Made by a program: the position numbers and the translations under genes | The notes under the pieces: generated by a model | Told to the model about the DNA's origin: nothing | Seen by the model: only the letters and a program-made list of their open reading frames with translations | The model's database searches: none | From: Aerococcus viridans | Lineage (GTDB): Bacteria; Bacillota; Bacilli; Lactobacillales; Aerococcaceae | Length of the DNA: 64,000 nt | Direction: 5' to 3' | NCBI RefSeq assembly: GCF_001543285.1 | Contig: NZ_CP014164.1 | Coordinates: 186,001 to 250,000 of the forward strand | Part shown: one piece after another, positions 1-64,000 of the stretch | Layout: every line of letters begins with the position of its first letter | Position numbering within the stretch: the first letter of the stretch is position 1

Positions 1-702
1 ACATTAATTGGTCTGGCAACAGGAAACTTAACTGAAGGACTACTATTAGGTGGTCAATTACAATTAATCGCTTTAGGTTGGATGAACATCGGGGCAGCGC
101 AAGCGCCAGATGCGGCCTTAGCAGGTGTAATCGCGGGTATCTTAGTATTAACTAAAGGTGCTTCTGTAAGCGAAGGTATTGCCATTGCAGTGCCTTTAGC
201 AATCGCTGGTCAAGTATTAACAATCTTCGTTCGTACAATGACAGTAGGTTTGGCACATTACGCGGATGCTCAAGCGGAAAAAGGCTCTATTCGTGGAGTT
301 GAATCTGCCAATATGCTGGCTTTAGGTCTTCAAGGTTTACGTGTAATGATTCCAGCAATCGCTACATTAGCTTTACCAGCTTCAGCTGTACAAGGCGCTT
401 TAGCAGCCATTCCAGACTGGATCACAGGTGGTTTAGCTGTTGGTGGTGGTATGATCGTTGCTGTAGGTTACGCAATGGTTATCAATATGATGGCAACCAA
501 AACAACATGGCCATTCTTCTTTATCGGTTTTGCTTTAGCAGCCGTTACAGAATTGAACTTAGTGGCAATGGGTATTATCGGTTTGGCCTTAGCACTTATC
601 TACATTGAATTGTCTCCACAATTTAATGGCGGTGGCGGTTCAGGATCTGGTGGTTCAGGTTCAGTTGATGCCCAGTTAGACGCCATTTTAGAAGACTATT
701 AA
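1..702 (+). CDS. manY: PTS mannose/fructose/sorbose family IIC component (5' partial)
   Basis: Membrane channel subunit of a Man-family phosphotransferase system; with IID it carries mannose, glucose or related sugars across the membrane while they are phosphorylated. The reading frame is open from the first base, so the N-terminus (about 30 residues by family length) lies before the window. The 233 visible residues are nearly all hydrophobic membrane segments. The C-terminus ends in a Gly/Ser-rich linker and an acidic tail, an unusual low-complexity end for IIC. IID follows after 12 bases with an AAGGAGG ribosome site, so the two are co-transcribed. The family call is firm; the sugar is not determined from sequence. 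Confidence 0.93.
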   Translation, partial: TLIGLATGNLTEGLLLGGQLQLIALGWMNIGAAQAPDAALAGVIAGILVLTKGASVSEGIAIAVPLAIAGQVLTIFVRTMTVGLAHYADAQAEKGSIRGVESANMLALGLQGLRVMIPAIATLALPASAVQGALAAIPDWITGGLAVGGGMIVAVGYAMVINMMATKTTWPFFFIGFALAAVTELNLVAMGIIGLALALIYIELSPQFNGGGGSGSGGSGSVDAQLDAILEDY

Positions 703-714
703 GGAGGGGTAGAC

Positions 715-1662
715 ATGACTGAAGAAGTAACAAACCGCGTAACATTATCAAAACGAGACCGGATGGTCGCAAACTGGCGATTAACTTTCGTTCAAGCTTC
801 ATGGAACTACGAGCGTATGCATAACGTTGGTTGGGCTTATGTATTAGCCCCAGCAATCAAAAAATTATATACAAGTAAAGAAGACCGTACGGCAGCTTTA
901 CAACGTCACTTGGAATTCATCAACTCTCACCCATACGTTGAGGCACCAATTTTAGGTGTAACCTTAGCCATGGAAGAAGAGAAAGCAAATGGTACAGTCA
1001 TTGAAGACCAAGCTATCCAAGGGGTTAAAGTTGGTATGATGGGTCCTCTTGCTGGTGTGGGTGACCCAATCTTCTGGGGTACGTTACGTCCAGTAATCGG
1101 TGCCTTCGCTGCATCGCTTGCCCTAAGCCAATCCATCTTAGGACCAATCTTATTCTTCGTACTTTGGAACGTCATTCGTGTAGCCTTCACTTGGTATACA
1201 CAAGAATTAGGTTACCGCGCAGGTTCTGAAATCACAAAAGACTTGTCTGGTGGTATCATTCAAAAAATCACTGTTGGGGCATCTATCTTAGGGATGTTCG
1301 TTATGGGAGTATTGGTACCTCGTTGGACAACCATGAACTTCCCAGCAGTTATCTCTGAAGTAACAAACCAAGAAGACGCTATTGTAAACTTTGACGGTTT
1401 AGTTGAAGCAGCTAACAACAGCAATGTAACAGCTGACAGCTTCCGTGATGTGATTAACCAAATTTCATCAGGTCAATTAGTAAATACAACAACTGCCACA
1501 TCATTAGGTGATGTATTCAACCAATTATTACCTGGTATGATGCCATTACTATTAACATTAGCATGTATGTACCTATTAAAACGTAAAGTGAGCGCAACTA
1601 CCTTGATCTTCTCTATCTTTGTGATCGGTATCGTGCTTTATGTACTAGGTATCATGGGTTAA
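715..1662 (+). CDS. manZ: PTS mannose/fructose/sorbose family IID component
   Basis: Second membrane subunit of the Man-family PTS, partner of the IIC encoded just upstream. The 315-residue protein begins with a soluble part and contains the family region around residues 95-130 (GVKVGMMGPLAGVGDP), followed by hydrophobic segments, with the last helix at the C-terminus. Length fits the IID family (about 300). The start ATG follows AAGGAGG with normal spacing. The next gene begins one base after the stop, showing tight operon structure. The same subunits are known receptors for some class IIa bacteriocins in lactic acid bacteria; that is family knowledge, not seen here. Confidence 0.95.
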   Translation: MTEEVTNRVTLSKRDRMVANWRLTFVQASWNYERMHNVGWAYVLAPAIKKLYTSKEDRTAALQRHLEFINSHPYVEAPILGVTLAMEEEKANGTVIEDQAIQGVKVGMMGPLAGVGDPIFWGTLRPVIGAFAASLALSQSILGPILFFVLWNVIRVAFTWYTQELGYRAGSEITKDLSGGIIQKITVGASILGMFVMGVLVPRWTTMNFPAVISEVTNQEDAIVNFDGLVEAANNSNVTADSFRDVINQISSGQLVNTTTATSLGDVFNQLLPGMMPLLLTLACMYLLKRKVSATTLIFSIFVIGIVLYVLGIMG

Positions 1663-1663
1663 G

Positions 1664-2047
1664 ATGGTAGCACAATTAAATACAGAAGTAACGTTCGTCT
1701 CCAAAGCGAATGCGATGATCAACCCTATCGACCCTAAGTCAGGATTACTGATGGTGGGCGATAAAGGTGTCGAATTTCGCGAGGAGAACGGACCAGGCTT
1801 CATTCAAATTCCATGGGTTAACATTACACGCATCCGCGTGCAAATGTTCTTCAAAGGACGTTACGTCCGCGGCTTCTACTTTGAAACCGATGAAGGCCAA
1901 CTCCTGGAATTTGTTGTCGATGAAGCTAAAGATAGTCTTCGGGCAATGCGCAAGTACCTGCCCCGAGAAAAATTCGTCGCACAACAAAGTAACCTAGCTA
2001 ACTTATTCAAAAACCCCTTTAAACGAGGGAAAAAAGACAAGGAGTAG
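1664..2047 (+). CDS. manO: DUF956 family protein, ManO-type
   Basis: A 127-residue soluble protein of the DUF956 family, which in lactic acid bacteria is typically the last gene of mannose PTS operons and is often called ManO. It has no signal peptide or membrane segment; the C-terminus is strongly basic (FKNPFKRGKKDKE). It starts directly after the IID stop without room for its own leader, so translational coupling is likely. Its biochemical role is not established; involvement in control or assembly of the mannose PTS is inferred from conserved neighbourhood only. Confidence 0.85.
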   Translation: MVAQLNTEVTFVSKANAMINPIDPKSGLLMVGDKGVEFREENGPGFIQIPWVNITRIRVQMFFKGRYVRGFYFETDEGQLLEFVVDEAKDSLRAMRKYLPREKFVAQQSNLANLFKNPFKRGKKDKE

Positions 2048-2052
2048 TGACG

Positions 2053-3003
2053 ATGCAAGAACCCATATTCTTAAAAGCCTACCTGGAAGAAAAAATCTGG
2101 GGTGGACAAAAATTACGCAGTCAATTTAATCTAGACATCCCTTCAGACCAGACGGGAGAAGCGTGGGTCATTTCAGGACATGAACATGGGCAATCTATCG
2201 TGACGTCACCTGAATCCCTTGCCGGCTTAAGTCTATCTGACTTGTACCAAAAGCACCCAGAAATCTTCTTGGGAGAAGCGGCTGACCGTTTTCCATTATT
2301 AATCAAAATAATTGATGCCAAGGAAGACTTGTCCGTCCAAGTGCACCCGGATGACGCCTATGGACTAGCCCATGAAAATGACCTTGGGAAGACGGAGTGT
2401 TGGTATATTATGGACGCGGATCCAGGTGCCTACCTGATTTACGGCCACAATGCCCAAAATAAAGAACAGTTCCTAGAAATGATCGAAGAGAACGAGTGGG
2501 ACCAACTGTTACGTAAAGTGCCCGTTCATGCCGGTGATTTCTTCGCCGTGCCAGCAGGGACTATCCATGCTATCGGTGGCGGCGTATTAATCCTCGAAAC
2601 CCAACAAAGTTCTAACACCACCTACCGGGTTTATGACTACGGACGCAAGGACGCCAATGGCCAGGAACGTGACCTACACATCCAACAATCAGCGGATGTC
2701 ACCATGTTCCCCCACAAGGATACTCTAGCAACCGGGCATACAACTGAACTACCGGGTGGCTCAATCCAAGAATTTTGGACCAATGAATACTTCTCCGTGG
2801 CAAAATGGACAATCGAGGATATCTTGCATATCAACTTATCCGACAAGTACCAATTGTGTACAGTCCTTGATGGCCAAGGACAAATCACTGTTGGCGACAA
2901 GACTTGGGACGTGAAAGCAGCAGACGCCTTTATCCTACCAAGTGACCTTAGAGAAGTCACACTCACTGGGCAATTCAGTTTGATGGTAGCAGAAGAAGCG
3001 TAA
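2053..3003 (+). CDS. manA: Mannose-6-phosphate isomerase, class I
   Basis: Interconverts mannose 6-phosphate, the product of the adjacent PTS, and fructose 6-phosphate, feeding glycolysis. The protein of about 316 residues has the short Firmicute type I form. Zinc ligands are visible: QVHPDD (His near 98), the Glu of GKTECW (near 115) and the His of PAGTIHAIGGG (near 173). ATG at 2053 was chosen because AAGGAG lies eight bases upstream; an in-frame GTG at 2047 overlaps the previous stop and is too close to that site. It is the last gene of the operon, followed by a strong terminator. Linkage of ManA to the PTS supports mannose as substrate. Confidence 0.95.
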   Translation: MQEPIFLKAYLEEKIWGGQKLRSQFNLDIPSDQTGEAWVISGHEHGQSIVTSPESLAGLSLSDLYQKHPEIFLGEAADRFPLLIKIIDAKEDLSVQVHPDDAYGLAHENDLGKTECWYIMDADPGAYLIYGHNAQNKEQFLEMIEENEWDQLLRKVPVHAGDFFAVPAGTIHAIGGGVLILETQQSSNTTYRVYDYGRKDANGQERDLHIQQSADVTMFPHKDTLATGHTTELPGGSIQEFWTNEYFSVAKWTIEDILHINLSDKYQLCTVLDGQGQITVGDKTWDVKAADAFILPSDLREVTLTGQFSLMVAEEA

Positions 3004-3050
3004 ATGGCTAGCGGTTGTTCAATCTGTTGACCGAATAAGAACCATAAAAA

Positions 3051-3102
3051 TAGACCAAGGGGACATCAAAGCAGATGCAACCCCTTGGTCTATTATTTTT
3101 TT
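3051..3102 (+). terminator. Rho-independent terminator of the mannose operon
   Basis: Perfect 12-bp inverted repeat (TAGACCAAGGGG at 3051-3062 with its complement at 3081-3092) followed by a T-rich tract. It closes the PTS-manA operon and lies before the converging FNT gene. Confidence 0.9.
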
Positions 3103-3165
3103 AGGATATTCTATGTAAATCGCGCGGCATTCTTTATACTTTTCTGGATACCTCATCACCTGGAC

Positions 3166-3957
3166 CTAGTCGAGATATCCTGTCTCTACACTATTTAGGA
3201 AGCTATACCCTAGCCCCATGATAACACCGCCACCTACTAGATTGCCCATAAAGGCGAAGATCCAATTAATCAACACGGCCATTATATCCATGTTATTACC
3301 TGAGAAGAAAGCGATACTCATTAGCGAGAAATTCGCAATAATATGTTCTAACCCACCATAAACAAATAGGAAAATAACGGCGATGATAAATAGTAGGCGG
3401 CCAATATCATCTTTCATTTTCATCTGCCCCATAATGGTGATATTGACGAAGATATTTGCGAGAATCCCGTCTATGAATAAGGTCCAAATGTCTTTATCCA
3501 ATTTCGCATTAATCATGGTCATGATTGCAGAATCAGCATTAAAATAATGTGCGATACTAGAATGCCCAATGAGTATACCAACAATAGCAGCCCCTAGTAG
3601 GTTCATGCATGTGCAAATAAAGATAATAGTTAATGCTTTTGACCAAGAAATTTTCCGGCGATGAGCACCCGTGAACAAATACATCATATTTGAAGTAGCC
3701 AATTCACCGTTTAAATAAACAATCATGGCTAAACCGATTGGAAATATGAGGGCGTAGCTGATTTTACCTAGAGCGGGATAGTCTACAGAAAGGACATCCC
3801 AAACCAAAATACCAATGGCGGTTGGTAGGGTTAAGAATATACCCGCATAAATCGCTCGTAACAAGTATCTAATCTTTGATTGGGCAAAAAGGGCATCCTT
3901 TTTGGCAACGGCACCATCGATTGTATCCATGAAAGTTGAAACATTTTTCTCGCTCAT
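3166..3957 (-). CDS. Formate/nitrite transporter (FNT) family channel
   Basis: Pentameric membrane channel family (FocA/NirC/HSC) that passes small monovalent anions such as formate, nitrite or hydrosulfide. The 263 residues contain about six hydrophobic helices and the FNT-like segment YLNGELATSNMMYLFTGA around residues 80-98. ATG at 3957 is preferred because AAGGAG sits seven bases upstream; an earlier in-frame ATG at 3987 has no ribosome site and would place this Shine-Dalgarno inside the gene. No formate lyase or nitrite enzyme is adjacent, so the anion cannot be named; formate export in a fermentative organism is the likeliest role. Confidence 0.85.
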   Translation of the reverse strand: MSEKNVSTFMDTIDGAVAKKDALFAQSKIRYLLRAIYAGIFLTLPTAIGILVWDVLSVDYPALGKISYALIFPIGLAMIVYLNGELATSNMMYLFTGAHRRKISWSKALTIIFICTCMNLLGAAIVGILIGHSSIAHYFNADSAIMTMINAKLDKDIWTLFIDGILANIFVNITIMGQMKMKDDIGRLLFIIAVIFLFVYGGLEHIIANFSLMSIAFFSGNNMDIMAVLINWIFAFMGNLVGGGVIMGLGYSFLNSVETGYLD

Positions 3958-4238
3958 ACCTTGTCTCCTTGCAATTATTTTTAACATAGTCCATCATTTT
4001 TCTGACTTGGTCAGCATACTATAAAATAGCGATTAATATGATTAGAATTGGTATATCTACCTTTTTAACCTGATAAAAAATAGACTGTTTGATAATTTTT
4101 TCACAATATCGCGGAATTTTATGCTTGATTGTTCTATTTAGAACTGAAGCATTTTTCACACTCATATCAAAAAAACCGTGCAAAAAACTGACAAAGACTA
4201 TACTATTAAGACAAACACATACTCTGGAGGTGAAGACG

Positions 4239-4730
4239 ATGAAAGATAAATCAATTTGGATTGATCAATTTAAAATGGAAGGACACGAAGAGGGTGGCTT
4301 TTTCTACCAAGTGATGAAATCTGACCAACGTATCCAATTAGAAGAACAGCCAGAAAGAGCCTTATATACCAGCATCTATTTCCTATTAACCTCAACAAAT
4401 GTGTCACGATTCCACCGTTTAACAGCGGATGAAGTTTGGTATTATCACTATGGTAGTCCACTGACTGTGCATATGATTACCCCTGAAGGAGAATACCAGC
4501 AAATTACCCTGGGTACAGACGTTGAAAACGGCCAAGTATTACAAGCCGTTGTGCCTAAAAATACGATTTTCGGGTCAAGTGTTGAAGAATTGGATAGCTA
4601 TTCACTAGCATCATGCATGGTTAGTCCAGGATTTGAATACGATGACTTTGAACTATTCAAACGATCAGATTTACTGAATCAATATCCAGATTATGCGGAT
4701 ATTATTCACCGACTAACCCTAGAAGACTAG
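4239..4730 (+). CDS. Cupin domain protein (cupin_5 / DUF985 family)
   Basis: A 163-residue protein of the cupin_5 (DUF985) family, a small beta-barrel fold whose members have no agreed function. The conserved core FHRLTADEVWYYHYG covers residues 58-72 and supplies the His and Glu typical of a metal-binding cupin; a second His is at 78. ATG at 4239 is chosen because GGAGGTG lies seven bases upstream; the longer frame from 4089 has no ribosome site and a non-family N-terminus. It is a single-gene unit with a terminator downstream. The enzymatic role is unknown. Confidence 0.85.
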   Translation: MKDKSIWIDQFKMEGHEEGGFFYQVMKSDQRIQLEEQPERALYTSIYFLLTSTNVSRFHRLTADEVWYYHYGSPLTVHMITPEGEYQQITLGTDVENGQVLQAVVPKNTIFGSSVEELDSYSLASCMVSPGFEYDDFELFKRSDLLNQYPDYADIIHRLTLED

Positions 4731-4898
4731 GATTTCTGGTCTGCTTAAGAGATTCGTAACTTATTCATCACAAAATCAACACAATTTTGATTGAGATTTT
4801 CACTAAATCTTCAAAGGTATCGCTTATTATATAAGCATACCCAATAAAGAAACCAAACTTTTCTTCATAAATCTTTCTCCTCCCAAAACGAAAGATGA

Positions 4899-4934
4899 CA
4901 AAAAACCAGCTGACTCCCAACGGCTGGTTTTTTA
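4899..4934. terminator. Bidirectional terminator
   Basis: Stem AAAAAACCAGC / GCTGGTTTTTT with A and T tracts on both sides, so it can act on either strand. It lies downstream of the cupin gene. Confidence 0.75.
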
Positions 4935-5073
4935 ATGCCCATATTTGAAAATAGACATAGAAATATTTTTGGCAATACAAACTATTTTATAGACCATAGG
5001 TGAATAAGCTTAAGCAAAGACTACATTTTATATTCAATAATCTTGAAGATCCTTATTTATGGATTATTATTTA

Positions 5074-5104
5074 TTGAGAAATTCCAAGTCATGAGATCTG
5101 TAAT
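5074..5104 (+). promoter_or_regulatory. Possible promoter of the 5109-5287 RNA
   Basis: TTGAGA at 5074-5079 and TGTAAT at 5099-5104, each one mismatch from consensus, but with a long 19-base spacer. Transcription would start near 5111, just at the base of the predicted fold. Suggestive only. Confidence 0.3.
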
Positions 5105-5108
5105 ATCA

Positions 5109-5287
5109 AAGCTAAGGCTGACGCTTTCCTAGCATGCCTTAGCAGTAAAAAGGAGGGATGGCCCACAACAATCTGTTTGGCGTGTACGCCTTACAGATTG
5201 TGTCGCCAGACAAGTCTTCAGATCGAGACTGAAGAAGGTCCTACTGCTTTTAAGGCAATGATAGGAAAAAGCAGAAGCCGAATGCTT
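5109..5287 (+). ncRNA. Candidate structured non-coding RNA, family not identified
   Basis: The gene-free stretch 4731-5320 contains a segment that closes on itself by nested helices read directly from the sequence: 5109-5112 with 5284-5287, 5116-5119 with 5276-5279, 5125-5131 with 5262-5268, 5136-5141 with 5251-5256, and 5142-5147 with 5242-5247. Inside are a purine-rich stretch (5148-5160), a long hairpin (ACAATCTGT 5168-5176 with 5193-5201, capped by GGCG/CGCC) and a smaller hairpin (CTTCAG 5216-5221 with 5229-5234). A closing rod, an open centre and a small hairpin on the 3' side recall 6S RNA; other families such as raiA are possible. No long reading frame covers it. The strand is inferred from a weak upstream promoter. 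Confidence 0.5.
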
Positions 5288-5320
5288 ACTAAATTACTAC
5301 ATAATGTATAAATACTACTT

Positions 5321-6085
5321 CTATCCCTTTCTCGTGATAAAGTTGAAATGTCTACCAAGTGTTTTGTCTAAGCGGTATGAAAAACCATCAACCATTTCGA
5401 AAGTATCTTGGTCAGATACTGTAATATTGTTTTCCAAGACACCAACTCGTTTTAACTGCTCTGCAACCGTCGCCTGGTTGTCTACTAAGTATTTCTGGCC
5501 TTTGTCATCCCATTGAATAAAATCATCCGCATAACCAAGCGCCTTGAATTGGTCAGCAACATCTTTGTCCACTTCAAAAGATTTCTGTGCAATCGAAGGA
5601 CCGAGAATAGCTTTGATGTTACCCATGTAAATATCTGGGTTTTCATTTTTGATTTGTGCAAAAGTGGCTGACACGATATCTTGAACAGTCCCTTTCCAGC
5701 CTGAATGGATGGCACCAATTAAACCAGTATCTTCGTCATAAAAAATCACAGGCACACAATCTGCCGTAAAGACGCCAACAACCACATCGCTTTCGTAAGT
5801 GTACAAGGCGTCCACATCATCCACTGCATCTTCAGTTGACAGACTACCGCGCCCCCGGTCCCCAACTGTGACACGATAAGCTTTTTTGGAATGGGTTTGA
5901 TTAGCGAAAACGAACTGGTCGACGTCAACCTGTAATGCATCCGCTAAAGTTCGTCGATTTTCTACAACTTGCGTTGCGTCTTCCCCCGTATGTAGAGCTA
6001 AATTGCCGTTAAGGGTTTGCTGGTTGTCTTTTAAAGTCGTACCAGCAATTAAGTTTTCTGGTGTGTCATAGAATTGGATCGTCAT
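5321..6085 (-). CDS. pgeF: Peptidoglycan editing factor PgeF / multicopper polyphenol oxidase family (laccase domain)
   Basis: A cytosolic protein of the YfiH/PgeF family, whose bacterial members hydrolyse wrongly incorporated residues from peptidoglycan precursors and have also been reported as purine nucleoside enzymes. The 254 residues show the three conserved metal ligands: His65 (ANQTHSKK), Cys110 (FTADCVPV) and His127 (GAIHSGWKGT). ATG at 6085 was chosen over the ATG at 6094 because AAAGGATGA lies with proper spacing only before the former. It is a monocistronic reverse-strand gene. Family call is firm; the physiological substrate here is inferred. Confidence 0.9.
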   Translation of the reverse strand: MTIQFYDTPENLIAGTTLKDNQQTLNGNLALHTGEDATQVVENRRTLADALQVDVDQFVFANQTHSKKAYRVTVGDRGRGSLSTEDAVDDVDALYTYESDVVVGVFTADCVPVIFYDEDTGLIGAIHSGWKGTVQDIVSATFAQIKNENPDIYMGNIKAILGPSIAQKSFEVDKDVADQFKALGYADDFIQWDDKGQKYLVDNQATVAEQLKRVGVLENNITVSDQDTFEMVDGFSYRLDKTLGRHFNFITRKG

Positions 6086-6201
6086 AAGGTTCATCCTTTC
6101 TGCTTTCAGTTACGTTTATTATAGCAAACAAGCACTCTGACTAATAAAGTCCTACAAAAACTGTTAAAATATAAGAAAATGACCGATAAGGAGATAATTG
6201 T

Positions 6202-9126
6202 ATGACAACCAACTTGAAAAAAGGGGACCAATTGCATGGTTTCACCCTTGTAGACAGTCAATTTATTCAAGATGCTAACGCCCAAGTCCACACCTTTGCC
6301 CACGAACAATCTGGCGGCCAAGTGATTTGGGTTGAAAATGACGACCAAAACCGTTCGTTTGGGATTGGTTTTAAAACACCGCCAAAAGATTCGACTGGTG
6401 TAGCCCATATCGTGGAACACTCAGTCCTTTCTGGATCACGTAAGTACCCAGCTAAAGATCCATTTATGACCATGTTGAAAACGTCAATGAACACCTTCCT
6501 AAATGCCATGACCTTTTCAGATATGACCATTTACCCAGTGTCATCTATGAATGAAGAAGACTTCCATAACCTAACGGATGTCTATTTAGACGCCGTTTTC
6601 TTCCCTAAAATGACCAGTGAAGAAAATATTTTCCGCCAAGAAGGTTGGCATAAAGAATTATTCGATAAGGACGAGCCAATTATCTATAACGGGGTCGTTT
6701 ACAATGAAATGCGTGGGGCATATTCAGACGCAGAACGCATTATTATGCAAGATGTTACGGCAAATATGCACCCCGGTTCCACTTATGCCCACGAATCAGG
6801 TGGCTATCCTTACGACATTCCTGACTTGACCTTTGAAAACTTTAAACAATTCCACGCCGACCATTACCGTCCAGACAATGCTTTAGCCTATGTCTACGGT
6901 GACATCGATATCGACCGGACATTAGGTCAAATCAATGGCGATTTCTTCAGTGAATTCTTGACTAATGACCAGCAAGTTCAGTTTGACTTGCCAGAAACAA
7001 AGAATGGCCACATCGAATACCAGGCCTTTTATGACGCTGATGAACGCAAGACTGTCGAACACGATTCTTACCTTACCTACATGACGCATGTAGGTGCATC
7101 TACAGACTTGACTAATAATTACGTGGCTAATATTTTAAGCGACGCTTTAATTGAATCTGAAGCTGCGCCAATTCGCCAAGCTCTTATCGAAGCCGGGCTA
7201 GCGGAAGAAGTTGAAGCCATTGGGTCAGACGGTTACTACCTAGATTTCGGTCTGGTCCTGAAACAATTCAATCCAGCCAATAAAGACAAAGCCCTTGCTG
7301 TAATTAAAGAAACCCTAACTGACCTTGTAGCCAACGGAATTAACCGTGACCTACTTGAAGGGGTCATCAACACCCGCGAATTCGCAGCCCGTCAAGCCGG
7401 TGGTGCCACGAAGGGAATTACCTATGAAATCCAAATGACCATGGCATGGCGTTATGGCATGTCTCCGACCGAAGTCCTTCACTTTTCGAAATATTTCGAC
7501 GATTTAAGAGCGAAGTTAGACACTGACTTCTATGAAGAATGGCTTCAAGACAACTTGCTGGCGGCAGATGCCAGCTTAGTCGGTATTTACCAACCGAAAG
7601 TTGGCTTATTCAAACAACAGGACGACCAACTAGCAGCCAAGTTAGCTGCTGAAAAAGCCGCAATGACTGACCAAGACATTCAAGCATTAATTGAGGAAAA
7701 CCAAGCACTGCGGGTCTACCAAGACACACCGGATACCGAAGAAGCCCGTCAAGCCCTACCGCAATTAGATATTTCTGACGTACCGCGGACAACCCAAGCG
7801 ATTGCTGAAGAAACATTAACCGGCCAACAAGGGGTGCCTGTCCTTTTCCATGAACAAGACGCATCAGGCATTCGGTATGTACAATTGGCTTACAATTTAG
7901 ACCATATTGCTGCGGAAGATTTACCTTACGTGAATTATCTAACGATTTTATTAGGGTTATTGGACACGGAAAATTATGATTATCGTCAAATGGACATTGA
8001 AATGATGAAGGCGACTGCTGGAATTTCTATGCGACCTAAAGTCTTTATTCGTGAAGGTTCGCAAGATGATTATGTGCCAGTTTTAGTGTCATCATTTGCG
8101 GCGATTGGCGACCATTCTGCTCGTGGTTTTGAACTATTGCAAGATACGATGAAATTCACGGACTTTTCTGATAAGGCACGGATTTTAAATGTCTTACAAC
8201 GGGTGAAATTCAATATGAGTCAGTCATACGAAGGGGCTGGCCACCGCGTAGCCATTTCTAGACTACGGTCATTCTACTCACAAGCAGCCAAGTATGAAGA
8301 CGTCATTTCTGGTTTATCATTCTATGACCATATGACTGATTTAATTGAAAATTTCTCAACTAAGGCAGATGCTTTTATCGAGAAATTGATTGAAGTGAAT
8401 GGCAAAATGTGGGATCCTCGCATGCTGACAGTCAGTTTAACAGCAGATACAGCGGATAAAGCCACATTACTTGAACAAGTTGATCAGTTTATCGATCAAG
8501 CTGACCCAACGGATAGTATTGAACCAGTATCTGTTGAGTTTGATTTAGTGGGCAACAACTACCACGAAGCCATTCAAACCAATGGGAACGTCCAATACGT
8601 ATCCGTAGGTGGGCGCGTGCCAATTGAAGACTACAATGGTCGTTATGTTGTCTTCGCCAATATCTTATCTAAAGACTACTTACACGAAAATATTCGTGCT
8701 AAAGGTGGTGCGTATGGTGCAGGTATCAGTCTAACATCATCAGGCGATGTCACAACCTATTCGTACCGGGACCCGAATGTAGATAAGACAGTAGATGTAT
8801 ATCATAAGTTACCGGAATTCTTGGCCAATCCAGGTCTAAGCCAAGACGACCTTGACCAACTGATTATTGGTTCAATGACAGCCTTCCATTATCCATTAAC
8901 ACCAGCCAGTGTAAATAACTTGATGGTGACACGTCACTTTAGAGGCATGACCAAAGATATGGTAGATACCCGATTAAGCCAGGCATTAGATACCAAAGTT
9001 GCAGATCTAGTTGCCTTTAAAGATCAAATCCAAATCGCACTAGACGCAGACAACCTAGTCGTCTTTGGTAACAAGCAAAAAATCGACGACTCGAAACAAG
9101 TATTTAATCATAAACGTACGATTTAA
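6202..9126 (+). CDS. M16C family zinc metallopeptidase (PreP-like, insulinase superfamily)
   Basis: Large 974-residue peptidase related to mitochondrial presequence protease and bacterial homologues; the family degrades unstructured peptides inside a closed chamber. The inverted zinc motif HIVEH is at 69-73, with the third ligand Glu169 in VVYNEMRGAYSDAE. The second, catalytically silent M16-like half carries a Gly-rich substrate segment near 830-850 (RAKGGAYGAGISL). No signal peptide, so it is cytoplasmic. AAGGAGATAATTGT precedes the ATG. It is a single-gene unit ending in a strong terminator. The length matches PreP-type proteins (about 970). A role in peptide turnover is inferred from family. 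Confidence 0.92.
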   Translation: MTTNLKKGDQLHGFTLVDSQFIQDANAQVHTFAHEQSGGQVIWVENDDQNRSFGIGFKTPPKDSTGVAHIVEHSVLSGSRKYPAKDPFMTMLKTSMNTFLNAMTFSDMTIYPVSSMNEEDFHNLTDVYLDAVFFPKMTSEENIFRQEGWHKELFDKDEPIIYNGVVYNEMRGAYSDAERIIMQDVTANMHPGSTYAHESGGYPYDIPDLTFENFKQFHADHYRPDNALAYVYGDIDIDRTLGQINGDFFSEFLTNDQQVQFDLPETKNGHIEYQAFYDADERKTVEHDSYLTYMTHVGASTDLTNNYVANILSDALIESEAAPIRQALIEAGLAEEVEAIGSDGYYLDFGLVLKQFNPANKDKALAVIKETLTDLVANGINRDLLEGVINTREFAARQAGGATKGITYEIQMTMAWRYGMSPTEVLHFSKYFDDLRAKLDTDFYEEWLQDNLLAADASLVGIYQPKVGLFKQQDDQLAAKLAAEKAAMTDQDIQALIEENQALRVYQDTPDTEEARQALPQLDISDVPRTTQAIAEETLTGQQGVPVLFHEQDASGIRYVQLAYNLDHIAAEDLPYVNYLTILLGLLDTENYDYRQMDIEMMKATAGISMRPKVFIREGSQDDYVPVLVSSFAAIGDHSARGFELLQDTMKFTDFSDKARILNVLQRVKFNMSQSYEGAGHRVAISRLRSFYSQAAKYEDVISGLSFYDHMTDLIENFSTKADAFIEKLIEVNGKMWDPRMLTVSLTADTADKATLLEQVDQFIDQADPTDSIEPVSVEFDLVGNNYHEAIQTNGNVQYVSVGGRVPIEDYNGRYVVFANILSKDYLHENIRAKGGAYGAGISLTSSGDVTTYSYRDPNVDKTVDVYHKLPEFLANPGLSQDDLDQLIIGSMTAFHYPLTPASVNNLMVTRHFRGMTKDMVDTRLSQALDTKVADLVAFKDQIQIALDADNLVVFGNKQKIDDSKQVFNHKRTI

Positions 9127-9139
9127 GCGAAAAAAATTA

Positions 9140-9187
9140 AAAGAGAGAAAAAAGATTTCACTTCGAAATCTTTTTCTCTCTTTATTT
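9140..9187 (+). terminator. Rho-independent terminator of the M16C peptidase gene
   Basis: Long stem AGAGAGAAAAAAGATTT / AAATCTTTTTCTCTCT with a short loop followed by T residues. Confidence 0.85.
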
Positions 9188-9453
9188 AGTTAACTGAGAT
9201 TTGTATTGTCCCAGTCTCATCTCAATTTTCAAAGATAATATGCCACGGCATACAATGTGAATAACAAATAAAAATCTAGAAAAATATTCAAATTGTAAAT
9301 TGAGACCAACTATTAACGTATATGCAACATAAATCATTAACAATAAAAGTAACAGGATATTCATTCACCGTTTTTTTCTTTTAATACGCATTTTCTATCT
9401 CTTTTCGTGTGCAAATAGACCATACTCTTTGAAAAATGTTATTCTTTTGCTTA

Positions 9454-9642
9454 TTAGAGCCCTAATGCTTCACCAAATGTGAGTGCAATAAAGGCCAAGA
9501 GCAGCAAGACCCCGCCAACAACCTTCAAACGGGCTTGTTGGGTAGCAGTCATGCCTTCAGGAGTTTGTCCTTTCCAGACGATATAAACATTAACTAAAAT
9601 ACATAAAATGGCAAAGATGGTTCCGACTAAAGAACGGCTCAT
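9454..9642 (-). CDS. Small membrane protein, hypothetical
   Basis: A 62-residue protein with two predicted membrane helices (about residues 5-24 and 40-60) separated by a polar loop (KGQTPEGMTATQQARLK). AAAGGAG is six bases upstream of the ATG, and the gene begins 14 bases after the secreted-protein gene on the same strand, so they form a two-gene operon. I do not recognise a family. The good ribosome site and operon position argue that it is real. Confidence 0.65.
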   Translation of the reverse strand: MSRSLVGTIFAILCILVNVYIVWKGQTPEGMTATQQARLKVVGGVLLLLAFIALTFGEALGL

Positions 9643-9656
9643 ATAGGCTCCTTTAA

Positions 9657-10328
9657 CTATAATTGTGACAATTTCACTTCGATTGTTGTTGTAACGGCTT
9701 GGTTGTCGATACGACTAGTACCAGAAACAGTCCATTCAACTGCTTTAATTTCATTGGTGTAACGATCAGTAATAAGTTGGATTTGGTGGTTGGCATCATT
9801 ATTGTAAGACTGATTTACAAAAGTGTTTAATAAATTGGTTAACTGCGCATTTTGCCCAGAGAAAGAAACCGTTTGGTCACTTAAAGAGCCGGTCCATTGA
9901 CCAATAGTATCTAGCGTAGTTAATAAACTGCGCACTTGGCTTAGAGATAAGACATTTAAACGGTTGAAATGTGAATCATTCGTTAAGCTTTGTTGCCATT
10001 CGCCCCCATTTTCCTTGTAAGTGGATTGGGCATTACTTGTTTCAACTTGTAAGATTGCATCATTACTACCAGAAGCAGTATTCTTTTGAATGAAAGTTCC
10101 AGAAAAGTTATCGGCATTGTCATAAGATAAGGTCGACATGACCGTTTCAGTATTTTCGGGTTCAGTAGTTACCTGTTTGATTGTTGTGGACTGCTTGTAA
10201 GCAGTTGTTTCAGATAAAGTTTCGTTAATAGCATTACCTAGTTTAGTAGAGGATTCGCGCGCTTCAACGTGGTTACCAACTAGTAACATGATGTATGCTA
10301 ATAAAACCCATTTTAATAGTTTTCGCAT
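9657..10328 (-). CDS. Secreted protein with signal peptide, hypothetical
   Basis: A 223-residue protein with an N-terminal signal peptide (MRKLLKWVLLAYIMLLVGNHVEA, cleavage probably after the EA). The rest is polar, rich in Thr, Ser, Asn and Gln and without Cys, resembling extracellular or lipoprotein-like domains that bind peptides or lipids, but I cannot name the family. ATG at 10328 fits an AAAGG ten bases upstream; the alternative GTG at 10337 overlaps that site. It is followed by the small membrane gene, with which it may function at the cell surface. Confidence 0.7.
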   Translation of the reverse strand: MRKLLKWVLLAYIMLLVGNHVEARESSTKLGNAINETLSETTAYKQSTTIKQVTTEPENTETVMSTLSYDNADNFSGTFIQKNTASGSNDAILQVETSNAQSTYKENGGEWQQSLTNDSHFNRLNVLSLSQVRSLLTTLDTIGQWTGSLSDQTVSFSGQNAQLTNLLNTFVNQSYNNDANHQIQLITDRYTNEIKAVEWTVSGTSRIDNQAVTTTIEVKLSQL

Positions 10329-10751
10329 TTCAGGCACCCTTTATATTTATATTTTTAATATTTCGAAGATTGGGAATGTTGATGACGGTATACGCCAAAG
10401 GTGGTTTCACCTAATGTCTCCATTCTATAGAACTTTTGTGAAGATTTAAAGACTAATTGCTTAAAATATGACATTAATTTTCCTTGATTTCAACCACTTG
10501 GAAGGGGTCACAGATTTCGAAAAAAATTTTGCAGTATTTTGCTGATTTATGATGTATAAACTAGCAAGAACTTTAAAAAAATGCTAATACGATAGCTTGG
10601 CAAAGCTAAAATTATCCCATTGAGCAATCTTTCTGTATAATAACTGTAATGTGATATTGAATCTAATCAATCCACAAAGCAAGAAACTGAAATATAGGCG
10701 TGAAAAAATAGGGATAGACATTAAGATTAGGCGAAAGCGGGGGCTAATGAT
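10329..10751. other. Divergent intergenic region
   Basis: AT-rich region between the divergent secreted-protein and amylase genes. It holds a TATAAT at 10634-10639 facing the amylase gene without a good -35, and a short inverted repeat AGGTGG/CACCT near 10400. No clear catabolite-response element and no reading frame were found. Confidence 0.5.
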
Positions 10752-12347
10752 ATGGTGATGAATGGCGTATTAATGCAGTATTTTGAATGGGATTTACCGG
10801 ACGACGGGACTTTATGGAAAAAGTTAGCGGAAGATGCTGAACACTTGGCATCAATTGGGATTTCTCATGTGTGGATGCCACCAGCAACTAAAGGTCAATC
10901 GAGTGACGACGTTGGTTACGGGACTTACGACTTATTTGATATTGGGGAATTTGATCAAAAAGGGACGATTCGTACCAAATACGGGACCCGTGCAGAATAC
11001 CAAGAGGCAATAGATGCCTTACATGAACAGGATATTTGGGTGCTAGCGGATGCCGTTTTAAACCATAAGGGTGGAGCTGATGAAACGGAAGTATTTCAAG
11101 CCTATCCAATGAACCCAACAAATCGACAAGAAAAGCTTGGTGAAGCTCGGGATATTGAAGGTTGGACCAAATTTACTTTTCCAGGTCGAAATGGTGAATA
11201 TTCTGATTTTATTTGGGATTTTAACTGCTTCTCTGGGATTGACTTTGATCAAAAAACCGGTGAAAGTGGCATCTTTATGATTAAAGGTGAGAATAAAGGT
11301 TGGGCAGATGATGAAGCAGTGGACGGAGAGAATGGTAACTTCGACTACTTAATGTTTGCAGATATCGATTATGGTAATCCTTATGTTCAAGAAGAAGTTT
11401 TAAAATGGGCGCGTTGGTACTTAGATTCTTTTAATTTAAATGGCTTTAGAATGGATGCCTTAAAACATATCGATTTTGCTTTTGTCGACCAGCTAATATC
11501 TGCTTTACGAGAAAGTAATCCAGATATTTATGTTGTAGGGGAATACTGGCAAAGTAATACCGGTGTACTTTTCGATTATTTAGCGGAAACGGATTATCAA
11601 ATTGACCTATTTGATGTGGCCTTACATCAACGTTTTAAACAAGCGGCGACTTCTTGGGATCAATTTGATATGGGCTCCCTGCTTGAAGGATCACTCTTAA
11701 AAGATCGACCGGATCTAGCTGTACCATTCGTTGATAATCATGATTCTCAGCCTGGACAAGCCCTCGAATCTTGGGTGGACGAATGGTTTAAACCCATTGC
11801 TTACGGGGTGATTTTGCTGCACCAATCCGGCCTACCAGCTATTTTCTACGGGGATTATTATGGTATTGAAAGTATTGACTACAAAGGTTTCCAAGAGACC
11901 TTAGATAAGCTTTTAGCCTTAAGACGGGAAAATGCCTACGGTGATCAACATGATTATTTTGACCATAAAAATTGTATCGGTTATACCCGAACTGGCGATG
12001 ATGAACATCCAGATGGCCTCGCTTTTATCGCAACCAATGGAGAACAGGCGAAGAAGCGTATGTATGTAGGAGAACTCCATGCAGGAGAAGAGTGGGTAGA
12101 TGTGATGGGTGAAATTGAAGGATCGGTAACCATTGAAGTTGATGGTACTGGTGTATTTAAAGTACATGCTGGGTCAATGTCCGTTTGGGTCAACAAGTCT
12201 GACGCAGAGCATATTGATGGTGAAGCAGAGGAAGATTTTGAAGATACTAGCTATCTTGAAGAAACCCCTAGTGAAGAAATGGTTGAACCGGATGTAGAAG
12301 CAGCACAAGTGGCAGATGCGGAAGTAGCTGCTGACCAGGGCGAGTAA
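10752..12347 (+). CDS. Cytoplasmic alpha-amylase (GH13, AmyS/MalS-like) with acidic C-terminal tail
   Basis: Intracellular glycoside hydrolase family 13 alpha-amylase acting on malto-oligosaccharides or glycogen-like polymers. Conserved GH13 regions are present: DAVLNH (100-105), GFRMDALKH with nucleophile Asp235, VGEYW with acid/base Glu264, and FVDNHD with Asp331. No signal peptide. The enzyme proper ends near residue 482 (SMSVWVNK); about 49 further residues are very acidic (many Glu/Asp, no aromatic repeat) and are not a known starch-binding module. Start is uncertain between 10752 and the ATG at 10758; both lie behind a weak GGGGG site. It stands alone upstream of dut. Confidence 0.9.
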   Translation: MVMNGVLMQYFEWDLPDDGTLWKKLAEDAEHLASIGISHVWMPPATKGQSSDDVGYGTYDLFDIGEFDQKGTIRTKYGTRAEYQEAIDALHEQDIWVLADAVLNHKGGADETEVFQAYPMNPTNRQEKLGEARDIEGWTKFTFPGRNGEYSDFIWDFNCFSGIDFDQKTGESGIFMIKGENKGWADDEAVDGENGNFDYLMFADIDYGNPYVQEEVLKWARWYLDSFNLNGFRMDALKHIDFAFVDQLISALRESNPDIYVVGEYWQSNTGVLFDYLAETDYQIDLFDVALHQRFKQAATSWDQFDMGSLLEGSLLKDRPDLAVPFVDNHDSQPGQALESWVDEWFKPIAYGVILLHQSGLPAIFYGDYYGIESIDYKGFQETLDKLLALRRENAYGDQHDYFDHKNCIGYTRTGDDEHPDGLAFIATNGEQAKKRMYVGELHAGEEWVDVMGEIEGSVTIEVDGTGVFKVHAGSMSVWVNKSDAEHIDGEAEEDFEDTSYLEETPSEEMVEPDVEAAQVADAEVAADQGE

Positions 12348-12394
12348 GTAGCACTTAATCCACATTGTCTAACGTTTAGAAATCTGCTAATCAA

Positions 12395-12403
12395 TGGTAC
12401 AAT
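12395..12403 (+). promoter_or_regulatory. Extended -10 promoter upstream of dut
   Basis: TGGTACAAT gives a TGn extended -10 element (TACAAT at 12398-12403), 47 bases before the dut start. Confidence 0.5.
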
Positions 12404-12449
12404 AGGTCAGTAAAATTCAAGTATGGGTAGTAAAGGATGGAATTTGTTT

Positions 12450-12989
12450 ATGACAGTAGAAAATACACGAGGATTTGAGAAAATCTCGGCCTATGCCAAT
12501 GATGAGGCTATTACATTACCAAAACGTTCAACAACTTTATCGGCTGGCTATGATATCGCAGCGGCTGAAGATATTATTGTACCGGCAATGTGGAAGACTG
12601 GTGTGAAGCATGTGCTAAAAGACCTTGCGCATTTAAATGTAGCAGGTGAAGTAGATGAAAGTGCTATGAAACCAGTGCTAGTGCCAACAGGTTTGAAAGC
12701 TTATATGGGCGAGAATGAATACTTACAATTAGCTTGCCGGTCTTCAAACCCGCTTAAACGTGGGCTTTCATTACCAAATGGGGTAGGTATTGTTGATGCA
12801 GATTACTACAATAATGAAAATAATGAAGGTCATTTATTTGTTCAATTAGTAAACTTTGGTTTACGTGACGTTCAAATTAAAAAAGGTGAGCGTATTGCGC
12901 AAGGGATTTTCCTTTCTTTCTTAACGACTGCTGATGACCAGCCAAGTGATCAAGTGCGTGCAGGTGGTTTTGGCTCTTCTGGTCAATAA
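12450..12989 (+). CDS. dut: dUTP diphosphatase (trimeric dUTPase) with internal insertion
   Basis: Hydrolyses dUTP to dUMP and pyrophosphate, keeping uracil out of DNA. All five trimeric dUTPase motifs are visible in the 179 residues: AGYDIAAAED (32-41), RSSNPLKRGL (97-106), GVGIVDADYYNN (111-122), GERIAQGIF (146-154) and the C-terminal P-loop-like RAGGFGSSGQ (170-179). Between motifs 1 and 2 there is an insertion of roughly 25 residues (47-75) absent from the 150-residue classical form; this longer version occurs in Lactobacillales. ATG at 12450 is preferred over 12423 because AAAGGATGG precedes it. radA follows after 47 bases. Confidence 0.92.
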   Translation: MTVENTRGFEKISAYANDEAITLPKRSTTLSAGYDIAAAEDIIVPAMWKTGVKHVLKDLAHLNVAGEVDESAMKPVLVPTGLKAYMGENEYLQLACRSSNPLKRGLSLPNGVGIVDADYYNNENNEGHLFVQLVNFGLRDVQIKKGERIAQGIFLSFLTTADDQPSDQVRAGGFGSSGQ

Positions 12990-13036
12990 TCGTCAGTTGC
13001 TATTGTTCAACTAAATAGAAAGGAGTGAAGTCCATT

Positions 13037-14419
13037 ATGGCGAAAAAAACGACAACGAGATATGTGTGTCAGGCTTGTGGTTATGAGAGTGTTCAGTTCT
13101 ATGGCAAGTGCCCGAATTGTGGGGCATGGAACCAAATGGAAGAGGAACGCTTATATGGAAAGACTATTGCGCATCCTGAAACGCACGCTGGACAAGCCAA
13201 TTCAAGTCGAATGAAGCCACAAAAATTGGCGGCGGTTCAAGGGGAAGAAACCCCGCGTATCCAAACTCAATTAGGCGAACTAAATCGCGTCTTAGGTGGC
13301 GGTGTCGTGCAAGGTTCGTTGGTTTTAATTGGCGGTGACCCAGGGATTGGGAAGTCAACCTTGATGCTACAGGTATCAGCTGAATTGCACCAGAGTGCTG
13401 GGCCAGTTTTATATGTGTCCGGAGAGGAATCGATGCATCAAATCAAGCTGCGGGCGGACCGTCTAGGCTTTGAAGGGGCGGATTTCTATGTTTATGCAGA
13501 AACGGATATGGCGGCTATCCAAGATGCCATTTATGACTTACAACCACGCTTTGTAGTGATCGACTCTATTCAAACTATGACCCACGAGGATGCGACATCA
13601 ACGGCTGGATCAGTTGGCCAAGTCCGCCAAACGACAGCAGAGTTAATGAAATTAGCCAAGTCACAAAACATCGGTATCTTTATCGTTGGGCATGTGACGA
13701 AAGAAGGGAACATTGCTGGACCGCGTATTCTAGAGCATATGGTGGATACTGTGCTGTATTTTGAAGGTGAGAAGCATGATACTTTCAGGATTTTACGGGC
13801 AGTGAAGAACCGATTTGGATCGACCAATGAAATTGGGGTATTTGACATGCAACAAGATGGCTTACATGAAGTGGCTAACCCGTCTGAGCTTTTCTTAGAA
13901 GAAAGGCTAGCTGGCACTAATGGATCAGCGGTTGTTGCTTCTATGGAAGGAACACGACCGATTCTAACGGAAATTCAAGCGCTACTTACACCTACCTCAT
14001 TTGGGAATGCCCGTAGAACAGCTTCTGGCCTAGATTATTCACGGGTATCACTCATTATGGCTGTACTTGAGAAGAGAGCTGGTTTAATGCTTCAAAATCA
14101 AGATGCCTACCTCAAATCAACCGGTGGTGTTCGTTTAGATGAACCAGCGATTGACCTAGCTATCGCAGTAGCTGTGGCTTCTTCATACCGAGAAAAAGAA
14201 ACAAAACCAACTGATTGTTTCGTCGGAGAAATTGGTTTGACTGGTGAAATTAGACGGGTCACAAGAATTGCGGAACGTGTACAAGAAGCTGAAAAATTAG
14301 GTTTTGAGCGGATTTTTATCCCTAAAAATGCCTTATCAGGTTTAACTGGCAAACAAAAAATACAAGTAGTTGGTGTAACTACTGTAAGAGAAGTCTTGAA
14401 TACGATTTTTCCTAAATAG
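13037..14419 (+). CDS. radA: DNA repair protein RadA (Sms)
   Basis: ATP-dependent branch-migration protein that helps RecA process recombination intermediates. Domains in order: C4 zinc finger (Cys11, 14, 25, 28), RecA-like ATPase with Walker [11 protein letters not shown] (99-108), the RadA-specific [11 protein letters not shown] motif near 258, and a C-terminal Lon-protease-like domain. Length of 460 residues is standard. The ATG at 13037 lies ten bases after AAAGGAG; an in-frame GTG at 13025 overlaps that site. The neighbourhood dut-radA-PIN/TRAM-gltX matches the Firmicute order near the sigH/ribosomal cluster. Confidence 0.96.
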
Positions 14420-14429
14420 ATAAATACTG

Positions 14430-14467
14430 GAGAGCTTGGACCGAACGGTAGCCAAGCTCTCTTTTTA
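14430..14467 (+). terminator. Terminator of dut-radA
   Basis: Perfect 10-bp stem GAGAGCTTGG / CCAAGCTCTC followed by TTTTTAT. Confidence 0.9.
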
Positions 14468-14538
14468 TCTCGAATATGCGTCATATGTTAATTTCAGGTT
14501 AAGATGATAAATACTAGACTGCATTTTAAGTAAGTTTA

Positions 14539-14567
14539 TTGTGTAAATGTAAACAAAAAGTTATACT
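14539..14567 (+). promoter_or_regulatory. Promoter of the PIN-TRAM gene, with adjacent inverted repeat
   Basis: TTGTGT and TATACT separated by 17 bases. Just downstream, AAGCGGT (14573-14579) is repeated inverted at 14594-14600, across the transcription start region. This could be an operator or a 5' UTR hairpin. Confidence 0.5.
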
Positions 14568-14634
14568 ATAAAAAGCGGTAGTATAATAAAGAAACCGCTT
14601 CATAATTTATTTTTTAGAAAAGGAGGTGAATAAA

Positions 14635-15828
14635 ATGAACGAAAGATTTTGGAAAATATTGTCTCGCGTACTCACTGTGATACTAGGATCTTCAATAGGT
14701 TATTATGTATTACCGTTACTTTGGGACATGATCAATATCAATTTTAGCTTTTTCTATTATCCATTGTTTAACATCGTACTTGGTGCAATTATTCTTTTTC
14801 TTATTTACGGGTTAACACAGCCTTTATTGATGCGTTTTATTCATAATATCGAGCGTGACATGCGTCAGTTATCGATCGAAAAGGTTTTAGTTTCTGCAAT
14901 AGGTGTTATTATTGGACTAGTTTTAGCTTGGTTAATCAACATTCCCTTAGTGGCGATTGGTTGGCCATTCATTTCAAATATCTTGCCAATTGTCTTAACC
15001 ATTGTTTTAGGTGTATTAGGTTTCTATATCTTCTCTAATAAAAGCGTTGAGATTATGGAAATGCTTACCCGTTTTCCGCAGGGGAGACGTAGTGAATCAA
15101 TGGATACGGCTATTACTGAAGATGTACAATCAGATGAGGAAACACATGAAAGTGACTTATCAACACACTCAGAAGGCCTTGATATGTATACGGATGCCTT
15201 ACTGTCGCTTAGACAAGCTGCTGATGAGGCTTACCAACCCTATAAGATTTTAGATACATCAGTGATTATCGATGGACGGATTTTAGATGTCTTAAAAGCT
15301 GGATTTATCGAAGGCGTGATAGTGGTACCCAACTTTGTCTTGAAAGAATTACAATACATTGCAGATTCAGCAGATTCATTGAAGCGAGTTCGTGGCCGTC
15401 GGGGTTTGGATATTTTAAATCAAATTCAAGCGCTAGATGATGTAGTTGTAGATTTCTACGCCGGCGATTTCGATGATGAACCGGAAGTAGACTTAAAATT
15501 ATTGCGTCTAGCCAAATTAGTTGATGGTGTTGTGGTAACCAATGATTATAACTTGAATAAAGTGAGTCAATTCCACAAGATTAAAGTATTAAACATTAAT
15601 GAGTTAGCTAATTCAGTGAAATCTGTTGTGATTCCTGGCGAAACGATTTCTGTACATATTGTAAAAGCTGGTACAGAGCGCCAACAAGGGGTTGCCTACA
15701 TGGACGACGGCACGATGATTGTTGTTGAAGAAGGGAAACATCATATTGATGAAACCCTTTCAGTAGAGATTACATCAGCCATTCAAACCAATGCAGGACG
15801 CATGGTCTTTGCCAAAATAGCTGACTAG
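14635..15828 (+). CDS. PIN and TRAM domain membrane protein (YacL family)
   Basis: A 397-residue membrane-anchored protein of the Bacillus YacL family. The first 135 residues or so form four membrane helices; an acidic linker follows (about 150-190); then comes a PIN nuclease-like domain starting near KILDTSVIIDGRILD (around 205), with conserved Asp residues including VTNDYNLNK, and a C-terminal TRAM RNA-binding domain (about 335-390). A role as a ribonuclease or RNA-binding regulator is inferred from domain families. ATG 14635 follows AAAAGGAGGTGAATAAA. Located between radA and gltX as in Bacillus. Confidence 0.9.
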   Translation: MNERFWKILSRVLTVILGSSIGYYVLPLLWDMININFSFFYYPLFNIVLGAIILFLIYGLTQPLLMRFIHNIERDMRQLSIEKVLVSAIGVIIGLVLAWLINIPLVAIGWPFISNILPIVLTIVLGVLGFYIFSNKSVEIMEMLTRFPQGRRSESMDTAITEDVQSDEETHESDLSTHSEGLDMYTDALLSLRQAADEAYQPYKILDTSVIIDGRILDVLKAGFIEGVIVVPNFVLKELQYIADSADSLKRVRGRRGLDILNQIQALDDVVVDFYAGDFDDEPEVDLKLLRLAKLVDGVVVTNDYNLNKVSQFHKIKVLNINELANSVKSVVIPGETISVHIVKAGTERQQGVAYMDDGTMIVVEEGKHHIDETLSVEITSAIQTNAGRMVFAKIAD

Positions 15829-15853
15829 AAGTATAATAATAGTGATGGAAAAT

Positions 15854-15883
15854 TAGGTTGGTATTTTTTACCAGCCTATTTTG
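15854..15883 (+). terminator. Terminator between the PIN-TRAM gene and gltX
   Basis: TAGGTTGGTA / TACCAGCCTA pair fully (one G-U) with a T-rich loop and short T tail, 34 bases before gltX. Confidence 0.6.
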
Positions 15884-15916
15884 ATTGAAAAGCTAAATAT
15901 AAAAGGAGAAATCAAC

Positions 15917-17392
15917 ATGTCAGATAAAGTACGCGTACGCTATGCGCCAAGTCCAACTGGCCATTTACATATTGGGAATGCTCGTACCGCCTTGTTCAAC
16001 TATTTATTCGCTCGTCACAACGGCGGGGAATTTATTATTCGTATTGAAGATACCGACACAAAACGAAACCTTGAGGACGGAGAAAGATCTCAACTAGAAA
16101 ACTTACAATGGTTGGGTATTGAGTGGGATGAAGGTCCAGATAAGCCAGGTGAATACGGCCCTTACCGTCAATCTGAACGTAAAGATATCTACGACCGCTA
16201 CCTAACAGAATTACTAGACAAAGGCTTAGCTTACTATGCATTTGATACGTCTGAGGAAATCGAAGCAGAACATGAAGCGCAAGTCGCAAACGGTGAAACA
16301 CCACGTTATATTGGTAAATGGCGCGATAAATCACAAGAAGAAATCGACGCAGCACGTGCAGAAGGTCGCCCAGAAACAATCCGTTTCCGCGTACCTGAAA
16401 ACACCACTTATACCTTTGATGACATGGTAAAAGGGGAAATCTCTTTCGAATCAGCAGCCATTTCAGGTGACTTCGTTATCCGTAAACAAGACGGCATGCC
16501 AACTTACAACTTCGCCGTTGTTGTTGACGACCACTTGATGGAGATCACTCACGTATTACGTGGTGACGACCATATTGCGAACACACCTAAACAATTAATG
16601 ATTTATGACGCTTTAGGATTTGAACGTCCAACATTTGGTCATATGACATTAATCGTTAACGCTGAAACAGGTAAAAAATTATCTAAACGTGACGGGTCAA
16701 TCTTACAATTTATCGAACAATACCGTGACTTAGGTTACCTACCGGATGCAATGTTCAACTTCATTACATTATTAGGTTGGTCTCCAAAAGGCGAAGAAGA
16801 AATCTTCTCACACGATGAATTGATCGAGATCTTTGATACAGACCGTTTGAGTAAATCACCAGCAGCCTTTGACAACAAAAAACTAGAATGGATTAATAAC
16901 CGTTACATGAAAGCAGCGGATGCTGAAGATGTAGCGAAATTAGCGATTGAGCATCTACAAAGAGCTGGGCGTGTATCTGAAACATCTACAGCAGAAGAAC
17001 GCGCTTGGACTGAAAAATTAGTTTCATTATACAAAGATGAAATGTCATATGCAGCTGAAATCGTTGATTTATCAGATATGTTCTTCCAAGATGAACTACA
17101 CATCGCAGATGATGCTAAAGAAGTATTAGCTGGCGAAGGTGTAGCGGATGTTTTAAAAGCCTTCCAAGCGAAATTAGCGGAAATTCCAGCTGATGACTTC
17201 AAAGAGGAAAACATTATGGCAGCCATCAAAGCTGTTCAAAAAGAAACTGGCGTAAAAGGTAAAAACTTATATATGCCAATCCGTGTAGCCACTTCAGGTG
17301 AACAACATGGTCCTTCAATTGGTTTAACAATTGAAGTATTGGGTAAAGAAAAAGTAGCCCACCACTTAGACCAAGCACTAGCAAGTTTATAA
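15917..17392 (+). CDS. gltX: Glutamyl-tRNA synthetase
   Basis: Class I aminoacyl-tRNA synthetase that charges tRNA-Glu and, in organisms without glutaminyl-tRNA synthetase, also tRNA-Gln. The Rossmann-fold signature [12 protein letters not shown] is at residues 11-22 and the KMSKS-type motif appears as KLSKRDGS near 255. Length of 491 residues is typical of the bacterial discriminating/non-discriminating form. ATG at 15917 is chosen because AAAAGGAG lies eight bases upstream; upstream in-frame codons have no site and do not fit the family N-terminus. Its own terminator appears to be split by the following IS21 element. Confidence 0.96.
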
Positions 17393-17405
17393 TCAAACAT
17401 TTAAT

Positions 17406-17426
17406 ACCCCCTATCTAAGCGTAAAA
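17406..17426 (+). terminator. Left half of the gltX terminator, split by an insertion sequence
   Basis: CCCTAT at 17409-17414 complements ATAGGG at 19592-19597, which is followed by TTTTTTTATA. Removing the IS and one target copy rebuilds a hairpin with U-tract immediately after gltX. Confidence 0.55.
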
Positions 17427-17534
17427 TGTAAAGAACAGTTATAAAATGTAGGAAAATGACAATGTAAAATTGTTGGTTTTCCTACATTTTTTATATACTC
17501 TTCTTATCCCCTATAGAATTGGAGTGGAATAGGA

Positions 17535-18773
17535 ATGAGAAGAGATATCAGAGAAGGAGTGAAAAAACATATGATTGATGGTATAAAGCCCAATTATACT
17601 GCGTTAGCGGAACAATACGGATGTGACTATCGTACGGTTAAAGCAGCGTATGAAGAAGCGTTACAAGGTAATAAACCTAAAACAAGGAGGACATATCCGA
17701 GTAAATTAGATTCATTCAAACAAATCATAGATATTAAGTTAGAAGATCAATGTACCGCTAAAAGTATCTTCAAATTCATACAAAAGAAAGGGTTCGATGG
17801 GAGTTACAGTCTTGTTAGAGACTATTGCCGTGGAGTGAAAAAAGAACGGATACAGAAAGCAACGGTACGCGTCGAATATACGCCTGGTCTTTCAGCACAA
17901 ATCGATTGGAAAGAAGAAATGCGACTGATAAGCAGTCAGGGAGAAGTCTTCCGCTTTAATATTTTCCTTTATATATTGCCCTACTCAAAGAAGAAATTTA
18001 TTACGCTTACCTTTGATCGTAAACAAGATACATTGTTTGAGTGCATGAATGATGCCTTTTATAACACCGGTGGTGTTCCAGAAGAAATATGGTTCGATAA
18101 TATGAAAACTGTCGTCGACCGGTCACGAACTCAATTCTCTCAGGTTCATTTAAACGATCGCTTCTATTCTTTTAGTAAAGATGCAGGGTTCAGAACAATG
18201 GTCTGTCGTCCTTTTCGCCCCCAAACAAAAGGCAGCGTAGAAGCTCTCGCCAGAACAATGGACCGGTTACGGGTTTACAATCATGAATTTTATGATTCGA
18301 CAGACCTCATTCGAATCGTTGACGAACTTTGTGATGAATTAAATTCGGAAGTGTCTCAAGCAACGGACGAGATTCCTGATATACTTTGGAAAATTAATGA
18401 AAAAGAGCACCTCCATAAGCTAAAAGATGACTTGTTAAATCCTTATTTTGAAGACTCTATTCGCCGTAAAGTCACAAAGGAAGCAATGGTCATTTTCCGC
18501 AAATGTAGGTACTCTGTAGACCCTCGTTATATCGGAAAAGAAGTTGACTTGGATCTTTCCGAAAACGAAGAGTACGTGCACATTTATTATAACGGAGAAC
18601 AGATTCGTTCGCACCCACTTACCACAAAAAGATTGAACTATAACCAAGAAGATTTGGTTCAGATACTTAAATCAGATGTCATGAGCCACAAAGAAGAAGA
18701 TGACATCCAAGAACATATTAAACGAAGTTTAAAGCAATATGATTTACTGGAGGTGCCTTCGAATGAGCAGTAA
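17535..18773 (+). CDS. istA: IS21-family transposase IstA
   Basis: DDE transposase of 412 residues. The N-terminal 100 residues carry helix-turn-helix DNA binding; the rve-type catalytic core begins near residue 110 with Asp124 (AQIDWKEE), a second Asp in EIWFDNMKTV and a Glu in KGSVEALARTMD. This arrangement is characteristic of IstA. The gene ends inside the start region of istB (11-base overlap), which is the normal IS21 coupling. No frameshift or stop is present. Confidence 0.95.
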   Translation: MRRDIREGVKKHMIDGIKPNYTALAEQYGCDYRTVKAAYEEALQGNKPKTRRTYPSKLDSFKQIIDIKLEDQCTAKSIFKFIQKKGFDGSYSLVRDYCRGVKKERIQKATVRVEYTPGLSAQIDWKEEMRLISSQGEVFRFNIFLYILPYSKKKFITLTFDRKQDTLFECMNDAFYNTGGVPEEIWFDNMKTVVDRSRTQFSQVHLNDRFYSFSKDAGFRTMVCRPFRPQTKGSVEALARTMDRLRVYNHEFYDSTDLIRIVDELCDELNSEVSQATDEIPDILWKINEKEHLHKLKDDLLNPYFEDSIRRKVTKEAMVIFRKCRYSVDPRYIGKEVDLDLSENEEYVHIYYNGEQIRSHPLTTKRLNYNQEDLVQILKSDVMSHKEEDDIQEHIKRSLKQYDLLEVPSNEQ

Positions 18774-19500
18774 CTATCAAAAGCTATTAAATAATCTAGA
18801 GGCCTTGAATTTAAAACATATGAGAGAATATGTGCCAAACTATATTGAAATTGCCAATCGAGATGAGCTTTCTGTAACAGAAGCTCTTCTAGAATTAACT
18901 AATCAAGAATTAGACTTTCAAACGAATCAGACTGTGGAACGTGTCATCCAGCGCGCACACTTTCCCAAACGGACATCACTTGAAGAATTTGATTTCAACT
19001 TTCAACCAAGCGTTAACAAAAAAGAGATTCTAGACTTGAAACATATGGCTTTTATGGAGAAAAAAGAAAACTTAGTTTTCATTGGAAACCCTGGTGTAGG
19101 GAAAACACACCTTGTCATTGCATTAGGCATTGAAGCATGTCATCAAGGCTACCGTACGCTGTTTATCAGTTGTCATGAATTACTTTTACGTCTTCGTTCT
19201 GCCTTTGAAAAAGGGACCGTCGATCGTGTTCTGAAACGATATGCCAAATATGATCTTTTGATCATTGATGAAATAGGTTATTTACCAATTCAAAAAGTTG
19301 AAGCTAACCTCTTCTTTCAACTATTAACGATGCGTTACGAAAAAAAATCAACAATGATTACGACAAATATTATCTTATCTCGATGGGGGGAGCTATTTCA
19401 GAATTCTGAAATAGCCGCCGCCATTCTTGATCGTCTGGTTCACCATGTTAAAGTCTTCAAGATTACTGGAAAATCATATCGTATGAAAGGGAAAATATAA
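18763..19500 (+). CDS. istB: IS21-family helper ATPase IstB
   Basis: AAA+ ATPase of 245 residues, related to DnaC, that selects target DNA and activates IstA. Walker A is GNPGVGKT (108-115) and Walker B LLIIDEIGYL near 170. The ATG at 18763 follows GGAGGTG eight bases upstream, inside the end of istA. Intact. Confidence 0.95.
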   Translation: MSSNYQKLLNNLEALNLKHMREYVPNYIEIANRDELSVTEALLELTNQELDFQTNQTVERVIQRAHFPKRTSLEEFDFNFQPSVNKKEILDLKHMAFMEKKENLVFIGNPGVGKTHLVIALGIEACHQGYRTLFISCHELLLRLRSAFEKGTVDRVLKRYAKYDLLIIDEIGYLPIQKVEANLFFQLLTMRYEKKSTMITTNIILSRWGELFQNSEIAAAILDRLVHHVKVFKITGKSYRMKGKI

Positions 19501-19591
19501 ATGGACTTCTAAATTAGACTGTCAAAAACCTACATTTTTATTCTGTCATAAACCTACAATTTTATACTGTCCTTGACACGTAAAAACTTGA

Positions 19592-19605
19592 ATAGGGTTT
19601 TTTTA
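19592..19605 (+). terminator. Right half of the split gltX terminator
   Basis: ATAGGG followed by TTTTTTTATA; partner of CCCTAT at 17409-17414 on the other side of the IS21 element. Confidence 0.5.
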
Positions 19606-19812
19606 TATTTAAACGCTACAAAAAGACGTGTATAACTTAATAGTTTACAAAAAGCGATAAGTAAATACAAAAATCGCTTCCGTCCTATCTAAATTTGTCC
19701 TCGTATTTATGTATAAAAAATATAAAACGTTTAAAAACCCCTAATTTATCATATTCTATAAAAATTAGAAGATACAATTTATTATTTCTTTTAGGAAACT
19801 TGTGAATAAGGA
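19606..19812 (+). other. Intergenic region between IS21 and the nrd promoter
   Basis: AT-rich, without a reading frame. The only distinct structure is a hairpin AAGCGAT / ATCGCTT at about 19654-19680. Confidence 0.4.
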
Positions 19813-19842
19813 TTGATAATAGTTCATCTCCACCCCTATACT
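19813..19842 (+). promoter_or_regulatory. Promoter of the nrdHIEF operon
   Basis: TTGATA (19813-19818) and TATACT (19837-19842) with an 18-base spacer. The predicted start near 19849 lies just before two NrdR boxes. Confidence 0.65.
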
Positions 19843-19855
19843 ATGACTAGATTAA

Positions 19856-19902
19856 ACACTATATATAGGGTTAAAAAATAAACAAACCACAATTTATTGT
19901 GT
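19856..19902 (+). promoter_or_regulatory. Pair of NrdR boxes upstream of nrdH
   Basis: Box 1 is ACACTATATATAGGGT (19856-19871) and box 2 is CCACAATTTATTGTGT (19887-19902); both resemble the NrdR consensus ACACTATATATAGTGT. They are spaced 31 bases centre to centre, about three helical turns, as in known NrdR-controlled ribonucleotide reductase promoters. Repression by ATP/dATP-loaded NrdR is the expected effect. Confidence 0.85.
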
Positions 19903-19931
19903 TTTTTAATAAAAAGCGAGGAGTAATGACC

Positions 19932-20171
19932 ATGACAATCACAGTTTATGCAAAGAGTGGCTGCCCACAATGCGTATTTGCTAAGAAATACCTTGAAGCT
20001 AAAGAGATTCCTTTTGAAGAGAAACGGGTAGATCTAGAGGACATGTATCTAGATGAAGTAAAAGAATTAGGGTATTTATCTTTACCAGTAATTGCAGACT
20101 CAACAGGAAACCATTTCAATGGTTATAGACCTGAAAAGATGGAAGCTTTGGTGGAAGCATGGCAAGCATAG
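19932..20171 (+). CDS. nrdH: Glutaredoxin-like protein NrdH
   Basis: A 79-residue thioredoxin-fold electron donor for class Ib ribonucleotide reductase. The redox pair is Cys11-Pro-Gln-Cys14 (SGCPQC). ATG 19932 is preferred because GAGGAG is eight bases upstream; the ATG at 19926 is only two bases from it. The 3' end overlaps nrdI by 13 bases. First gene of the nrdHIEF operon. Confidence 0.94.
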   Translation: MTITVYAKSGCPQCVFAKKYLEAKEIPFEEKRVDLEDMYLDEVKELGYLSLPVIADSTGNHFNGYRPEKMEALVEAWQA

Positions 20172-20563
20172 TTTATTATTCATTAACGGGTCAAACCAGA
20201 CGTTTTATCAATAAAGTTCAAGGCTTCGATACTTATGAGATTTCATCAGCAGTAGCACCAGTGACAATGACTGACCCTTTTATTATGGTGATTCCATCAT
20301 ATGAAAGTCATGTGTATGGTGACGTGATTGAAACGGCTGAAGAGTTTTTAGAATGGGCGGATAATGCATCTTTATGCAAGGGCTTTTTTGGTGGGGGTAA
20401 CCGCAACTTTGCCCAGTTATTCTGTGTAACAGTAAAGGAACTATCTGCTGAGTTTGATATTCCTGTCTTACATGGATTTGAGTTCCAAGGATCTGCCTAT
20501 GACGTGGCTAAGTTAACAGAGGAGTTAGAGAAAATTGACAGACACCAAGAAATTAAAAATTGA
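20159..20563 (+). CDS. nrdI: Flavodoxin-like NrdI
   Basis: A 134-residue flavodoxin-like protein that supplies oxidant for assembling the dimanganese-tyrosyl radical cofactor in NrdF. The N-terminus SIVYYSLTGQTRRF forms the FMN phosphate loop, and FFGGGNRNFAQLFC is the family segment near 78-91. The start lies inside nrdH and the end overlaps nrdE, so translation is coupled. Presence of NrdI fits the manganese uptake system encoded later in the window. Confidence 0.93.
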   Translation: MASIVYYSLTGQTRRFINKVQGFDTYEISSAVAPVTMTDPFIMVIPSYESHVYGDVIETAEEFLEWADNASLCKGFFGGGNRNFAQLFCVTVKELSAEFDIPVLHGFEFQGSAYDVAKLTEELEKIDRHQEIKN

Positions 20564-22733
20564 AAATACGAAAGACATTACTTACTTTAAGCTTAACAAT
20601 ATGGTAAATATCCCAACTGCTGACAAGAAAATCCAATTAAATAAAGACCGTGAAGCGGTTAGGGCTTATTTCTTAGAATATGTGAACCCAAATACGGTTT
20701 TCTTCCATACATTAGAAGAAAAATTACAGTATTTAGTAGACAATGATTATATTGAAGAAGGCTTCTTAAATAAGTATTCTTTCAATTTCATCCAATCCTT
20801 ATTTGATCATTTGTATAGCCATAAATTCCGTTTCAAGAGCTTTATGGGTGCTTATAAGTTTTACACGCAATATGCCTTAAAAACCAATGACAACAAGCGA
20901 TTTTTAGAAAGATATGAAGACCGAATTGCTTTTACTGCTTTGTATTTAGCAGATGGCGATGAAGATTTAGCTTGGCATATTGCTGAAGAGCACATTGAAC
21001 ACCGTCTACAAATGGCTACACCTACCTTCTTAAACGCTGGTAAGAAGCGTCGCGGTGAGATGGTTTCTTGTTTCTTAATTGATGTCCAAGATAATATGGA
21101 ATCAATTGGACGGGCGGTGAATTCCTCCCTACAACTCTCTAAACGCGGTGGTGGTGTAGGTGTAAACTTGAGTAACCTTCGTGAAGCCGGTGCCGCAATA
21201 AAGGGTATCGAAAATGCTGGTTCAGGTGTTGTGCCAGTAATGAAACTGTTAGAAGATGCCTTTTCTTATGCTAACCAATTAGGACAACGAAATGGTGCTG
21301 GGGTTGTATATTTAAATGCTTTCCACCCAGATGTGTATGAGTTCTTATCTACTAAGAAAGAAAATGCCGATGAGAAAATTCGTGTGAAGACTCTATCTTT
21401 AGGACTGGTTGTGCCAGATAAGTATTACGAACTATTGAAAACAAATGAACCCATGTACTTGTTTAGTCCATATGACGTGGAAAGAATCTACGGTGAGCCA
21501 TTTGGTTACGTGGATATCACTGAACACTACGAGGATATGGTCGCAAACAAAGAAATCAAGAAATATAAAATCAATGCTCGTGAGTTAGAGCAAGAGATTT
21601 CGCGTCTGCAACAAGAGTCTGGTTATCCTTACATAATGAATGTGGATACAGCAAACAAGGAAAACCCAATTAACGGGACAATTACCATGTCTAACTTATG
21701 TTCTGAAATCATGCAGGTTCAAAAACCATCTACTCTAAATGAAGATTTAACTTATAAAGAAGTTGGTTTAGATATTTCTTGTAATTTAGCCTCAACAAAT
21801 ATCACTGAAATGTTGAAGACGAATGACTTTGAAAAAGCTGTGGATACCGCTGTACGGGCTTTAACTGCTGTTTCTGATATGACATCAATCCAAGCTGTGC
21901 CAAGTGTTGAACGTGGTAACTCAGCCTATAACTCAATCGGATTGGGAGCAATGGGACTACATACAGCCCTTGCTACCAACCAAATTCATTATGGATCAGC
22001 TGAAGCGCTAGAGTTAACGGATGCTTACTTTATGGCATTACGTTACTACGCTTTGAAAACCTCAAACCAAATTGCTAAGGAACGTGGAGAAAGCTTCTTT
22101 GAATTTGACCAATCAGCTTATGCTGATGGTTCTTACATTCGTGAGCGTTACATTGACAACCAAGTACCGTTCGTTTTCCATTCTGAGAAGGTAGCTAAGC
22201 TATTCGACCATATCCATATCCCAACACCAGATGATTGGGCGGCATTAAACCAAGCCATTATGGCGGATGGACTATATAATGCTTACCTATTAACAGTTGC
22301 ACCAACCGGATCGATTTCATATATCAATGAAGCTTCATCCTCTATTCACCCAATTGTGCATTTAATTGAAAACCGTCAAGAAACGAATATTGGTTCAATG
22401 TTTTATCCAGCACCATACTTGGATAATGATACTATCCAGTATTACAAATCTGCTTACGAAACGGATATGCGTCAAGTAATCGATACTTATGCAACAGCAC
22501 AAAAACATATTGACCAAGGCATGTCCTTGACCCTGTTTATGCAATCAACTATTCCACGAGGTTTATATGAATGGAAAAATGGTAATACGGACAAAATGAC
22601 TACCCGTGACCTTAACCGCTTGCGTAATTATGCTTGGGCCAAAGGGATCAAATCGATTTACTATGTGCGGACTTATACAGATGACTCCGATAAAGAAATC
22701 GGTGTTGACCAATGTGAATCATGTGTGATTTAA
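20535..22733 (+). CDS. nrdE: Class Ib ribonucleoside-diphosphate reductase, alpha subunit
   Basis: Catalytic subunit that reduces ribonucleoside diphosphates to deoxy forms under aerobic conditions. The 732-residue protein shows the disulfide Cys in EMVSCFLID (near 179), the active-site NLCSEI (near 396), and the C-terminal shuttle pair DQCESCVI. The family N-terminus (ITYFKLNNMVNIP) begins about 14 residues after the TTG start at 20535, which follows AGGAG by ten bases and overlaps nrdI by 29 bases. The TTG start is likely but not certain. Second to last gene of the operon. Confidence 0.95.
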   Translation: MTDTKKLKIENTKDITYFKLNNMVNIPTADKKIQLNKDREAVRAYFLEYVNPNTVFFHTLEEKLQYLVDNDYIEEGFLNKYSFNFIQSLFDHLYSHKFRFKSFMGAYKFYTQYALKTNDNKRFLERYEDRIAFTALYLADGDEDLAWHIAEEHIEHRLQMATPTFLNAGKKRRGEMVSCFLIDVQDNMESIGRAVNSSLQLSKRGGGVGVNLSNLREAGAAIKGIENAGSGVVPVMKLLEDAFSYANQLGQRNGAGVVYLNAFHPDVYEFLSTKKENADEKIRVKTLSLGLVVPDKYYELLKTNEPMYLFSPYDVERIYGEPFGYVDITEHYEDMVANKEIKKYKINARELEQEISRLQQESGYPYIMNVDTANKENPINGTITMSNLCSEIMQVQKPSTLNEDLTYKEVGLDISCNLASTNITEMLKTNDFEKAVDTAVRALTAVSDMTSIQAVPSVERGNSAYNSIGLGAMGLHTALATNQIHYGSAEALELTDAYFMALRYYALKTSNQIAKERGESFFEFDQSAYADGSYIRERYIDNQVPFVFHSEKVAKLFDHIHIPTPDDWAALNQAIMADGLYNAYLLTVAPTGSISYINEASSSIHPIVHLIENRQETNIGSMFYPAPYLDNDTIQYYKSAYETDMRQVIDTYATAQKHIDQGMSLTLFMQSTIPRGLYEWKNGNTDKMTTRDLNRLRNYAWAKGIKSIYYVRTYTDDSDKEIGVDQCESCVI

Positions 22734-22758
22734 ATCGTAAACGAGAGGAAAATTAATA

Positions 22759-23775
22759 ATGACACAAGAAAATAAAAAATACTTTAACCAGATTTTGAAC
22801 GGTGAACCAACCAACCACAACGTTTTATACTACAAATCCATCGACTGGGACCGCGTAGAAGATGCGATTGATAAATCAACTTGGGAAAAATTGACCTCAC
22901 AATTTTGGTTGGATACACGTATTCCAGTTTCAAACGACCGTGATGATTGGCGAATCCTAACAAAAGAAGAACGCGATGTAGTCAACAAAGCCTTTGCTGG
23001 CTTAACAGCTTTAGATACTCTACAGTCTGAAGAAGGCGCAAACGTTATGCGTGATGCTGTTCGGACACAACACGAAGAAGCTGTATTGAACAATATCCTA
23101 TTTATGGAGTCAGTACATGCTAAATCTTATTCAACAATTTTTATTTCATTGAATACGACTCGTGAAATTGATGAGATTTTTGACTGGGCTAACAACAACG
23201 AATACCTCCAATATAAAGCACGTCGCATCAACGAAATTTATCAAAATGGAACCGGATTACAGCAAAAGGTTGCTAGCGTATTTCTAGAAACTTATCTATT
23301 CTATTCAGGTTTCTATGCACCATTATGGTATTTAGGCAACAATAAATTAGAGAATGTCGCTGAAATTATCAAGTTGATTATTCGCGATGAGTCTGTACAT
23401 GGTACTTACCTGGGCTACAAATTCCAATTAGGTTACAACCAACTATCAATTGATGAACAAAATGAATTAAAAGACTGGATGTACGCGCTGCTATTTGACT
23501 TAATGGAAAATGAAGAGAAATATACCGAAGAAATCTATACACAAGTAGGTTGGACGAAAGAAGTTAATACCTTTGTACATTATAATGCCAACAAAGCCTT
23601 ACAAAACTTAGGATTTGAACCCTTCTATCCAGATGGTACAGCAGAAAATGTCAACCCAATTGTGATGAATGGTATCTCAACAGATTCAAGTAACCATGAC
23701 TTCTTCTCACAAGTAGGAAATTCATACTTAATGGGTGAATCAGAAGCGATGGGCGACGATGATTACGACTTTTAA
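22759..23775 (+). CDS. nrdF: Class Ib ribonucleoside-diphosphate reductase, beta subunit
   Basis: Radical-generating subunit of 338 residues holding the dinuclear metal site and tyrosyl radical. Metal ligands are visible as Asp/Glu/His in TALDTLQSEEGA, the EESVHAKSYSTIF-type segment (here FMESVHAKSYS) and IIRDESVHGTYLG. The C-terminal tail (EAMGDDDYDF) is the NrdE-docking peptide. Ribosome site GAGAGGAAAATTAAT. Last gene of the nrd operon, followed by a terminator. Confidence 0.95.
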   Translation: MTQENKKYFNQILNGEPTNHNVLYYKSIDWDRVEDAIDKSTWEKLTSQFWLDTRIPVSNDRDDWRILTKEERDVVNKAFAGLTALDTLQSEEGANVMRDAVRTQHEEAVLNNILFMESVHAKSYSTIFISLNTTREIDEIFDWANNNEYLQYKARRINEIYQNGTGLQQKVASVFLETYLFYSGFYAPLWYLGNNKLENVAEIIKLIIRDESVHGTYLGYKFQLGYNQLSIDEQNELKDWMYALLFDLMENEEKYTEEIYTQVGWTKEVNTFVHYNANKALQNLGFEPFYPDGTAENVNPIVMNGISTDSSNHDFFSQVGNSYLMGESEAMGDDDYDF

Positions 23776-23794
23776 ATTTCCAATCAATACAAGT

Positions 23795-23829
23795 AAAAAA
23801 AACTGGCTCTCAAGCTAGTTTTTTTTTTT
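23795..23829 (+). terminator. Terminator of the nrd operon
   Basis: Stem ACTGGCT / AGCTAGT with flanking A run and a run of ten T residues. Confidence 0.85.
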
Positions 23830-23875
23830 GTGGTTGGATAAGCTTTTTATTCAGATTTACCGATACCCATTAGAA

Positions 23876-23932
23876 ATTGTTCGTCGTTTCGCCGAACAAT
23901 GCCTTGCAATTGGGACATATTGTTCGTACAAT
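23876..23932 (+). promoter_or_regulatory. xpt promoter with PurR-type boxes
   Basis: TTGCAA (23904-23909), 17-base spacer, TACAAT (23927-23932). The octamer CGAACAAT occurs at 23893-23900 and its inverse ATTGTTCG at 23876-23883 and 23919-23926; the last two flank the -35/-10 region at an 18-base interval. CGAA-containing inverted boxes of this spacing match PurBoxes of the Gram-positive PurR regulator. There is no room for a guanine riboswitch in the roughly 25-base leader. Confidence 0.65.
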
Positions 23933-23963
23933 GGAGGTAACAAAAATAAAGGGGCTATTTATC

Positions 23964-24560
23964 ATGAACTACTTACAAAAACGTATTTTAAAAGACGGTC
24001 AAGTCATCGATGAAAAGATTTTGAAAATTGACTCATTCCTAAACCACCAAATCGACCCAAAAGTGATGCATGACATCCAAAGTAACTTCTTTGATTACTT
24101 TAAATCACGTGAAATTACCAAAGTATTAACCATCGAAGCAAGTGGTATTGCACCTGCTATCATGGTGGCTGCCCACTTCCAAGTGCCAATGCTTTTTGCC
24201 AAAAAATCTGAACCATCAACACTTGCTGGACAAGATAAATTCTCAACATTAGTACATTCATTTACTAAGAATAAAACAAGCGAAATTATCATCTCTAAAG
24301 AATATTTAAATGAGAATGATAAAGTACTGATCATTGACGATTTCTTAGCGAACGGTGAAGCGAGTCTAGGGTTAATTGACTTAGTGAAACAAGCTGGTGC
24401 AGAAGTTGTTGGTGTGGGTATTTGTGTAGAAAAATCATTCCAACCAGGACGTCAACGCCTTATTGATGCGGGTGTAGATGTTTACTCAGTTTGCCGTATT
24501 GCTTCATTAGCAGGCAATAAAGTGACTTTTGTCGATGAAGAAGATGAAAAGTTAGCATAG
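23964..24560 (+). CDS. xpt: Xanthine phosphoribosyltransferase
   Basis: Purine salvage enzyme converting xanthine (and some guanine) plus PRPP to XMP. The 198-residue protein has the PRPP-binding signature VLIIDDFLANGEA at 121-133. ATG 23964 fits the family N-terminus (NYLQKRILKDG) and a GGGG-type site; the longer frame from 23877 runs through the promoter. The permease follows after three bases. Confidence 0.94.
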   Translation: MNYLQKRILKDGQVIDEKILKIDSFLNHQIDPKVMHDIQSNFFDYFKSREITKVLTIEASGIAPAIMVAAHFQVPMLFAKKSEPSTLAGQDKFSTLVHSFTKNKTSEIIISKEYLNENDKVLIIDDFLANGEASLGLIDLVKQAGAEVVGVGICVEKSFQPGRQRLIDAGVDVYSVCRIASLAGNKVTFVDEEDEKLA

Positions 24561-24563
24561 CGG

Positions 24564-25856
24564 GTGGCCAATTTGAAGAATATAAATTTTAAAGATGTTT
24601 TTTCAGCTAAAACTACATTTCTTTCACTACAACATTTACTAGCTATGTATGCCGGTGCCATTGTTGTACCGCTAATCATTTCAAGTTCCCTTAATTTCAC
24701 GACCCAACAGACCCTTTACCTGGTATCGGCTGACATCGTAATTTCTGGGATTGCCACTTTCTTGCAGTTATACCGCGGGAAATTTATCGGTATGGGCTTA
24801 CCCGTTGTAATGGCTTGTTCCTTTACAGCGATTGGCCCTATGATTCAGGTGGGGGCTCAGTACGGCTTAGGGACCATGTTCGGCTCAGTCCTTGCAGCGG
24901 GTGTCATTATCCTACTTTTGGCGCCCATTTTTGCCAAATTGTCCCATCTATTCCCGCCACTAGTGACTGGGACCATCGTGACCCTAATTGGTGCGACCCT
25001 GATTCCTGTTGCGATTAATAATCTAGCAGGTGGCGAGGGTAGTGCAGACTACGGGAATATCGATAACTTGATTCTTGGGCTGATTACTTTCGTGATTATT
25101 CTGCTCTTATACCGCTTCACTAAAGGCTTTCTTCAATCTATCTCTATTTTGATTGGACTAGTTGCTGGTATGGTTATTGCTATCTTTATGGGTAAAATGG
25201 ACATGCAACCTATTCTAGAGGCGTCTTGGGTGCAACTACCGGTGCCTTTTGCAATTGAGTCGCCATCATTTCATCCAGCAGCGATTTTATCGCTAACAGT
25301 GGTTGGTATTATTTCTATGATTGAAGTAACAGGTATCAACTATGCCTTGGCTGGTATGTATGATAAAGACATCGATGAAGCAGATCTTCGTCGTTCATAT
25401 TTCTCAGTAGGGATTGGGTATTTACTTGCTGGTATCTTCAATACATCACCACAAACTGCTTTCTCCCAAAATGTGGGCGTAGTACAAATGTCAGGTGAAA
25501 AGCGGAAAACCATTTTCATCAACTTGATTATCTTAATGCTACTATCTGGTTTGATTCCAAAAATTGGTGCTATTGCCACTTCTGTACCGTCTGCCGTATT
25601 AGGTGGTGCAATGATTTTCTTATTTGGTAATGTCTTATCATACGGAATCAGCGTATTGGGTGCGCAAGATTTAGCAGATAATCGTAACCAATTGATTATT
25701 GGTGCTGCAATTACAATCGGTTTAGGTGTGGCTATTGCACCTGCAGCCTTTGCACAACTGCCAGAATGGATTTCTTGGCTAACGTCTTCAGGAATCGTAG
25801 CTGGTGGTGTAACAGTTGTCTTACTAAACGCCTTCTTCCATGGCGTAAAGAAATAA
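24564..25856 (+). CDS. pbuX: Xanthine permease (NCS2 / nucleobase:cation symporter 2)
   Basis: Proton-coupled xanthine uptake carrier of 430 residues with about 12-14 hydrophobic helices. Family segments seen are the N-terminal LQHLLAMYAGAIVVP and SFTAIGPMI, and the NCS2 signature region in helix 10 (FNTSPQTAFSQNVGVVQMSG). Its start is ambiguous: GTG 24564 is given, but TTG 24573 stands at better distance from the GGGTGG site. Coupled to xpt, giving a salvage unit for xanthine. The gene end is followed within 35 bases by an IS30 element. Confidence 0.93.
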   Translation: MANLKNINFKDVFSAKTTFLSLQHLLAMYAGAIVVPLIISSSLNFTTQQTLYLVSADIVISGIATFLQLYRGKFIGMGLPVVMACSFTAIGPMIQVGAQYGLGTMFGSVLAAGVIILLLAPIFAKLSHLFPPLVTGTIVTLIGATLIPVAINNLAGGEGSADYGNIDNLILGLITFVIILLLYRFTKGFLQSISILIGLVAGMVIAIFMGKMDMQPILEASWVQLPVPFAIESPSFHPAAILSLTVVGIISMIEVTGINYALAGMYDKDIDEADLRRSYFSVGIGYLLAGIFNTSPQTAFSQNVGVVQMSGEKRKTIFINLIILMLLSGLIPKIGAIATSVPSAVLGGAMIFLFGNVLSYGISVLGAQDLADNRNQLIIGAAITIGLGVAIAPAAFAQLPEWISWLTSSGIVAGGVTVVLLNAFFHGVKK

Positions 25857-25890
25857 ATCACTTTAAAAATATCTCTTTTAAACAGGACGA

Positions 25891-26996
25891 ATTTACAATT
25901 TAAGTGCAACAACAATAATAAAATAAAAAAAGATCCATAGTTTTCCTATAAAATAGATGTACTAACCAACTATTAGAAGGAGAAAGCTATGAATCCATAC
26001 ACACATCTTACCATGAACGAGCGAGAAACAATATTCCTAATGTATGAACAAGGCGAAACTATCGGGCATATATCCGAGACCCTAGACCGTTCTAAATCGA
26101 CTATCTCAAGAGAATTACATCGTAATTCAAACAAGGATGGCAGTTATTCACCGTCAACTGCTCATGGAGAGTATAAACGTAGAAAACAACTATGTGGCAG
26201 ACATCGCACGCTAGATAAAGACTCTATTTTCCAGTTGGTCAAACGACTATTTCTCAACGAACAATGGTCTCCAGAACAAATTTCTGGTCGTTTGAACCTT
26301 GAAAATGCCAAAAATAAAATCAGTTATAATACTATCTATCGTGCAATTTATCGTGGCGACTTCGATGAGCCTGGTTTATCAACCGGTAATCGAGGCGCTA
26401 TCCGTAAATTAAGACACAGAGGTAAAACACGCCATTCTAAAAATCACGTAGAGAGAAGAGGAAAGATCCCTATCTCCAATACGATTCATGAACGACCTGA
26501 TAGCGCTAATGAACGAACTGAGATTGGTCATTGGGAAGCAGATACAGTTGCAGGTCAAACTGGTAAAGCGTGCTTAGTAACGCTAGTTGATAGAAAATCT
26601 AGGTTATTACTAATCGGTAAATCTGAGAAGAAAGCTTCTAAGCCGGTAGTTGACCAAATGATTAAATTATTACAAGGTATTGATTCTGATTTTTGTAAAA
26701 CCATTACACCTGACCGTGGTAAAGAATTCAGTCAACACGCCCGATTGACTGAGGAATTAAATAATACGCAAATTTATTTTCCAGATCCTCATGCCCCTTG
26801 GCAAAGAGGATCTAATGAGAATACAAATGGACTCCTTAGAGAGTACTCACCGAAAGGTGTTGATTTGACAGATGCAACTGATGAAGAGATACAAGGTTGG
26901 GCAACGAAATTAAATACACGTCCCAAAAAATGTTTGAATTGGAAAACACCTTATGATATCTTTTATAAAACTGTGTTGCACTTAATTTGACAATTT
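25891..26996. mobile_element. IS30-family insertion sequence
   Basis: About 1.1 kb with imperfect terminal inverted repeats: ATTTACAATTTAAGTGCAAC at the left and, inverted, ATTGTCAAATTAAGTGCAAC at the right. The transposase stop lies inside the right repeat, as in other IS30 members. Boundaries are good to a few bases; no long target duplication is expected for this family and none was fixed. Confidence 0.85.
25989..26990 (+). CDS. IS30-family transposase
   Basis: A 333-residue DDE transposase. N-terminal helix-turn-helix (HLTMNERETIFLMYEQG and SKSTISREL, residues 6-50), then the catalytic core with Asp in IGHWEADTV, Asp in TITPDRGKEF and Glu in QRGSNENTNGLLR. Ribosome site AAGGAGAAAGCT. Intact. 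Confidence 0.95.
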   Translation: MNPYTHLTMNERETIFLMYEQGETIGHISETLDRSKSTISRELHRNSNKDGSYSPSTAHGEYKRRKQLCGRHRTLDKDSIFQLVKRLFLNEQWSPEQISGRLNLENAKNKISYNTIYRAIYRGDFDEPGLSTGNRGAIRKLRHRGKTRHSKNHVERRGKIPISNTIHERPDSANERTEIGHWEADTVAGQTGKACLVTLVDRKSRLLLIGKSEKKASKPVVDQMIKLLQGIDSDFCKTITPDRGKEFSQHARLTEELNNTQIYFPDPHAPWQRGSNENTNGLLREYSPKGVDLTDATDEEIQGWATKLNTRPKKCLNWKTPYDIFYKTVLHLI

Positions 26997-27076
26997 AAGG
27001 GGTATTTTTATAGCTATGATGTTTGCAATTTTAGTCATAAATACTAAATTACTGTATGAAAAACTGACAATTGTTA

Positions 27077-27105
27077 TTGACTCAGGATTGAAAGCAATAT
27101 ATGAT
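27077..27105 (+). promoter_or_regulatory. Promoter of the KdgT-type permease gene
   Basis: TTGACT (27077-27082), 17-base spacer, TATGAT (27100-27105), 49 bases upstream of the start codon and outside the IS30 element. Confidence 0.7.
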
Positions 27106-27154
27106 AGCGTAATTGTGGTGTTTCCATTAAAAATGCTTATAGAGAGGTTTATAT

Positions 27155-28111
27155 ATGTTTAAGAAAATAAATAAAGTACCTGCAGGGATGTTTTTGATTC
27201 CCTTGGTAGTATCACTAGTATTAGTGTCTATCTTCCCTAATATGTATGATGTAATCGGTGGAACAACACAACAAACGTTTCAAATGGGGACCAACGTTGT
27301 TATTGGACTATTGTTATTTTCAGCTGGGACAAGTTTAGATTTAAAACAAATTGTGCCTTTAATAAAACGTCATTTGCCGATAATTCTATTTAAATTAGTG
27401 ATTTCAACAATCTATATTTTAGTTTTTTATTGGTTGTTTGGTTTAGATGGCATTTTTGGTATCAACTTATTGGCTTTCGCTTGTGTAATTTACTCTTTAA
27501 ACCCATCGGTAGCACTAGCTATTCATTCAAGTTATGGGGATAAACAGTTTGGCGCCGTATACGGTATTATGCTCCTGATTAGTATGCCTTTTGCACCTTT
27601 AATTTTATTAAGTATTCTAACGGCCGACGGTGGGGCAGCAGGAATTGACTGGCAACCGATCATCTCAATCTTTGTGCCTTTCGTAGCCGGTACTATTCTA
27701 GGTAACCTAGACAAAGATTTCACCGACTTTTTTGTGCCGATGATTGGTCGCTTACTACCTTTCTTAGGGTGGAACCTAGGTGCAGCGATGAATATTCAAT
27801 CAGCTATCGCTTCAGGATTGCCAGGCATTTTAATGGCTGGGATATTCATGGTATTGTTACTACCCCTAATTCCATTTGACCGCTACATTATGAAACAAAA
27901 CGCAGGGGTAGATGGTGCAGCTATTTGGAATGTAGCAGGCATGTCAGTAGCCAATCCTGCTAGTATTGCATCTGCTTTGCCGTTGGTATTTGCTGATCAA
28001 TCAGCAAGTGCTACTGCTATCGTGATGATGGTATGTATCATCACTTCAATTATTTCACCTATTGTTGCACAGAAACTATATGTAAAAGAATATGTTATTC
28101 AATCATTATAA
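27155..28111 (+). CDS. 2-keto-3-deoxygluconate permease family transporter
   Basis: A 318-residue integral membrane protein with about ten hydrophobic segments, similar to KdgT, the proton symporter for 2-keto-3-deoxygluconate. The N-terminus (INKVPAGMFLIPLVVSL) and the segment NPSVALAIHSSYGD agree with that family. No kdg catabolic genes (kinase, aldolase) are adjacent, so the substrate is uncertain; the protein may carry another organic acid. It has its own promoter and terminator and is flanked by two insertion sequences. Confidence 0.75.
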   Translation: MFKKINKVPAGMFLIPLVVSLVLVSIFPNMYDVIGGTTQQTFQMGTNVVIGLLLFSAGTSLDLKQIVPLIKRHLPIILFKLVISTIYILVFYWLFGLDGIFGINLLAFACVIYSLNPSVALAIHSSYGDKQFGAVYGIMLLISMPFAPLILLSILTADGGAAGIDWQPIISIFVPFVAGTILGNLDKDFTDFFVPMIGRLLPFLGWNLGAAMNIQSAIASGLPGILMAGIFMVLLLPLIPFDRYIMKQNAGVDGAAIWNVAGMSVANPASIASALPLVFADQSASATAIVMMVCIITSIISPIVAQKLYVKEYVIQSL

Positions 28112-28130
28112 TTATCTCAATGCTTACAGA

Positions 28131-28157
28131 AGAGTCATGCTTACATGGCTCTTTTTT
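28131..28157 (+). terminator. Terminator of the KdgT-type gene
   Basis: AGAGTCATG / CATGGCTCT (one G-U pair) with a four-base loop and TTTTT. Confidence 0.75.
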
Positions 28158-28363
28158 GATGTATTAAATTCATATATTTTAAAAAGGCCAACTTGGACAA
28201 ATAAGGCAGTCAAAACCTAGGCTTATTGCAATGTGATTACGGCTTTGTATGCGATAATATAACATACGAGTGATAATTTTGCTGAAATCATTTATCCGGT
28301 GGTGGCACAATTTTATTTAAAGTCACCCCTTGAGAAAACCGTGTAATTCATTACATGGATGAA

Positions 28364-28786
28364 TCAAGTTCTAGGGCGACCGTCATTGTATTCCGTTAAT
28401 TGATTTTCTATATACTTTTTAACAGTTTCTTTAGACATACTGCCTACTGTTGACATGAAATAACTAGGTGTCCATAAATGGCCACCCCATAACATTGCTT
28501 TTGTTTCTGGATATGCTTTGAACCATAGACGCGCAGATTTCCCTTTAAGTGTTTTGACGATACTACTTGCGGCATGTTTAGGGTTGAACGAAATCAACAT
28601 ATGGATATGGTCAGGCATAACTTGGAGCGATTGGATGATAATATCGTGTTCATCACAAATATGCGTCAATATATCTTGCATGGCGTTTTGTTTTTCAATG
28701 GTCGTAAATATTTCTTTACGATACTTTGTTACCCAAACCAAATGGAAATTAAAATCATAAACATTTGTCCTTGTTTTCACTATCAT
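28364..28786 (-). CDS. tnpA: IS200/IS605 transposase TnpA (Y1 HUH enzyme)
   Basis: A 140-residue single-strand transposase. The HUH metal motif is HIHML in VMPDHIHMLISF and the nucleophilic Tyr is in the C-terminal helix region (VKKYIENQL). The N-terminus VYDFNFHLVWVTKYR is typical of the family. Divergent from tnpB, sharing a 100-base promoter region. Differs from copy 2 by a few substitutions. Confidence 0.94.
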   Translation of the reverse strand: MIVKTRTNVYDFNFHLVWVTKYRKEIFTTIEKQNAMQDILTHICDEHDIIIQSLQVMPDHIHMLISFNPKHAASSIVKTLKGKSARLWFKAYPETKAMLWGGHLWTPSYFMSTVGSMSKETVKKYIENQLTEYNDGRPRT

Positions 28787-28886
28787 ATGTAAACACCTCT
28801 TTAACTACATTATAGCAATTGTTATCGCTATAAACAAGTGTCATACGTATGGTATAATATATCTATAAACGCAAGGGGGTGAAAAC

Positions 28887-30029
28887 ATGTATCAAGGAAT
28901 TGAGTGTAAAATCTATCCTAACGAAAAACAGCGTCAGTTAATTCATATGACCTTTGGTCATACCCGATTCATCTGGAACGAAATGTTGGCCATGTTGAAT
29001 GCGCGGTACGAAAACAATCCTGACCTTCAAATGCTATCTTATAATGCGTTATCCTCTCTTATTCCACAAATGAAGAAGGAATATCCCTGGTTGCGTGAAG
29101 TTGATAGCGTAGCTGTTCAATGTAGTGTTAAACGCTTATCCGAAACTTTTGTCCGTTTTTTTAAAGGCTATTCAAAATACCCAAAATTCAAATCAAAGAG
29201 GAACACCAGACAGTCGTATTTAAGTACCATACGTGGCAACAACATTCGTTTTAATGACAATCAACGGTATATCAAATTACCTAAATTAGGTTGGATAAAA
29301 TGTAAGTCAAGTGTGCTTCATATTGAGAATGAACGCATAAAATCTGTCACCGTTAAATATACACCTAGTGGCGACTACTATATCTCCATTTTGGTCACAA
29401 GCGATAATCAAGCAATGCCCAAAACAGGGAATGTAGTCGGTGTCGATTTAGGTTTAAGTGATTTAGCTATTACGTCTGATGGTCAAAAATATCAAAGTCA
29501 GCGACTACATTTGTCTTATAAGAAGCAATTACATTATTGGGAAAAGCGAATGGCCCGTAGACGTTTACAAGCCAAAAAGAACGGTGTGGATTTAGTGGAT
29601 GCGAAAAACTACCAGCAAGCCAAACGCCAAGTGGCCCGTATTCATCAACGTATCAAAAACATCCGCAAGGATTACATTCATAAAATCACAACCGATATGG
29701 TTAAAAGTTATGACGTTATCGTTCTAGAGGATTTAAAGACGACTAATATGATGAAAAATCATCAATTAGCCCGTTCAATCGCTGGCCAATCCTGGCGGAT
29801 GTTTAGAACAATCCTAGAGGCAAAGTGCGAAATGTACGATAAGACATTTGTAGCTATTAATCCGTACAAGACATCCCAAAAATGTTCTAATTGCGGGTAT
29901 GATAGCGGTAAAAAAGCGTTAAATATACGTCATTGGACTTGTATGAAGTGTAATATGCATCACGATAGAGATATCAACGCAGCTAAAAATATATTAAATA
30001 TTGGCCTGGAACGGGCCTTAGTTAAATAG
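28887..30029 (+). CDS. tnpB: TnpB RNA-guided nuclease of IS200/IS605 element, copy 1
   Basis: A 380-residue TnpB, a family now known as RNA-guided DNA nucleases and relatives of Cas12. The RuvC catalytic residues are Asp187 (VVGVDLGLSD), Glu281 (VIVLEDLKT) and the Asp of HDRDINAAKN near the C-terminus; a zinc ribbon lies between the last two (CSNCGYDSG...CMKC). All key residues are present, so the enzyme should be active. GGGGGTGAAAAC precedes the ATG. It differs from copy 2 at about ten residues. Confidence 0.95.
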   Translation: MYQGIECKIYPNEKQRQLIHMTFGHTRFIWNEMLAMLNARYENNPDLQMLSYNALSSLIPQMKKEYPWLREVDSVAVQCSVKRLSETFVRFFKGYSKYPKFKSKRNTRQSYLSTIRGNNIRFNDNQRYIKLPKLGWIKCKSSVLHIENERIKSVTVKYTPSGDYYISILVTSDNQAMPKTGNVVGVDLGLSDLAITSDGQKYQSQRLHLSYKKQLHYWEKRMARRRLQAKKNGVDLVDAKNYQQAKRQVARIHQRIKNIRKDYIHKITTDMVKSYDVIVLEDLKTTNMMKNHQLARSIAGQSWRMFRTILEAKCEMYDKTFVAINPYKTSQKCSNCGYDSGKKALNIRHWTCMKCNMHHDRDINAAKNILNIGLERALVK

Positions 30030-30115
30030 CTTAGACCGCTGTTTTGCTTTGAAATAAGTGGAACAAGTCATGAGTGTTCCTAGAAACACGCCATTTTAAT
30101 GGCGTTGTAGTTCAT
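30030..30115 (+). ncRNA. Candidate omega RNA (reRNA) scaffold end, copy 1
   Basis: By family knowledge, the TnpB guide RNA comes from the 3' end of tnpB through the element's right end and continues into flanking DNA, which acts as guide. Here the 86 non-coding bases after tnpB include the terminal hairpin ACGCCATT/AATGGCGT, and the sequence is almost identical in copy 2. The RNA probably begins inside tnpB. The flanking guide here would start CTTGCGCAATTTTAAA. Confidence 0.45.
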
Positions 30116-30168
30116 CTTGCGCAATTTTAAATTATCTACATACACCTTGTAACTTGAAAGGAGTTATT

Positions 30169-31707
30169 ATGAACGATTTTTTCTTAACGTTAATAGAACG
30201 TAAAGACCAATTATTCACTGCTACTTACGAACATATGGCTATATCCTTACTTGCCTTGTTCATCGCCTGTGTTATTGCAATTCCACTAGCCATTTGGTTG
30301 AGTGACCACCGCAAATATGCGGAGCCCGTATTACAATTTGCTAGTATCTTACAAACGATTCCCTCATTGGCCTTGTTAGGATTGTTAATTCCCTTAGTAG
30401 GGATAGGTTCAGTACCTGCACTGATCGCCTTAGTTGTCTATGCGATTTTGCCTATCTTACAAAATACCTATATAGGTTTTGTAGAAATTGACCCGACAAT
30501 TGAAGAAGCTGCAATCGCTTTTGGGATGCCTAGACGAAGACGTCTGTTTAAGGTGGAACTCCCTATAGCAATGCCGGTGGTCATTTCTGGTATTCGGACC
30601 TCGTTAGTATTAACGATCGGAACAGCAACCTTAGCGACTTTAATCGGTGCTGGTGGACTTGGGTCTTTGATTATGTTGGGGATCGACCGAAATGATAGCA
30701 ATTTAACCCTTATCGGTGCTATCGCATCATCTTTATTAGCGATTATTTTTGGTGCCCTCATTAAATGGTTAGAAAATAAAAAAATGAAAACCATCCTGAT
30801 TAGCTTGCTTGTTTTATTTGTAGGGATCGGTGGGCCCATCTTGGCGCAACGTTTGACTGGTCAAGTAACGAATGTCACCATCGCCGGTAAATTAGGGTCA
30901 GAACCAGAGATTCTAATTAATATGTATAAAGAAATCATTGAAGCAGATAATGACGATGTCAATGTTGATGTAAAAGGTAATTTTGGTAAAACAAGCTTCC
31001 TTTTTTCTGCTTTAGACAATAATGAAATCGATATTTATCCAGAATTTTCAGGTACAGTCCTTGAAAGTTTAGTTGACGTAGATGAAGCTACGGATACAAG
31101 CGACTTCGACCAAGCAGATACCTATCAATTAGCACGTGACTTACTAAAAGAACAGTATGATATGACTTTTCTAGAACCATTTTCTTTTGAAAATACCTAT
31201 GCCTTAGCCGTGAAGCGTGACTTTGCAGAGGATAATGATCTAGAAACGATTTCAGATCTAGCGAAAGTTGAAGATGAGATTACAGCTGGATTTACGTTAG
31301 AATTTATTGACCGTCAAGATGGCTATGTTGGTATTCAAGAATTATACGGGTTGACCTTCCCGTCAGTGAAAAGTCTTGAACCCGCGCTTAGATACAATGC
31401 GATCAATAACAATGAAGTCAATGTGATTGATGCTTATTCAACTGATAGTCAAATTTTAGAGTATGATTTGATTACGCTTGAAGATGATTTAGGACTATTC
31501 CCTAATTATCAAGGAGGTCCATTGATGAATGTAGACTTCGCTGAAGACCATCCAGAAATTGTGGCATCCCTAAACAAATTAAGTGGATTAGTAACCGAAG
31601 ATGAGATGATCCAAATGAACTATGCTGTAAACGTTGAAGGGCAAGAGCCTAGCCAAGTAGCCCATGATTTCCTAGTCGACAAGGGCTTAATAGGGGAGGA
31701 TGCATAA
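30169..31707 (+). CDS. Osmoprotectant-type ABC transporter permease/substrate-binding fusion
   Basis: A 512-residue fusion: an N-terminal permease domain of about 210 residues (six helices, with the EAA loop AAIAFGMPRRRRLFKVELPIA) joined through a helix to an extracellular OpuAC-like binding domain (from about residue 230, GKLGSEPEILINMYKEII). This architecture belongs to the OpuB/OpuC/BusB group, which imports choline, carnitine or glycine betaine, and also to EgtU, an ergothioneine importer in streptococci. Sequence alone does not separate these. AAAGGAG five bases before ATG 30169. The ATPase gene overlaps its stop. The left flank is an IS605 element only 53 bases away, so the native promoter is probably lost. 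Confidence 0.9.
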   Translation: MNDFFLTLIERKDQLFTATYEHMAISLLALFIACVIAIPLAIWLSDHRKYAEPVLQFASILQTIPSLALLGLLIPLVGIGSVPALIALVVYAILPILQNTYIGFVEIDPTIEEAAIAFGMPRRRRLFKVELPIAMPVVISGIRTSLVLTIGTATLATLIGAGGLGSLIMLGIDRNDSNLTLIGAIASSLLAIIFGALIKWLENKKMKTILISLLVLFVGIGGPILAQRLTGQVTNVTIAGKLGSEPEILINMYKEIIEADNDDVNVDVKGNFGKTSFLFSALDNNEIDIYPEFSGTVLESLVDVDEATDTSDFDQADTYQLARDLLKEQYDMTFLEPFSFENTYALAVKRDFAEDNDLETISDLAKVEDEITAGFTLEFIDRQDGYVGIQELYGLTFPSVKSLEPALRYNAINNNEVNVIDAYSTDSQILEYDLITLEDDLGLFPNYQGGPLMNVDFAEDHPEIVASLNKLSGLVTEDEMIQMNYAVNVEGQEPSQVAHDFLVDKGLIGEDA

Positions 31708-32645
31708 TGGCCACTATAATTGAATTTAAAGATGTAGAGAAAGTATATGAAGACAAACGTGTAATTGCTGACTTGAACCTAACCATCCATGAAGGTGAAT
31801 TTTTTGTCTTAGTGGGTCCTTCAGGTAGTGGGAAAACGACATCCCTTAAAATGGTGAACGGCTTGACTGAGCCAACAGGTGGAGATGTTTACTTTAAAGG
31901 GCAAAAGATTAAAGATCATGATATTGAGAAGATGCGCTGGAATATGGGGTATGTCTTACAGAAGATTGCCCTTTTCCCAACAATGAATGTTAGTGAAAAT
32001 ATTGATGTTATTCCAGAAATGATTGGTTGGCCAAAAGAGAAACGTGTAGCTAGAATTGACGAACTACTCAATTTAGTAGGTTTAGATCCCGAAATTTACC
32101 GGAACCGACCAGTTGATGAATTATCTGGTGGGGAGCAACAGCGAATTGGGATTTTACGTGCGATTGCAGCTGAACCGGATATTATTTTAATGGACGAACC
32201 TTTTTCAGCCCTAGACCCAATTTCGCGTAACCAGTTACAAGATCTCGTAGTCGATATTCATCAGCGGTTGAAGACAACCATCTTATTTGTCACACATGAT
32301 ATGGATGAAGCCATTAAATTAGCTGACCGAATTGGGATTATGAACCAGGGCCGTTTAATTCAGGTGGATACTGCTCAGGAAATTCTGACAAATCCAGAAA
32401 ACCAGGTAGTGGCTTCCTTATTTAACCAAGAAAAAGAAGATATCTTTGGCTTAAATATCTTCCGACCAGATATTCAACCACTTTCAGGAGGCCATCCCGA
32501 TTATCCACAAATTGATATCGCTAGTCATCAAAAGGATTTATACGCCTTACTAGCAACTGATGAGGTGGTTGAGATCACGGAAAATGATACGAGTTTAGGA
32601 ACGCTAGATAGACAGGCTGTATTTGCTCGGCTAAAAAGTATATAA
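31707..32645 (+). CDS. Osmoprotectant-type ABC transporter ATP-binding protein
   Basis: A 312-residue ATPase partner of the preceding fusion protein. Walker A GPSGSGKTT (about 38-46), ABC signature LSGGEQQRIG, Walker B IILMDEPFSALD, and a long C-terminal extension of about 80 residues where OpuCA/ProV proteins carry CBS domains; only a single degenerate one could fit here. ATG overlaps the previous stop by one base (TAATG), giving translational coupling. Confidence 0.92.
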   Translation: MATIIEFKDVEKVYEDKRVIADLNLTIHEGEFFVLVGPSGSGKTTSLKMVNGLTEPTGGDVYFKGQKIKDHDIEKMRWNMGYVLQKIALFPTMNVSENIDVIPEMIGWPKEKRVARIDELLNLVGLDPEIYRNRPVDELSGGEQQRIGILRAIAAEPDIILMDEPFSALDPISRNQLQDLVVDIHQRLKTTILFVTHDMDEAIKLADRIGIMNQGRLIQVDTAQEILTNPENQVVASLFNQEKEDIFGLNIFRPDIQPLSGGHPDYPQIDIASHQKDLYALLATDEVVEITENDTSLGTLDRQAVFARLKSI

Positions 32646-32684
32646 GGTGTTATGATATAAAGAAAATCAGAAAGGTGTGGTGGC

Positions 32685-33233
32685 ATGTTTAAAACCCCAA
32701 TTGATGACAAATTATCAATCAAAATATTAGAAGAGCGTGATGTAGAAGCTTTGTACAAGTTGATTGATCATTCGCGTGATTACCTGGGTGAATACTTACC
32801 TTGGGTGAAATTCATGAAAGCTACGGAAGATGAATTACCTTTTATTAAAGAGGGGCTACAACAATTTGCCAATAACGATGGTTTTCAATGTGGGATTTGG
32901 TTTGAAGGTCAATTAGCTGGTGTGCTCGGTTTGCATTATATTAAACACCTAAACAAGTCAACTTCACTAGGTTACTATTTAGGAGAAGCATTCCAAGGTT
33001 CAGGGATTATGACCAAGTCTGTAGCTTTCCTACTTGATTATCTTTTTAATGACTTAGCCTTAAATCGTGTAGAAATTCGAGCAGCGGTAACCAACCATAA
33101 AAGCCAAGCGATTCCAAAACGCCTAGGCTTTACTGAAGAAGGGATTCTTAGACAAGATGAACAACTAGATAGTGGGCCATCAGATTCAGTAGTATTTTCT
33201 TTACTAAGAGATGAATACTTAGCCCCAAAATAA
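32685..33233 (+). CDS. GNAT family N-acetyltransferase (RimJ/RimL, YdaF-like)
   Basis: A 182-residue acetyltransferase resembling ribosomal-protein-serine N-acetyltransferases of the RimL/YdaF type. The N-terminal pattern (ERDVEALYKLIDHSRDYLGEYLPWV) is typical, and the acetyl-CoA site is in GYYLGEAFQGSGIMTKSV (about 97-114). The GFTEEGILR strand closes the fold. AAAGGTG precedes the ATG. The acceptor cannot be determined from sequence. Ends 40 bases after the ABC operon begins to separate, possibly co-transcribed with it. Confidence 0.85.
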   Translation: MFKTPIDDKLSIKILEERDVEALYKLIDHSRDYLGEYLPWVKFMKATEDELPFIKEGLQQFANNDGFQCGIWFEGQLAGVLGLHYIKHLNKSTSLGYYLGEAFQGSGIMTKSVAFLLDYLFNDLALNRVEIRAAVTNHKSQAIPKRLGFTEEGILRQDEQLDSGPSDSVVFSLLRDEYLAPK

Positions 33234-33331
33234 TCATAAACTTAATAATTATAGAAGGACCTGAATAATTCATAGTTTTTCTAAAAATGTCAATTAATGT
33301 TGTGATTATAGTACTTGTAGTAAATTGCTTC

Positions 33332-33415
33332 ATCACCCGTTAGGTGATGCAAAAAGAACCCCTTTCTGATATGGTTAATTCACAACAAACAACCAATAGA
33401 AAGGGGTCCTCTCAT
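33332..33415 (-). terminator. Hairpins left at the end of the decayed rlmD gene
   Basis: On the reverse strand ACCCCTTTCT...AGAAAGGGGT, about 30 bases apart, is followed by TTCTTTTTG, and then a second hairpin CATCACC/GGTGATG (33332-33350). The first looks like the former terminator of the gene fragment. No other feature was seen in 33234-33375. Confidence 0.4.
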
Positions 33416-33620
33416 TTTATTTCGGTAATAGTACGGATCTTTCATCGGGATAATTGGCTCCACGCGGCCAAAGGGTTTTAATAACTGTATCACCTATTTT
33501 TGTTTTTGTTTTTGTTTTTGTTCTAACTGTTTTTCATAAGGTAAGTGCTGGACTTGACACCCACCACAAATATCAACGACTGTTTTTAATTGGTTTTTAA
33601 AACGCGCAACGTTTGCGAAT
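33375..33620 (-). pseudogene. Fragment of a 23S rRNA uracil-5-methyltransferase (RlmD/RumA family)
   Basis: Reverse-strand translation gives FKNQLKTVVDICGGCQVQHL followed by PYEKQLEQ, the iron-sulfur CxxGGCQxQHL motif of RumA-like enzymes, then a run of QK repeats and a stop. Past the stop, another frame reads PMKDPYYYRNKMRGP, the next conserved block (NPxxYRNK), before ending. The start, the catalytic domain and frame continuity are all missing. The break coincides with a (TTTTTG) hexamer repeat at about 33502-33530. It is a relic of roughly 80 codons. Confidence 0.8.
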
Positions 33621-33641
33621 TAACAGGCTAGTAGGTATAAT
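33613..33641 (+). promoter_or_regulatory. Promoter of cysK
   Basis: TTGCGA (33613-33618), 17-base spacer, TATAAT (33636-33641). The -35 lies at the edge of the rlmD relic. Confidence 0.7.
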
Positions 33642-33693
33642 ATATATCATAGTAAATAGATATGAATTTATTAAATGAAAGGGATTGATATAG

Positions 33694-34614
33694 GTGCGTG
33701 TTGTAAATAATATAACTGAGTTAATCGGGAATACCCCTATGGTAAAATTAAATCGAATCGTTCCTGAAGATGCAGCGGATGTTTATGTGAAACTTGAGAT
33801 GTTTAACCCTTCTAAAAGTGTGAAAGATCGTGCGGCATATAATATGATTAAAGTTGCGGAGGAGAAAGGACTTATTCAGCCTGGTGCAGCGATTATTGAA
33901 CCTACAAGTGGAAATACTGGGATAGGTTTAGCAATGACTGCAGCAGCTAAAGGTTATAAAGCCATTTTAGTTATGCCTAATAATATGACGAAGGAACGTA
34001 TTAATATCTTAAAAGCCTATGGTGCAGAAGTTGTGTTAACGCCAAGCAAGGAGAAAATGCCGGGTGCAATAAAGAAAGCTAAAGAATTGCATGAAACGAT
34101 CGAAAATAGCTTTATGCCTCAACAATTTGAAAATATGGCCAACCCTGATGTGCACCGGGTTACAACGGCAAAAGAAATATATCAGCAAATGGATGGAAAG
34201 CTAGACGCTTTTGTGGCAACGGCAGGCACAGGAGGAACAATTACAGGTACAGGAGAGACGTTAAAAGAGTTACTACCAGATTTGTTTATCACGGTAGTAG
34301 AGCCTAAAGGATCACCGGTTTTATCAGGAGGTAAACCAGGTGAACATAAATTAGTCGGTACGAGCCCTGGTTTTATTCCAGACATACTTAATACGGACAT
34401 TTATGATGAAATTATGCCAATAGCCGATGAAGAGGCTGTAGCTATATTTAAAAAGATGAGCACTGAAGAAGGTATTTTTATTGGTCCATCAGGTGGAGCG
34501 GCTGTTTTTGCAGCGATTGACGTAGCCAAGCGTCTTGGGAAAGGTAAGAAGGTTGTTTGTATTGCACCGGATACTGGTGAACGCTATTTAAGTATGAATT
34601 TATTTGACGAATAA
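33694..34614 (+). CDS. cysK: Cysteine synthase (O-acetylserine sulfhydrylase)
   Basis: Pyridoxal-phosphate enzyme making cysteine from O-acetylserine and sulfide. The 306-residue protein has the cofactor lysine Lys44 in NPSKSVKDR, the phosphate/substrate loop TSGNTG (71-76) and the Gly-rich GTGGTITGTGE region. GTG start at 33694 follows AAAGGG by about ten bases and gives the family N-terminus (VNNITELIGNTPMVKLNR). No cysE neighbour. It converges on an SsuABC-like transporter that may supply reduced sulfur or a sulfur amino acid. Confidence 0.95.
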   Translation: MRVVNNITELIGNTPMVKLNRIVPEDAADVYVKLEMFNPSKSVKDRAAYNMIKVAEEKGLIQPGAAIIEPTSGNTGIGLAMTAAAKGYKAILVMPNNMTKERINILKAYGAEVVLTPSKEKMPGAIKKAKELHETIENSFMPQQFENMANPDVHRVTTAKEIYQQMDGKLDAFVATAGTGGTITGTGETLKELLPDLFITVVEPKGSPVLSGGKPGEHKLVGTSPGFIPDILNTDIYDEIMPIADEEAVAIFKKMSTEEGIFIGPSGGAAVFAAIDVAKRLGKGKKVVCIAPDTGERYLSMNLFDE

Positions 34615-34700
34615 TATTTTTCCATAAAGGGTATTGAGGAAATTTTTCATCGTCTTAGGCTAAAAGCCCCTTTCACCAACACCAAATATTATACAATCTA

Positions 34701-34740
34701 AAAAAACCGTCAAATCAATATTAGATTTGACGGTTTTTTA
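34701..34740. terminator. Bidirectional terminator between cysK and the ABC operon
   Basis: AAAAAACCGTCAAATC with its complement GATTTGACGGTTTTTT around a seven-base loop; usable by both converging units. Confidence 0.92.
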
Positions 34741-34794
34741 TATGGTTATCTTTAAATGATGTGCCGGCTTAGATTTAACACTCTTTTCAAATCT

Positions 34795-35787
34795 TTAGTC
34801 GATAAATTGAGTGTCAATCAGATCTGAGAAGTCTGGTTGTTCTTGTAGGAAATCTAGGTCATATGAAGAATCACCAAATGCTTGTACTTCATCAGCATTA
34901 ACTTCATAAGTGAAGCCGATATTTTCCCAAGCACCATCAATCACTTCTTTACTTAGTGCTTGACCAGTTTCTTCTTCAATATCTGTAAGTGTGATTTCTT
35001 TTGCTTGTTCTGGGTTTTCATTGATAAATGTGATCGCATCTTTATGTGCATCAACAATGTTTTGAATCAATGCTGAATCATTTTCAATCATCTCTCCAGT
35101 AGCTACAAGGACAGATGCTGGTAGTGTTTGACCAAATGAAATTTCATCTGCACCAATAATAACCTTTGCGCCTGCTTCTTGTTGTAAAACGGATGCCCAT
35201 GGCTCAGGTGCAACAGCAACATCAATTTTACCTGATTCAAATAATGCTTGATACTGTGCGGGTTGACCAGTCGTATGTGACATGGATCCACCAATTCTAT
35301 TTGAAGTAATGCCTAATTCTTTCATGTATGTTTCAAATTGAACGTTATGTGTACAACCAACGGCTGGTGTAATAAAGATTTTTCCTTCAATATCTTGGGC
35401 AGTTTCAATCCCACTACCGTTTCTTGCTAAAACGACCGTACCGCCAGTTGACACGCCTGCAATAATTTTCACATCTGTTCCTTTCGTATAGTGGTTCATT
35501 GCTGGTCCTGGTCCAACAAATCCTGCTTCAATTTCACCTGTTTTTAAAGCTGTCATAAATGACGAGCCGTCAGGGAATGTCTTATATTCGATAGAAATAT
35601 TATCTCCTAGATGATCTTGATAGTACCCTTCTGCTTTTGCTACCATTGCTGGAACGTGGTCAATATTCGGGAAGTAACCGATTGTAATGGTTCTTTCGTC
35701 TTTCTCGCCTGCAGACGAAGTACCACATGCGGCTAAAAAGCCCGATAAGCCAACAAGTAACATACTAATAAAGATTTTTTTTTTCAT
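34795..35787 (-). CDS. NitT/TauT-type ABC transporter substrate-binding lipoprotein (SsuA-like)
   Basis: A 330-residue lipoprotein: signal peptide with lipobox LAAC (Cys21), then a periplasmic-binding fold of the SsuA/NrtA/TauA type (NIDHVPAMVAKAEGYY, KTGEIEAGFVGPGPAMNHY). Family substrates are alkanesulfonates, taurine, nitrate or thiamine precursors. The operon is preceded by a T-box leader with a probable methionine specifier, so here a methionine-related sulfur compound is a reasonable inference. It is the last gene of the three-gene reverse operon. Confidence 0.88.
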   Translation of the reverse strand: MKKKIFISMLLVGLSGFLAACGTSSAGEKDERTITIGYFPNIDHVPAMVAKAEGYYQDHLGDNISIEYKTFPDGSSFMTALKTGEIEAGFVGPGPAMNHYTKGTDVKIIAGVSTGGTVVLARNGSGIETAQDIEGKIFITPAVGCTHNVQFETYMKELGITSNRIGGSMSHTTGQPAQYQALFESGKIDVAVAPEPWASVLQQEAGAKVIIGADEISFGQTLPASVLVATGEMIENDSALIQNIVDAHKDAITFINENPEQAKEITLTDIEEETGQALSKEVIDGAWENIGFTYEVNADEVQAFGDSSYDLDFLQEQPDFSDLIDTQFID

Positions 35788-35806
35788 TTCATTTTCCTCC
35801 TATATT

Positions 35807-36556
35807 TTAAAGTCCCCAACGTTTTGCCACATTCTTTTCAATACGCTGGAATATGAATTGATCTACAATGGCACCTATAACACCAATAATAATCATGACA
35901 CAAATAACTAAACTCATGTCTCCAAAATCTGATGCGTAGCGTAATGTGTAACCAAGTCCAGGCCCAGTACTTAGTAATTCTCCAGCCATTAAGGAGCGCC
36001 ATGCAAACGCCCAAGCCAGTCTCGAGCCAGTGACTACGTGAGGAATAGATGCAGGGAAAATTACCCGGCGAAACAGATCAATCCCACCTGATCCCATTGT
36101 TCGTGCCGCTTTAATATAAAGAGGTGGAACATTTTTAATCCCGGTGCGGATGTTTAATGCCATAACAAAGGTTCCGCCTAAAATTACAATAAAGATAACG
36201 GCTTTTTCGTTTAGGCCAAACCACATAATGGCTAGTGGTAACCAAACAATACTGGGTACACTTTGTAAAGCTAATAACATTGAACCAATTGTGTCATCGG
36301 CTGTTTTTGATTTAGCAATGAGTATGCCGATGCTTGTACCTAATAGAAGTGAAGCACTTAAACCGATCGCTAACCGGCGAAAACTTGCCACTAAGCCATA
36401 AATAAGTGTCTTATCTGCTATTCCAGAAATAAATGATTGCCAAACACTTGGTGGTGAAGGAAAAATAATTTCTGACCACCATTCAAGTGCAGAGCCAATA
36501 CTCCAGAATCCAATTAATATCACAAAAAACAATATTCTTTTAAAAATAGGCTTCAT
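35807..36556 (-). CDS. NitT/TauT-type ABC transporter permease (SsuC-like)
   Basis: Membrane subunit of 249 residues with about six helices and the BPD_transp_1 EAA loop (AARTMGSGGIDLFRRVIFPASIPHV, near 150-175). Partner of the SsuA-like and SsuB-like proteins. Its start codon overlaps the stop of the ATPase gene by one base, so the two are translationally coupled. Confidence 0.9.
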   Translation of the reverse strand: MKPIFKRILFFVILIGFWSIGSALEWWSEIIFPSPPSVWQSFISGIADKTLIYGLVASFRRLAIGLSASLLLGTSIGILIAKSKTADDTIGSMLLALQSVPSIVWLPLAIMWFGLNEKAVIFIVILGGTFVMALNIRTGIKNVPPLYIKAARTMGSGGIDLFRRVIFPASIPHVVTGSRLAWAFAWRSLMAGELLSTGPGLGYTLRYASDFGDMSLVICVMIIIGVIGAIVDQFIFQRIEKNVAKRWGL

Positions 36557-37326
36557 TATAATTCCCCGCTTACAACTTTATCTATTTCTTTTTTGAGGTA
36601 ATGCATAACATGTTCCTCAATCTCGATCATTTCTTGTTTATGTTCTTCTCGTGGTCGAGGAATATCCACTTTAATGTCTGTTAAAATGACACCGGGTTGT
36701 GTTCCCAACACGATAATTCGATCTGACAGTTTAATTGATTCAGTTATGCTATGTGTAACAAATAAGATGGTCTTTTTCGTGTCACGCCAGATGGATTCTA
36801 ACTGTGTGTGCAAACGAGAGCGAGTCTGTTCGTCCAAGGCACCAAAGGGCTCGTCCATTAGTAACAGTGTCGGATCCATTGCTAGCGCTCTAGCGATGGA
36901 TACACGTTGCTGCATGCCACCTGAAAGCTCATGTGGATAATGATCAAGATAATTGGTTAACTGAACCATTTTCAAATATTTTTTGGCTTGTGCAACAGCG
37001 TCACTTTTTGACATCTCTTTTTTTAATGGGAAAATAACATTCTCTTTAACGGTTAACCAAGGGAATAAAGCCGGTTCCTGAAAAACCATACCTCGATCTT
37101 TACCGGGTTGTGTTATTGAATGTCCATCAATAGTTATCGTGCCACTTGTTGCCGTTGTTAATCCAGCTACGATTGAAAGTAGAGTGGATTTACCACAGCC
37201 AGATGGACCGAGGATAGAAATGAATTCCCCTTTTTCTACATCTAACTGTATATCGCTCAAAACAGTCGTGGTACTATTATTTTGATCTGTAAATTGTTTA
37301 TTTAAATCTTTTACTTCTAAAAACAT
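36556..37326 (-). CDS. NitT/TauT-type ABC transporter ATPase (SsuB-like)
   Basis: A 256-residue ATPase. Walker A GPSGCGKST (40-48), signature LSGGMQQRVSIARALA, Walker B LLLMDEPFGALD, and the His switch in FVTHSITES. First gene of the reverse-strand operon. ATG 37326 is chosen because AGAGGTG lies six bases upstream; the in-frame GTG... start at 37335 overlaps that site. A T-box leader precedes it. Confidence 0.92.
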   Translation of the reverse strand: MFLEVKDLNKQFTDQNNSTTTVLSDIQLDVEKGEFISILGPSGCGKSTLLSIVAGLTTATSGTITIDGHSITQPGKDRGMVFQEPALFPWLTVKENVIFPLKKEMSKSDAVAQAKKYLKMVQLTNYLDHYPHELSGGMQQRVSIARALAMDPTLLLMDEPFGALDEQTRSRLHTQLESIWRDTKKTILFVTHSITESIKLSDRIIVLGTQPGVILTDIKVDIPRPREEHKQEMIEIEEHVMHYLKKEIDKVVSGEL

Positions 37327-37454
37327 TTTATTCACCTCTTTCTATTACAGAATATTATTCACCAAACTCACACTTGTCATTTCTCCTAATCATCCAACAC
37401 TCCCCATTTAATTGTCTAATCTCAAACGACTACTATTAGAATTGCTCGCTCTTA

Positions 37455-37735
37455 TAAACAAAAAACGCCTCTCCTATCAGATTATCTCTAACAGAAGGGA
37501 CGAAAAATCGCGTTACCACCCTAATTTCTATTATCCTTACAAATAATAGCTCATCAGTATCTACTAATACTGTACACGATATCGGGTGTAACCGTCTAAA
37601 CAGCGTTAACCATTTAAACTGCTCCAAACTCATCTTCACCTAATCTTAAACTACCCCTTCTCACCAAACAGGGCTCTCTTATAATCGTTAAGCATTTAAG
37701 TTACTCTTCTCTTCATTGCAGTCATTTATTGATTA
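37455..37735 (-). promoter_or_regulatory. T-box riboswitch, probable methionine (AUG) specifier
   Basis: On the reverse strand the leader shows Stem I elements in order: GAAGAGTAAC near its start, AGAGAGCC, GGTGAGAAGG, and the specifier region GGTGAAGATGAG before TTGGAGC. The conserved T-box AGGGTGGTAACGCG is at about 37508-37521, followed by a terminator stem ending in GCGTTTTTTG at about 37457-37466. Reading the specifier by the GAA-N-codon rule gives AUG, thus tRNA-Met; other readings cannot be excluded. Uncharged tRNA would allow expression of the SsuABC-like operon. Confidence 0.85.
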
Positions 37736-37741
37736 ATTTGT

Positions 37742-37770
37742 ATACTAATGGTTTTGATTAAAATTGTCAA
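37742..37770 (-). promoter_or_regulatory. Promoter of the T-box-controlled ABC operon
   Basis: Reverse strand TTGACA (37765-37770), 17-base spacer, TAGTAT (37742-37747). Start predicted near 37735. Confidence 0.8.
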
Positions 37771-38005
37771 TGTTTTAAATTAAAATATTTTAATCGATTT
37801 TCTAGATAAAGTCCGTATAATTGTGTAAAAGTAAAAAGGCCATATAACAGTCCTTTTACGGTACAATGTTTGGCTCTTCGACATTTAATGTGGATAGCTT
37901 AATTTAAGCAAGAAACTTAAATTCATTTTATATGGATTTGAGTTTCTTTTTTATTTTATTTTAAATGAGATTTGATAAAAGAAGAACTATCTTTTTTGTC
38001 CTTTG

Positions 38006-38127
38006 AACTGCTGTGTACGTTCCTTAAGAGCCGTGACACCGGCGAGAGCCAAGGTCTCTCTGCCTTGATATCGAGCCAAGGTCTCGATATCATGCTTTTT
38101 CACGGCTAAGGACGTACACTTGCAGTT
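38006..38127. repeat. Branched inverted repeat (three-way fold) inside the ISL3 element
   Basis: AACTGC, GTGTACGT, CCTT and AGCCGTGA (38006-38036) pair in order with TCACGGCT, AAGG, ACGTACAC and GCAGTT (38100-38127). The enclosed part forms two hairpins, GAGAGCCAAGGTCTC (38044-38058) and GATATCGAGCCAAGGTCTCGATATC-like arms (about 38068-38091), whose loops share the same GAGCCAAGGTCTC sequence. A run of seven T follows on the plus strand. It lies about 40 bases beyond the transposase stop codon and could act as terminator, RNA or recombination site. Confidence 0.7.
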
Positions 38128-38167
38128 TTTTTCTTTGAACATAGCGAGCGGGATGTATCATGTTTAT

Positions 38168-39493
38168 TTAATTAAGGGAAGCGGGCTTGCCCGGTTTTAA
38201 AATGAAACTAATCATCACCCTATTTCTGAAATTGAAAAAATTTCGATATCCATAGGATACACGTTTTATGACTTTGATACGATTATTTTTTCCTTCTAGA
38301 CTAGCGTTTGATCTAGTCTTGTAATGGAAGGTGTTTGCGATAAACGCTATATTCTTCAATAATGTGTTCAGTGAGGTTTGCATATATTTACTGATATTTT
38401 GGTGACGTTCTGCAGTAATAGTCTCATGAAACATTTCGATATTATTTTCTTTAGAAGCCTCTAGTAAAGCTTGATATACCCAGTAATTTTCCGTTAAATC
38501 CTCATCTAAAGAAAGTAGATGATCAAGAATATCCATATCACAAACCATTTTCCCTTTAAATAAACGTTGTTTTCTATAATTTATAAAATCAACTTCGTTG
38601 AAATCCTTTAGGATAAGCTTCCAAAAACTTTTCAGCTTGCGATACTCTTTTTTATCTTCACCATTATTTCTATTTATATTGAAAGTATTCATTACTTGAA
38701 CTCTCGTTTTGTTTAAAGAACGTGAAATCAATTGAATGATATGAAAACGATCAATAATTACTTTGGCGTTTGGAAACATTTCTCTAACCAAAGTCATATA
38801 AGGCGCATTCATATCAACAACAATGGTTTCAACAGCAGAGCGCTCTTTTAAACTAAATTGGCGGAAGTATTCTCTTAATTTGTATAGTTGTCGAGTGGGC
38901 AGTATACCAAGAACTTCATGAGTCTCCTCATTACTAAAAATAAAACTCATTTGATTGTCAGCTTGTTTTGTAGATTTGATCTCATCGAAGCACATGTGTT
39001 TCGCTAGTTTTGTGCGATTGCGACGAAAATAGTCATCCATAAAGCGATTAATAATTCGTCTACTAGTATTATCTGAGATACAGTGCCTACGAGCGAGATC
39101 CTTGTTTGAAATCGTATCTGCAGCCTCAACTAAAACAGATTGCTTCACTTGTTTAGCGATATGACAATTACGTGCAACCTCACTGGTATGAGCAATGAAG
39201 CGCTCATCGCATTCATGACACCAGAAGCGTTGCTTCTTAAGCTCTAGATAGGTTGGTGTATTGGATTGGCGTAACCACGTGATCCTGGACGTCATAAACC
39301 CATCTTTAACGATAGAATGGTCATTTACACAACCACATTTAGGGCAAGCCTTGGGCTTGTAGGTTAACGTGCCAGTAAAAACTTTTACATTTATTCCTTT
39401 AATATTACGCTCTTGAATCCAATTTTCTTCGTTAAATGTGATGTTAGTATCCTTAATGTTTAGTAAAAGTCTGATATTATCGTTCTGAGACAT
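38168..39493 (-). CDS. ISL3-family transposase
   Basis: A 441-residue transposase. N-terminal zinc ribbon pairs CPKCGC (about 50-55) and CHEC (about 92-95), a helix-turn-helix segment, then the DDE_Tnp_ISL3 domain with Asp in MCFDEIKS, IVVDMNAPY and VIIDRFHIIQ and the C-terminal SNASLEGKNNRIKVIKR block. AAAGGAAATTCAT precedes the ATG. Full length and undamaged. Confidence 0.95.
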   Translation of the reverse strand: MSQNDNIRLLLNIKDTNITFNEENWIQERNIKGINVKVFTGTLTYKPKACPKCGCVNDHSIVKDGFMTSRITWLRQSNTPTYLELKKQRFWCHECDERFIAHTSEVARNCHIAKQVKQSVLVEAADTISNKDLARRHCISDNTSRRIINRFMDDYFRRNRTKLAKHMCFDEIKSTKQADNQMSFIFSNEETHEVLGILPTRQLYKLREYFRQFSLKERSAVETIVVDMNAPYMTLVREMFPNAKVIIDRFHIIQLISRSLNKTRVQVMNTFNINRNNGEDKKEYRKLKSFWKLILKDFNEVDFINYRKQRLFKGKMVCDMDILDHLLSLDEDLTENYWVYQALLEASKENNIEMFHETITAERHQNISKYMQTSLNTLLKNIAFIANTFHYKTRSNASLEGKNNRIKVIKRVSYGYRNFFNFRNRVMISFILKPGKPASLN

Positions 39494-39663
39494 ATGAATT
39501 TCCTTTCTAATTTTGGTTTAGACGCTTAAATTTTAGCATAGGAAATATTCATATGTCTTTTTGTGTTTTTATACAAAATAGGTTTGAATGATTTCTCATC
39601 CACACCAAAAGTCGGAGACCCCAATGTTTTTAACGACAAAAACATACCCAGGAGGACTTTTAC

Positions 39664-40836
39664 ATGACCCAAGTACATTTTACACTGAAAAGCGAAGAGA
39701 TTCAAAGCATTATTGAATATTCTGTAAAGGATGACGTTTCTAAAAATATTTTAACAACGGTATTTAATCAACTAATGGAAAATCAACGAACAGAATATAT
39801 TCAAGCAAAAGAATATGAACGAACAGAAAACCGACAAAGTCAACGAAATGGCTATTATGAGCGCAGCTTTACGACACGTGTAGGCACGCTAGAATTAAAA
39901 GTACCCAGAACACGTGATGGTCATTTTTTACCCACAGTGTTTGAACGTTATCAACGAAACGAAAAAGCCCTCATGGCTTCAATGTTGGAAATGTATGTAT
40001 CAGGCGTTTCAACTCGTAAAGTATCAAAAATTGTGGAAGAACTTTGTGGTAAATCCGTCTCTAAGTCCTTCGTTTCTAGCTTAACAGAACAGCTAGAACC
40101 TATGGTTAACGAGTGGCAGAATCGTTTATTATCAGAAAAAAATTATCCTTACTTAATGACCGATGTACTCTATATAAAAGTACGAGAAGAAAATCGAGTA
40201 CTCTCAAAAAGCTGTCATATAGCGATTGGAATAACCAAAGATGGCGACCGTGAAATTATCGGCTTCATGATTCAAAGTGGCGAAAGCGAAGAGACCTGGA
40301 CAACATTTTTTGAATACCTAAAAGAACGCGGTTTACAAGGTACGGAACTCGTTATTTCTGATGCGCACAAAGGATTAGTCTCTGCCATTAGAAAATCCTT
40401 CACCAACGTAAGTTGGCAAAGATGCCAAGTTCACTTCCTAAGAAATATCTTTACCACCATTCCTAAAAAAAATTCAAAATCTTTCAGAGAAGCTGTTAAA
40501 GGAATTTTTAAGTTCACAGATATTAACTTAGCGCGTGAGGCTAAAAATCGATTGATTCATGATTATATCGATCAACCAAAATATTCAAAAGCTTGCGCAT
40601 CATTGGATGATGGATTCGAAGACGCCTTTCAATATACCGTACAAGGAAATTCCCACAATCGACTAAAGAGTACCAATCTAATTGAACGACTGAATCAAGA
40701 AGTACGCAGAAGAGAAAAGATTATTCGCATCTTCCCCAATCAAACATCAGCCAATCGCTTAATTGGAGCCGTTCTTATGGACCTGCATGATGAATGGATT
40801 TATTCTTCAAGAAAATACATCAATTTTGATAAGTAG
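39664..40836 (+). CDS. IS256-family (mutator-type) transposase
   Basis: A 390-residue mutator-type transposase. Recognisable blocks: RNGYYERSFTTRVGTLELKVPRTR (about 58-82), the DDE core with Asp in LMTDVLYIKV and VISDAHKGL, and Glu in NLIERLNQEVRRREK with the IRIFPN motif. CCAGGAGG precedes the ATG by eight bases. The gene is intact although the 5' end of its element is displaced by the ISL3 insertion. Confidence 0.95.
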   Translation: MTQVHFTLKSEEIQSIIEYSVKDDVSKNILTTVFNQLMENQRTEYIQAKEYERTENRQSQRNGYYERSFTTRVGTLELKVPRTRDGHFLPTVFERYQRNEKALMASMLEMYVSGVSTRKVSKIVEELCGKSVSKSFVSSLTEQLEPMVNEWQNRLLSEKNYPYLMTDVLYIKVREENRVLSKSCHIAIGITKDGDREIIGFMIQSGESEETWTTFFEYLKERGLQGTELVISDAHKGLVSAIRKSFTNVSWQRCQVHFLRNIFTTIPKKNSKSFREAVKGIFKFTDINLAREAKNRLIHDYIDQPKYSKACASLDDGFEDAFQYTVQGNSHNRLKSTNLIERLNQEVRRREKIIRIFPNQTSANRLIGAVLMDLHDEWIYSSRKYINFDK

Positions 40837-40899
40837 AAATGGTAAAAACATTGTATAGCATTTTACACAGGAGTCTGGACTTGACTGGTGAAAATGAAT

Positions 40900-42381
40900 A
40901 TGAAGGTCTATGAATTACTTGAACAAAGTGGTGTAACAGCTAGAAATCCTTTACCAGCAGATGTAGAGCAACTTGAAATTACCGGCATTAGTGAATCCTC
41001 CTTACAAGTAACCAATGGCCATCTATTTGTCGCCATTTCCGGTTATGCCACTGACGGTGAAGCCTATATCGGTAATGCCATTGAACGCGGCGCTAGCTTG
41101 ATTGTGACGGAATCTGACTTAACCGCTAGGGAGAATGTGCCGTTTATCCAGGTTGACAATGCTAGAGAGCGTTTATCCCTGCTTGTATCAGCTTTTTATC
41201 ACAATCCTAGTCAAGACAAGTTGGTAATAGGGATTACAGGAACTAACGGCAAAACGACCACCGCTTTATTCTTACAGCATTTACTAAAGAAAGCGGGGTT
41301 TGAAGTAGCTTACTTTGGGACCGTCTATAATGAAATCACCTGTCAACGGTATGAAAGCAAATTAACCACGCCAAGTGCGACAGAAATTCAAGCATCCCTG
41401 GCCTGGTCAAATGACGATGTAGTGGTTATTGAAACTTCTAGTCAAGGACTCCACCAATATAGAATGGCAGGGATGCAATTTGACTATGCCTTATTTACCA
41501 ACCTACAACACGACCATTTAGACTACTACAAGACCATGGAAGCTTATTACCAAGCCAAGAAATCCCTATTCAGCTTAATGAAAGCGGACGGGAAGGCCGT
41601 CATCAATAGCTATACCATGTGGGGCAACCGCCTAGCCAAAGAACTGGCAGCAAATGGTAAACAAGTCTTAACCGTAGATACTAAGAAAGGTGCGACAAGT
41701 TATGTCTTAGATAAAACAACCGACACAGCAGTTGTTGCCTTCAATGGACAAGGCGGACAAATTGAAGAAATCGAAGCGCCCTTATCAGGTGTTTATAACC
41801 AAGAAAACCTGATTTTAGCCACAACCGTCATGGTTGACCTAGGATTAGACGCTGGCAATACCAACGAGGCAATCGCAGACTTTGCGGGAATTGCAGGCCG
41901 TTTGGAATACTATCCACTAGCAGACGGCAATGAAATGGTCGTCGATTATGCCCACACGCCGGATGCCATTGAAGCCCTATTAACAACCCTAAACGCCCAG
42001 TACCCAAACCACGAGATTATTCATATCTTTGGATTTAGAGGGCAGCGGGACACTAAAAAATTCCCGCAAATGGTGTCCGCCTCGCAAACTGGGGCCGACC
42101 TAACCATACTAACCACTGACGACTTAAATGGTGTCCCCAAACAAGTCATGGCCGAAAAGTATCTTGAATACGTGACCCAATATGGGTTAGACTCTATGGC
42201 TATGGCACTAGACCGGGTTGAAGCAGTTGAGTTAGCCTTAGAAATGTCCCCAAATCCGGTATTTTTAGTCCTTACCGGTAAAGGCCACGAAGCCTACTCC
42301 GAGGTAAACAAATATGGCGTGCAATCTGACCAGCAAGTCGCCCACATGTTTCGCTACCGTCAAGTCAGCTATTCAATGTGA
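40900..42381 (+). CDS. MurE-family UDP-N-acetylmuramoyl ligase (MurE2-type)
   Basis: Mur ligase of 493 residues. N-terminal MurE domain, ATP loop GITGTNGKTTT (about 110-120), central ligase domain with HDHLDYYKTMEAY, and C-terminal domain with GRLEYYPLADG. It resembles the second MurE copies of lactic acid bacteria. The amino-acid-selecting motif of true MurE (DNPR for diaminopimelate, DNPA-like for lysine) is replaced by TTDDLNGVPKQ, so the added residue is uncertain. ATG 40900 is preceded by GGTGA at eight bases; in-frame GTG 40888 and ATG 40894 are alternatives. The right end of the IS256 element lies about 15 bases upstream, so transcription must start in or beyond it. Confidence 0.85.
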   Translation: MKVYELLEQSGVTARNPLPADVEQLEITGISESSLQVTNGHLFVAISGYATDGEAYIGNAIERGASLIVTESDLTARENVPFIQVDNARERLSLLVSAFYHNPSQDKLVIGITGTNGKTTTALFLQHLLKKAGFEVAYFGTVYNEITCQRYESKLTTPSATEIQASLAWSNDDVVVIETSSQGLHQYRMAGMQFDYALFTNLQHDHLDYYKTMEAYYQAKKSLFSLMKADGKAVINSYTMWGNRLAKELAANGKQVLTVDTKKGATSYVLDKTTDTAVVAFNGQGGQIEEIEAPLSGVYNQENLILATTVMVDLGLDAGNTNEAIADFAGIAGRLEYYPLADGNEMVVDYAHTPDAIEALLTTLNAQYPNHEIIHIFGFRGQRDTKKFPQMVSASQTGADLTILTTDDLNGVPKQVMAEKYLEYVTQYGLDSMAMALDRVEAVELALEMSPNPVFLVLTGKGHEAYSEVNKYGVQSDQQVAHMFRYRQVSYSM

Positions 42382-42411
42382 AATATAGGATATCAATAAG
42401 ACCAACAAAAA

Positions 42412-42452
42412 AGCAACTTGTATTTATATATATACATGTTGCTATTTTTTTT
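42412..42452 (+). terminator. Terminator of the MurE2-type gene
   Basis: AGCAAC-T-TGTA / TACA-T-GTTGCT stem with AT loop, followed by a run of eight T. Confidence 0.85.
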
Positions 42453-42694
42453 GATCTAAATAGGACTTTAATATGCTAAGTCGCATGACTTATAGAACTC
42501 AATATAGCGAATTTTCTATAAGAATATCGCCTTATATCATAACAAATACCCCGTTTAACAGCGATAAATAGAGGTATATGATTAATGCACATGTGATGAT
42601 ATGTAAATAAGCGCACACTGTTATATCGGAAAATAACCAGATATTGATAGCAATAGGCTATCAAGGATAATGGTAATCTAGTATCTCGATTGAA
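42453..42694. other. Intergenic region without recognised gene
   Basis: AT-rich; a reverse reading frame at 42476-42754 overlaps the metQ promoter and lacks a ribosome site. No riboswitch or operator could be recognised. Confidence 0.4.
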
Positions 42695-42723
42695 TTGCAA
42701 TGATGATTGGTTTTTCCTATAAT
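42695..42723 (+). promoter_or_regulatory. Promoter of the MetQ-like gene
   Basis: TTGCAA (42695-42700), 17-base spacer, TATAAT (42718-42723), 35 bases before the start codon. Confidence 0.8.
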
Positions 42724-42758
42724 AAGTGAATGATAAAAAATCATTTGGAGGCAATATT

Positions 42759-43583
42759 ATGAAGAAAATTTTCCGTGCATTGGGATTGGCACTAGTGGTA
42801 TTAGTTTTAGCTGCTTGTGGCCAAAGTGAAGAAACGACTAAAGTAAAACTAGGTGTCGTTGGCGATAAAAACGACCAATGGGAATACCTACAAGAAGAAT
42901 TGTTAGAAAAAGAAAATATTGAAATTGAATTGGTGAAATTTACCGACTACCGTCAACCAATCGTATCATTAGATGATGGGTCGATTGATATGCATTCAGC
43001 CCTAACAGAAATCTATATGGATTCAATCAATGAAGAAGGTGGCTATTCTAATACCACATTAGGTTATACCACTTTAAATCCAATGGGTGTCTTCTCTGAA
43101 AAAATTGATTCATTAGACGAATTAGCAGACGGCGCTTTAGTCGCTATTCCAGACGACGTATCAAACGGATCACGTGCCTTACTGTTACTGCAAACAGCAG
43201 GCTTGATTGAATTAGACGAATCAAAAGGGTTATTAGCAACAACAAGTGACATTACTTCAAATCCAAAAGACTTGCAATTTGAAGAAATGGCAGCCAACCA
43301 AACAGCTCGTGCCTTAGCTGACGTTGATATCTCATTAATCAACAACGACATGGCAACCGACGCAGGTTACGTGCCAACACAAGACTCCATTTACCTTGAG
43401 CCAGTCGCAGAATCATCAAAACCATACTACAACGTCATTGCAGTACGTGAAGACGAAACAGACAATGAAGTATATAAGACAATCCTTGAATACTATCAAA
43501 CAGACGAAGTCGCAGCAATCATCGACGAAATGTCAGCAGGATCATCAATCCCAGTATGGGACGGTGCACCAACTGCAGAATAG
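42759..43583 (+). CDS. MetQ/NlpA family substrate-binding lipoprotein
   Basis: A 274-residue lipoprotein with signal peptide and lipobox LAAC (Cys20), then the NlpA/MetQ fold (KLGVVGDKNDQW at the N-terminus, DMHSALTEIYMD, IPDDVSNGSRALLLLQTAGLI). Relatives bind methionine, methionine sulfoxide or short peptides for a MetNI transporter. No metN or metI lies near, so it is an orphan binding protein that must use a transporter encoded elsewhere. ATG 42759 follows TTGGAGG; the longer frame from 42726 starts at the -10 box. Confidence 0.88.
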   Translation: MKKIFRALGLALVVLVLAACGQSEETTKVKLGVVGDKNDQWEYLQEELLEKENIEIELVKFTDYRQPIVSLDDGSIDMHSALTEIYMDSINEEGGYSNTTLGYTTLNPMGVFSEKIDSLDELADGALVAIPDDVSNGSRALLLLQTAGLIELDESKGLLATTSDITSNPKDLQFEEMAANQTARALADVDISLINNDMATDAGYVPTQDSIYLEPVAESSKPYYNVIAVREDETDNEVYKTILEYYQTDEVAAIIDEMSAGSSIPVWDGAPTAE

Positions 43584-43637
43584 TCTAGGGGTTTTCAACT
43601 ACGAGGATTAAAGTAAAACAATATATTTCCATTTTTA

Positions 43638-43670
43638 AACGTCTCCTAAAATTATTAGGGGACGTTTTTT
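43638..43670 (+). terminator. Terminator of the MetQ-like gene
   Basis: AACGTCTCCTAA / TTAGGGGACGTT with TTTTTT; one G-U pair. Confidence 0.9.
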
Positions 43671-44068
43671 GCTCTTTCTTTGAGTTTCCAAATAGGGAAG
43701 AAAAAAAGGCAAAATACATTGGCAGTATTAAAATGTAAGTGAGATACAAACATTGTTTATTGAAGGTTTAAACCTTTTAAAAATGGACGCAAACTACATA
43801 GGGATTATGCATTATAAATGATTTTTGGACATTTTTAGGACGTCAGAAATACTAGTTTTTTGTTTTTTTATTCCATCTTATAAAGACGAAAATTTTGGAA
43901 GGCCGGTATATTAGCGTTCTTAAATTAATTTATTAAAAATTAATTAGAAAAAAGTGGCCAAATTTTAAATAAATAAACTTATATTATATAAAAAGAACGA
44001 TTATCAGAATATATGAACTATTTTTCAATACAAATATACACTAAAGGTAATATTACCATCTCATTCAT
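43671..44068. other. AT-rich intergenic region
   Basis: About 400 bases without a credible reading frame. Visible only are the palindrome GGTTTAAACC near 43766 and an inverted AATTAATTT/AAATTAATT pair near 43923-43950. Function unknown. Confidence 0.4.
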
Positions 44069-44168
44069 TTCTACAATACTGTCAAATATGTTAGAATGAT
44101 AAGGATTGAAGGGTGCCACTCACTCTCATTAAATTGCCATAATTCAGAAAATGGCGATTTGTATTTTT
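44069..44168 (+). promoter_or_regulatory. Upstream promoter and terminator-like hairpin before cysS
   Basis: TTCTAC (44069-44074), 17 bases, TAGAAT (44092-44097); then ATTGCCAT paired with ATGGCGAT (one G-U) followed by TTGTATTTTTT, ending near 44168. This would produce a short attenuated transcript. Confidence 0.4.
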
Positions 44169-44182
44169 TGGCAAAATGTTTC

Positions 44183-44301
44183 TATAATAGGCTTATACGA
44201 AACAACTCGTTACTTGCATGCAAACGACTTATTCGTATCGCCTCGAATAGACCGTTTGCTTCATCGCTGAACAAATTATCGGACATAGGAAGGGCAAAAT
44301 T
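44183..44301 (+). promoter_or_regulatory. cysS leader with two mutually exclusive hairpin sets
   Basis: TATAAT at 44183-44188 would start transcription near 44195. Set A pairs ATACGAA (44195-44201) with TTCGTAT (44232-44238) and TCGTT (44207-44211) with AACGA (44223-44227). Set B pairs GCAAACG (44220-44226) with CGTTTGC (44253-44259) and ATTCG (44231-44235) with CGAAT (44244-44248). The two sets share bases and cannot coexist. No T-box consensus was found here. Confidence 0.45.
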
Positions 44302-45723
44302 ATGTTAAAAATTTATAATACATTAACCAATCAGAAGGAAGAGTTTAAACCACTAGTGCCAGGAAGTATTTCAATGTATGTATGTGGTCCTACTGTTTAT
44401 AACTACATTCATATTGGGAATGCCCGGTCTACTGTTGCTTTTGATACAGTACGTCGTTACTTTGAATACCGCGGTTTTGATGTGAAATATGTCTCTAACT
44501 TTACGGATGTGGATGATAAGATTATTAACCGCGCTAATGAAGAAGGGTTAACGCCTGAACAAATTGCGGATAAGTATATTGAAGCATTCTATGAAGATAC
44601 CGATGCTTTAAATGTGAAACGTGCTACTAAAAATCCACGTGTTGTGGAGAATATGGATGATATCATTCAGTTTGTGGCTGATTTAGTTGATAAAGACTTT
44701 GCATATGTAGTGGACGGTGATGTGTACTATAGAACGCGTAAATTTGAGAAATACGGTCAGTTATCTGATCAAAATATTGATGATTTACGGGCGGGGGCAT
44801 CTGAACGTTTAGAGGCAGACAGCCAATCGAAGAAAGAAGATGTTGTAGACTTTGCCTTATGGAAGTCAGCTAAACCTGGTGAAATTTCTTGGACTTCTCC
44901 TTGGGGTGAAGGTCGCCCTGGTTGGCATATTGAATGTTCTGTGATGGCAACGAAACTGTTAGGCGATACTTTAGATATCCATGCAGGTGGTCATGACTTA
45001 ACGTTCCCTCACCATGAGAATGAGATTGCGCAATCCGAAGCACATACAGGTCATACCTTTGCCAATTACTGGATGCATAATGGCTTTGTAACAATGGGTG
45101 ATGACGATGAAAAGATGTCTAAATCTTTAGGTAATTTTGTCTTAGCGCACGATTTGATGAAACAAGTTGACCCGCAAGTTGTCCGCTTCTTCTTAGCATC
45201 AGCACATTACCGGTCGCCTTTAAGATTCAATGAAGAAAATATTCAAGATGCAACCAACAACTTAAACAACTTGAAAACTGCTTATGCGAACTTAAATTAC
45301 CGTTTTGAAGATGCTAAAGCGCAATTAGATAACGATGCGGAAGTATTGGCACAAATCAAAGCTTTAGAGAATGAATTTATTGAAGCAATGGATGATGATG
45401 TTAATACACCTAATGGTTTAACTGTTGTGTACCGTTTGATGCGTGATATGAATGTATATACAAACCAAAAAGAAGTGTCAATTCCAGTTCTTGAAGCTTT
45501 CAAAGAGTCGTTTACAGCCTTATTAACGATTTTTGGGGTCACTTTATCAGATGAACAAGAGTTGTTGGCGGATGATATTCAAGCCTTAATCGATGAACGT
45601 AATCAAGCTCGTGCTGACAAAAACTTTGCCCGTGCGGATGAAATTCGTGATCAATTAAAAGCTGAAGGCATTATCCTTGATGATACTGCCCAAGGTACGC
45701 GTTGGAAACGTGCGCAATCCTAG
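44302..45723 (+). CDS. cysS: Cysteinyl-tRNA synthetase
   Basis: Class I synthetase charging tRNA-Cys. Zinc ligand Cys28 in [14 protein letters not shown] motif HIGN (37-40) and KMSKS at 271-275 are present in 473 residues, the usual length. AGGAAGGGC precedes the ATG. It heads the conserved block cysS-mrnC-rlmB-yacP-sigH. Confidence 0.97.
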
Positions 45724-45769
45724 TTGCAGTCTATATTAATGAAAATCAATACAGAAATGAGTCGACTAA

Positions 45770-46207
45770 ATGTCAGAGAATAAGTCTTTAACGAAAAATG
45801 AAATAAAACAACTAAGTGGCCTAACCTTGGCTTATTTAGGCGATGCTTCTTGGGAGGTAGTAGTCCGCGACCATTTGGTTCAAAGTGGTTTAACGAAACC
45901 CAAAGATCTACATAAAGCAGCGACTGAATTTGTGTCTGCAAAAGGGCAAGCGCTATTAGTTGAAGCGATGCAAGCTGAGGAAGGGTTCCTTACTGAAGAT
46001 GAAATGACAATCTTTAAACGAGGGCGTAACGCTAAAAGTCACTCAAGCGCTAAAAACGCAGATATTCATACGTATAGAATTGCAACCGGATTTGAAGCTT
46101 TGATGGGTTTTGCCTATTTAAATGATCAAAACCGTTTTAAGGAAATTGCAGCTTTCTGTATTCAATACATTCTACATGCACAAAAAGAGGAGCAAGAAAA
46201 TGGCTAG
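45770..46207 (+). CDS. mrnC: Mini-ribonuclease III (23S rRNA maturation)
   Basis: A 145-residue RNase III-like nuclease lacking the dsRNA-binding domain; it trims 23S rRNA precursor. The catalytic helix LAYLGDASWEVVVRDHL (about 21-37) contains the conserved Gly-Asp and Glu, and GFEALMGFAYL near 121-131 is the second acidic motif. Directly after cysS and overlapping rlmB by eight bases, as in Bacillus and relatives. Confidence 0.94.
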   Translation: MSENKSLTKNEIKQLSGLTLAYLGDASWEVVVRDHLVQSGLTKPKDLHKAATEFVSAKGQALLVEAMQAEEGFLTEDEMTIFKRGRNAKSHSSAKNADIHTYRIATGFEALMGFAYLNDQNRFKEIAAFCIQYILHAQKEEQENG

Positions 46208-47015
46208 AGACAATCAAAGACAACAAAACAGAGATAGAAGACCCCGCAGTACAAATAACGAAGAAGAACTGGATCAATCTCCTGATTTCGTCTATGGTTT
46301 CCATGCCGCTATGGAAGTATTAGAAGGCGACCATGATGTGAATAAAGTCTTCCTACAAACTGGCTTAAACGAGAAGAACGCCCAAGCTATTTTAAAAGCA
46401 GCCAACAAGCGAAATATCTTGGTATCTAATGTACCAAAGGAAAAATTAGATACCCTTTCTGATGGCGGCAATCACCAGGGTGTTGTCATGGCTATTGCAG
46501 CATACAAATACGCTGAACTAGAGGATATCTTCAAAAAAGCTGAAGAAGCCAATGAAGACCCAATTATCATGGTCCTAGATGGTATTGAAGATCCACATAA
46601 CTTAGGTTCTATTTTAAGAACAGCTGATGCTTCAGGGGTTCATGGTGTCATTATTCAAAACCGTCGTGCTGTTGGGTTAACGCAAGTTGTTGCTAAAACT
46701 TCTACAGGTGCTATTGAACATGTGCCAGTTGTTCGTGTAACCAATATTTCTAAAACCATTGATCTATTAAAAGAACGTGGTGTATGGGTATTTGGTACCG
46801 ATATGAAGGGTCAATCAATGTGGCAAATGGATGCGGCGCTCCCAATTGCTGTTGTGATTGGTAATGAAGGTAAAGGCGTATCACCAGGTGTGAAGAAACA
46901 TCTTGATGGTATGATTACCATTCCGATGCGTGGTCACGTTCAAAGTTTAAATGCTAGTGTAGCAGCAGGATTATTAATGTATCAAATTTATCAAAGTCGT
47001 ATGGGTAATAGCTAA
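46200..47015 (+). CDS. rlmB: 23S rRNA (guanosine-2'-O-)-methyltransferase RlmB (TrmH/SpoU family)
   Basis: A 271-residue SPOUT methyltransferase. After a basic N-terminal tail comes the substrate-binding domain (FVYGFHAAMEVLEG), then the trefoil-knot domain with DGIEDPHNLGSILRTADASGVHGVI, VIGNEGKGVSP and IPMRGHVQSLNASVAAGLLMYQI, the three SpoU motifs. ATG 46200 has GAGGAG ten bases upstream and overlaps mrnC. A longer frame from 46122 is within mrnC and is not used. Confidence 0.95.
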   Translation: MARDNQRQQNRDRRPRSTNNEEELDQSPDFVYGFHAAMEVLEGDHDVNKVFLQTGLNEKNAQAILKAANKRNILVSNVPKEKLDTLSDGGNHQGVVMAIAAYKYAELEDIFKKAEEANEDPIIMVLDGIEDPHNLGSILRTADASGVHGVIIQNRRAVGLTQVVAKTSTGAIEHVPVVRVTNISKTIDLLKERGVWVFGTDMKGQSMWQMDAALPIAVVIGNEGKGVSPGVKKHLDGMITIPMRGHVQSLNASVAAGLLMYQIYQSRMGNS

Positions 47016-47062
47016 TCAGTGAATTGATTTTATAGTAAGTTGATGAAGAAAGGAGGGAAGAC

Positions 47063-47602
47063 ATGGTACTAAGAAAAGAACGGTTAATCGTTGATGGCTA
47101 CAATATGATTGGCTCCTGGCCTTTACTTGTAAAGTTGAAAAATCGAGATGAAATTGAGGCTGCAAGAGACTTGTTATTAGCAACCCTTTCTAACTATGTA
47201 GGTTATCATGATATTGAAACGTGGGTGATTTTTGATGCCATGTTTGTCCCAGGCATTTCTAAATCCTATGATCAATTTAACTTACATGTCGTCTTTACCA
47301 GTGAAGGACAAACCGCTGATTCATATATCGAAGAGATGATAGTTGATTTGGTAAGCCCTTTACATAATGTAACGGTTGCGACAAGTGATTTAGCTGAACA
47401 GCGAATTGTTTTCCAAAAAGGTGCTTTAAGGCAATCAGCACAAGAGTTATATAGAGATGTGCAAAAAACCAACGCGGAAATTGCACATGGTGGTAATGAT
47501 TATGAATACAACAAATATCAAAGATCCATACCATGGTCAGTCCATCAGCTAGATAAATTAAATGACTTTTATAGAGATTTAATTGACAAGAAAAGTGAAT
47601 AG
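47063..47602 (+). CDS. NYN domain ribosome-associated endonuclease (YacP / Rae1)
   Basis: A 179-residue NYN/PIN-like protein of the YacP family, whose Bacillus member Rae1 cleaves mRNA in the ribosomal A site. Conserved acidic residues are in LIVDGYNMIGSWP (near the N-terminus), WVIFDAMF and QTADSYIEEMI. AAAGGAGG precedes the ATG by eight bases. Position between rlmB and sigH matches the conserved block. Confidence 0.92.
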   Translation: MVLRKERLIVDGYNMIGSWPLLVKLKNRDEIEAARDLLLATLSNYVGYHDIETWVIFDAMFVPGISKSYDQFNLHVVFTSEGQTADSYIEEMIVDLVSPLHNVTVATSDLAEQRIVFQKGALRQSAQELYRDVQKTNAEIAHGGNDYEYNKYQRSIPWSVHQLDKLNDFYRDLIDKKSE

Positions 47603-47667
47603 TAGGATTTTGATGTGTTTGGTCTGTTGGATTGAGCCTGGGTGGTCTATTTGGAGAGGACAAATCT

Positions 47668-48294
47668 ATGGCAAAGCAGAAACAAAGTAAAGACCAGTCA
47701 CAGGTATTGGATTTAGTGTTGCAGGGGAAAAATGAACTTACTGAGGAAATATTTGATGCATTATACCAAGAAGTTTTACCTACCTTATATGCTAACCGTT
47801 GGCGCATCCCTAAGTATATTTTGGAAAATGATGATTACTATCAAGAAGCTAGAATTAGTCTAGTACAAGCTGTTCAAACATATCGCATCAATAGTAAGGC
47901 AGCCTTTACAACTTACTTTGCGAATGTATTCAAAAATAGGTTGCTCGATATTCGCCGGATGCACATGACGGATAAACGGATTGCTAATTTCAAAGTGGAA
48001 CGTTCGCTAGATTTATTTGCAAGTGAAGGTGAAGAAAACAATATAGAAAACCGCTTGAGAACCAAAGAGTTTCCACCTGAATATGTATATCTCTTCAATG
48101 AGACAATTAATAGATATGAAAAAAGTTTGTCTGATATGGAAAGAACGGCATATGGTTATTTCAAGAAAGGTTTTTCTTACGAAGAGATGGAAAAACTCAC
48201 GGGCTTTACCAGAAAACAGGTTCATTCATTAATTGCTAAGTGTAAACGAAAGTATCGCAAAATATTATCAGAATATTTTGATGATAGGGACTAA
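47668..48294 (+). CDS. RNA polymerase sigma factor, SigH/ComX-like
   Basis: A 208-residue sigma-70 family protein with region 2 (about 25-100; DDYYQEARISLVQAVQTYR and AAFTTYFANVFKNRLLDIRR) and a region 4 helix-turn-helix near the end (GFSYEEMEKLTGFTRKQVHSLIAKCKRKYRK). It occupies the exact place of sigH in Firmicutes (after yacP, before rpmG), so it is the orthologue of SigH or the competence sigma factor ComX. ATG 47668 has GGAGAGG eight bases upstream. Whether it drives competence genes here is not visible. Confidence 0.85.
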   Translation: MAKQKQSKDQSQVLDLVLQGKNELTEEIFDALYQEVLPTLYANRWRIPKYILENDDYYQEARISLVQAVQTYRINSKAAFTTYFANVFKNRLLDIRRMHMTDKRIANFKVERSLDLFASEGEENNIENRLRTKEFPPEYVYLFNETINRYEKSLSDMERTAYGYFKKGFSYEEMEKLTGFTRKQVHSLIAKCKRKYRKILSEYFDDRD

Positions 48295-48306
48295 AATGAA
48301 ATTATG

Positions 48307-48342
48307 CCATGCACGGGTTGAAACTGTGCATGGTTTTTCTTT
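48307..48342 (+). terminator. Terminator of the cysS-sigH block
   Basis: CCATGCAC / GTGCATGG perfect stem followed by TTTTTCTTT. The second IS605 copy begins 19 bases further on. Confidence 0.88.
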
Positions 48343-48413
48343 GTTCATTTATGGATTAATTTTTATTTAAAGTCGCCCCTTGAGAAAACCGTGTAATTCA
48401 TTACATGGATGAA

Positions 48414-48836
48414 TCAAGTTCTAGGGCGACCGTCATTGTATTCCGTTAATTGATTTTCTATATATTCTTTAACAGTTTCTTTAGACATATTACCTACTGT
48501 TGCCATGAAATAACTAGGTGTCCATAAATGGCCACCCCATAACATTGCTTTTGTTTCTGGATATGCTTTGAACCATAGACGTGCAGATTTCCCTTTAAGT
48601 GTTTTGACGATACTACTTGCGGCATGTTTAGGGTTGAACGAAATCAACATATGGATATGGTCAGGCATTACTTGGAGCGATTGGATGACAATATTGTGTT
48701 CATCACAAATATGCGTCAATATATCTTGCATGGCGTTTTGTTTTTCAATGGTTGTAAATATTTCTTTACGATACTTTGTTACCCAAACCAAATGGAAATT
48801 AAAATCATAGACATTTGTCCTTGTTTTCACTATCAT
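48414..48836 (-). CDS. tnpA: IS200/IS605 transposase TnpA (Y1 HUH enzyme), copy 2
   Basis: A 140-residue transposase with HIHML metal motif and C-terminal nucleophilic Tyr (VKEYIENQL). ATG 48836 corresponds to the start in copy 1; the longer frame to 48887 runs through the shared promoter region. Substitutions against copy 1 include MATVGN for MSTVGS. Confidence 0.93.
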   Translation of the reverse strand: MIVKTRTNVYDFNFHLVWVTKYRKEIFTTIEKQNAMQDILTHICDEHNIVIQSLQVMPDHIHMLISFNPKHAASSIVKTLKGKSARLWFKAYPETKAMLWGGHLWTPSYFMATVGNMSKETVKEYIENQLTEYNDGRPRT

Positions 48837-48937
48837 ATGTAAACACCTCTTTAAATACATTATAGCAATTTTTATCGGTATAAACAAGTGTCATAGGTAT
48901 GGTATAATATATCTATAAATGCAAGGGGGGTGAAAAC

Positions 48938-50080
48938 ATGTATCAAGGAATTGAGTGTAAAATCTATCCTAACGAAAAACAGCGTCAGTTAATTCATATG
49001 ACCTTTGGTCATACCCGATTCATTTGGAACGAAATGTTGGCCATGTTGAATGCGCGGTATGAAAACAATCCTGACCTTCAAATGCTATCTTATAATGCGT
49101 TATCCTCTCTTATTCCACAAATGAAGAAGGAATATCCCTGGTTGCGTGAAGTTGATAGCGTAGCTGTTCAATGTAGTGTTAAACGCTTATCCGAAACTTT
49201 TGTTCGTTTTTTTAAAGGTTATTCAAAATACCCAAAATTCAAATCAAGGAAGAACACCAGACAGTCGTATTTAAGTACCATACGTGGCAACAACATTCGT
49301 TTAAATGACAATCAGCGGTATATCAAATTACCCAAATTAGGTTGGATAAAATGTAAGTCAAGTGTGCTTCATATTGAGAATGAACGCATAAAATCTGTCA
49401 CCGTAAAATATACACCTAGTGGCGACTACTATATCTCCCTTTTGGTCACAAGCGATAATCAAGCAATGCCCAAAACAGGAAATGTAGTCGGTGTCGATTT
49501 AGGTGTAAGTGATTTAGCTATTACGTCTGATGGTCAAAAATATCAAAGTCAGCGACTACATTTGTCTTATAAGAAGCAATTACATTATTGGGAAAAGCGA
49601 ATGGCCCGTAGACGTTTACAAGCCAAAAAGAACGGTGTAGCTTTAGCGGATGCGAAAAACTACCAGCAAGCCAAACGCCAAGTGGCCCGTATTCATCAAC
49701 GTATCAAAAACATCCGCAAGGATTACATTCATAAAATCACAACCGATATGGTTAAAAGTTATGACGTTATCGTTCTAGAGGATTTAAAGACGACTAATAT
49801 GATGAAAAATCATCAATTAGCCCGTTCAATCGCTAGCCAATCCTGGCGGATGTTTAGAACAATCCTAGAGGCAAAGTGCGAAATGTACGATAAGACATTT
49901 GTGGCTATTAATCCGTACAAGACGTCCCAAAAATGTTCTAATTGCGGGTATGATAGCGGTAAAAAAGCGTTAAATATACGTCATTGGACTTGTATGAAGT
50001 GTAATATGCATCACGATAGAGATATCAACGCAGCTAAAAATATATTAAATATTGGCCTGGAACAGGCCTTAGTTAAATAG
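48938..50080 (+). CDS. tnpB: TnpB RNA-guided nuclease of IS200/IS605 element, copy 2
   Basis: A 380-residue TnpB with the same RuvC residues (VVGVDLGVSD, VIVLEDLKT, HDRDINAAKN) and zinc ribbon as copy 1. Amino-acid differences are conservative or in loops (KSRKN for KSKRN, GVALAD for GVDLVD, SIASQ for SIAGQ), showing that both copies stay under coding constraint or moved recently. Confidence 0.95.
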   Translation: MYQGIECKIYPNEKQRQLIHMTFGHTRFIWNEMLAMLNARYENNPDLQMLSYNALSSLIPQMKKEYPWLREVDSVAVQCSVKRLSETFVRFFKGYSKYPKFKSRKNTRQSYLSTIRGNNIRLNDNQRYIKLPKLGWIKCKSSVLHIENERIKSVTVKYTPSGDYYISLLVTSDNQAMPKTGNVVGVDLGVSDLAITSDGQKYQSQRLHLSYKKQLHYWEKRMARRRLQAKKNGVALADAKNYQQAKRQVARIHQRIKNIRKDYIHKITTDMVKSYDVIVLEDLKTTNMMKNHQLARSIASQSWRMFRTILEAKCEMYDKTFVAINPYKTSQKCSNCGYDSGKKALNIRHWTCMKCNMHHDRDINAAKNILNIGLEQALVK

Positions 50081-50166
50081 CTTAGACCGCTGTTTTGCTT
50101 TGAAATAAGTGGAACAAGTCATGAGTGTTCCTAGAAACACGCCATTTTAATGGCGTTGTAGTTCAT
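50081..50166 (+). ncRNA. Candidate omega RNA (reRNA) scaffold end, copy 2
   Basis: Same right-end sequence as copy 1 with the terminal hairpin. The downstream guide would begin GGGGTAGCTTACATTT, differing from that of copy 1. Family-based inference. Confidence 0.45.
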
Positions 50167-50314
50167 GGGGTAGCTTACATTTAAATATTGGAAAAGTGAG
50201 CAAAGTAGTTTATGATATTTTTGGAAGTTGGTGAATTTTTGAGAGTTTTGCCAGTTCTCCGTTTATATTGGCGGTTTGCACGGACGCTTGTAAATACATT
50301 TTAGGAGATTGCGT

Positions 50315-51646
50315 ATGGAAATATTAGGTATTATTGGTGTGTTTATCGGTATTTTACTGATTATTTGGTTTTCTGTTAAAGGGTTGCATATTATTATTGC
50401 GGCACCTTTATCTGCTTTGGTTGTCATTCTCGCTAACCAGATGGATATTTTTGGGTCTTTGGTTGGTCAAGAGAATTCGTTTATGACAGCTTTGGCTGGG
50501 TTCTTGATTAATAACTTTGCGATTTTCTTATTGGGTGCTATTTTGGCACAATATATGGAAAAGAGTAATGCGACAGTGTCTATTGCCAACTTCATCTTGG
50601 GTAAGGTGGGGATGGGGTCTAAATATATGATTATGGTAGCGATTATGGCTATTGCAGCATTGTTAACTTATGGTGGGATTTCTTTATTTGTGGTTATGTT
50701 TGCGCTAGTACCGTTAGCCAAGCGAATCTTTAAACAAATGGATATCAACTGGGAATTATTCCCTATACCTTTTTTTTTAGGTGCTGGGACCTTTACTATG
50801 TCTAGTTTGCCAGGAAATCCTTCGGTTCAAAATGCGATTCCAACTACAGCTTTGGGGACATCGTTAACGGCGGCACCTATTCTAGGGTTAATCGGGTCTG
50901 CAGTTCTTTTAGCTTTTGGCTTGCTGTATATGAAATGGTGCTTGGACCGGTCTGTGAAGAACGGCGAACATTTTGATACCTATTTAGAAGGTAAGGTGGA
51001 TCTTAAAGGGGTAGCTGGTGATGTGGATGAATCGAAATTGCCATCTATTTGGCTTTCATTAGCGCCGATTGTTACCTTGATTGCCATTATCTTGATTTTT
51101 TCTAGTGTGGCAAACATTATTTTAGTGGCTTTAGCTGCAGCGATTATCTTATCAGCTATTCTATACCACAGCTACATTCCATCACAGAATATGACCTTGA
51201 ATGCGGGGGCGACAGGGGCAATTATGCCAGCCTTCTCAACTTCATCTTCTGTAGCCTTTGGTTCAGTATTAACCTTGGCACCTGGTTTTGCGGTCATCCA
51301 ACAAGCGATTACCTCTATTCCTGGTAGTCCAGTGATTGGATTGGCTGCATCGTCTGCCTTACTAAGTGGGATTACAGGTTCTGCTTCTGGGGCGATTGGG
51401 ATTATGATGAATACCCTAGCGCCAGATTATATTGCTATGGGGATTGATCCAGAGTTGGTCCACCGAATTACAGTGATTGCGGCGGCAACATTAACGGCGA
51501 TGCCACACTCAGGGGTCGTGATTACCTTTAATAATCTGACTGGATTATCCATTAAACATGGCTATATACACCAGTTCATTATTACAAACGTGGCGCACTT
51601 GTTGGCTTTGATTGCTGTACTTATCGCTTCAGCATTTTTATATTAA
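50315..51646 (+). CDS. GntP family permease (gluconate/organic acid)
   Basis: A 443-residue membrane protein with about 12 hydrophobic helices of the GntP/citrate-transporter type; recognisable are ALLTYGGISLFVVMF, FLGAGTFTMSSLPGNPSVQN and the C-terminal PHSGVVITFNNLTGLSIKHGY. Family substrates are gluconate, hydroxy acids or short fatty acids; no catabolic neighbour narrows it. ATG 50315 follows TTAGGAG by seven bases. It separates sigH from rpmG, which are normally adjacent, so it was probably acquired or moved here with the IS605 element. Confidence 0.88.
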   Translation: MEILGIIGVFIGILLIIWFSVKGLHIIIAAPLSALVVILANQMDIFGSLVGQENSFMTALAGFLINNFAIFLLGAILAQYMEKSNATVSIANFILGKVGMGSKYMIMVAIMAIAALLTYGGISLFVVMFALVPLAKRIFKQMDINWELFPIPFFLGAGTFTMSSLPGNPSVQNAIPTTALGTSLTAAPILGLIGSAVLLAFGLLYMKWCLDRSVKNGEHFDTYLEGKVDLKGVAGDVDESKLPSIWLSLAPIVTLIAIILIFSSVANIILVALAAAIILSAILYHSYIPSQNMTLNAGATGAIMPAFSTSSSVAFGSVLTLAPGFAVIQQAITSIPGSPVIGLAASSALLSGITGSASGAIGIMMNTLAPDYIAMGIDPELVHRITVIAAATLTAMPHSGVVITFNNLTGLSIKHGYIHQFIITNVAHLLALIAVLIASAFLY

Positions 51647-51667
51647 ATACATTCTATAGATTTTAAA

Positions 51668-51703
51668 AGAGGAGTTAGCTGATGATAGTGCAACTCCTCT
51701 TGC
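51668..51703 (+). terminator. Hairpin after the GntP gene
   Basis: AGAGGAGTT / AACTCCTCT perfect nine-base stem followed by the modest T tract TGCTATTT. Weak terminator. Confidence 0.55.
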
Positions 51704-51709
51704 TATTTG

Positions 51710-51775
51710 TGGTATAATTAGGGGCGCAGGAAATATTTATTGACATTGACCATCGGGGTAAGTACCATGTACAAT
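51710..51775 (+). promoter_or_regulatory. Two promoters upstream of rpmG
   Basis: An extended -10 TGGTATAAT (TATAAT 51713-51718), and downstream TTGACC (51746-51751), 18 bases, TACAAT (51770-51775). Confidence 0.6.
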
Positions 51776-51803
51776 GAATCAGAAATCAAGGAGATTGTGA
51801 ATT

Positions 51804-51956
51804 ATGGCAACGAAAAAAGTATCACTTGCTTGTTCAGTATGTGGCTCAAGAAATTACACGACAAATAGTAATGCCAATAACCGTACTGAGCGTTTAGAAG
51901 TGAAGAAATTCTGTAGACACTGTAATCAACATACAATACATAAGGAAACCAAATAG
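51804..51956 (+). CDS. rpmG: 50S ribosomal protein L33
   Basis: A 50-residue L33 protein. It begins [19 protein letters not shown] and contains the zinc pairs CSVC and CRHC, so it is the zinc-binding (C+) form. AAGGAG precedes the ATG. It lies directly before secE and nusG, the invariant order of bacteria. Confidence 0.93.
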
Positions 51957-51996
51957 TCGGTATTGACTAATAGATGGTAGAGGGCGAGGGAAGTAG

Positions 51997-52170
51997 ATGC
52001 AATTTTTAAAAGATGTATGGCATGAAATGCGATTGACTACATGGCCAAGTGGTGGCGAGTTGGTGCGCTACACTGGTATCGTATTATCGACTATTATCAT
52101 GGTTGCCATTTTCCTAGGGATTATTGATACCTTAGCACAATGGGCTTTTGCATGGTTTATTAACTTATAA
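51997..52170 (+). CDS. secE: Preprotein translocase subunit SecE
   Basis: A 57-residue SecE of the short Gram-positive form: amphipathic N-terminus (FLKDVWHEMRLTTWPSGGEL, with the conserved TxWP) and a single membrane helix. Stabilises SecY in the translocon. Ribosome site GAGGGAAGTAG. Position between rpmG and nusG confirms the call. Confidence 0.93.
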   Translation: MQFLKDVWHEMRLTTWPSGGELVRYTGIVLSTIIMVAIFLGIIDTLAQWAFAWFINL

Positions 52171-52201
52171 TTGTAACTTGTTATGGCGCGCGCATGGGCG
52201 G

Positions 52202-52262
52202 TGTGTTATAATGGGCACGAATAAAGCGAAGAGAAAACCTTTCATGTGGGGAAGGTTTTTTA
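52202..52262 (+). promoter_or_regulatory. nusG promoter with leader attenuator
   Basis: Extended -10 TGTTATAAT (TATAAT 52205-52210) starts transcription near 52217. Fifteen bases later a hairpin AAAACCTT / AAGGTTTT with a T tract (52232-52262) forms an intrinsic terminator, still upstream of nusG. It may end the secE transcript and also attenuate the nusG one. Confidence 0.6.
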
Positions 52263-52314
52263 ATTTGCCTTGAAGTTGATCGATGTTGAATGTATTGAAA
52301 GAAGGAGCATATCG

Positions 52315-52869
52315 ATGGTAGAAGAAATCGAAATTGGTAAAGAGTGGTATGTAATCCATACATACGCTGGCTATGAAAATAAAGTGAAACAAAACTTGGA
52401 AATGCGTATTACTTCAATGGATATGGAAGATTATATTTACCGTGTAATCGTGCCTGAAGAAGAGCATGTAGAGAAAACGAAATCAGGTAAAGAGAATATT
52501 GTTAAGATTAAAAACTTTCCAGGTTATGTATTAGTTGAGATGATCATGTCAGATGAAGCGTGGTTCGTTGTACGTAATACACCAGGTGTTACAGGGTTCT
52601 TAGGTTCTCACGGGCAAGGTTCAAAACCGACACCATTATTACCTGATGAAGTACGTAATATCTTATCAAGCCTTGGTGAAGGTGGCCGTAACCGTGATAT
52701 CTCATTCGATATCGATGAAGTGGTTAAGGTTATCGACGGTGCCTTTGATGGTATGGAAGGTCGCGTACAAGAGATTGATGCAGAACATGGAAAATTGAAA
52801 CTGACTGTTGAAATGTTTGGACGTGAAACATTAGCAGAAGTAGACTACGACCAAGTAGATAAATTCTAA
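52315..52869 (+). CDS. nusG: Transcription termination/antitermination protein NusG
   Basis: A 184-residue NusG with NGN domain (KEWYVIHTYAGYENKVKQNLE, VPEEE, NFPGYVLVEM, VRNTPGVTGFLG) and C-terminal KOW domain (VKVIDGAFDGMEGRVQEID). Binds RNA polymerase and affects pausing and termination. ATG 52315 has AGAAGGAG eight bases upstream; a longer frame from 52270 has none. Confidence 0.96.
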   Translation: MVEEIEIGKEWYVIHTYAGYENKVKQNLEMRITSMDMEDYIYRVIVPEEEHVEKTKSGKENIVKIKNFPGYVLVEMIMSDEAWFVVRNTPGVTGFLGSHGQGSKPTPLLPDEVRNILSSLGEGGRNRDISFDIDEVVKVIDGAFDGMEGRVQEIDAEHGKLKLTVEMFGRETLAEVDYDQVDKF

Positions 52870-52924
52870 TTTGCGATATTTTTCAAATCATAGTTGAGGT
52901 AAAATAAACCATAGTTAAATGAAT

Positions 52925-52974
52925 AAATAGCGGGTAAAGATTCTTAAACAAAATCCTTACCCGCTATTTTTCTC
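52925..52974 (+). terminator. Terminator after nusG
   Basis: Thirteen-base stem AAATAGCGGGTAA / TTACCCGCTATTT followed by TTCTC. The remaining gap to 53170 shows no gene. Confidence 0.88.
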
Positions 52975-53169
52975 TATTAATCAATATTCATTTTCTAATT
53001 GTTTATTTTTTATCCTTCCAGCGGTAAAGATACATGTATTTTAAAATATCGTACAATATATAACCGGAAATTACCGCATGCATAAAGGGGAATGTGTATA
53101 GTGAACAAAAACTACCATTAAAACGTAAAACGTTAGAGAAGAGGCGAATGAGAAACCGAAGATGCACAA

Positions 53170-53205
53170 AAAATCAGTTGCTTTTATGGGCAACTGATTT
53201 TTTCT
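53170..53205. terminator. Terminator after phoU (usable on both strands)
   Basis: AAAATCAGTTGC / GCAACTGATTTT with A and T tracts on both sides. Confidence 0.85.
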
Positions 53206-53222
53206 ATTTATATATGTAGATT

Positions 53223-53894
53223 TTAATCGTTTAAGTTCACGATGTCTGCATCTTCTGTATAAATAACGCGTTCGCATAGGTTTGTTGCATAATCACCGAT
53301 ACGTTCGATGTCGTGTAAAATGGCATTAATCGCTGAACCTGTTTGAACAGTTTCAGGTTGATTCTTCATAATCACTAAGATTTGATCGACAAGTTCTCTA
53401 AAAGCACTGTCTACTTCGTTATCCATAGCAGCGATTTCTTTAGCGCGTTCAACGTTATGTTGGCTAAAGGCATCAATTGCTTGTCCAAGCATGTTTTTCG
53501 CTAACTCACCTACGGCAAAGACATCATCCATAACTGGATCAAATGGTGCTAAGTTTTCAACACGTAAAATACCTTTCGCTACGGATACTGCGTGGTCGGC
53601 TACGCGCTCTAGGTCAGAACTTGAAGCAAATACTGACAGAATCATACGTAGGTCTGTACCGATTGGTTGTTGACGAGCGATTATACGCATTACATAAAAT
53701 TCGATTTCTTTCTCTAGCTTGTTAATCTCAGCATCGCTCTCAATGACAGTTTGTGCGCCATCGTGGTCATTGGTTTTTAATGCTTGGAAAGATCGTTCTA
53801 ACATAGCCGCCGTACCGAATCCGAGTTTTGCGTGCATACCCTCCAAAGTCTTTAGTTGGTCATCGTAAAATTTTCTTACTGGACGTTCCATCAT
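53223..53894 (-). CDS. phoU: Phosphate signalling protein PhoU
   Basis: A 223-residue all-helical protein with two PhoU repeats of three helices, each with the metal-binding E-x-x-x-D pattern (EKEIEFYVMRIIARQQPIGTDLR near 60-82; repeat in the second half). It modulates phosphate uptake and signalling. ATG 53894 (or 53891) has AAAGGAG five to eight bases upstream; the longer frame to 53945 has no site. It stands alone, without pst genes, between nusG and rplK on the opposite strand. Confidence 0.93.
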   Translation of the reverse strand: MMERPVRKFYDDQLKTLEGMHAKLGFGTAAMLERSFQALKTNDHDGAQTVIESDAEINKLEKEIEFYVMRIIARQQPIGTDLRMILSVFASSSDLERVADHAVSVAKGILRVENLAPFDPVMDDVFAVGELAKNMLGQAIDAFSQHNVERAKEIAAMDNEVDSAFRELVDQILVIMKNQPETVQTGSAINAILHDIERIGDYATNLCERVIYTEDADIVNLND

Positions 53895-53998
53895 TATCAC
53901 TCCTTTGCAATGTACTTTTTCCTTATCAAGGATACAGTTTACCATATTTTGTCGGTCTTGTCATCTAGTAATCTTGTAAAATAGGCAATGTAACCCTT

Positions 53999-54082
53999 TA
54001 CAAACCGTTTGTATCATTTACTTATAAAGTATACCACATTTTGTAAAAAACTCTTGCAATAACTAAAGATATATGGTTAAAT
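53999..54082. promoter_or_regulatory. Divergent phoU/rplK promoter region with palindrome
   Basis: For rplK: TTGCAA (54054-54059), 17 bases, TTAAAT (54077-54082) with a TGn extension. For phoU (reverse): TATACT at 54028-54033 with TGG extension. Between phoU start and its promoter lies the palindrome TACAAAC-C-GTTTGTA (53999-54013). Confidence 0.5.
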
Positions 54083-54107
54083 AGGTTATTGTGTGTAGAC
54101 ACATGTA

Positions 54108-54140
54108 GTGGGAGGAGGAATCTCAACTCCATTAAACCAC
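54108..54140 (+). promoter_or_regulatory. L1-type autoregulatory leader upstream of rplK
   Basis: GTGGGAGG (54108-54115) and ACCAC (54136-54140), with GGAG/CTCC pairing between, resemble the L1 binding site on 23S rRNA used for feedback control of the L11-L1 operon. Confidence 0.5.
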
Positions 54141-54167
54141 AACGCGAAAAACAAGGAGGAATGTTTC

Positions 54168-54593
54168 GTGGCTAAAAAAGTACAACAAATCGTAAAATTA
54201 CAAATTGAAGCTGGTAAAGCAAGTCCAGCTCCTCCAGTAGGTCCTGCATTAGGTCAAGCTGGTGTGAACATCATGGGATTCACTAAAGAATTCAACGCGC
54301 GTACACAAGATCAAATGGGTATGATTATCCCTGTAGTAATCACTGTATTCGAAGATCGTTCATTTACATTCATTACTAAAACACCACCAGCTGCAGTATT
54401 ATTGAAAAAAGCTGCTGGCGTTGCTAAAGGTTCTGGCGAACCTAACAAAAATAAAGTCGCTACCGTAACTCGCGACCAAGTTCGTGAAATTGCAGAAACA
54501 AAAATGGAAGACTTGAACGCTGCAGATGTAGAAGCTGCTATGCGTATGGTTGAAGGTACTGCACGTTCAATGGGCTTTGTAGTAGAAGGCTAA
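54168..54593 (+). CDS. rplK: 50S ribosomal protein L11
   Basis: A 141-residue L11 with the [24 protein letters not shown] region near the N-terminus (residues 20-44) and the rRNA-binding C-terminal domain. GTG start at 54168 follows AAGGAGG by nine bases; the ATG frame from 54108 begins inside the leader. Part of the stalk base. Confidence 0.97.
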
Positions 54594-54626
54594 TTGTCAC
54601 ACTGTAATACATGAAACCCGTACGCC

Positions 54627-54674
54627 ACAAATCAATTGCGATTTGTGAGTGGGAGGATTATCCGCTAAAACCAC
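54627..54674 (+). promoter_or_regulatory. Second L1-type leader upstream of rplA
   Basis: A hairpin ACAAATC / GATTTGT (54627-54646) is followed by GTGGGAGG (54649-54656) and ACCAC (54670-54674), the same motif as before rplK. Confidence 0.5.
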
Positions 54675-54692
54675 ATAGGAGGAATATATATA

Positions 54693-55382
54693 ATGGCTAA
54701 ACAAACTAAAAACCAAAAAGCTGTTTTCGAAAAAATCGAAAAAAATAAAAAATACGCTTTATCTGAAGCGATTGAATTGTTAAAAGAAGTAGACTACGCT
54801 AAATTTGATGGATCAGTTGAAGTTGCATACCGTTTAGGTATCGACACTAAGAAAAATGACCAACAAATCCGTGGTGCTATGGTATTACCTAACGGTACTG
54901 GTAAAGACCAAACTGTATTGGTTTTTGCTAAAGGTGAAAAAGCGCAAGAAGCTAAAGACGCTGGTGCTGACTACGTTGGTGATGACGAGTTCATCCAAAA
55001 AATCCAAGGTGGCTGGTTCGACTTCGACGTGATCGTTGCGACACCAGACATGATGGGTCAAATTGGTCGTTTAGGTCGTGTATTAGGTCCTAAAGGCTTA
55101 ATGCCAAACCCTAAAACTGGTACTGTAACACAAGATGTTACTAAAGCAGTTCAAGACATCAAAGCTGGTCAAGTTGCTTACCGTGCTGATAGCGCTGGTA
55201 ACTTACACTTACCTGTTGGTAAAGTATCATTTACTACAGATGCATTAGCTGAAAACGTAAAAGCTGTTCAAGAAATGGTATTACGTGTGAAACCTGCATC
55301 TTCTAAAGGTACATACATCAAGAACTTAGCAATTACATCTACTATGGGTCCTGGTATCCAAGTTGATGTTTCATCAATCTAA
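54693..55382 (+). CDS. rplA: 50S ribosomal protein L1
   Basis: A 229-residue L1 with the diagnostic segment [22 protein letters not shown] (about 122-143). It binds the 23S L1 stalk and commonly represses its own operon. TAGGAGG precedes the ATG. Follows rplK, ending the operon before the L10 leader. Confidence 0.97.
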
Positions 55383-55401
55383 GATTAATTAAAAATAATA
55401 C

Positions 55402-55430
55402 TTGACCCACTTATACTATTCTGTTAGTAT
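55402..55430 (+). promoter_or_regulatory. Promoter of rplJ-rplL
   Basis: TTGACC (55402-55407), 17 bases, TAGTAT (55425-55430). Confidence 0.75.
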
Positions 55431-55439
55431 GAGTGAGGT

Positions 55440-55566
55440 TATTTATATAGCTTACCGAAGACAGTTGGCGGCTTTGCCTTAATTTTGCCAACCGAGGGAG
55501 ATACGTTGTTCACTACTAGATGGTGAACTTTATCCTCTATGTCTTCAGTGACATAGAGTTTTTTTA
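55440..55566 (+). promoter_or_regulatory. Ribosomal protein L10 leader with terminator
   Basis: Contains the L10-leader core ACCGAAGACAG...GGCGGC..TTAA..GCCAACCGAGG (about 55454-55497) that binds L10(L12)4, a hairpin GTTCAC/GTGAAC, and an intrinsic terminator CTCTATGTC / GACATAGAG with seven T (55535-55566). Repression by excess L10 complex through termination is the known mechanism. Confidence 0.85.
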
Positions 55567-55606
55567 TTTAAAAAACTCTAATAAAATCAGTGGAGGTGAA
55601 ATATAA

Positions 55607-56110
55607 GTGAGTGAACAAGCAATTGCTAAAAAACAACAAGAAGTAAATGAAGTAGTTGAGAAAATGAACGCTGCAAATTCTTTAGTTGTGGTTGACTACT
55701 TAGGATTATCAGTAGCAGAAGTGACTGAATTACGTAAACAATTACGTGAAGCAGGTGTTGAGTTTAAAGTTATCAAAAACACAATCATGCGTCGTGCTTT
55801 AGATTCTCAAGAGTTAGAATACCATGAAGAAGTTTTCCAAGGCCCTACAGCTGTAGCGTTTGGTATGGAAGACGCAGTTGCCCCAGCTAAGATTCTTTCT
55901 GATTTTGCTAAAAAAGCAGAAGCGTTAGAACTTAAAGGTGGTATCTTAGAAGGTAAAGTACTTTCTAAAGAAGAAATTCAACAAATTGCGAAATTGCCAA
56001 ACCGCGAAGGTCTACTTTCAATGCTATTATCAGTATTGCAAGCTCCTGTCCGCAACGTGGCATACGCTGTCAAAGCTGTTGCAGATGCAAAAGGCGAAGA
56101 CGCAGCGTAA
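55607..56110 (+). CDS. rplJ: 50S ribosomal protein L10
   Basis: A 167-residue L10 ([36 protein letters not shown]), the anchor of the L7/L12 stalk. GTG start 55607 after GGAGGTGAAATATAA. The C-terminal helices bind L12 dimers. Preceded by its leader and followed by rplL. Confidence 0.97.
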
Positions 56111-56166
56111 TTTATTACCAATTTAATCATACAAAACAAACTATTTAAAAACGGAGGAATTTTATA

Positions 56167-56535
56167 ATGGCTTTAAACATTGAACAAATCATTGCTGATT
56201 TAAAAGAATCAACAATTTTAGAATTAGCTGACTTAGTATCAGCAATCGAAGAAGAATTCGGCGTATCTGCTGCTGCTCCTGTAGCTGCTGCTGGTGCAAG
56301 TGCTGGTGAAGCTGCTGAAGAAAAAACTGAATTCGACGTAGAATTAACTTCTGCTGGTTCAGCTAAAATTAAAGTAATCAAAGCTGTACGTGAAGCTACT
56401 GGTTTAGGCTTGAAAGAAGCTAAAGCATTAGTAGATGGCGCTCCAGCGATCGTTAAAGAAGCATTACCTGCTGAAGAAGCAGAAGCTTTAAAAGCTGCTA
56501 TCGAAGAAGCTGGCGGTACTGCAGAAGTAAAATAA
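56167..56535 (+). CDS. rplL: 50S ribosomal protein L7/L12
   Basis: A 122-residue stalk protein: N-terminal dimerisation domain, Ala/Gly-rich hinge (about 36-54) and C-terminal factor-binding domain ([27 protein letters not shown]). CGGAGG precedes the ATG by ten bases. End of the rplJ-rplL unit. Confidence 0.97.
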
Positions 56536-56568
56536 TCTTTAATAGATTATCTTATGATGTATATGAGG

Positions 56569-56602
56569 GAAGTTCGGAATTATCCGAGCTTCTCTTTTTT
56601 TC
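56569..56602 (+). terminator. Terminator after rplL
   Basis: GAAGTTCGG / CCGAGCTTC stem and TCTTTTTTT. A second hairpin with a T run follows at about 56615-56655 (AGAC..CC / GG..GGTCT). Confidence 0.88.
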
Positions 56603-56749
56603 ACCATTATTATTAGACTGCATCCGATTTTTGGGTGTGGTCTTTTTTTCTTGCTAGAATCAGTGTGCCTGGTTTTCTAGATCAACTAGCTTGGCAAGGG
56701 AGCGTCATTTTTCAAGAAATCTCGGTGAATTAGACTAGACGTTTATGTA

Positions 56750-56775
56750 TTTTTAGGTTAAACTAAAAATATAAT
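56750..56775 (+). promoter_or_regulatory. MntR/DtxR-type operator and -10 of the manganese transporter
   Basis: Perfect arms TTTTTAG (56750-56756) and CTAAAAA (56763-56769) around GTTAAA, resembling DtxR-family TTAGGTTAACCTAA boxes. TATAAT (56770-56775) follows directly, so a bound repressor would cover the promoter. Manganese control is inferred. Confidence 0.65.
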
Positions 56776-56842
56776 TAACAAAAGCTAAGGGTGAGCCTAG
56801 TGGTTACCCCTTGAATATTGAAGATAGGAGTGAAGAATTCAA

Positions 56843-57778
56843 ATGAAGAAGATTTGGACATTACTGAGTGTAATGGTTGTGGCCCTAATCTTGGGTGCAT
56901 GCGCGAGTGGCAGAGACTCAGCTAGTGACGGTGGCGATGTTGCAGATGAAAAACCTGTTGTCACAGTATCCACCTCTTTTCTACGGGATATGGTAGAACA
57001 ATTGGCGGGAGACCGGGTAACCGTTGAAACGATTATTCCAGCGGGTGAAGACCCTCATGGCTACTTAGCACGTCCTCAAGACTTAATGAAAATCCAAGGG
57101 GCAGACTTGATTTTATACCACGGTTTACACTTAGAGGCGCAAATGGTTAAAGCCTTGGAAGCGACAGGTTTGGCGGTGACGAAAGATTTCACTGACGAAG
57201 ATTTAGCGATGGTCGACCAAGACGGGGAAAGCGAAGTAGACCCGCATTTCTGGTTTGATATCACCCTTTACCAAAAAGCGGTGGCTACAGTAGCTGCTGA
57301 ATTGGTGACTTTAACTGGTGACGAGTCGATCAATGACGCGGCAACGGCTTATATGGAAGAGTTGACTGAACTGGATAATTGGGCGCAAGCAGAAATCGAC
57401 TCAATTCCAGAAGGTCAACGTTACTTGATTACACCACATGATGCCTTCAACTACTTCTCACAACGTTACGGAATAGAAGTAGTGGCACCACAAGGGATTT
57501 CAACACAATCTGAAGCATCTAACGCAGATATTTCAGCTATTGCAAGCTTTATTGTAGAAAACGAAGTGCCAGCGATCTTTGCGGAATCAACAACTGACCC
57601 AGCGCGAATGAAGCGTATCCAAGAAGCAGTGAGTGCTGCTGGTGGCGAAGTGACAGTTGTTTCTGGCGAAGGGCAAGAATTGTTCTCGGATTCACTTGCG
57701 AGTGAAGGACAAGAGGGCGATACCTATATCGATATGTTTAAACACAATGTGAACCTAATTGTGTCAAATCTCAAATAG
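56843..57778 (+). CDS. Metal ABC transporter substrate-binding lipoprotein (Mn type)
   Basis: A 311-residue cluster A-I binding lipoprotein: signal peptide with lipobox GAC (Cys20), His72 (EDPHGYLARPQD), His135 (VDPHFWFD), a third His in ITPHDAFNYFSQRYG and Asp near the C-terminus (YIDMFKHN) as metal ligands. No His-rich loop, which favours manganese (MntA/MtsA) over zinc. First gene of a four-gene unit under an MntR-like box. Confidence 0.9.
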   Translation: MKKIWTLLSVMVVALILGACASGRDSASDGGDVADEKPVVTVSTSFLRDMVEQLAGDRVTVETIIPAGEDPHGYLARPQDLMKIQGADLILYHGLHLEAQMVKALEATGLAVTKDFTDEDLAMVDQDGESEVDPHFWFDITLYQKAVATVAAELVTLTGDESINDAATAYMEELTELDNWAQAEIDSIPEGQRYLITPHDAFNYFSQRYGIEVVAPQGISTQSEASNADISAIASFIVENEVPAIFAESTTDPARMKRIQEAVSAAGGEVTVVSGEGQELFSDSLASEGQEGDTYIDMFKHNVNLIVSNLK

Positions 57779-57834
57779 GTAAGATTGAATAAGATAAATT
57801 TTTATGATGATGTAATGAGAGGATGATAGACAAG

Positions 57835-58572
57835 ATGCCAGCAATAATTAAAGTGGACGACTTGGCCATGTCTTATGACGACCAACTCGTATTAGAGGAT
57901 ATAAACATTGGCATTAAGGCAAATTCGAAGACGGCGATTATCGGGCCAAACGGTGCCGGTAAGTCGACTTTGTTGAATTGTATGCTTGATTTTTTGAAGC
58001 CCTTGAAAGGTGAAGTGACCTTCTATGGCAAGGCATACAAGGACTATTACAAGAAAATCGCTTATGTACCCCAATCATCTTCGGTGAATTGGGACTTCCC
58101 AACAACGGTTTTAGATGTTGTTTTAATGGGACGGTATGTACATCAAGGATTTTTCAAAAAGGTCAGCCAAGCGGACAAGAGCCGGGCGCTTGCCGCCTTA
58201 GCAAGTGTCAATATGACTGACTTCGCTGAGCGGCAAATCGCTCAGCTTTCTGGTGGGCAACGGCAACGGGTTTTCTTAGCCCGAGCCATCTGCCAGGATG
58301 CGGACATTTACTTTTTGGATGAACCGATGAAGGGAATTGATATTAAGACGGAGAAACTTTTCGCAGAGATTATTAACCAATTTCAACGCGACGGAAAGAC
58401 CGTTATTATCGTTCACCACGATTTGGCCACAGTCCGTGAGTACTTTGACCATGTCATCTTATTGAATAAGACAGTCATTGGCCAAGGTCCAGTTGCGGAA
58501 ACTTTCAATGAAGCCAATATCGCGACGGCATATGATCAAAGGATTGGTGAAATCTATGGCCATATTAACTGA
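57835..58572 (+). CDS. Metal ABC transporter ATPase (Mn type)
   Basis: A 245-residue ATPase: Walker A GPNGAGKST (about 36-44), signature LSGGQRQRVFLARAI, Walker B IYFLDEPMKGID. ATG 57835 is preferred because the earlier ATG at 57823 is immediately adjacent to the GAGAGG site. Ends 17 bases inside the first permease gene. Confidence 0.92.
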   Translation: MPAIIKVDDLAMSYDDQLVLEDINIGIKANSKTAIIGPNGAGKSTLLNCMLDFLKPLKGEVTFYGKAYKDYYKKIAYVPQSSSVNWDFPTTVLDVVLMGRYVHQGFFKKVSQADKSRALAALASVNMTDFAERQIAQLSGGQRQRVFLARAICQDADIYFLDEPMKGIDIKTEKLFAEIINQFQRDGKTVIIVHHDLATVREYFDHVILLNKTVIGQGPVAETFNEANIATAYDQRIGEIYGHIN

Positions 58573-59470
58573 TTTCTCTTTTCAAATCGTCTTGCTTGGG
58601 ACAGTTGTCCTAGCTATGGCATCAGGTGTCGTCGGGACAGTCACTGTGCTTAGAGGACAAAGTCTGATAGGGGACGCGATTGGTCACGCCACTTTTGCGG
58701 GAATCGTTATCGCCTTTATGCTTTTTCAATCAAAGAATACCCTGATTTTAACCCTGGGTGCTTTGGTTGCGGGTATGGTGGCCTTCTACTTTATCGAGTT
58801 GATCCATAAGCATTCCTTGGTCAGCCTTAATTCGGCCTTGGCTTTAGTCTTGTCTTCTTTCTTTGGATTGGGGATGGCCTTGAAGTCATATATCCAAGGC
58901 AATCCACAGTTTGGTGACGCATCACAAGCAGGCCTCCAACACTATATTTTCGGGCAGGCAGCCTTTTTGCTGAAATCAGATGTCTGGTTAATCATCATCG
59001 CTTCAGTGATCGCCTTAACGATTTTCATTGCTTGCTACCAACAAATCAAGATTTTTGTCTTCGACCCGAATTACGCGAAAGCAGTCGGAATCCAGACCAA
59101 CGTATTGAACTGGGTGGTTCTCCTAATGGCTATCGTCATGATTGTTGTCGGGCTAAAGGCAGTCGGTGCCATCCTCATCTCTAACATGTTGATTACGCCA
59201 GCGATTACCGGCCTGCAATGGTCAAAACGATTCCCAGTCGTCTTGCTGGTAGCTGCTGTATCGGGCGGGATTTCAGCTGGTATCGGCACCTACTTGTCAT
59301 CAACCATCTCAAATTTGCCGACTGGACCAACCATTATCGTGGTCATGTCGATCGTCTCGCTATTGTCCATTATTTTTGGGCCAAGAGGTTATGTGGTCGC
59401 TTATTTACGGAAGAAACGGTACTTAGCGACCCATCAAGATGACACGTTTGAGACAGAGGAGGTGGCATAA
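58556..59470 (+). CDS. Metal ABC transporter permease 1 (Mn type)
   Basis: A 304-residue membrane protein of the ABC-3 family with about eight or nine helices; typical is VVGTVTVLRGQSLIGDAIGHATFAGI near 24-49 and FDPNYAKAVGI. ATG 58556 sits behind GGTGA within the ATPase gene; the longer frame from 58478 is not used. Together with the next gene it gives the two-permease arrangement of Bacillus MntABCD. Confidence 0.92.
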   Translation: MAILTDFSFQIVLLGTVVLAMASGVVGTVTVLRGQSLIGDAIGHATFAGIVIAFMLFQSKNTLILTLGALVAGMVAFYFIELIHKHSLVSLNSALALVLSSFFGLGMALKSYIQGNPQFGDASQAGLQHYIFGQAAFLLKSDVWLIIIASVIALTIFIACYQQIKIFVFDPNYAKAVGIQTNVLNWVVLLMAIVMIVVGLKAVGAILISNMLITPAITGLQWSKRFPVVLLVAAVSGGISAGIGTYLSSTISNLPTGPTIIVVMSIVSLLSIIFGPRGYVVAYLRKKRYLATHQDDTFETEEVA

Positions 59471-60327
59471 TGGGGGCTTTATCAGTTGTAATGATTACAG
59501 CCGTTTCCTGCGCCTTGCTTGGGGTATTTTTAGTTTTGAAGAACATGGCCATGGTGGCTGATGCCTTGTCGCATACAGTTTTACTAGGGATTGTCCTTGG
59601 TTACTTTATTGCCGGCGACCTAGATTCACCGATCCTATTTGTGGGGGCAGCCCTATTTGGTGTGATGACTGTCTATGCCATTGAATACGTGGTCAACAAG
59701 TTTGCCATTCAAAGTGATGCGGCCACTGGCTTGGTCTTTACCTTGCTTTTTGCTCTTGCCATCATCCTGATTTCAAAATACGCACGAAATGTTCACTTAG
59801 ATGTGGATGTGGTCTTGAGCGGTGAAGTGGTCTTTGCGACCTTAAATACCATGGAAATCTTTGGTATCCAGGTACCGATTGCCTTCGCCCGGATGTTTGC
59901 CATGTTGGTGATTAATCTGGCCTTTGTCGCAGTGGCCTACCAACAACTCAAAGTCAGTATTTTTGACCCCGTTTACGCGAAATCAATCGGTGTAGCGGTT
60001 GGGTTCTTGAATCTGGTCTTGATGACACTGGTTTCCATCACCACCGTTGTCGCCTTCGATACCGTCGGTGCAATCCTGGTCATCTCCCTAATGGTAGCGC
60101 CAGCCTTGAGTGCCCATTTGCTATCAAAACGGCTAAGCATTATGTTGCTGGTGGCCTTATTGTACGGGGCAATCAACAGTATCCTTGGTTACTATGTAGC
60201 CCTCCACTTCAACGTGTCCATTTCAGGAACCATCGCCTTCGCGGGCTTTGTGACCTTCTTATTGACACTCTTGTTTGCACCAAATGGTTTAATTGGCAAG
60301 CGGTTCAAGCGGGCTAAGGAAGCCTAG
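59470..60327 (+). CDS. Metal ABC transporter permease 2 (Mn type)
   Basis: A 285-residue ABC-3 permease (GVFLVLKNMAMVADALSHTVLLGIVLG; FDPVYAKSIGV). Paralogue of the preceding gene, overlapping its stop codon (TAATG). Two different permeases are expected to form a heterodimer as MntC/MntD do. Confidence 0.92.
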   Translation: MGALSVVMITAVSCALLGVFLVLKNMAMVADALSHTVLLGIVLGYFIAGDLDSPILFVGAALFGVMTVYAIEYVVNKFAIQSDAATGLVFTLLFALAIILISKYARNVHLDVDVVLSGEVVFATLNTMEIFGIQVPIAFARMFAMLVINLAFVAVAYQQLKVSIFDPVYAKSIGVAVGFLNLVLMTLVSITTVVAFDTVGAILVISLMVAPALSAHLLSKRLSIMLLVALLYGAINSILGYYVALHFNVSISGTIAFAGFVTFLLTLLFAPNGLIGKRFKRAKEA

Positions 60328-60361
60328 ATTTTGATTTAAGGAAAGTGAACGTATGTAAGTT

Positions 60362-60409
60362 AGTGTCTTGTTCAGGCTACATGGTCTGAGTGAGGCGCTT
60401 TTTCTTTTT
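60362..60409 (+). terminator. Terminator of the manganese transporter operon
   Basis: Fourteen-base stem (60362-60375 with 60386-60399, several G-U pairs) followed by TTTTTCTTTTT. Confidence 0.75.
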
Positions 60410-60535
60410 GACAAAAGTATCAAGCAGATTTTACCTACTTGCGCCTAGTCCACACAAACTATAAAATGGGAGAGATAATAATGTGCATTTACAAAAACAA
60501 TGAAAATAGTAATGATTATAGAACGGAGGGTGTTC

Positions 60536-61153
60536 ATGAAAGAGAGTCATCAGTACTTCGAAAACAATGAAGATCTTGGACACGACTTTAAACAATACGA
60601 GACCGTGATTTTCGACCGGTCATTTACCTTCAAGACCGACTCAGGCGTCTTTTCTAGGGATAATTTAGATTTTGGGACCCGGGTCATGCTTGAAGCCTTG
60701 GACCTTGACCAACTTGTACCAGGCGACCTGCTTGATTTAGGCGCTGGTTACGGGCCAGTGGGGGTCATTATGGGTACTATGCTGCCTGACAGAGCCATTT
60801 ACGGAGTAGACATCTCTGAGCGGGCAATTGGTCTGGCTAAGGACAACGCGGCAGCTAACCATGTTGACAACGTCACTTTTCAAGTGTCAAATGCCTATGA
60901 AGCCATTGCCAAAAGAGATTTCGGTGTCATTCTGACGAATCCACCAGTCCGTGCGGGTAAGGAAATGGTGCATCATTTTATGAGTGAAGCTATTCACTAT
61001 CTAAAACCAGGTGGTGAAATTTATGTAGTTTTACAAAAGAAACAAGGGGCACCTTCAGCGATGAAGAAATTAGAAGAAGTCTTTGGTAACGTTGAAGAAA
61101 TCGAACGCCGTAAAGGCTATTGGATTTTAAAAAGTGTAAAAGAAAGTGAATAG
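60536..61153 (+). CDS. RsmC-like class I methyltransferase (YbxB family)
   Basis: A 205-residue methyltransferase of the RsmC/RlmG type. SAM-binding motif I is DLGAGYGPVGV (about 72-82) and the NPPF-like catalytic motif appears as TNPPVRAGKEMVHHF. In Bacillus the homologue YbxB sits between rplL and rpoB; here the manganese operon lies between rplL and this gene. Guanine-N2 methylation of 16S rRNA is inferred. ATG 60536 has CGGAGGGTG upstream. Confidence 0.9.
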   Translation: MKESHQYFENNEDLGHDFKQYETVIFDRSFTFKTDSGVFSRDNLDFGTRVMLEALDLDQLVPGDLLDLGAGYGPVGVIMGTMLPDRAIYGVDISERAIGLAKDNAAANHVDNVTFQVSNAYEAIAKRDFGVILTNPPVRAGKEMVHHFMSEAIHYLKPGGEIYVVLQKKQGAPSAMKKLEEVFGNVEEIERRKGYWILKSVKESE

Positions 61154-61166
61154 ACCATCATGGCGG

Positions 61167-61197
61167 GCATTGCATCCTTTGGGTGTAGTGCTTTTTT
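61167..61197 (+). terminator. Terminator after the RsmC-like gene
   Basis: GCATTGCATCC pairs with GGGTGTAGTGC (three G-U) and is followed by TTTTTT. No gene was seen from here to 61439. Confidence 0.8.
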
Positions 61198-61439
61198 ATT
61201 TATTCATGAAAGTTTCCAAATAGAACAATTATTGTTCTTTTTAAAGTTTGTGAAATTAAGCCCTTTCATTTTTAGTCTAAAGGGGGTGTGGAAACCAATA
61301 TAAAATTGTGTATATTCTAAAAAACCTGTCAAATCAACCTTTTTGAGTAGCCTTCTTTGAAAATTTTGCATTTAGATGGTAGGGTAAAATGGTGAGTTAC
61401 GTTGCGTTTTGTAACAAAGTGTCAAAATAAAGGAGGATT

Positions 61440-62687
61440 ATGATGACTACAGCAGTAAAAATTGAGAATTTAACCAAAATTTATGGATCACGCGCTCAAA
61501 CTGAGAAAGCGAAAAAACTATTAAATGAAGGAAAGTCTAAAGAAGAAATCGTTCAACAAACAGGTGCCACAGTCGGGGTCGACAACGCCAGTTTAGATAT
61601 CAAGCAAGGTGAAACATTCGTAATTATGGGATTATCTGGTTCGGGTAAATCAACTATGTTACGTATGATCAACCGTTTAATCGAACCAACAGCGGGTAAC
61701 ATCACAATTTTAGGTGATGACGTGACAGGTGCTAATAAAGATGAATTACGTGAAATCAGACGTAAAAAAGTGAGTATGGTATTCCAAAGCTTCGCTTTAT
61801 TCCCACATAAAACAATTCTTGAAAATACAGAATTCGGTTTGGAGATTCAAGGTGTCAGCAAAGAAGAACGTCAAAAAGCTGCTGAAAAAGCACTAGAAAA
61901 CTCTGGTCTATTAACTTTTAAAGACCAATATCCAAACCAATTATCTGGTGGTATGCAACAACGTGTTGGTTTAGCACGGGCCTTAGCAAATGACCCAGAA
62001 ATCCTATTAATGGATGAAGCCTTCTCAGCGCTTGACCCATTAATCCGTCGTGACATGCAAGATGAGTTAGTTGATTTACAAGAACGTGTAAACAAAACAA
62101 TCGTCTTCATTACCCATGACTTGGATGAAGCTTTAAGAATCGGTGACCGTATCGCCTTAATGAAAGACGGAGAAGTCGTTCAAGTAGGTACTGGTGAAGA
62201 AATCTTAACGAATCCAGCTAACGATTACGTTGAACGGTTTGTTGAAAGTGTTGACCGTTCTAAAGTCCTTACTGCAGAACATGCTATGGAACGTCCAAAC
62301 TTCTTATTAAATGTTGAGAAGCATGGTGCCAGAATGGCCCTACACCGTATGGAAGAAGAAAACTACAGCTTCCTAATGGTGACAAATAACAAACGTGAAT
62401 TATTAGGTTACGTTCGTGACACTGATGTTGTCAAAATAATTAAAGGCAATCAAAATAAACAATACTTATCTGTTGAATCTATTATTCGTACAGATCACCC
62501 AACAGTTCATCCAGAAACATCTATTAATGATATTTATGATGTGATGGGTAATGCATTTATGCCAATTTCAGTAGTAGATGAGGAAAACCACTTATTAGGA
62601 ATGGTAAGCTCTAAGATGGTTATCAATAGTCTAGCAAATGACAATGGTGATAATGAAGTTGAAGAGGAGGAAGAATTGAATGTTTAA
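61440..62687 (+). CDS. opuAA: Glycine betaine/proline ABC transporter ATPase
   Basis: A 415-residue OpuAA/ProV-type ATPase. It has the ProV N-terminal regulatory segment (KAKKLLNEGKSKEEIVQQTGATVGV), Walker A GLSGSGKST (about 63-71), signature LSGGMQQRVGLARAL, Walker B ILLMDEAFSALD, and two C-terminal CBS domains (from about 275) that sense ionic strength in the family. AAAGGAGGATT precedes the ATG. First gene of the opuA operon. Confidence 0.94.
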   Translation: MMTTAVKIENLTKIYGSRAQTEKAKKLLNEGKSKEEIVQQTGATVGVDNASLDIKQGETFVIMGLSGSGKSTMLRMINRLIEPTAGNITILGDDVTGANKDELREIRRKKVSMVFQSFALFPHKTILENTEFGLEIQGVSKEERQKAAEKALENSGLLTFKDQYPNQLSGGMQQRVGLARALANDPEILLMDEAFSALDPLIRRDMQDELVDLQERVNKTIVFITHDLDEALRIGDRIALMKDGEVVQVGTGEEILTNPANDYVERFVESVDRSKVLTAEHAMERPNFLLNVEKHGARMALHRMEEENYSFLMVTNNKRELLGYVRDTDVVKIIKGNQNKQYLSVESIIRTDHPTVHPETSINDIYDVMGNAFMPISVVDEENHLLGMVSSKMVINSLANDNGDNEVEEEEELNV

Positions 62688-63537
62688 TTTAGCTATGTAT
62701 CCAATCCCAAAATTGCCAGTGGCAGATTGGGTTGAAGCAGCAACAAACTGGTTAACCGTAACTCTATCAGGACTTTTTGGTGCCATTCAAAATGGCGGTT
62801 CAGCCTTTATGAACGGTATTACGAGCTTACTATTATTAATCCCCCCATTTGCCTTTATCTTAATCGTGGCAGTGATTGCTTATTTTGTGAATAAGAAACG
62901 ATTGTCATTATCTGCCTTTGCTTTGGTCGGTTTAGGCTATATCTTAAACCAAGGTTTATGGTCAGAATTAATGAACACAGTAACATTGGTACTGGTTTCT
63001 AGTGTAATCTCAATTATTATCGGTGTACCTTTAGGGATTTGGTCAGCGAAATCCAAAACTGTCCACAATATTTTAAAACCGATCTTAGACTTCATGCAGA
63101 CAATGCCAGCCTTTGTTTACCTAATTCCAGCCGTTGCCTTCTTCGGTATCGGTATTGTACCTGGTACATTCGCGTCAGTAATTTTCGCCTTACCACCAAC
63201 AGTACGATTTACTGAGTTAGGTATCAAACAAATTTCTACTGAATTAGTAGAAGCAGCAGACGCCTTTGGTTCAACTGGTAAACAAAAACTATTCAAAGTA
63301 GAATTACCTTTAGCTAAATCGACAATTATGGCTGGTGTAAACCAAACAGTTATGCTTGCCTTGTCTATGGTTGTTACAGCTTCAATGATTGGTGCACCAG
63401 GTCTAGGTCGCCAAGTACTAACAGCTCTACAACGTGCCTCAGTAGGTTCAGGGTTTGTGTCAGGTCTAGCGATTGTTATCTTAGCAATCTTGATTGACCG
63501 CTTAACAAATCGTTTCACAGCTGATAAAAATAGCTAA
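62680..63537 (+). CDS. opuAB: Glycine betaine/proline ABC transporter permease
   Basis: A 285-residue permease with an extra N-terminal helix region as in OpuAB, and the EAA loop AADAFGSTGKQKLFKVELPLA near 190-210. Overlaps opuAA by eight bases. Imports compatible solutes with the binding protein encoded next. Confidence 0.93.
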   Translation: MFNLAMYPIPKLPVADWVEAATNWLTVTLSGLFGAIQNGGSAFMNGITSLLLLIPPFAFILIVAVIAYFVNKKRLSLSAFALVGLGYILNQGLWSELMNTVTLVLVSSVISIIIGVPLGIWSAKSKTVHNILKPILDFMQTMPAFVYLIPAVAFFGIGIVPGTFASVIFALPPTVRFTELGIKQISTELVEAADAFGSTGKQKLFKVELPLAKSTIMAGVNQTVMLALSMVVTASMIGAPGLGRQVLTALQRASVGSGFVSGLAIVILAILIDRLTNRFTADKNS

Positions 63538-63559
63538 GTCAACGAAGGGAGAATTTATT

Positions 63560-64000
63560 TTGAAGAAAAAACTTAAAGGAATCTGGATTGCAGTCATTAC
63601 AGTCTTGGGACTAATTCTTACTTTCGGAAGTGCGGGTGCCTACAGTTCAAATACTTTTAACCTTCTTTCTGTTGGAAGCAGTGGAAGTAAAGGGAACATC
63701 AATCTATCTTACGTAACATGGGATACTGAAATTGCTTCTACAAATGTTATCGCAGAAGTTTTACGTCAAGCTGGCTATACAGTAGAAACTACGCCACTAG
63801 ATAATGCTATTATGTGGTCATCAGTTGCGTCAGCTGAAGCGGATGCGATGGTGGGTGCTTGGTTACCTAACACACATGCACCGCAATACGAACAATATGG
63901 TGATCAGATGGAAGACTTGGGTCCTAACTTAGAGGGCGCGATTACAGGTTTAACCGTACCAACTTATATGGAAGATGTGAACTCAATTGAGGACTTAAGT
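63560..64000 (+). CDS. opuAC: Glycine betaine-type substrate-binding protein (3' partial)
   Basis: The first 147 residues of an OpuAC/ProX-like protein; the gene runs past the window end. TTG start at 63560 lies nine bases after AAGGGAG. Signal sequence MKKKLKGIWIAVITVLGLIL, then NINLSYVTWDTEIASTNVIAE, matching OpuAC. No Cys follows the hydrophobic stretch, so it has no lipobox and may stay anchored by the N-terminal helix or be released. The aromatic box for quaternary amines is partly visible (AMVGAWLPNTH). Confidence 0.9.
   Translation, partial: MKKKLKGIWIAVITVLGLILTFGSAGAYSSNTFNLLSVGSSGSKGNINLSYVTWDTEIASTNVIAEVLRQAGYTVETTPLDNAIMWSSVASAEADAMVGAWLPNTHAPQYEQYGDQMEDLGPNLEGAITGLTVPTYMEDVNSIEDLS

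Follow-up and report, generated by a model that had tools for sequence, protein, structure and literature searches.

The intergenic segment at positions 5109-5287 of the window (viz. the whole stretch of 64,000 nucleotides of the Aerococcus viridans genome analysed here) is a free-standing copy of a family of small interspersed repeats. The explanation that we favour, with somewhat better than even confidence, is that this family is a MITE- or BOX-like structured repeat of Lactobacillales, whose RNA fold has been selected and whose function we infer. The first-pass annotation of this region had put the segment forward as a candidate for an undescribed RNA, which holds to the extent that a real and unannotated RNA-like structure is present here, but this structure is one of dozens of dispersed copies. 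The Lactobacillales thereby gain a strongly supported, apparently unnamed family of structured repeats, and the case also serves as a caution that a single well-folded intergenic segment need not be a unique RNA gene.

Structure of the element in the window

As the first-pass annotation had stated, the segment lies between a Cupin_5 gene and the Cu-oxidase_4 (pgeF) gene and outside of genes, as no listed open reading frame of 80 or more amino acids overlaps it. Its folding energy on the forward strand is -74.0 kcal/mol, compared with -46.5 (sd 3.8) for 200 dinucleotide shuffles (z -7.2), and none of these shuffles was as low, in agreement with the strong folding noted earlier. The long closing stem, the long hairpin (P2) and the small hairpin (P3) that had been described are likewise all present in the predicted fold, whose parts are listed in Table 1. 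However, because the complementary strand folds almost equally well (z -6.6), the strand is not given by the folding energy alone. Further, in the minimum-energy fold of the core by itself, a local GGG/CCC pairing replaces the UGGC/GCCA pairing of lower P2.

Three other proposals did not survive examination. It had been suggested that the element could switch between two pairings; the local pairing GCTAAGGC/GCCTTAGC does exist in the sequence, yet its pairs have an ensemble probability of 0.0, whereas the long-range helix 5136-5141/5251-5256 with which it was supposed to compete has probabilities of 0.96-1.0 for five of its six pairs, and in 19 related copies the switch helix is paired in 66.4% of cells as against 66.8% in shuffled alignments, with no two-sided change. 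The promoter that had been placed in front of the element does not stand out, as 3 promoter-like sites are found in 4700-5500 where 2.5 are expected, and the best score upstream of the window-subclass copies (15 in number) is on average 9.1, versus 9.0 in shuffled sequence. Lastly, the layout had been likened to that of 6S RNA. In Rfam model searches, no 6S or raiA match reached the gathering score in the window or was seen up to E 10 in 4900-5400, and 5109-5287 had no credible match to these or other Rfam families, all of which were rejected as its identity. When 14 related loci were compared with Rfam, the sole match above the gathering score was to a Bacillus-plasmid RNA beside, and not within, a copy in genome G183.

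Table 1. Positions of the repeat element, its parts and related features in the window
Feature	Position	Strand	Remarks
Repeat element, window copy, free-standing and full length	5109-5287	+	Fold and BLAST matches in own genome
Conserved three-way-junction core	5142-5247	+	Core model R2, 88.4 bits, E 2e-20 (window search), the model having been built from an alignment that already contains this copy
P1	5142-5147 with 5242-5247	+	6/6 pairs Watson-Crick
P1b	5152-5154 (GGA) with 5239-5241 (UCC)	+	GCA/UGC or GAA/UUC in other copies
Lower P2	5159-5162 (UGGC) with 5205-5208 (GCCA)	+	Window-subclass consensus
P2 hairpin	5168-5201	+	Stem 5168-5176/5193-5201, apical stem 5179-5182/5187-5190, internal loop UU/UU
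P3 hairpin	5215-5235	+	Stem 5215-5221/5229-5235
5' arm	5128-5141	+	Imperfect pairing with 3' arm
3' arm	5251-5265	+	Imperfect pairing with 5' arm
pgeF (Cu-oxidase_4)	5321-6094	-	Convergent neighbour, stop codon 33 nt from the element
Second, shorter core copy, ISL3-borne	38030-38106	-	R2, 50 bits, E 1.6e-10
ISL3-family transposase gene	38168-39493	-	Core 61 nt past stop, same strand; place G000:224216-224992
Inverted-repeat end of ISL3-type insertion sequence	37872-37894		GGCTCTTCGACATT...

Covariation in the conserved core

The core was aligned from 27 diverse copies by MAFFT on sequence alone, and a structure of 33 pairs was written from the sequences. In these copies 89.9% of the cells are paired, in comparison to 64.8% when shuffled and 34-41% when the structure is slid along the alignment, and 30 of the 33 pairs change on both sides. 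The covariation of 0.633, as against 0.184 for the shuffled alignments, is not reached by any of 500 shuffles, and this figure describes the typical form of the core, since 10 of the 37 sequences in the first core set (in most of which P3 is longer, P1 is shortened or the alignment is awkward) were excluded. Homologues in relatives and compensatory changes in the helices, which had been named earlier as a check on the element, are thus both present, and compensatory base changes beyond chance, by which a functional RNA is commonly judged, are observed in this family.

The consensus consists of P1 (GCNNUG/CANNGC), a bulge, P1b (GGA/UCC, GCA/UGC or GAA/UUC), P2 with an internal loop, and P3. Five of the six P1 pairs show two-sided changes across the family, and the weakest helix is the tip of P2, with 64.5% of its cells paired. 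P3 is capped by a C(YNNG)G-like tetraloop with a bulged A adjoining it, its tip in most of the relatives reading AGAC(YNNG)GCU with the bulged A, and we take this cap to belong to the YNMG class. A similar argument from a tetraloop, for RNA as against DNA, is found in the available text of PMC2864571 for the STAXI motif. The window subclass taken alone, in a set of 19 copies that includes several orthologous near-duplicates, has 16 of 35 pairs with two-sided change and 94.3% of the cells paired; in the same set, lower P2 is paired in 98.7% of cells and the arms, over 10 counted pairs, in 97.4%.

Distribution of the repeat family

A BLAST search of the own genome with positions 5090-5310 gave 24 matches at E<=10, many of them partial, and 11 at E<=1e-3, the query itself being included in both counts. 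At the latter threshold the same query gave 14, 12 and 12 matches in three congeners and 1 match in another genus, so that 5 of 60 genomes, the own genome included, were matched overall. A covariance model of the family made from 19 full-length copies, with matches counted at E<=0.01, found 39 matches in the own genome; of the 33 that are listed, 21 are cores carried by insertion sequences and the remaining 12 are located outside of these. With this model, matches were seen in 9 of 15 genomes of the genus, in 28 of 76 genomes and 14 of 21 genera of the bacterial family, and in 19 of 246 genomes of the order. The core model, made from the 27 diverse copies and with nine candidates scored per genome, matched 53 of the 395 Lactobacillales genomes sampled, in 26 of 80 genera and five families, the fifth through one genome alone (E 4e-5), and the copy numbers in this survey are floors due to the limit of nine candidates. 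In a phylum-wide search the own genome alone matched (1 of 398), but as nine candidates per genome were again scored, this should not be interpreted as showing that the family is absent outside of Lactobacillales. The hosts named among the matches listed (80 loci, of 120 stretches) include several species of Aerococcus and Companilactobacillus, Granulicatella seriolae and Pisciglobus halotolerans, and three of the 80 loci, from Mesobacterium, Rhodopirellula and Metallococcus, have no other part of the core and appear to be chance matches. No match was found for the window segment in plasmid and phage records (blastn), or for the core pattern in viral contigs. The repeats of this family are thus short, non-coding and dispersed in many copies, as is expected of a MITE.

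Several copies depart from the full-length form. In the own genus, the copies at L013, L027, L029, L031 and L096 are truncated or internally deleted; at L142 and L156 of genome G022, a partial copy is directly followed by a full one; and those at L005, L010, L062 and L063 are chimeric, with the 3' arm swapped for other sequence (AAGTTGAGCTC...GGATAGACAGG...), which points to an exchange between this and another repeat family. In the window, a weak match of the core model at 52901-52994 (-) (21.6 bits, E 0.0035) looks like a simple AT-rich terminator-like hairpin and is probably due to chance.

Insertion sequences and small units that carry the core

In the own genome, 22 of the 27 places with an ISL3 transposase have the core after the gene and on the transposase strand, and the other 5 are without it; counted by gene, 21 of 26 ISL3 genes bear the core, and they belong to two types of insertion sequences (IS-A and IS-B). 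IS-A conforms to the ISL3 family in its DDE_Tnp_ISL3 transposase (PF01610, 181 bits), its GGYTCT ends and its 8-bp duplications, which were seen by eye at the ends of all three copies examined (GAATTAAT and GGTTATTT). The core is 88.8% identical between the two types over 125 nt and nothing else is shared by them at E 1e-10 in the stretches compared, and a further locus (L110) has the right-end sequence of IS-A without the core; on both of these grounds, the core behaves as a cassette. For the insertion sequence at 37872-39493 of the window, no second end was found by exact motif in 37000-41000. A T-box match above the Rfam gathering score lies nearby at 37493-37725 (-), 146 nt from the end at 37872.

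A position of the core in front of a terminator was also considered for these insertion sequences and is not borne out on the transposase strand, where no terminator-like site was found between the core and the end of the insertion sequence in the loci scanned. On the opposite strand, P2 together with a T-run has the look of a terminator in each of the three loci scanned, and IS-B has one more such site, reading inwards.

The core is also carried by smaller units. Genome G036 (Carnobacteriaceae) has eight copies of a MITE with GGTTCT...AGAACC ends and a length of about 282 bp (280-288 for the copies in which the two ends were located). Target duplications of 8 bp can be read in seven of these copies, the eighth agreeing in 7 of 8 letters; among the seven, one duplication consists of A alone, another requires a shift by one base and a third was identified by eye. 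Right ends of the AGAGCC type are present in two of three copies in G708 and in three of six in G032, and no left-end GGYTCT was found for the copies in these two genomes. The copies in G183 lie within a different unit with GGGACTGGGA-type ends; L129 and L135 are recent, near-identical 248-bp units with GGGACTGGGA...TTCCCAGCTCC ends that carry the core, and in L129 a Bacillus-plasmid RNA match lies close by. Among 30 further ISL3 loci from 18 repeat-bearing genomes, the core directly follows an intact transposase gene in none; at two loci a copy is found on the other side and in opposite orientation, and one locus is a remnant with a copy downstream. An ISL3 transposase match is absent from six of these 18 genomes (G001, G002, G014, G140, G194 and G153), and in G022, where the repeat is present in at least 32 copies, a short remnant is the sole ISL3 trace.

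History and surroundings of the copies

The window copy has orthologues in three congeners, where the element is 93-97% identical as against 83-92% for the downstream flank; the matched pieces just upstream, at 91-96%, are close to the element. Among the four Aerococcus genomes the element is 93-98% identical. Elsewhere this contrast is lost, the element being just as conserved as its flanks at locus 3 and less so than its upstream flank at locus 4. In genome G009 the cupin-pgeF interval is without this copy, with 65 nt versus 388 between the flanking matches. Another copy, present in G003, is lacking from the corresponding place in G000 and G013 (300 versus 52 nt between the flanking matches), and this empty site is not clean, as its ends are unclear and no duplication could be read. 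The window copy has neither a transposase nor ISL3 ends, and an exact ISL3-type end motif was found within 300 bases of none of 15 copies of its subclass. In these 15 copies, therefore, the matching ends of an autonomous host element that are expected of a MITE were not seen, ISL3-type motifs alone having been sought; in this subclass the arms form the inverted repeats and no target duplication is readable. Due to the conservation of its orthologues and the lack of ISL3-type ends and of a shared promoter, the copy in the window appears long established, and it is probably no longer mobile.

The downstream gene is convergent for 32 of 46 copies, viz. those with two clear neighbours out of 50 (4 overlapped a mechanically called open reading frame). 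In a further count, made by host, the proportion is 13/13 in other Companilactobacillus (3 skipped), 7/7 in Aerococcus HMSC062A02 (6 skipped), 3/4 in two other Aerococcus (1 skipped) and 13/37 in C. nantensis (10 skipped). As the open reading frames were called mechanically and the copies are related, this bias towards convergent neighbours is a lead only. A terminator-like site lies just downstream of 7 of 43 C. nantensis copies on the + strand (0.2 in shuffled sequence) and of 12 of 43 on the other strand; in four other sets, the counts on the + strand were 2/14, 0/11, 1/15 and 2/23.

Strand of the fold and variability of the arms

G-U and A-C oppositions were counted without a folding program. 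In P3, with 74 distinct stems from 176 of 181 matches that could be parsed, there are 18 G-U versus 4 A-C, the remainder of the 368 positions comprising 313 Watson-Crick and 33 other; in 62 distinct arms there are 44 G-U versus 26 A-C, the remainder of the 1116 positions comprising 933 Watson-Crick and 113 other, of which 60 are A.A. This excess of G-U supports, short of proof, that it is the + strand which folds as RNA, since the copies are related and mutation can be strand-biased.

Of 47 distinct C. nantensis copies read, 33 have arms that can be paired without gaps, and between these the identity averages 80% in the core and 38% in the arms (29% is expected from composition), the highest arm identity between two copies being 87%. 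Their arms nevertheless pair, with 530 of 594 positions Watson-Crick, 15 G-U, 7 A-C and 42 other; 30 of these 42 are A.A, mostly beside P1. The copies in G022, as judged by eye, also have variable yet complementary arms. A constant core joined to arms that are specific to each copy and still pair poses a sharp question, viz. whether this complementarity comes from RNA selection on the helix of each copy or from palindrome correction in DNA, and the latter could be the source of part of it. A reading of the variable arms as guides gained no support, as there were no convincing arm-target matches in 300,911 other bases, being a part of the C. nantensis genome; the 17-nt arms of the 33 copies matched these bases no more often than shuffled arms did, with the exception of 13-14 nt, where 3/33 and 1/33 arms were matched versus shuffled means of 1.4 and 0.2.

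Interpretation and rival explanations

According to the explanation favoured here, the + strand has a three-way junction (P1/P1b, P2 and P3) closed by long arms that would serve as inverted repeats. The family would spread as DNA, in part through transposases acting on copies that lack a transposase gene, and the RNA of the + strand would fold wherever a copy lies within a transcript. In the two insertion sequences, the core past the transposase stop is probably a protective structure at the 3' end of the transposase transcript, by analogy with the BOX 3' adducts, for which a protecting role is suggested in the available text of PMC3049150. Alternatively, it would shield the insertion sequence from transcription entering from outside, a role that is considered because P2 and the T-run of the opposite strand read as terminator-like. 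The window copy would be an old resident beside pgeF and, if active at all, probably just a protective or shielding structure in neighbouring transcripts.

The rival to which we give some, though minor, weight is that the element acts at the DNA level as a single-stranded or cruciform structure, recognised e.g. by a transposase, with its arms kept complementary by template switching. The near-perfect palindromic arms that differ from copy to copy, the nearly equal folding of the other strand and the lack of a promoter signal are all in accordance with it, but the excess of G-U over A-C in P3 and the arms speaks against it, as do the C(YNNG)G-like loops and the conserved unpaired bases of the core. 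Also against it, Y1 transposases, which use hairpin DNA, do not track the repeats across genomes and were rejected as the mobiliser: no association with the repeats was seen in the bacterial family, where G001, G002, G013, G024 and G032 bear repeats but gave no match to Y1, and Y1 without any repeat match is the rule in genus g5 (12 of 13 genomes). A further alternative, which appears improbable to us, is that of a new class of mobile non-coding RNA, a three-way junction that would travel both with ISL3-type transposons and without them, in which the hypervariable self-complementary arm would be an individual tag and the constant core would be recognised by a protein, be it the transposase or another, that acts on the RNA or on its DNA; if true, selection would maintain the fold of every one of the dozens of copies in a genome.

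That the core acts as a guide or binds the transposase is conceivable, but we found no support for it. The related proposal that the core is a functional cis part of ISL3-type transposition, where the transposase binds or is guided by the RNA or DNA so that units without a transposase gene keep the core, draws on its retention in two types of insertion sequences and in units with ISL3-type ends. We regard it as quite doubtful, since L110 and 5 of the 27 own-genome places do without the core, 6 of the 18 repeat-bearing genomes are without an ISL3 transposase match, and the C. nantensis arms match the searched bases as shuffled arms do, but for the slight excess at 13-14 nt. It is very improbable indeed that 5109-5287 is a stand-alone small RNA gene of the 6S type: its size, its long closed stem and its high identity in four Aerococcus genomes would suit such a gene, but it has no 6S match in Rfam and no promoter signal, and, whereas 6S RNA is present in one or few copies per genome, this element occurs in dozens, with 39 model matches in the own genome.

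Relation to known systems

A search with subscription papers, preprints and supplements outside its range found no published account of this family, which is apparently undescribed and unnamed. Its kind is already known, and it stands with the MITE-like structured repeats BOX, RUP and bcr1. The bcr1 repeat of the Bacillus cereus group is mobile, of similar size and has a folded RNA form, and differs in belonging to another taxon, the likeness being by description alone. BOX and RUP of S. pneumoniae, compared here by description alone from the available text of PMC3049150, are also interspersed (RUP and most BOX elements being <200 bp), tightly folded with their terminal inverted repeats paired together, MITE-like and over-represented between convergent genes, and some operon transcripts include BOX as an extension at the 5' or 3' end. 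However, BOX is modular (boxA/B/C) and known mainly from the pneumococcus and its near relatives, whereas the present family has a fixed, covarying three-way-junction core in 26 of 80 sampled genera and arms specific to each copy. It is thus set apart by its wide taxonomic span, its constant junction core and its individually varied arms. MITEs of the ISL3 family share the GGTTCT...AGAACC ends and 8-bp target duplications of the G036 units and the AGAGCC-type right ends of some G708 and G032 copies, but the folded core is also found outside such ends, as in the window copy. The omega RNA of IS200/IS605 and the bridge RNA of IS110 are structured, have variable parts and are encoded beside a transposase gene; in contrast, the carrier transposase here is of the DDE-type ISL3 family, the core is missing from a close relative of the carrier and the arms gave no convincing target match.

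Other RNA features of the window

Just upstream of the element, at 4764-4935 (+), lies a multi-copy sRNA-like gene in which a conserved promoter-like region is followed by a hairpin (AUCUUUC-UCCUCCCA-GAAAGAU) with an anti-Shine-Dalgarno-like loop and then by an intrinsic terminator. This gene has no credible match in Rfam, and we take it to resemble the sRNAs of the csRNA/LhrC type; pieces of it match 10 of 15 Aerococcus genomes, some of them with several copies. Further, an L10 leader match above the Rfam gathering score is present at 55437-55574 (+).
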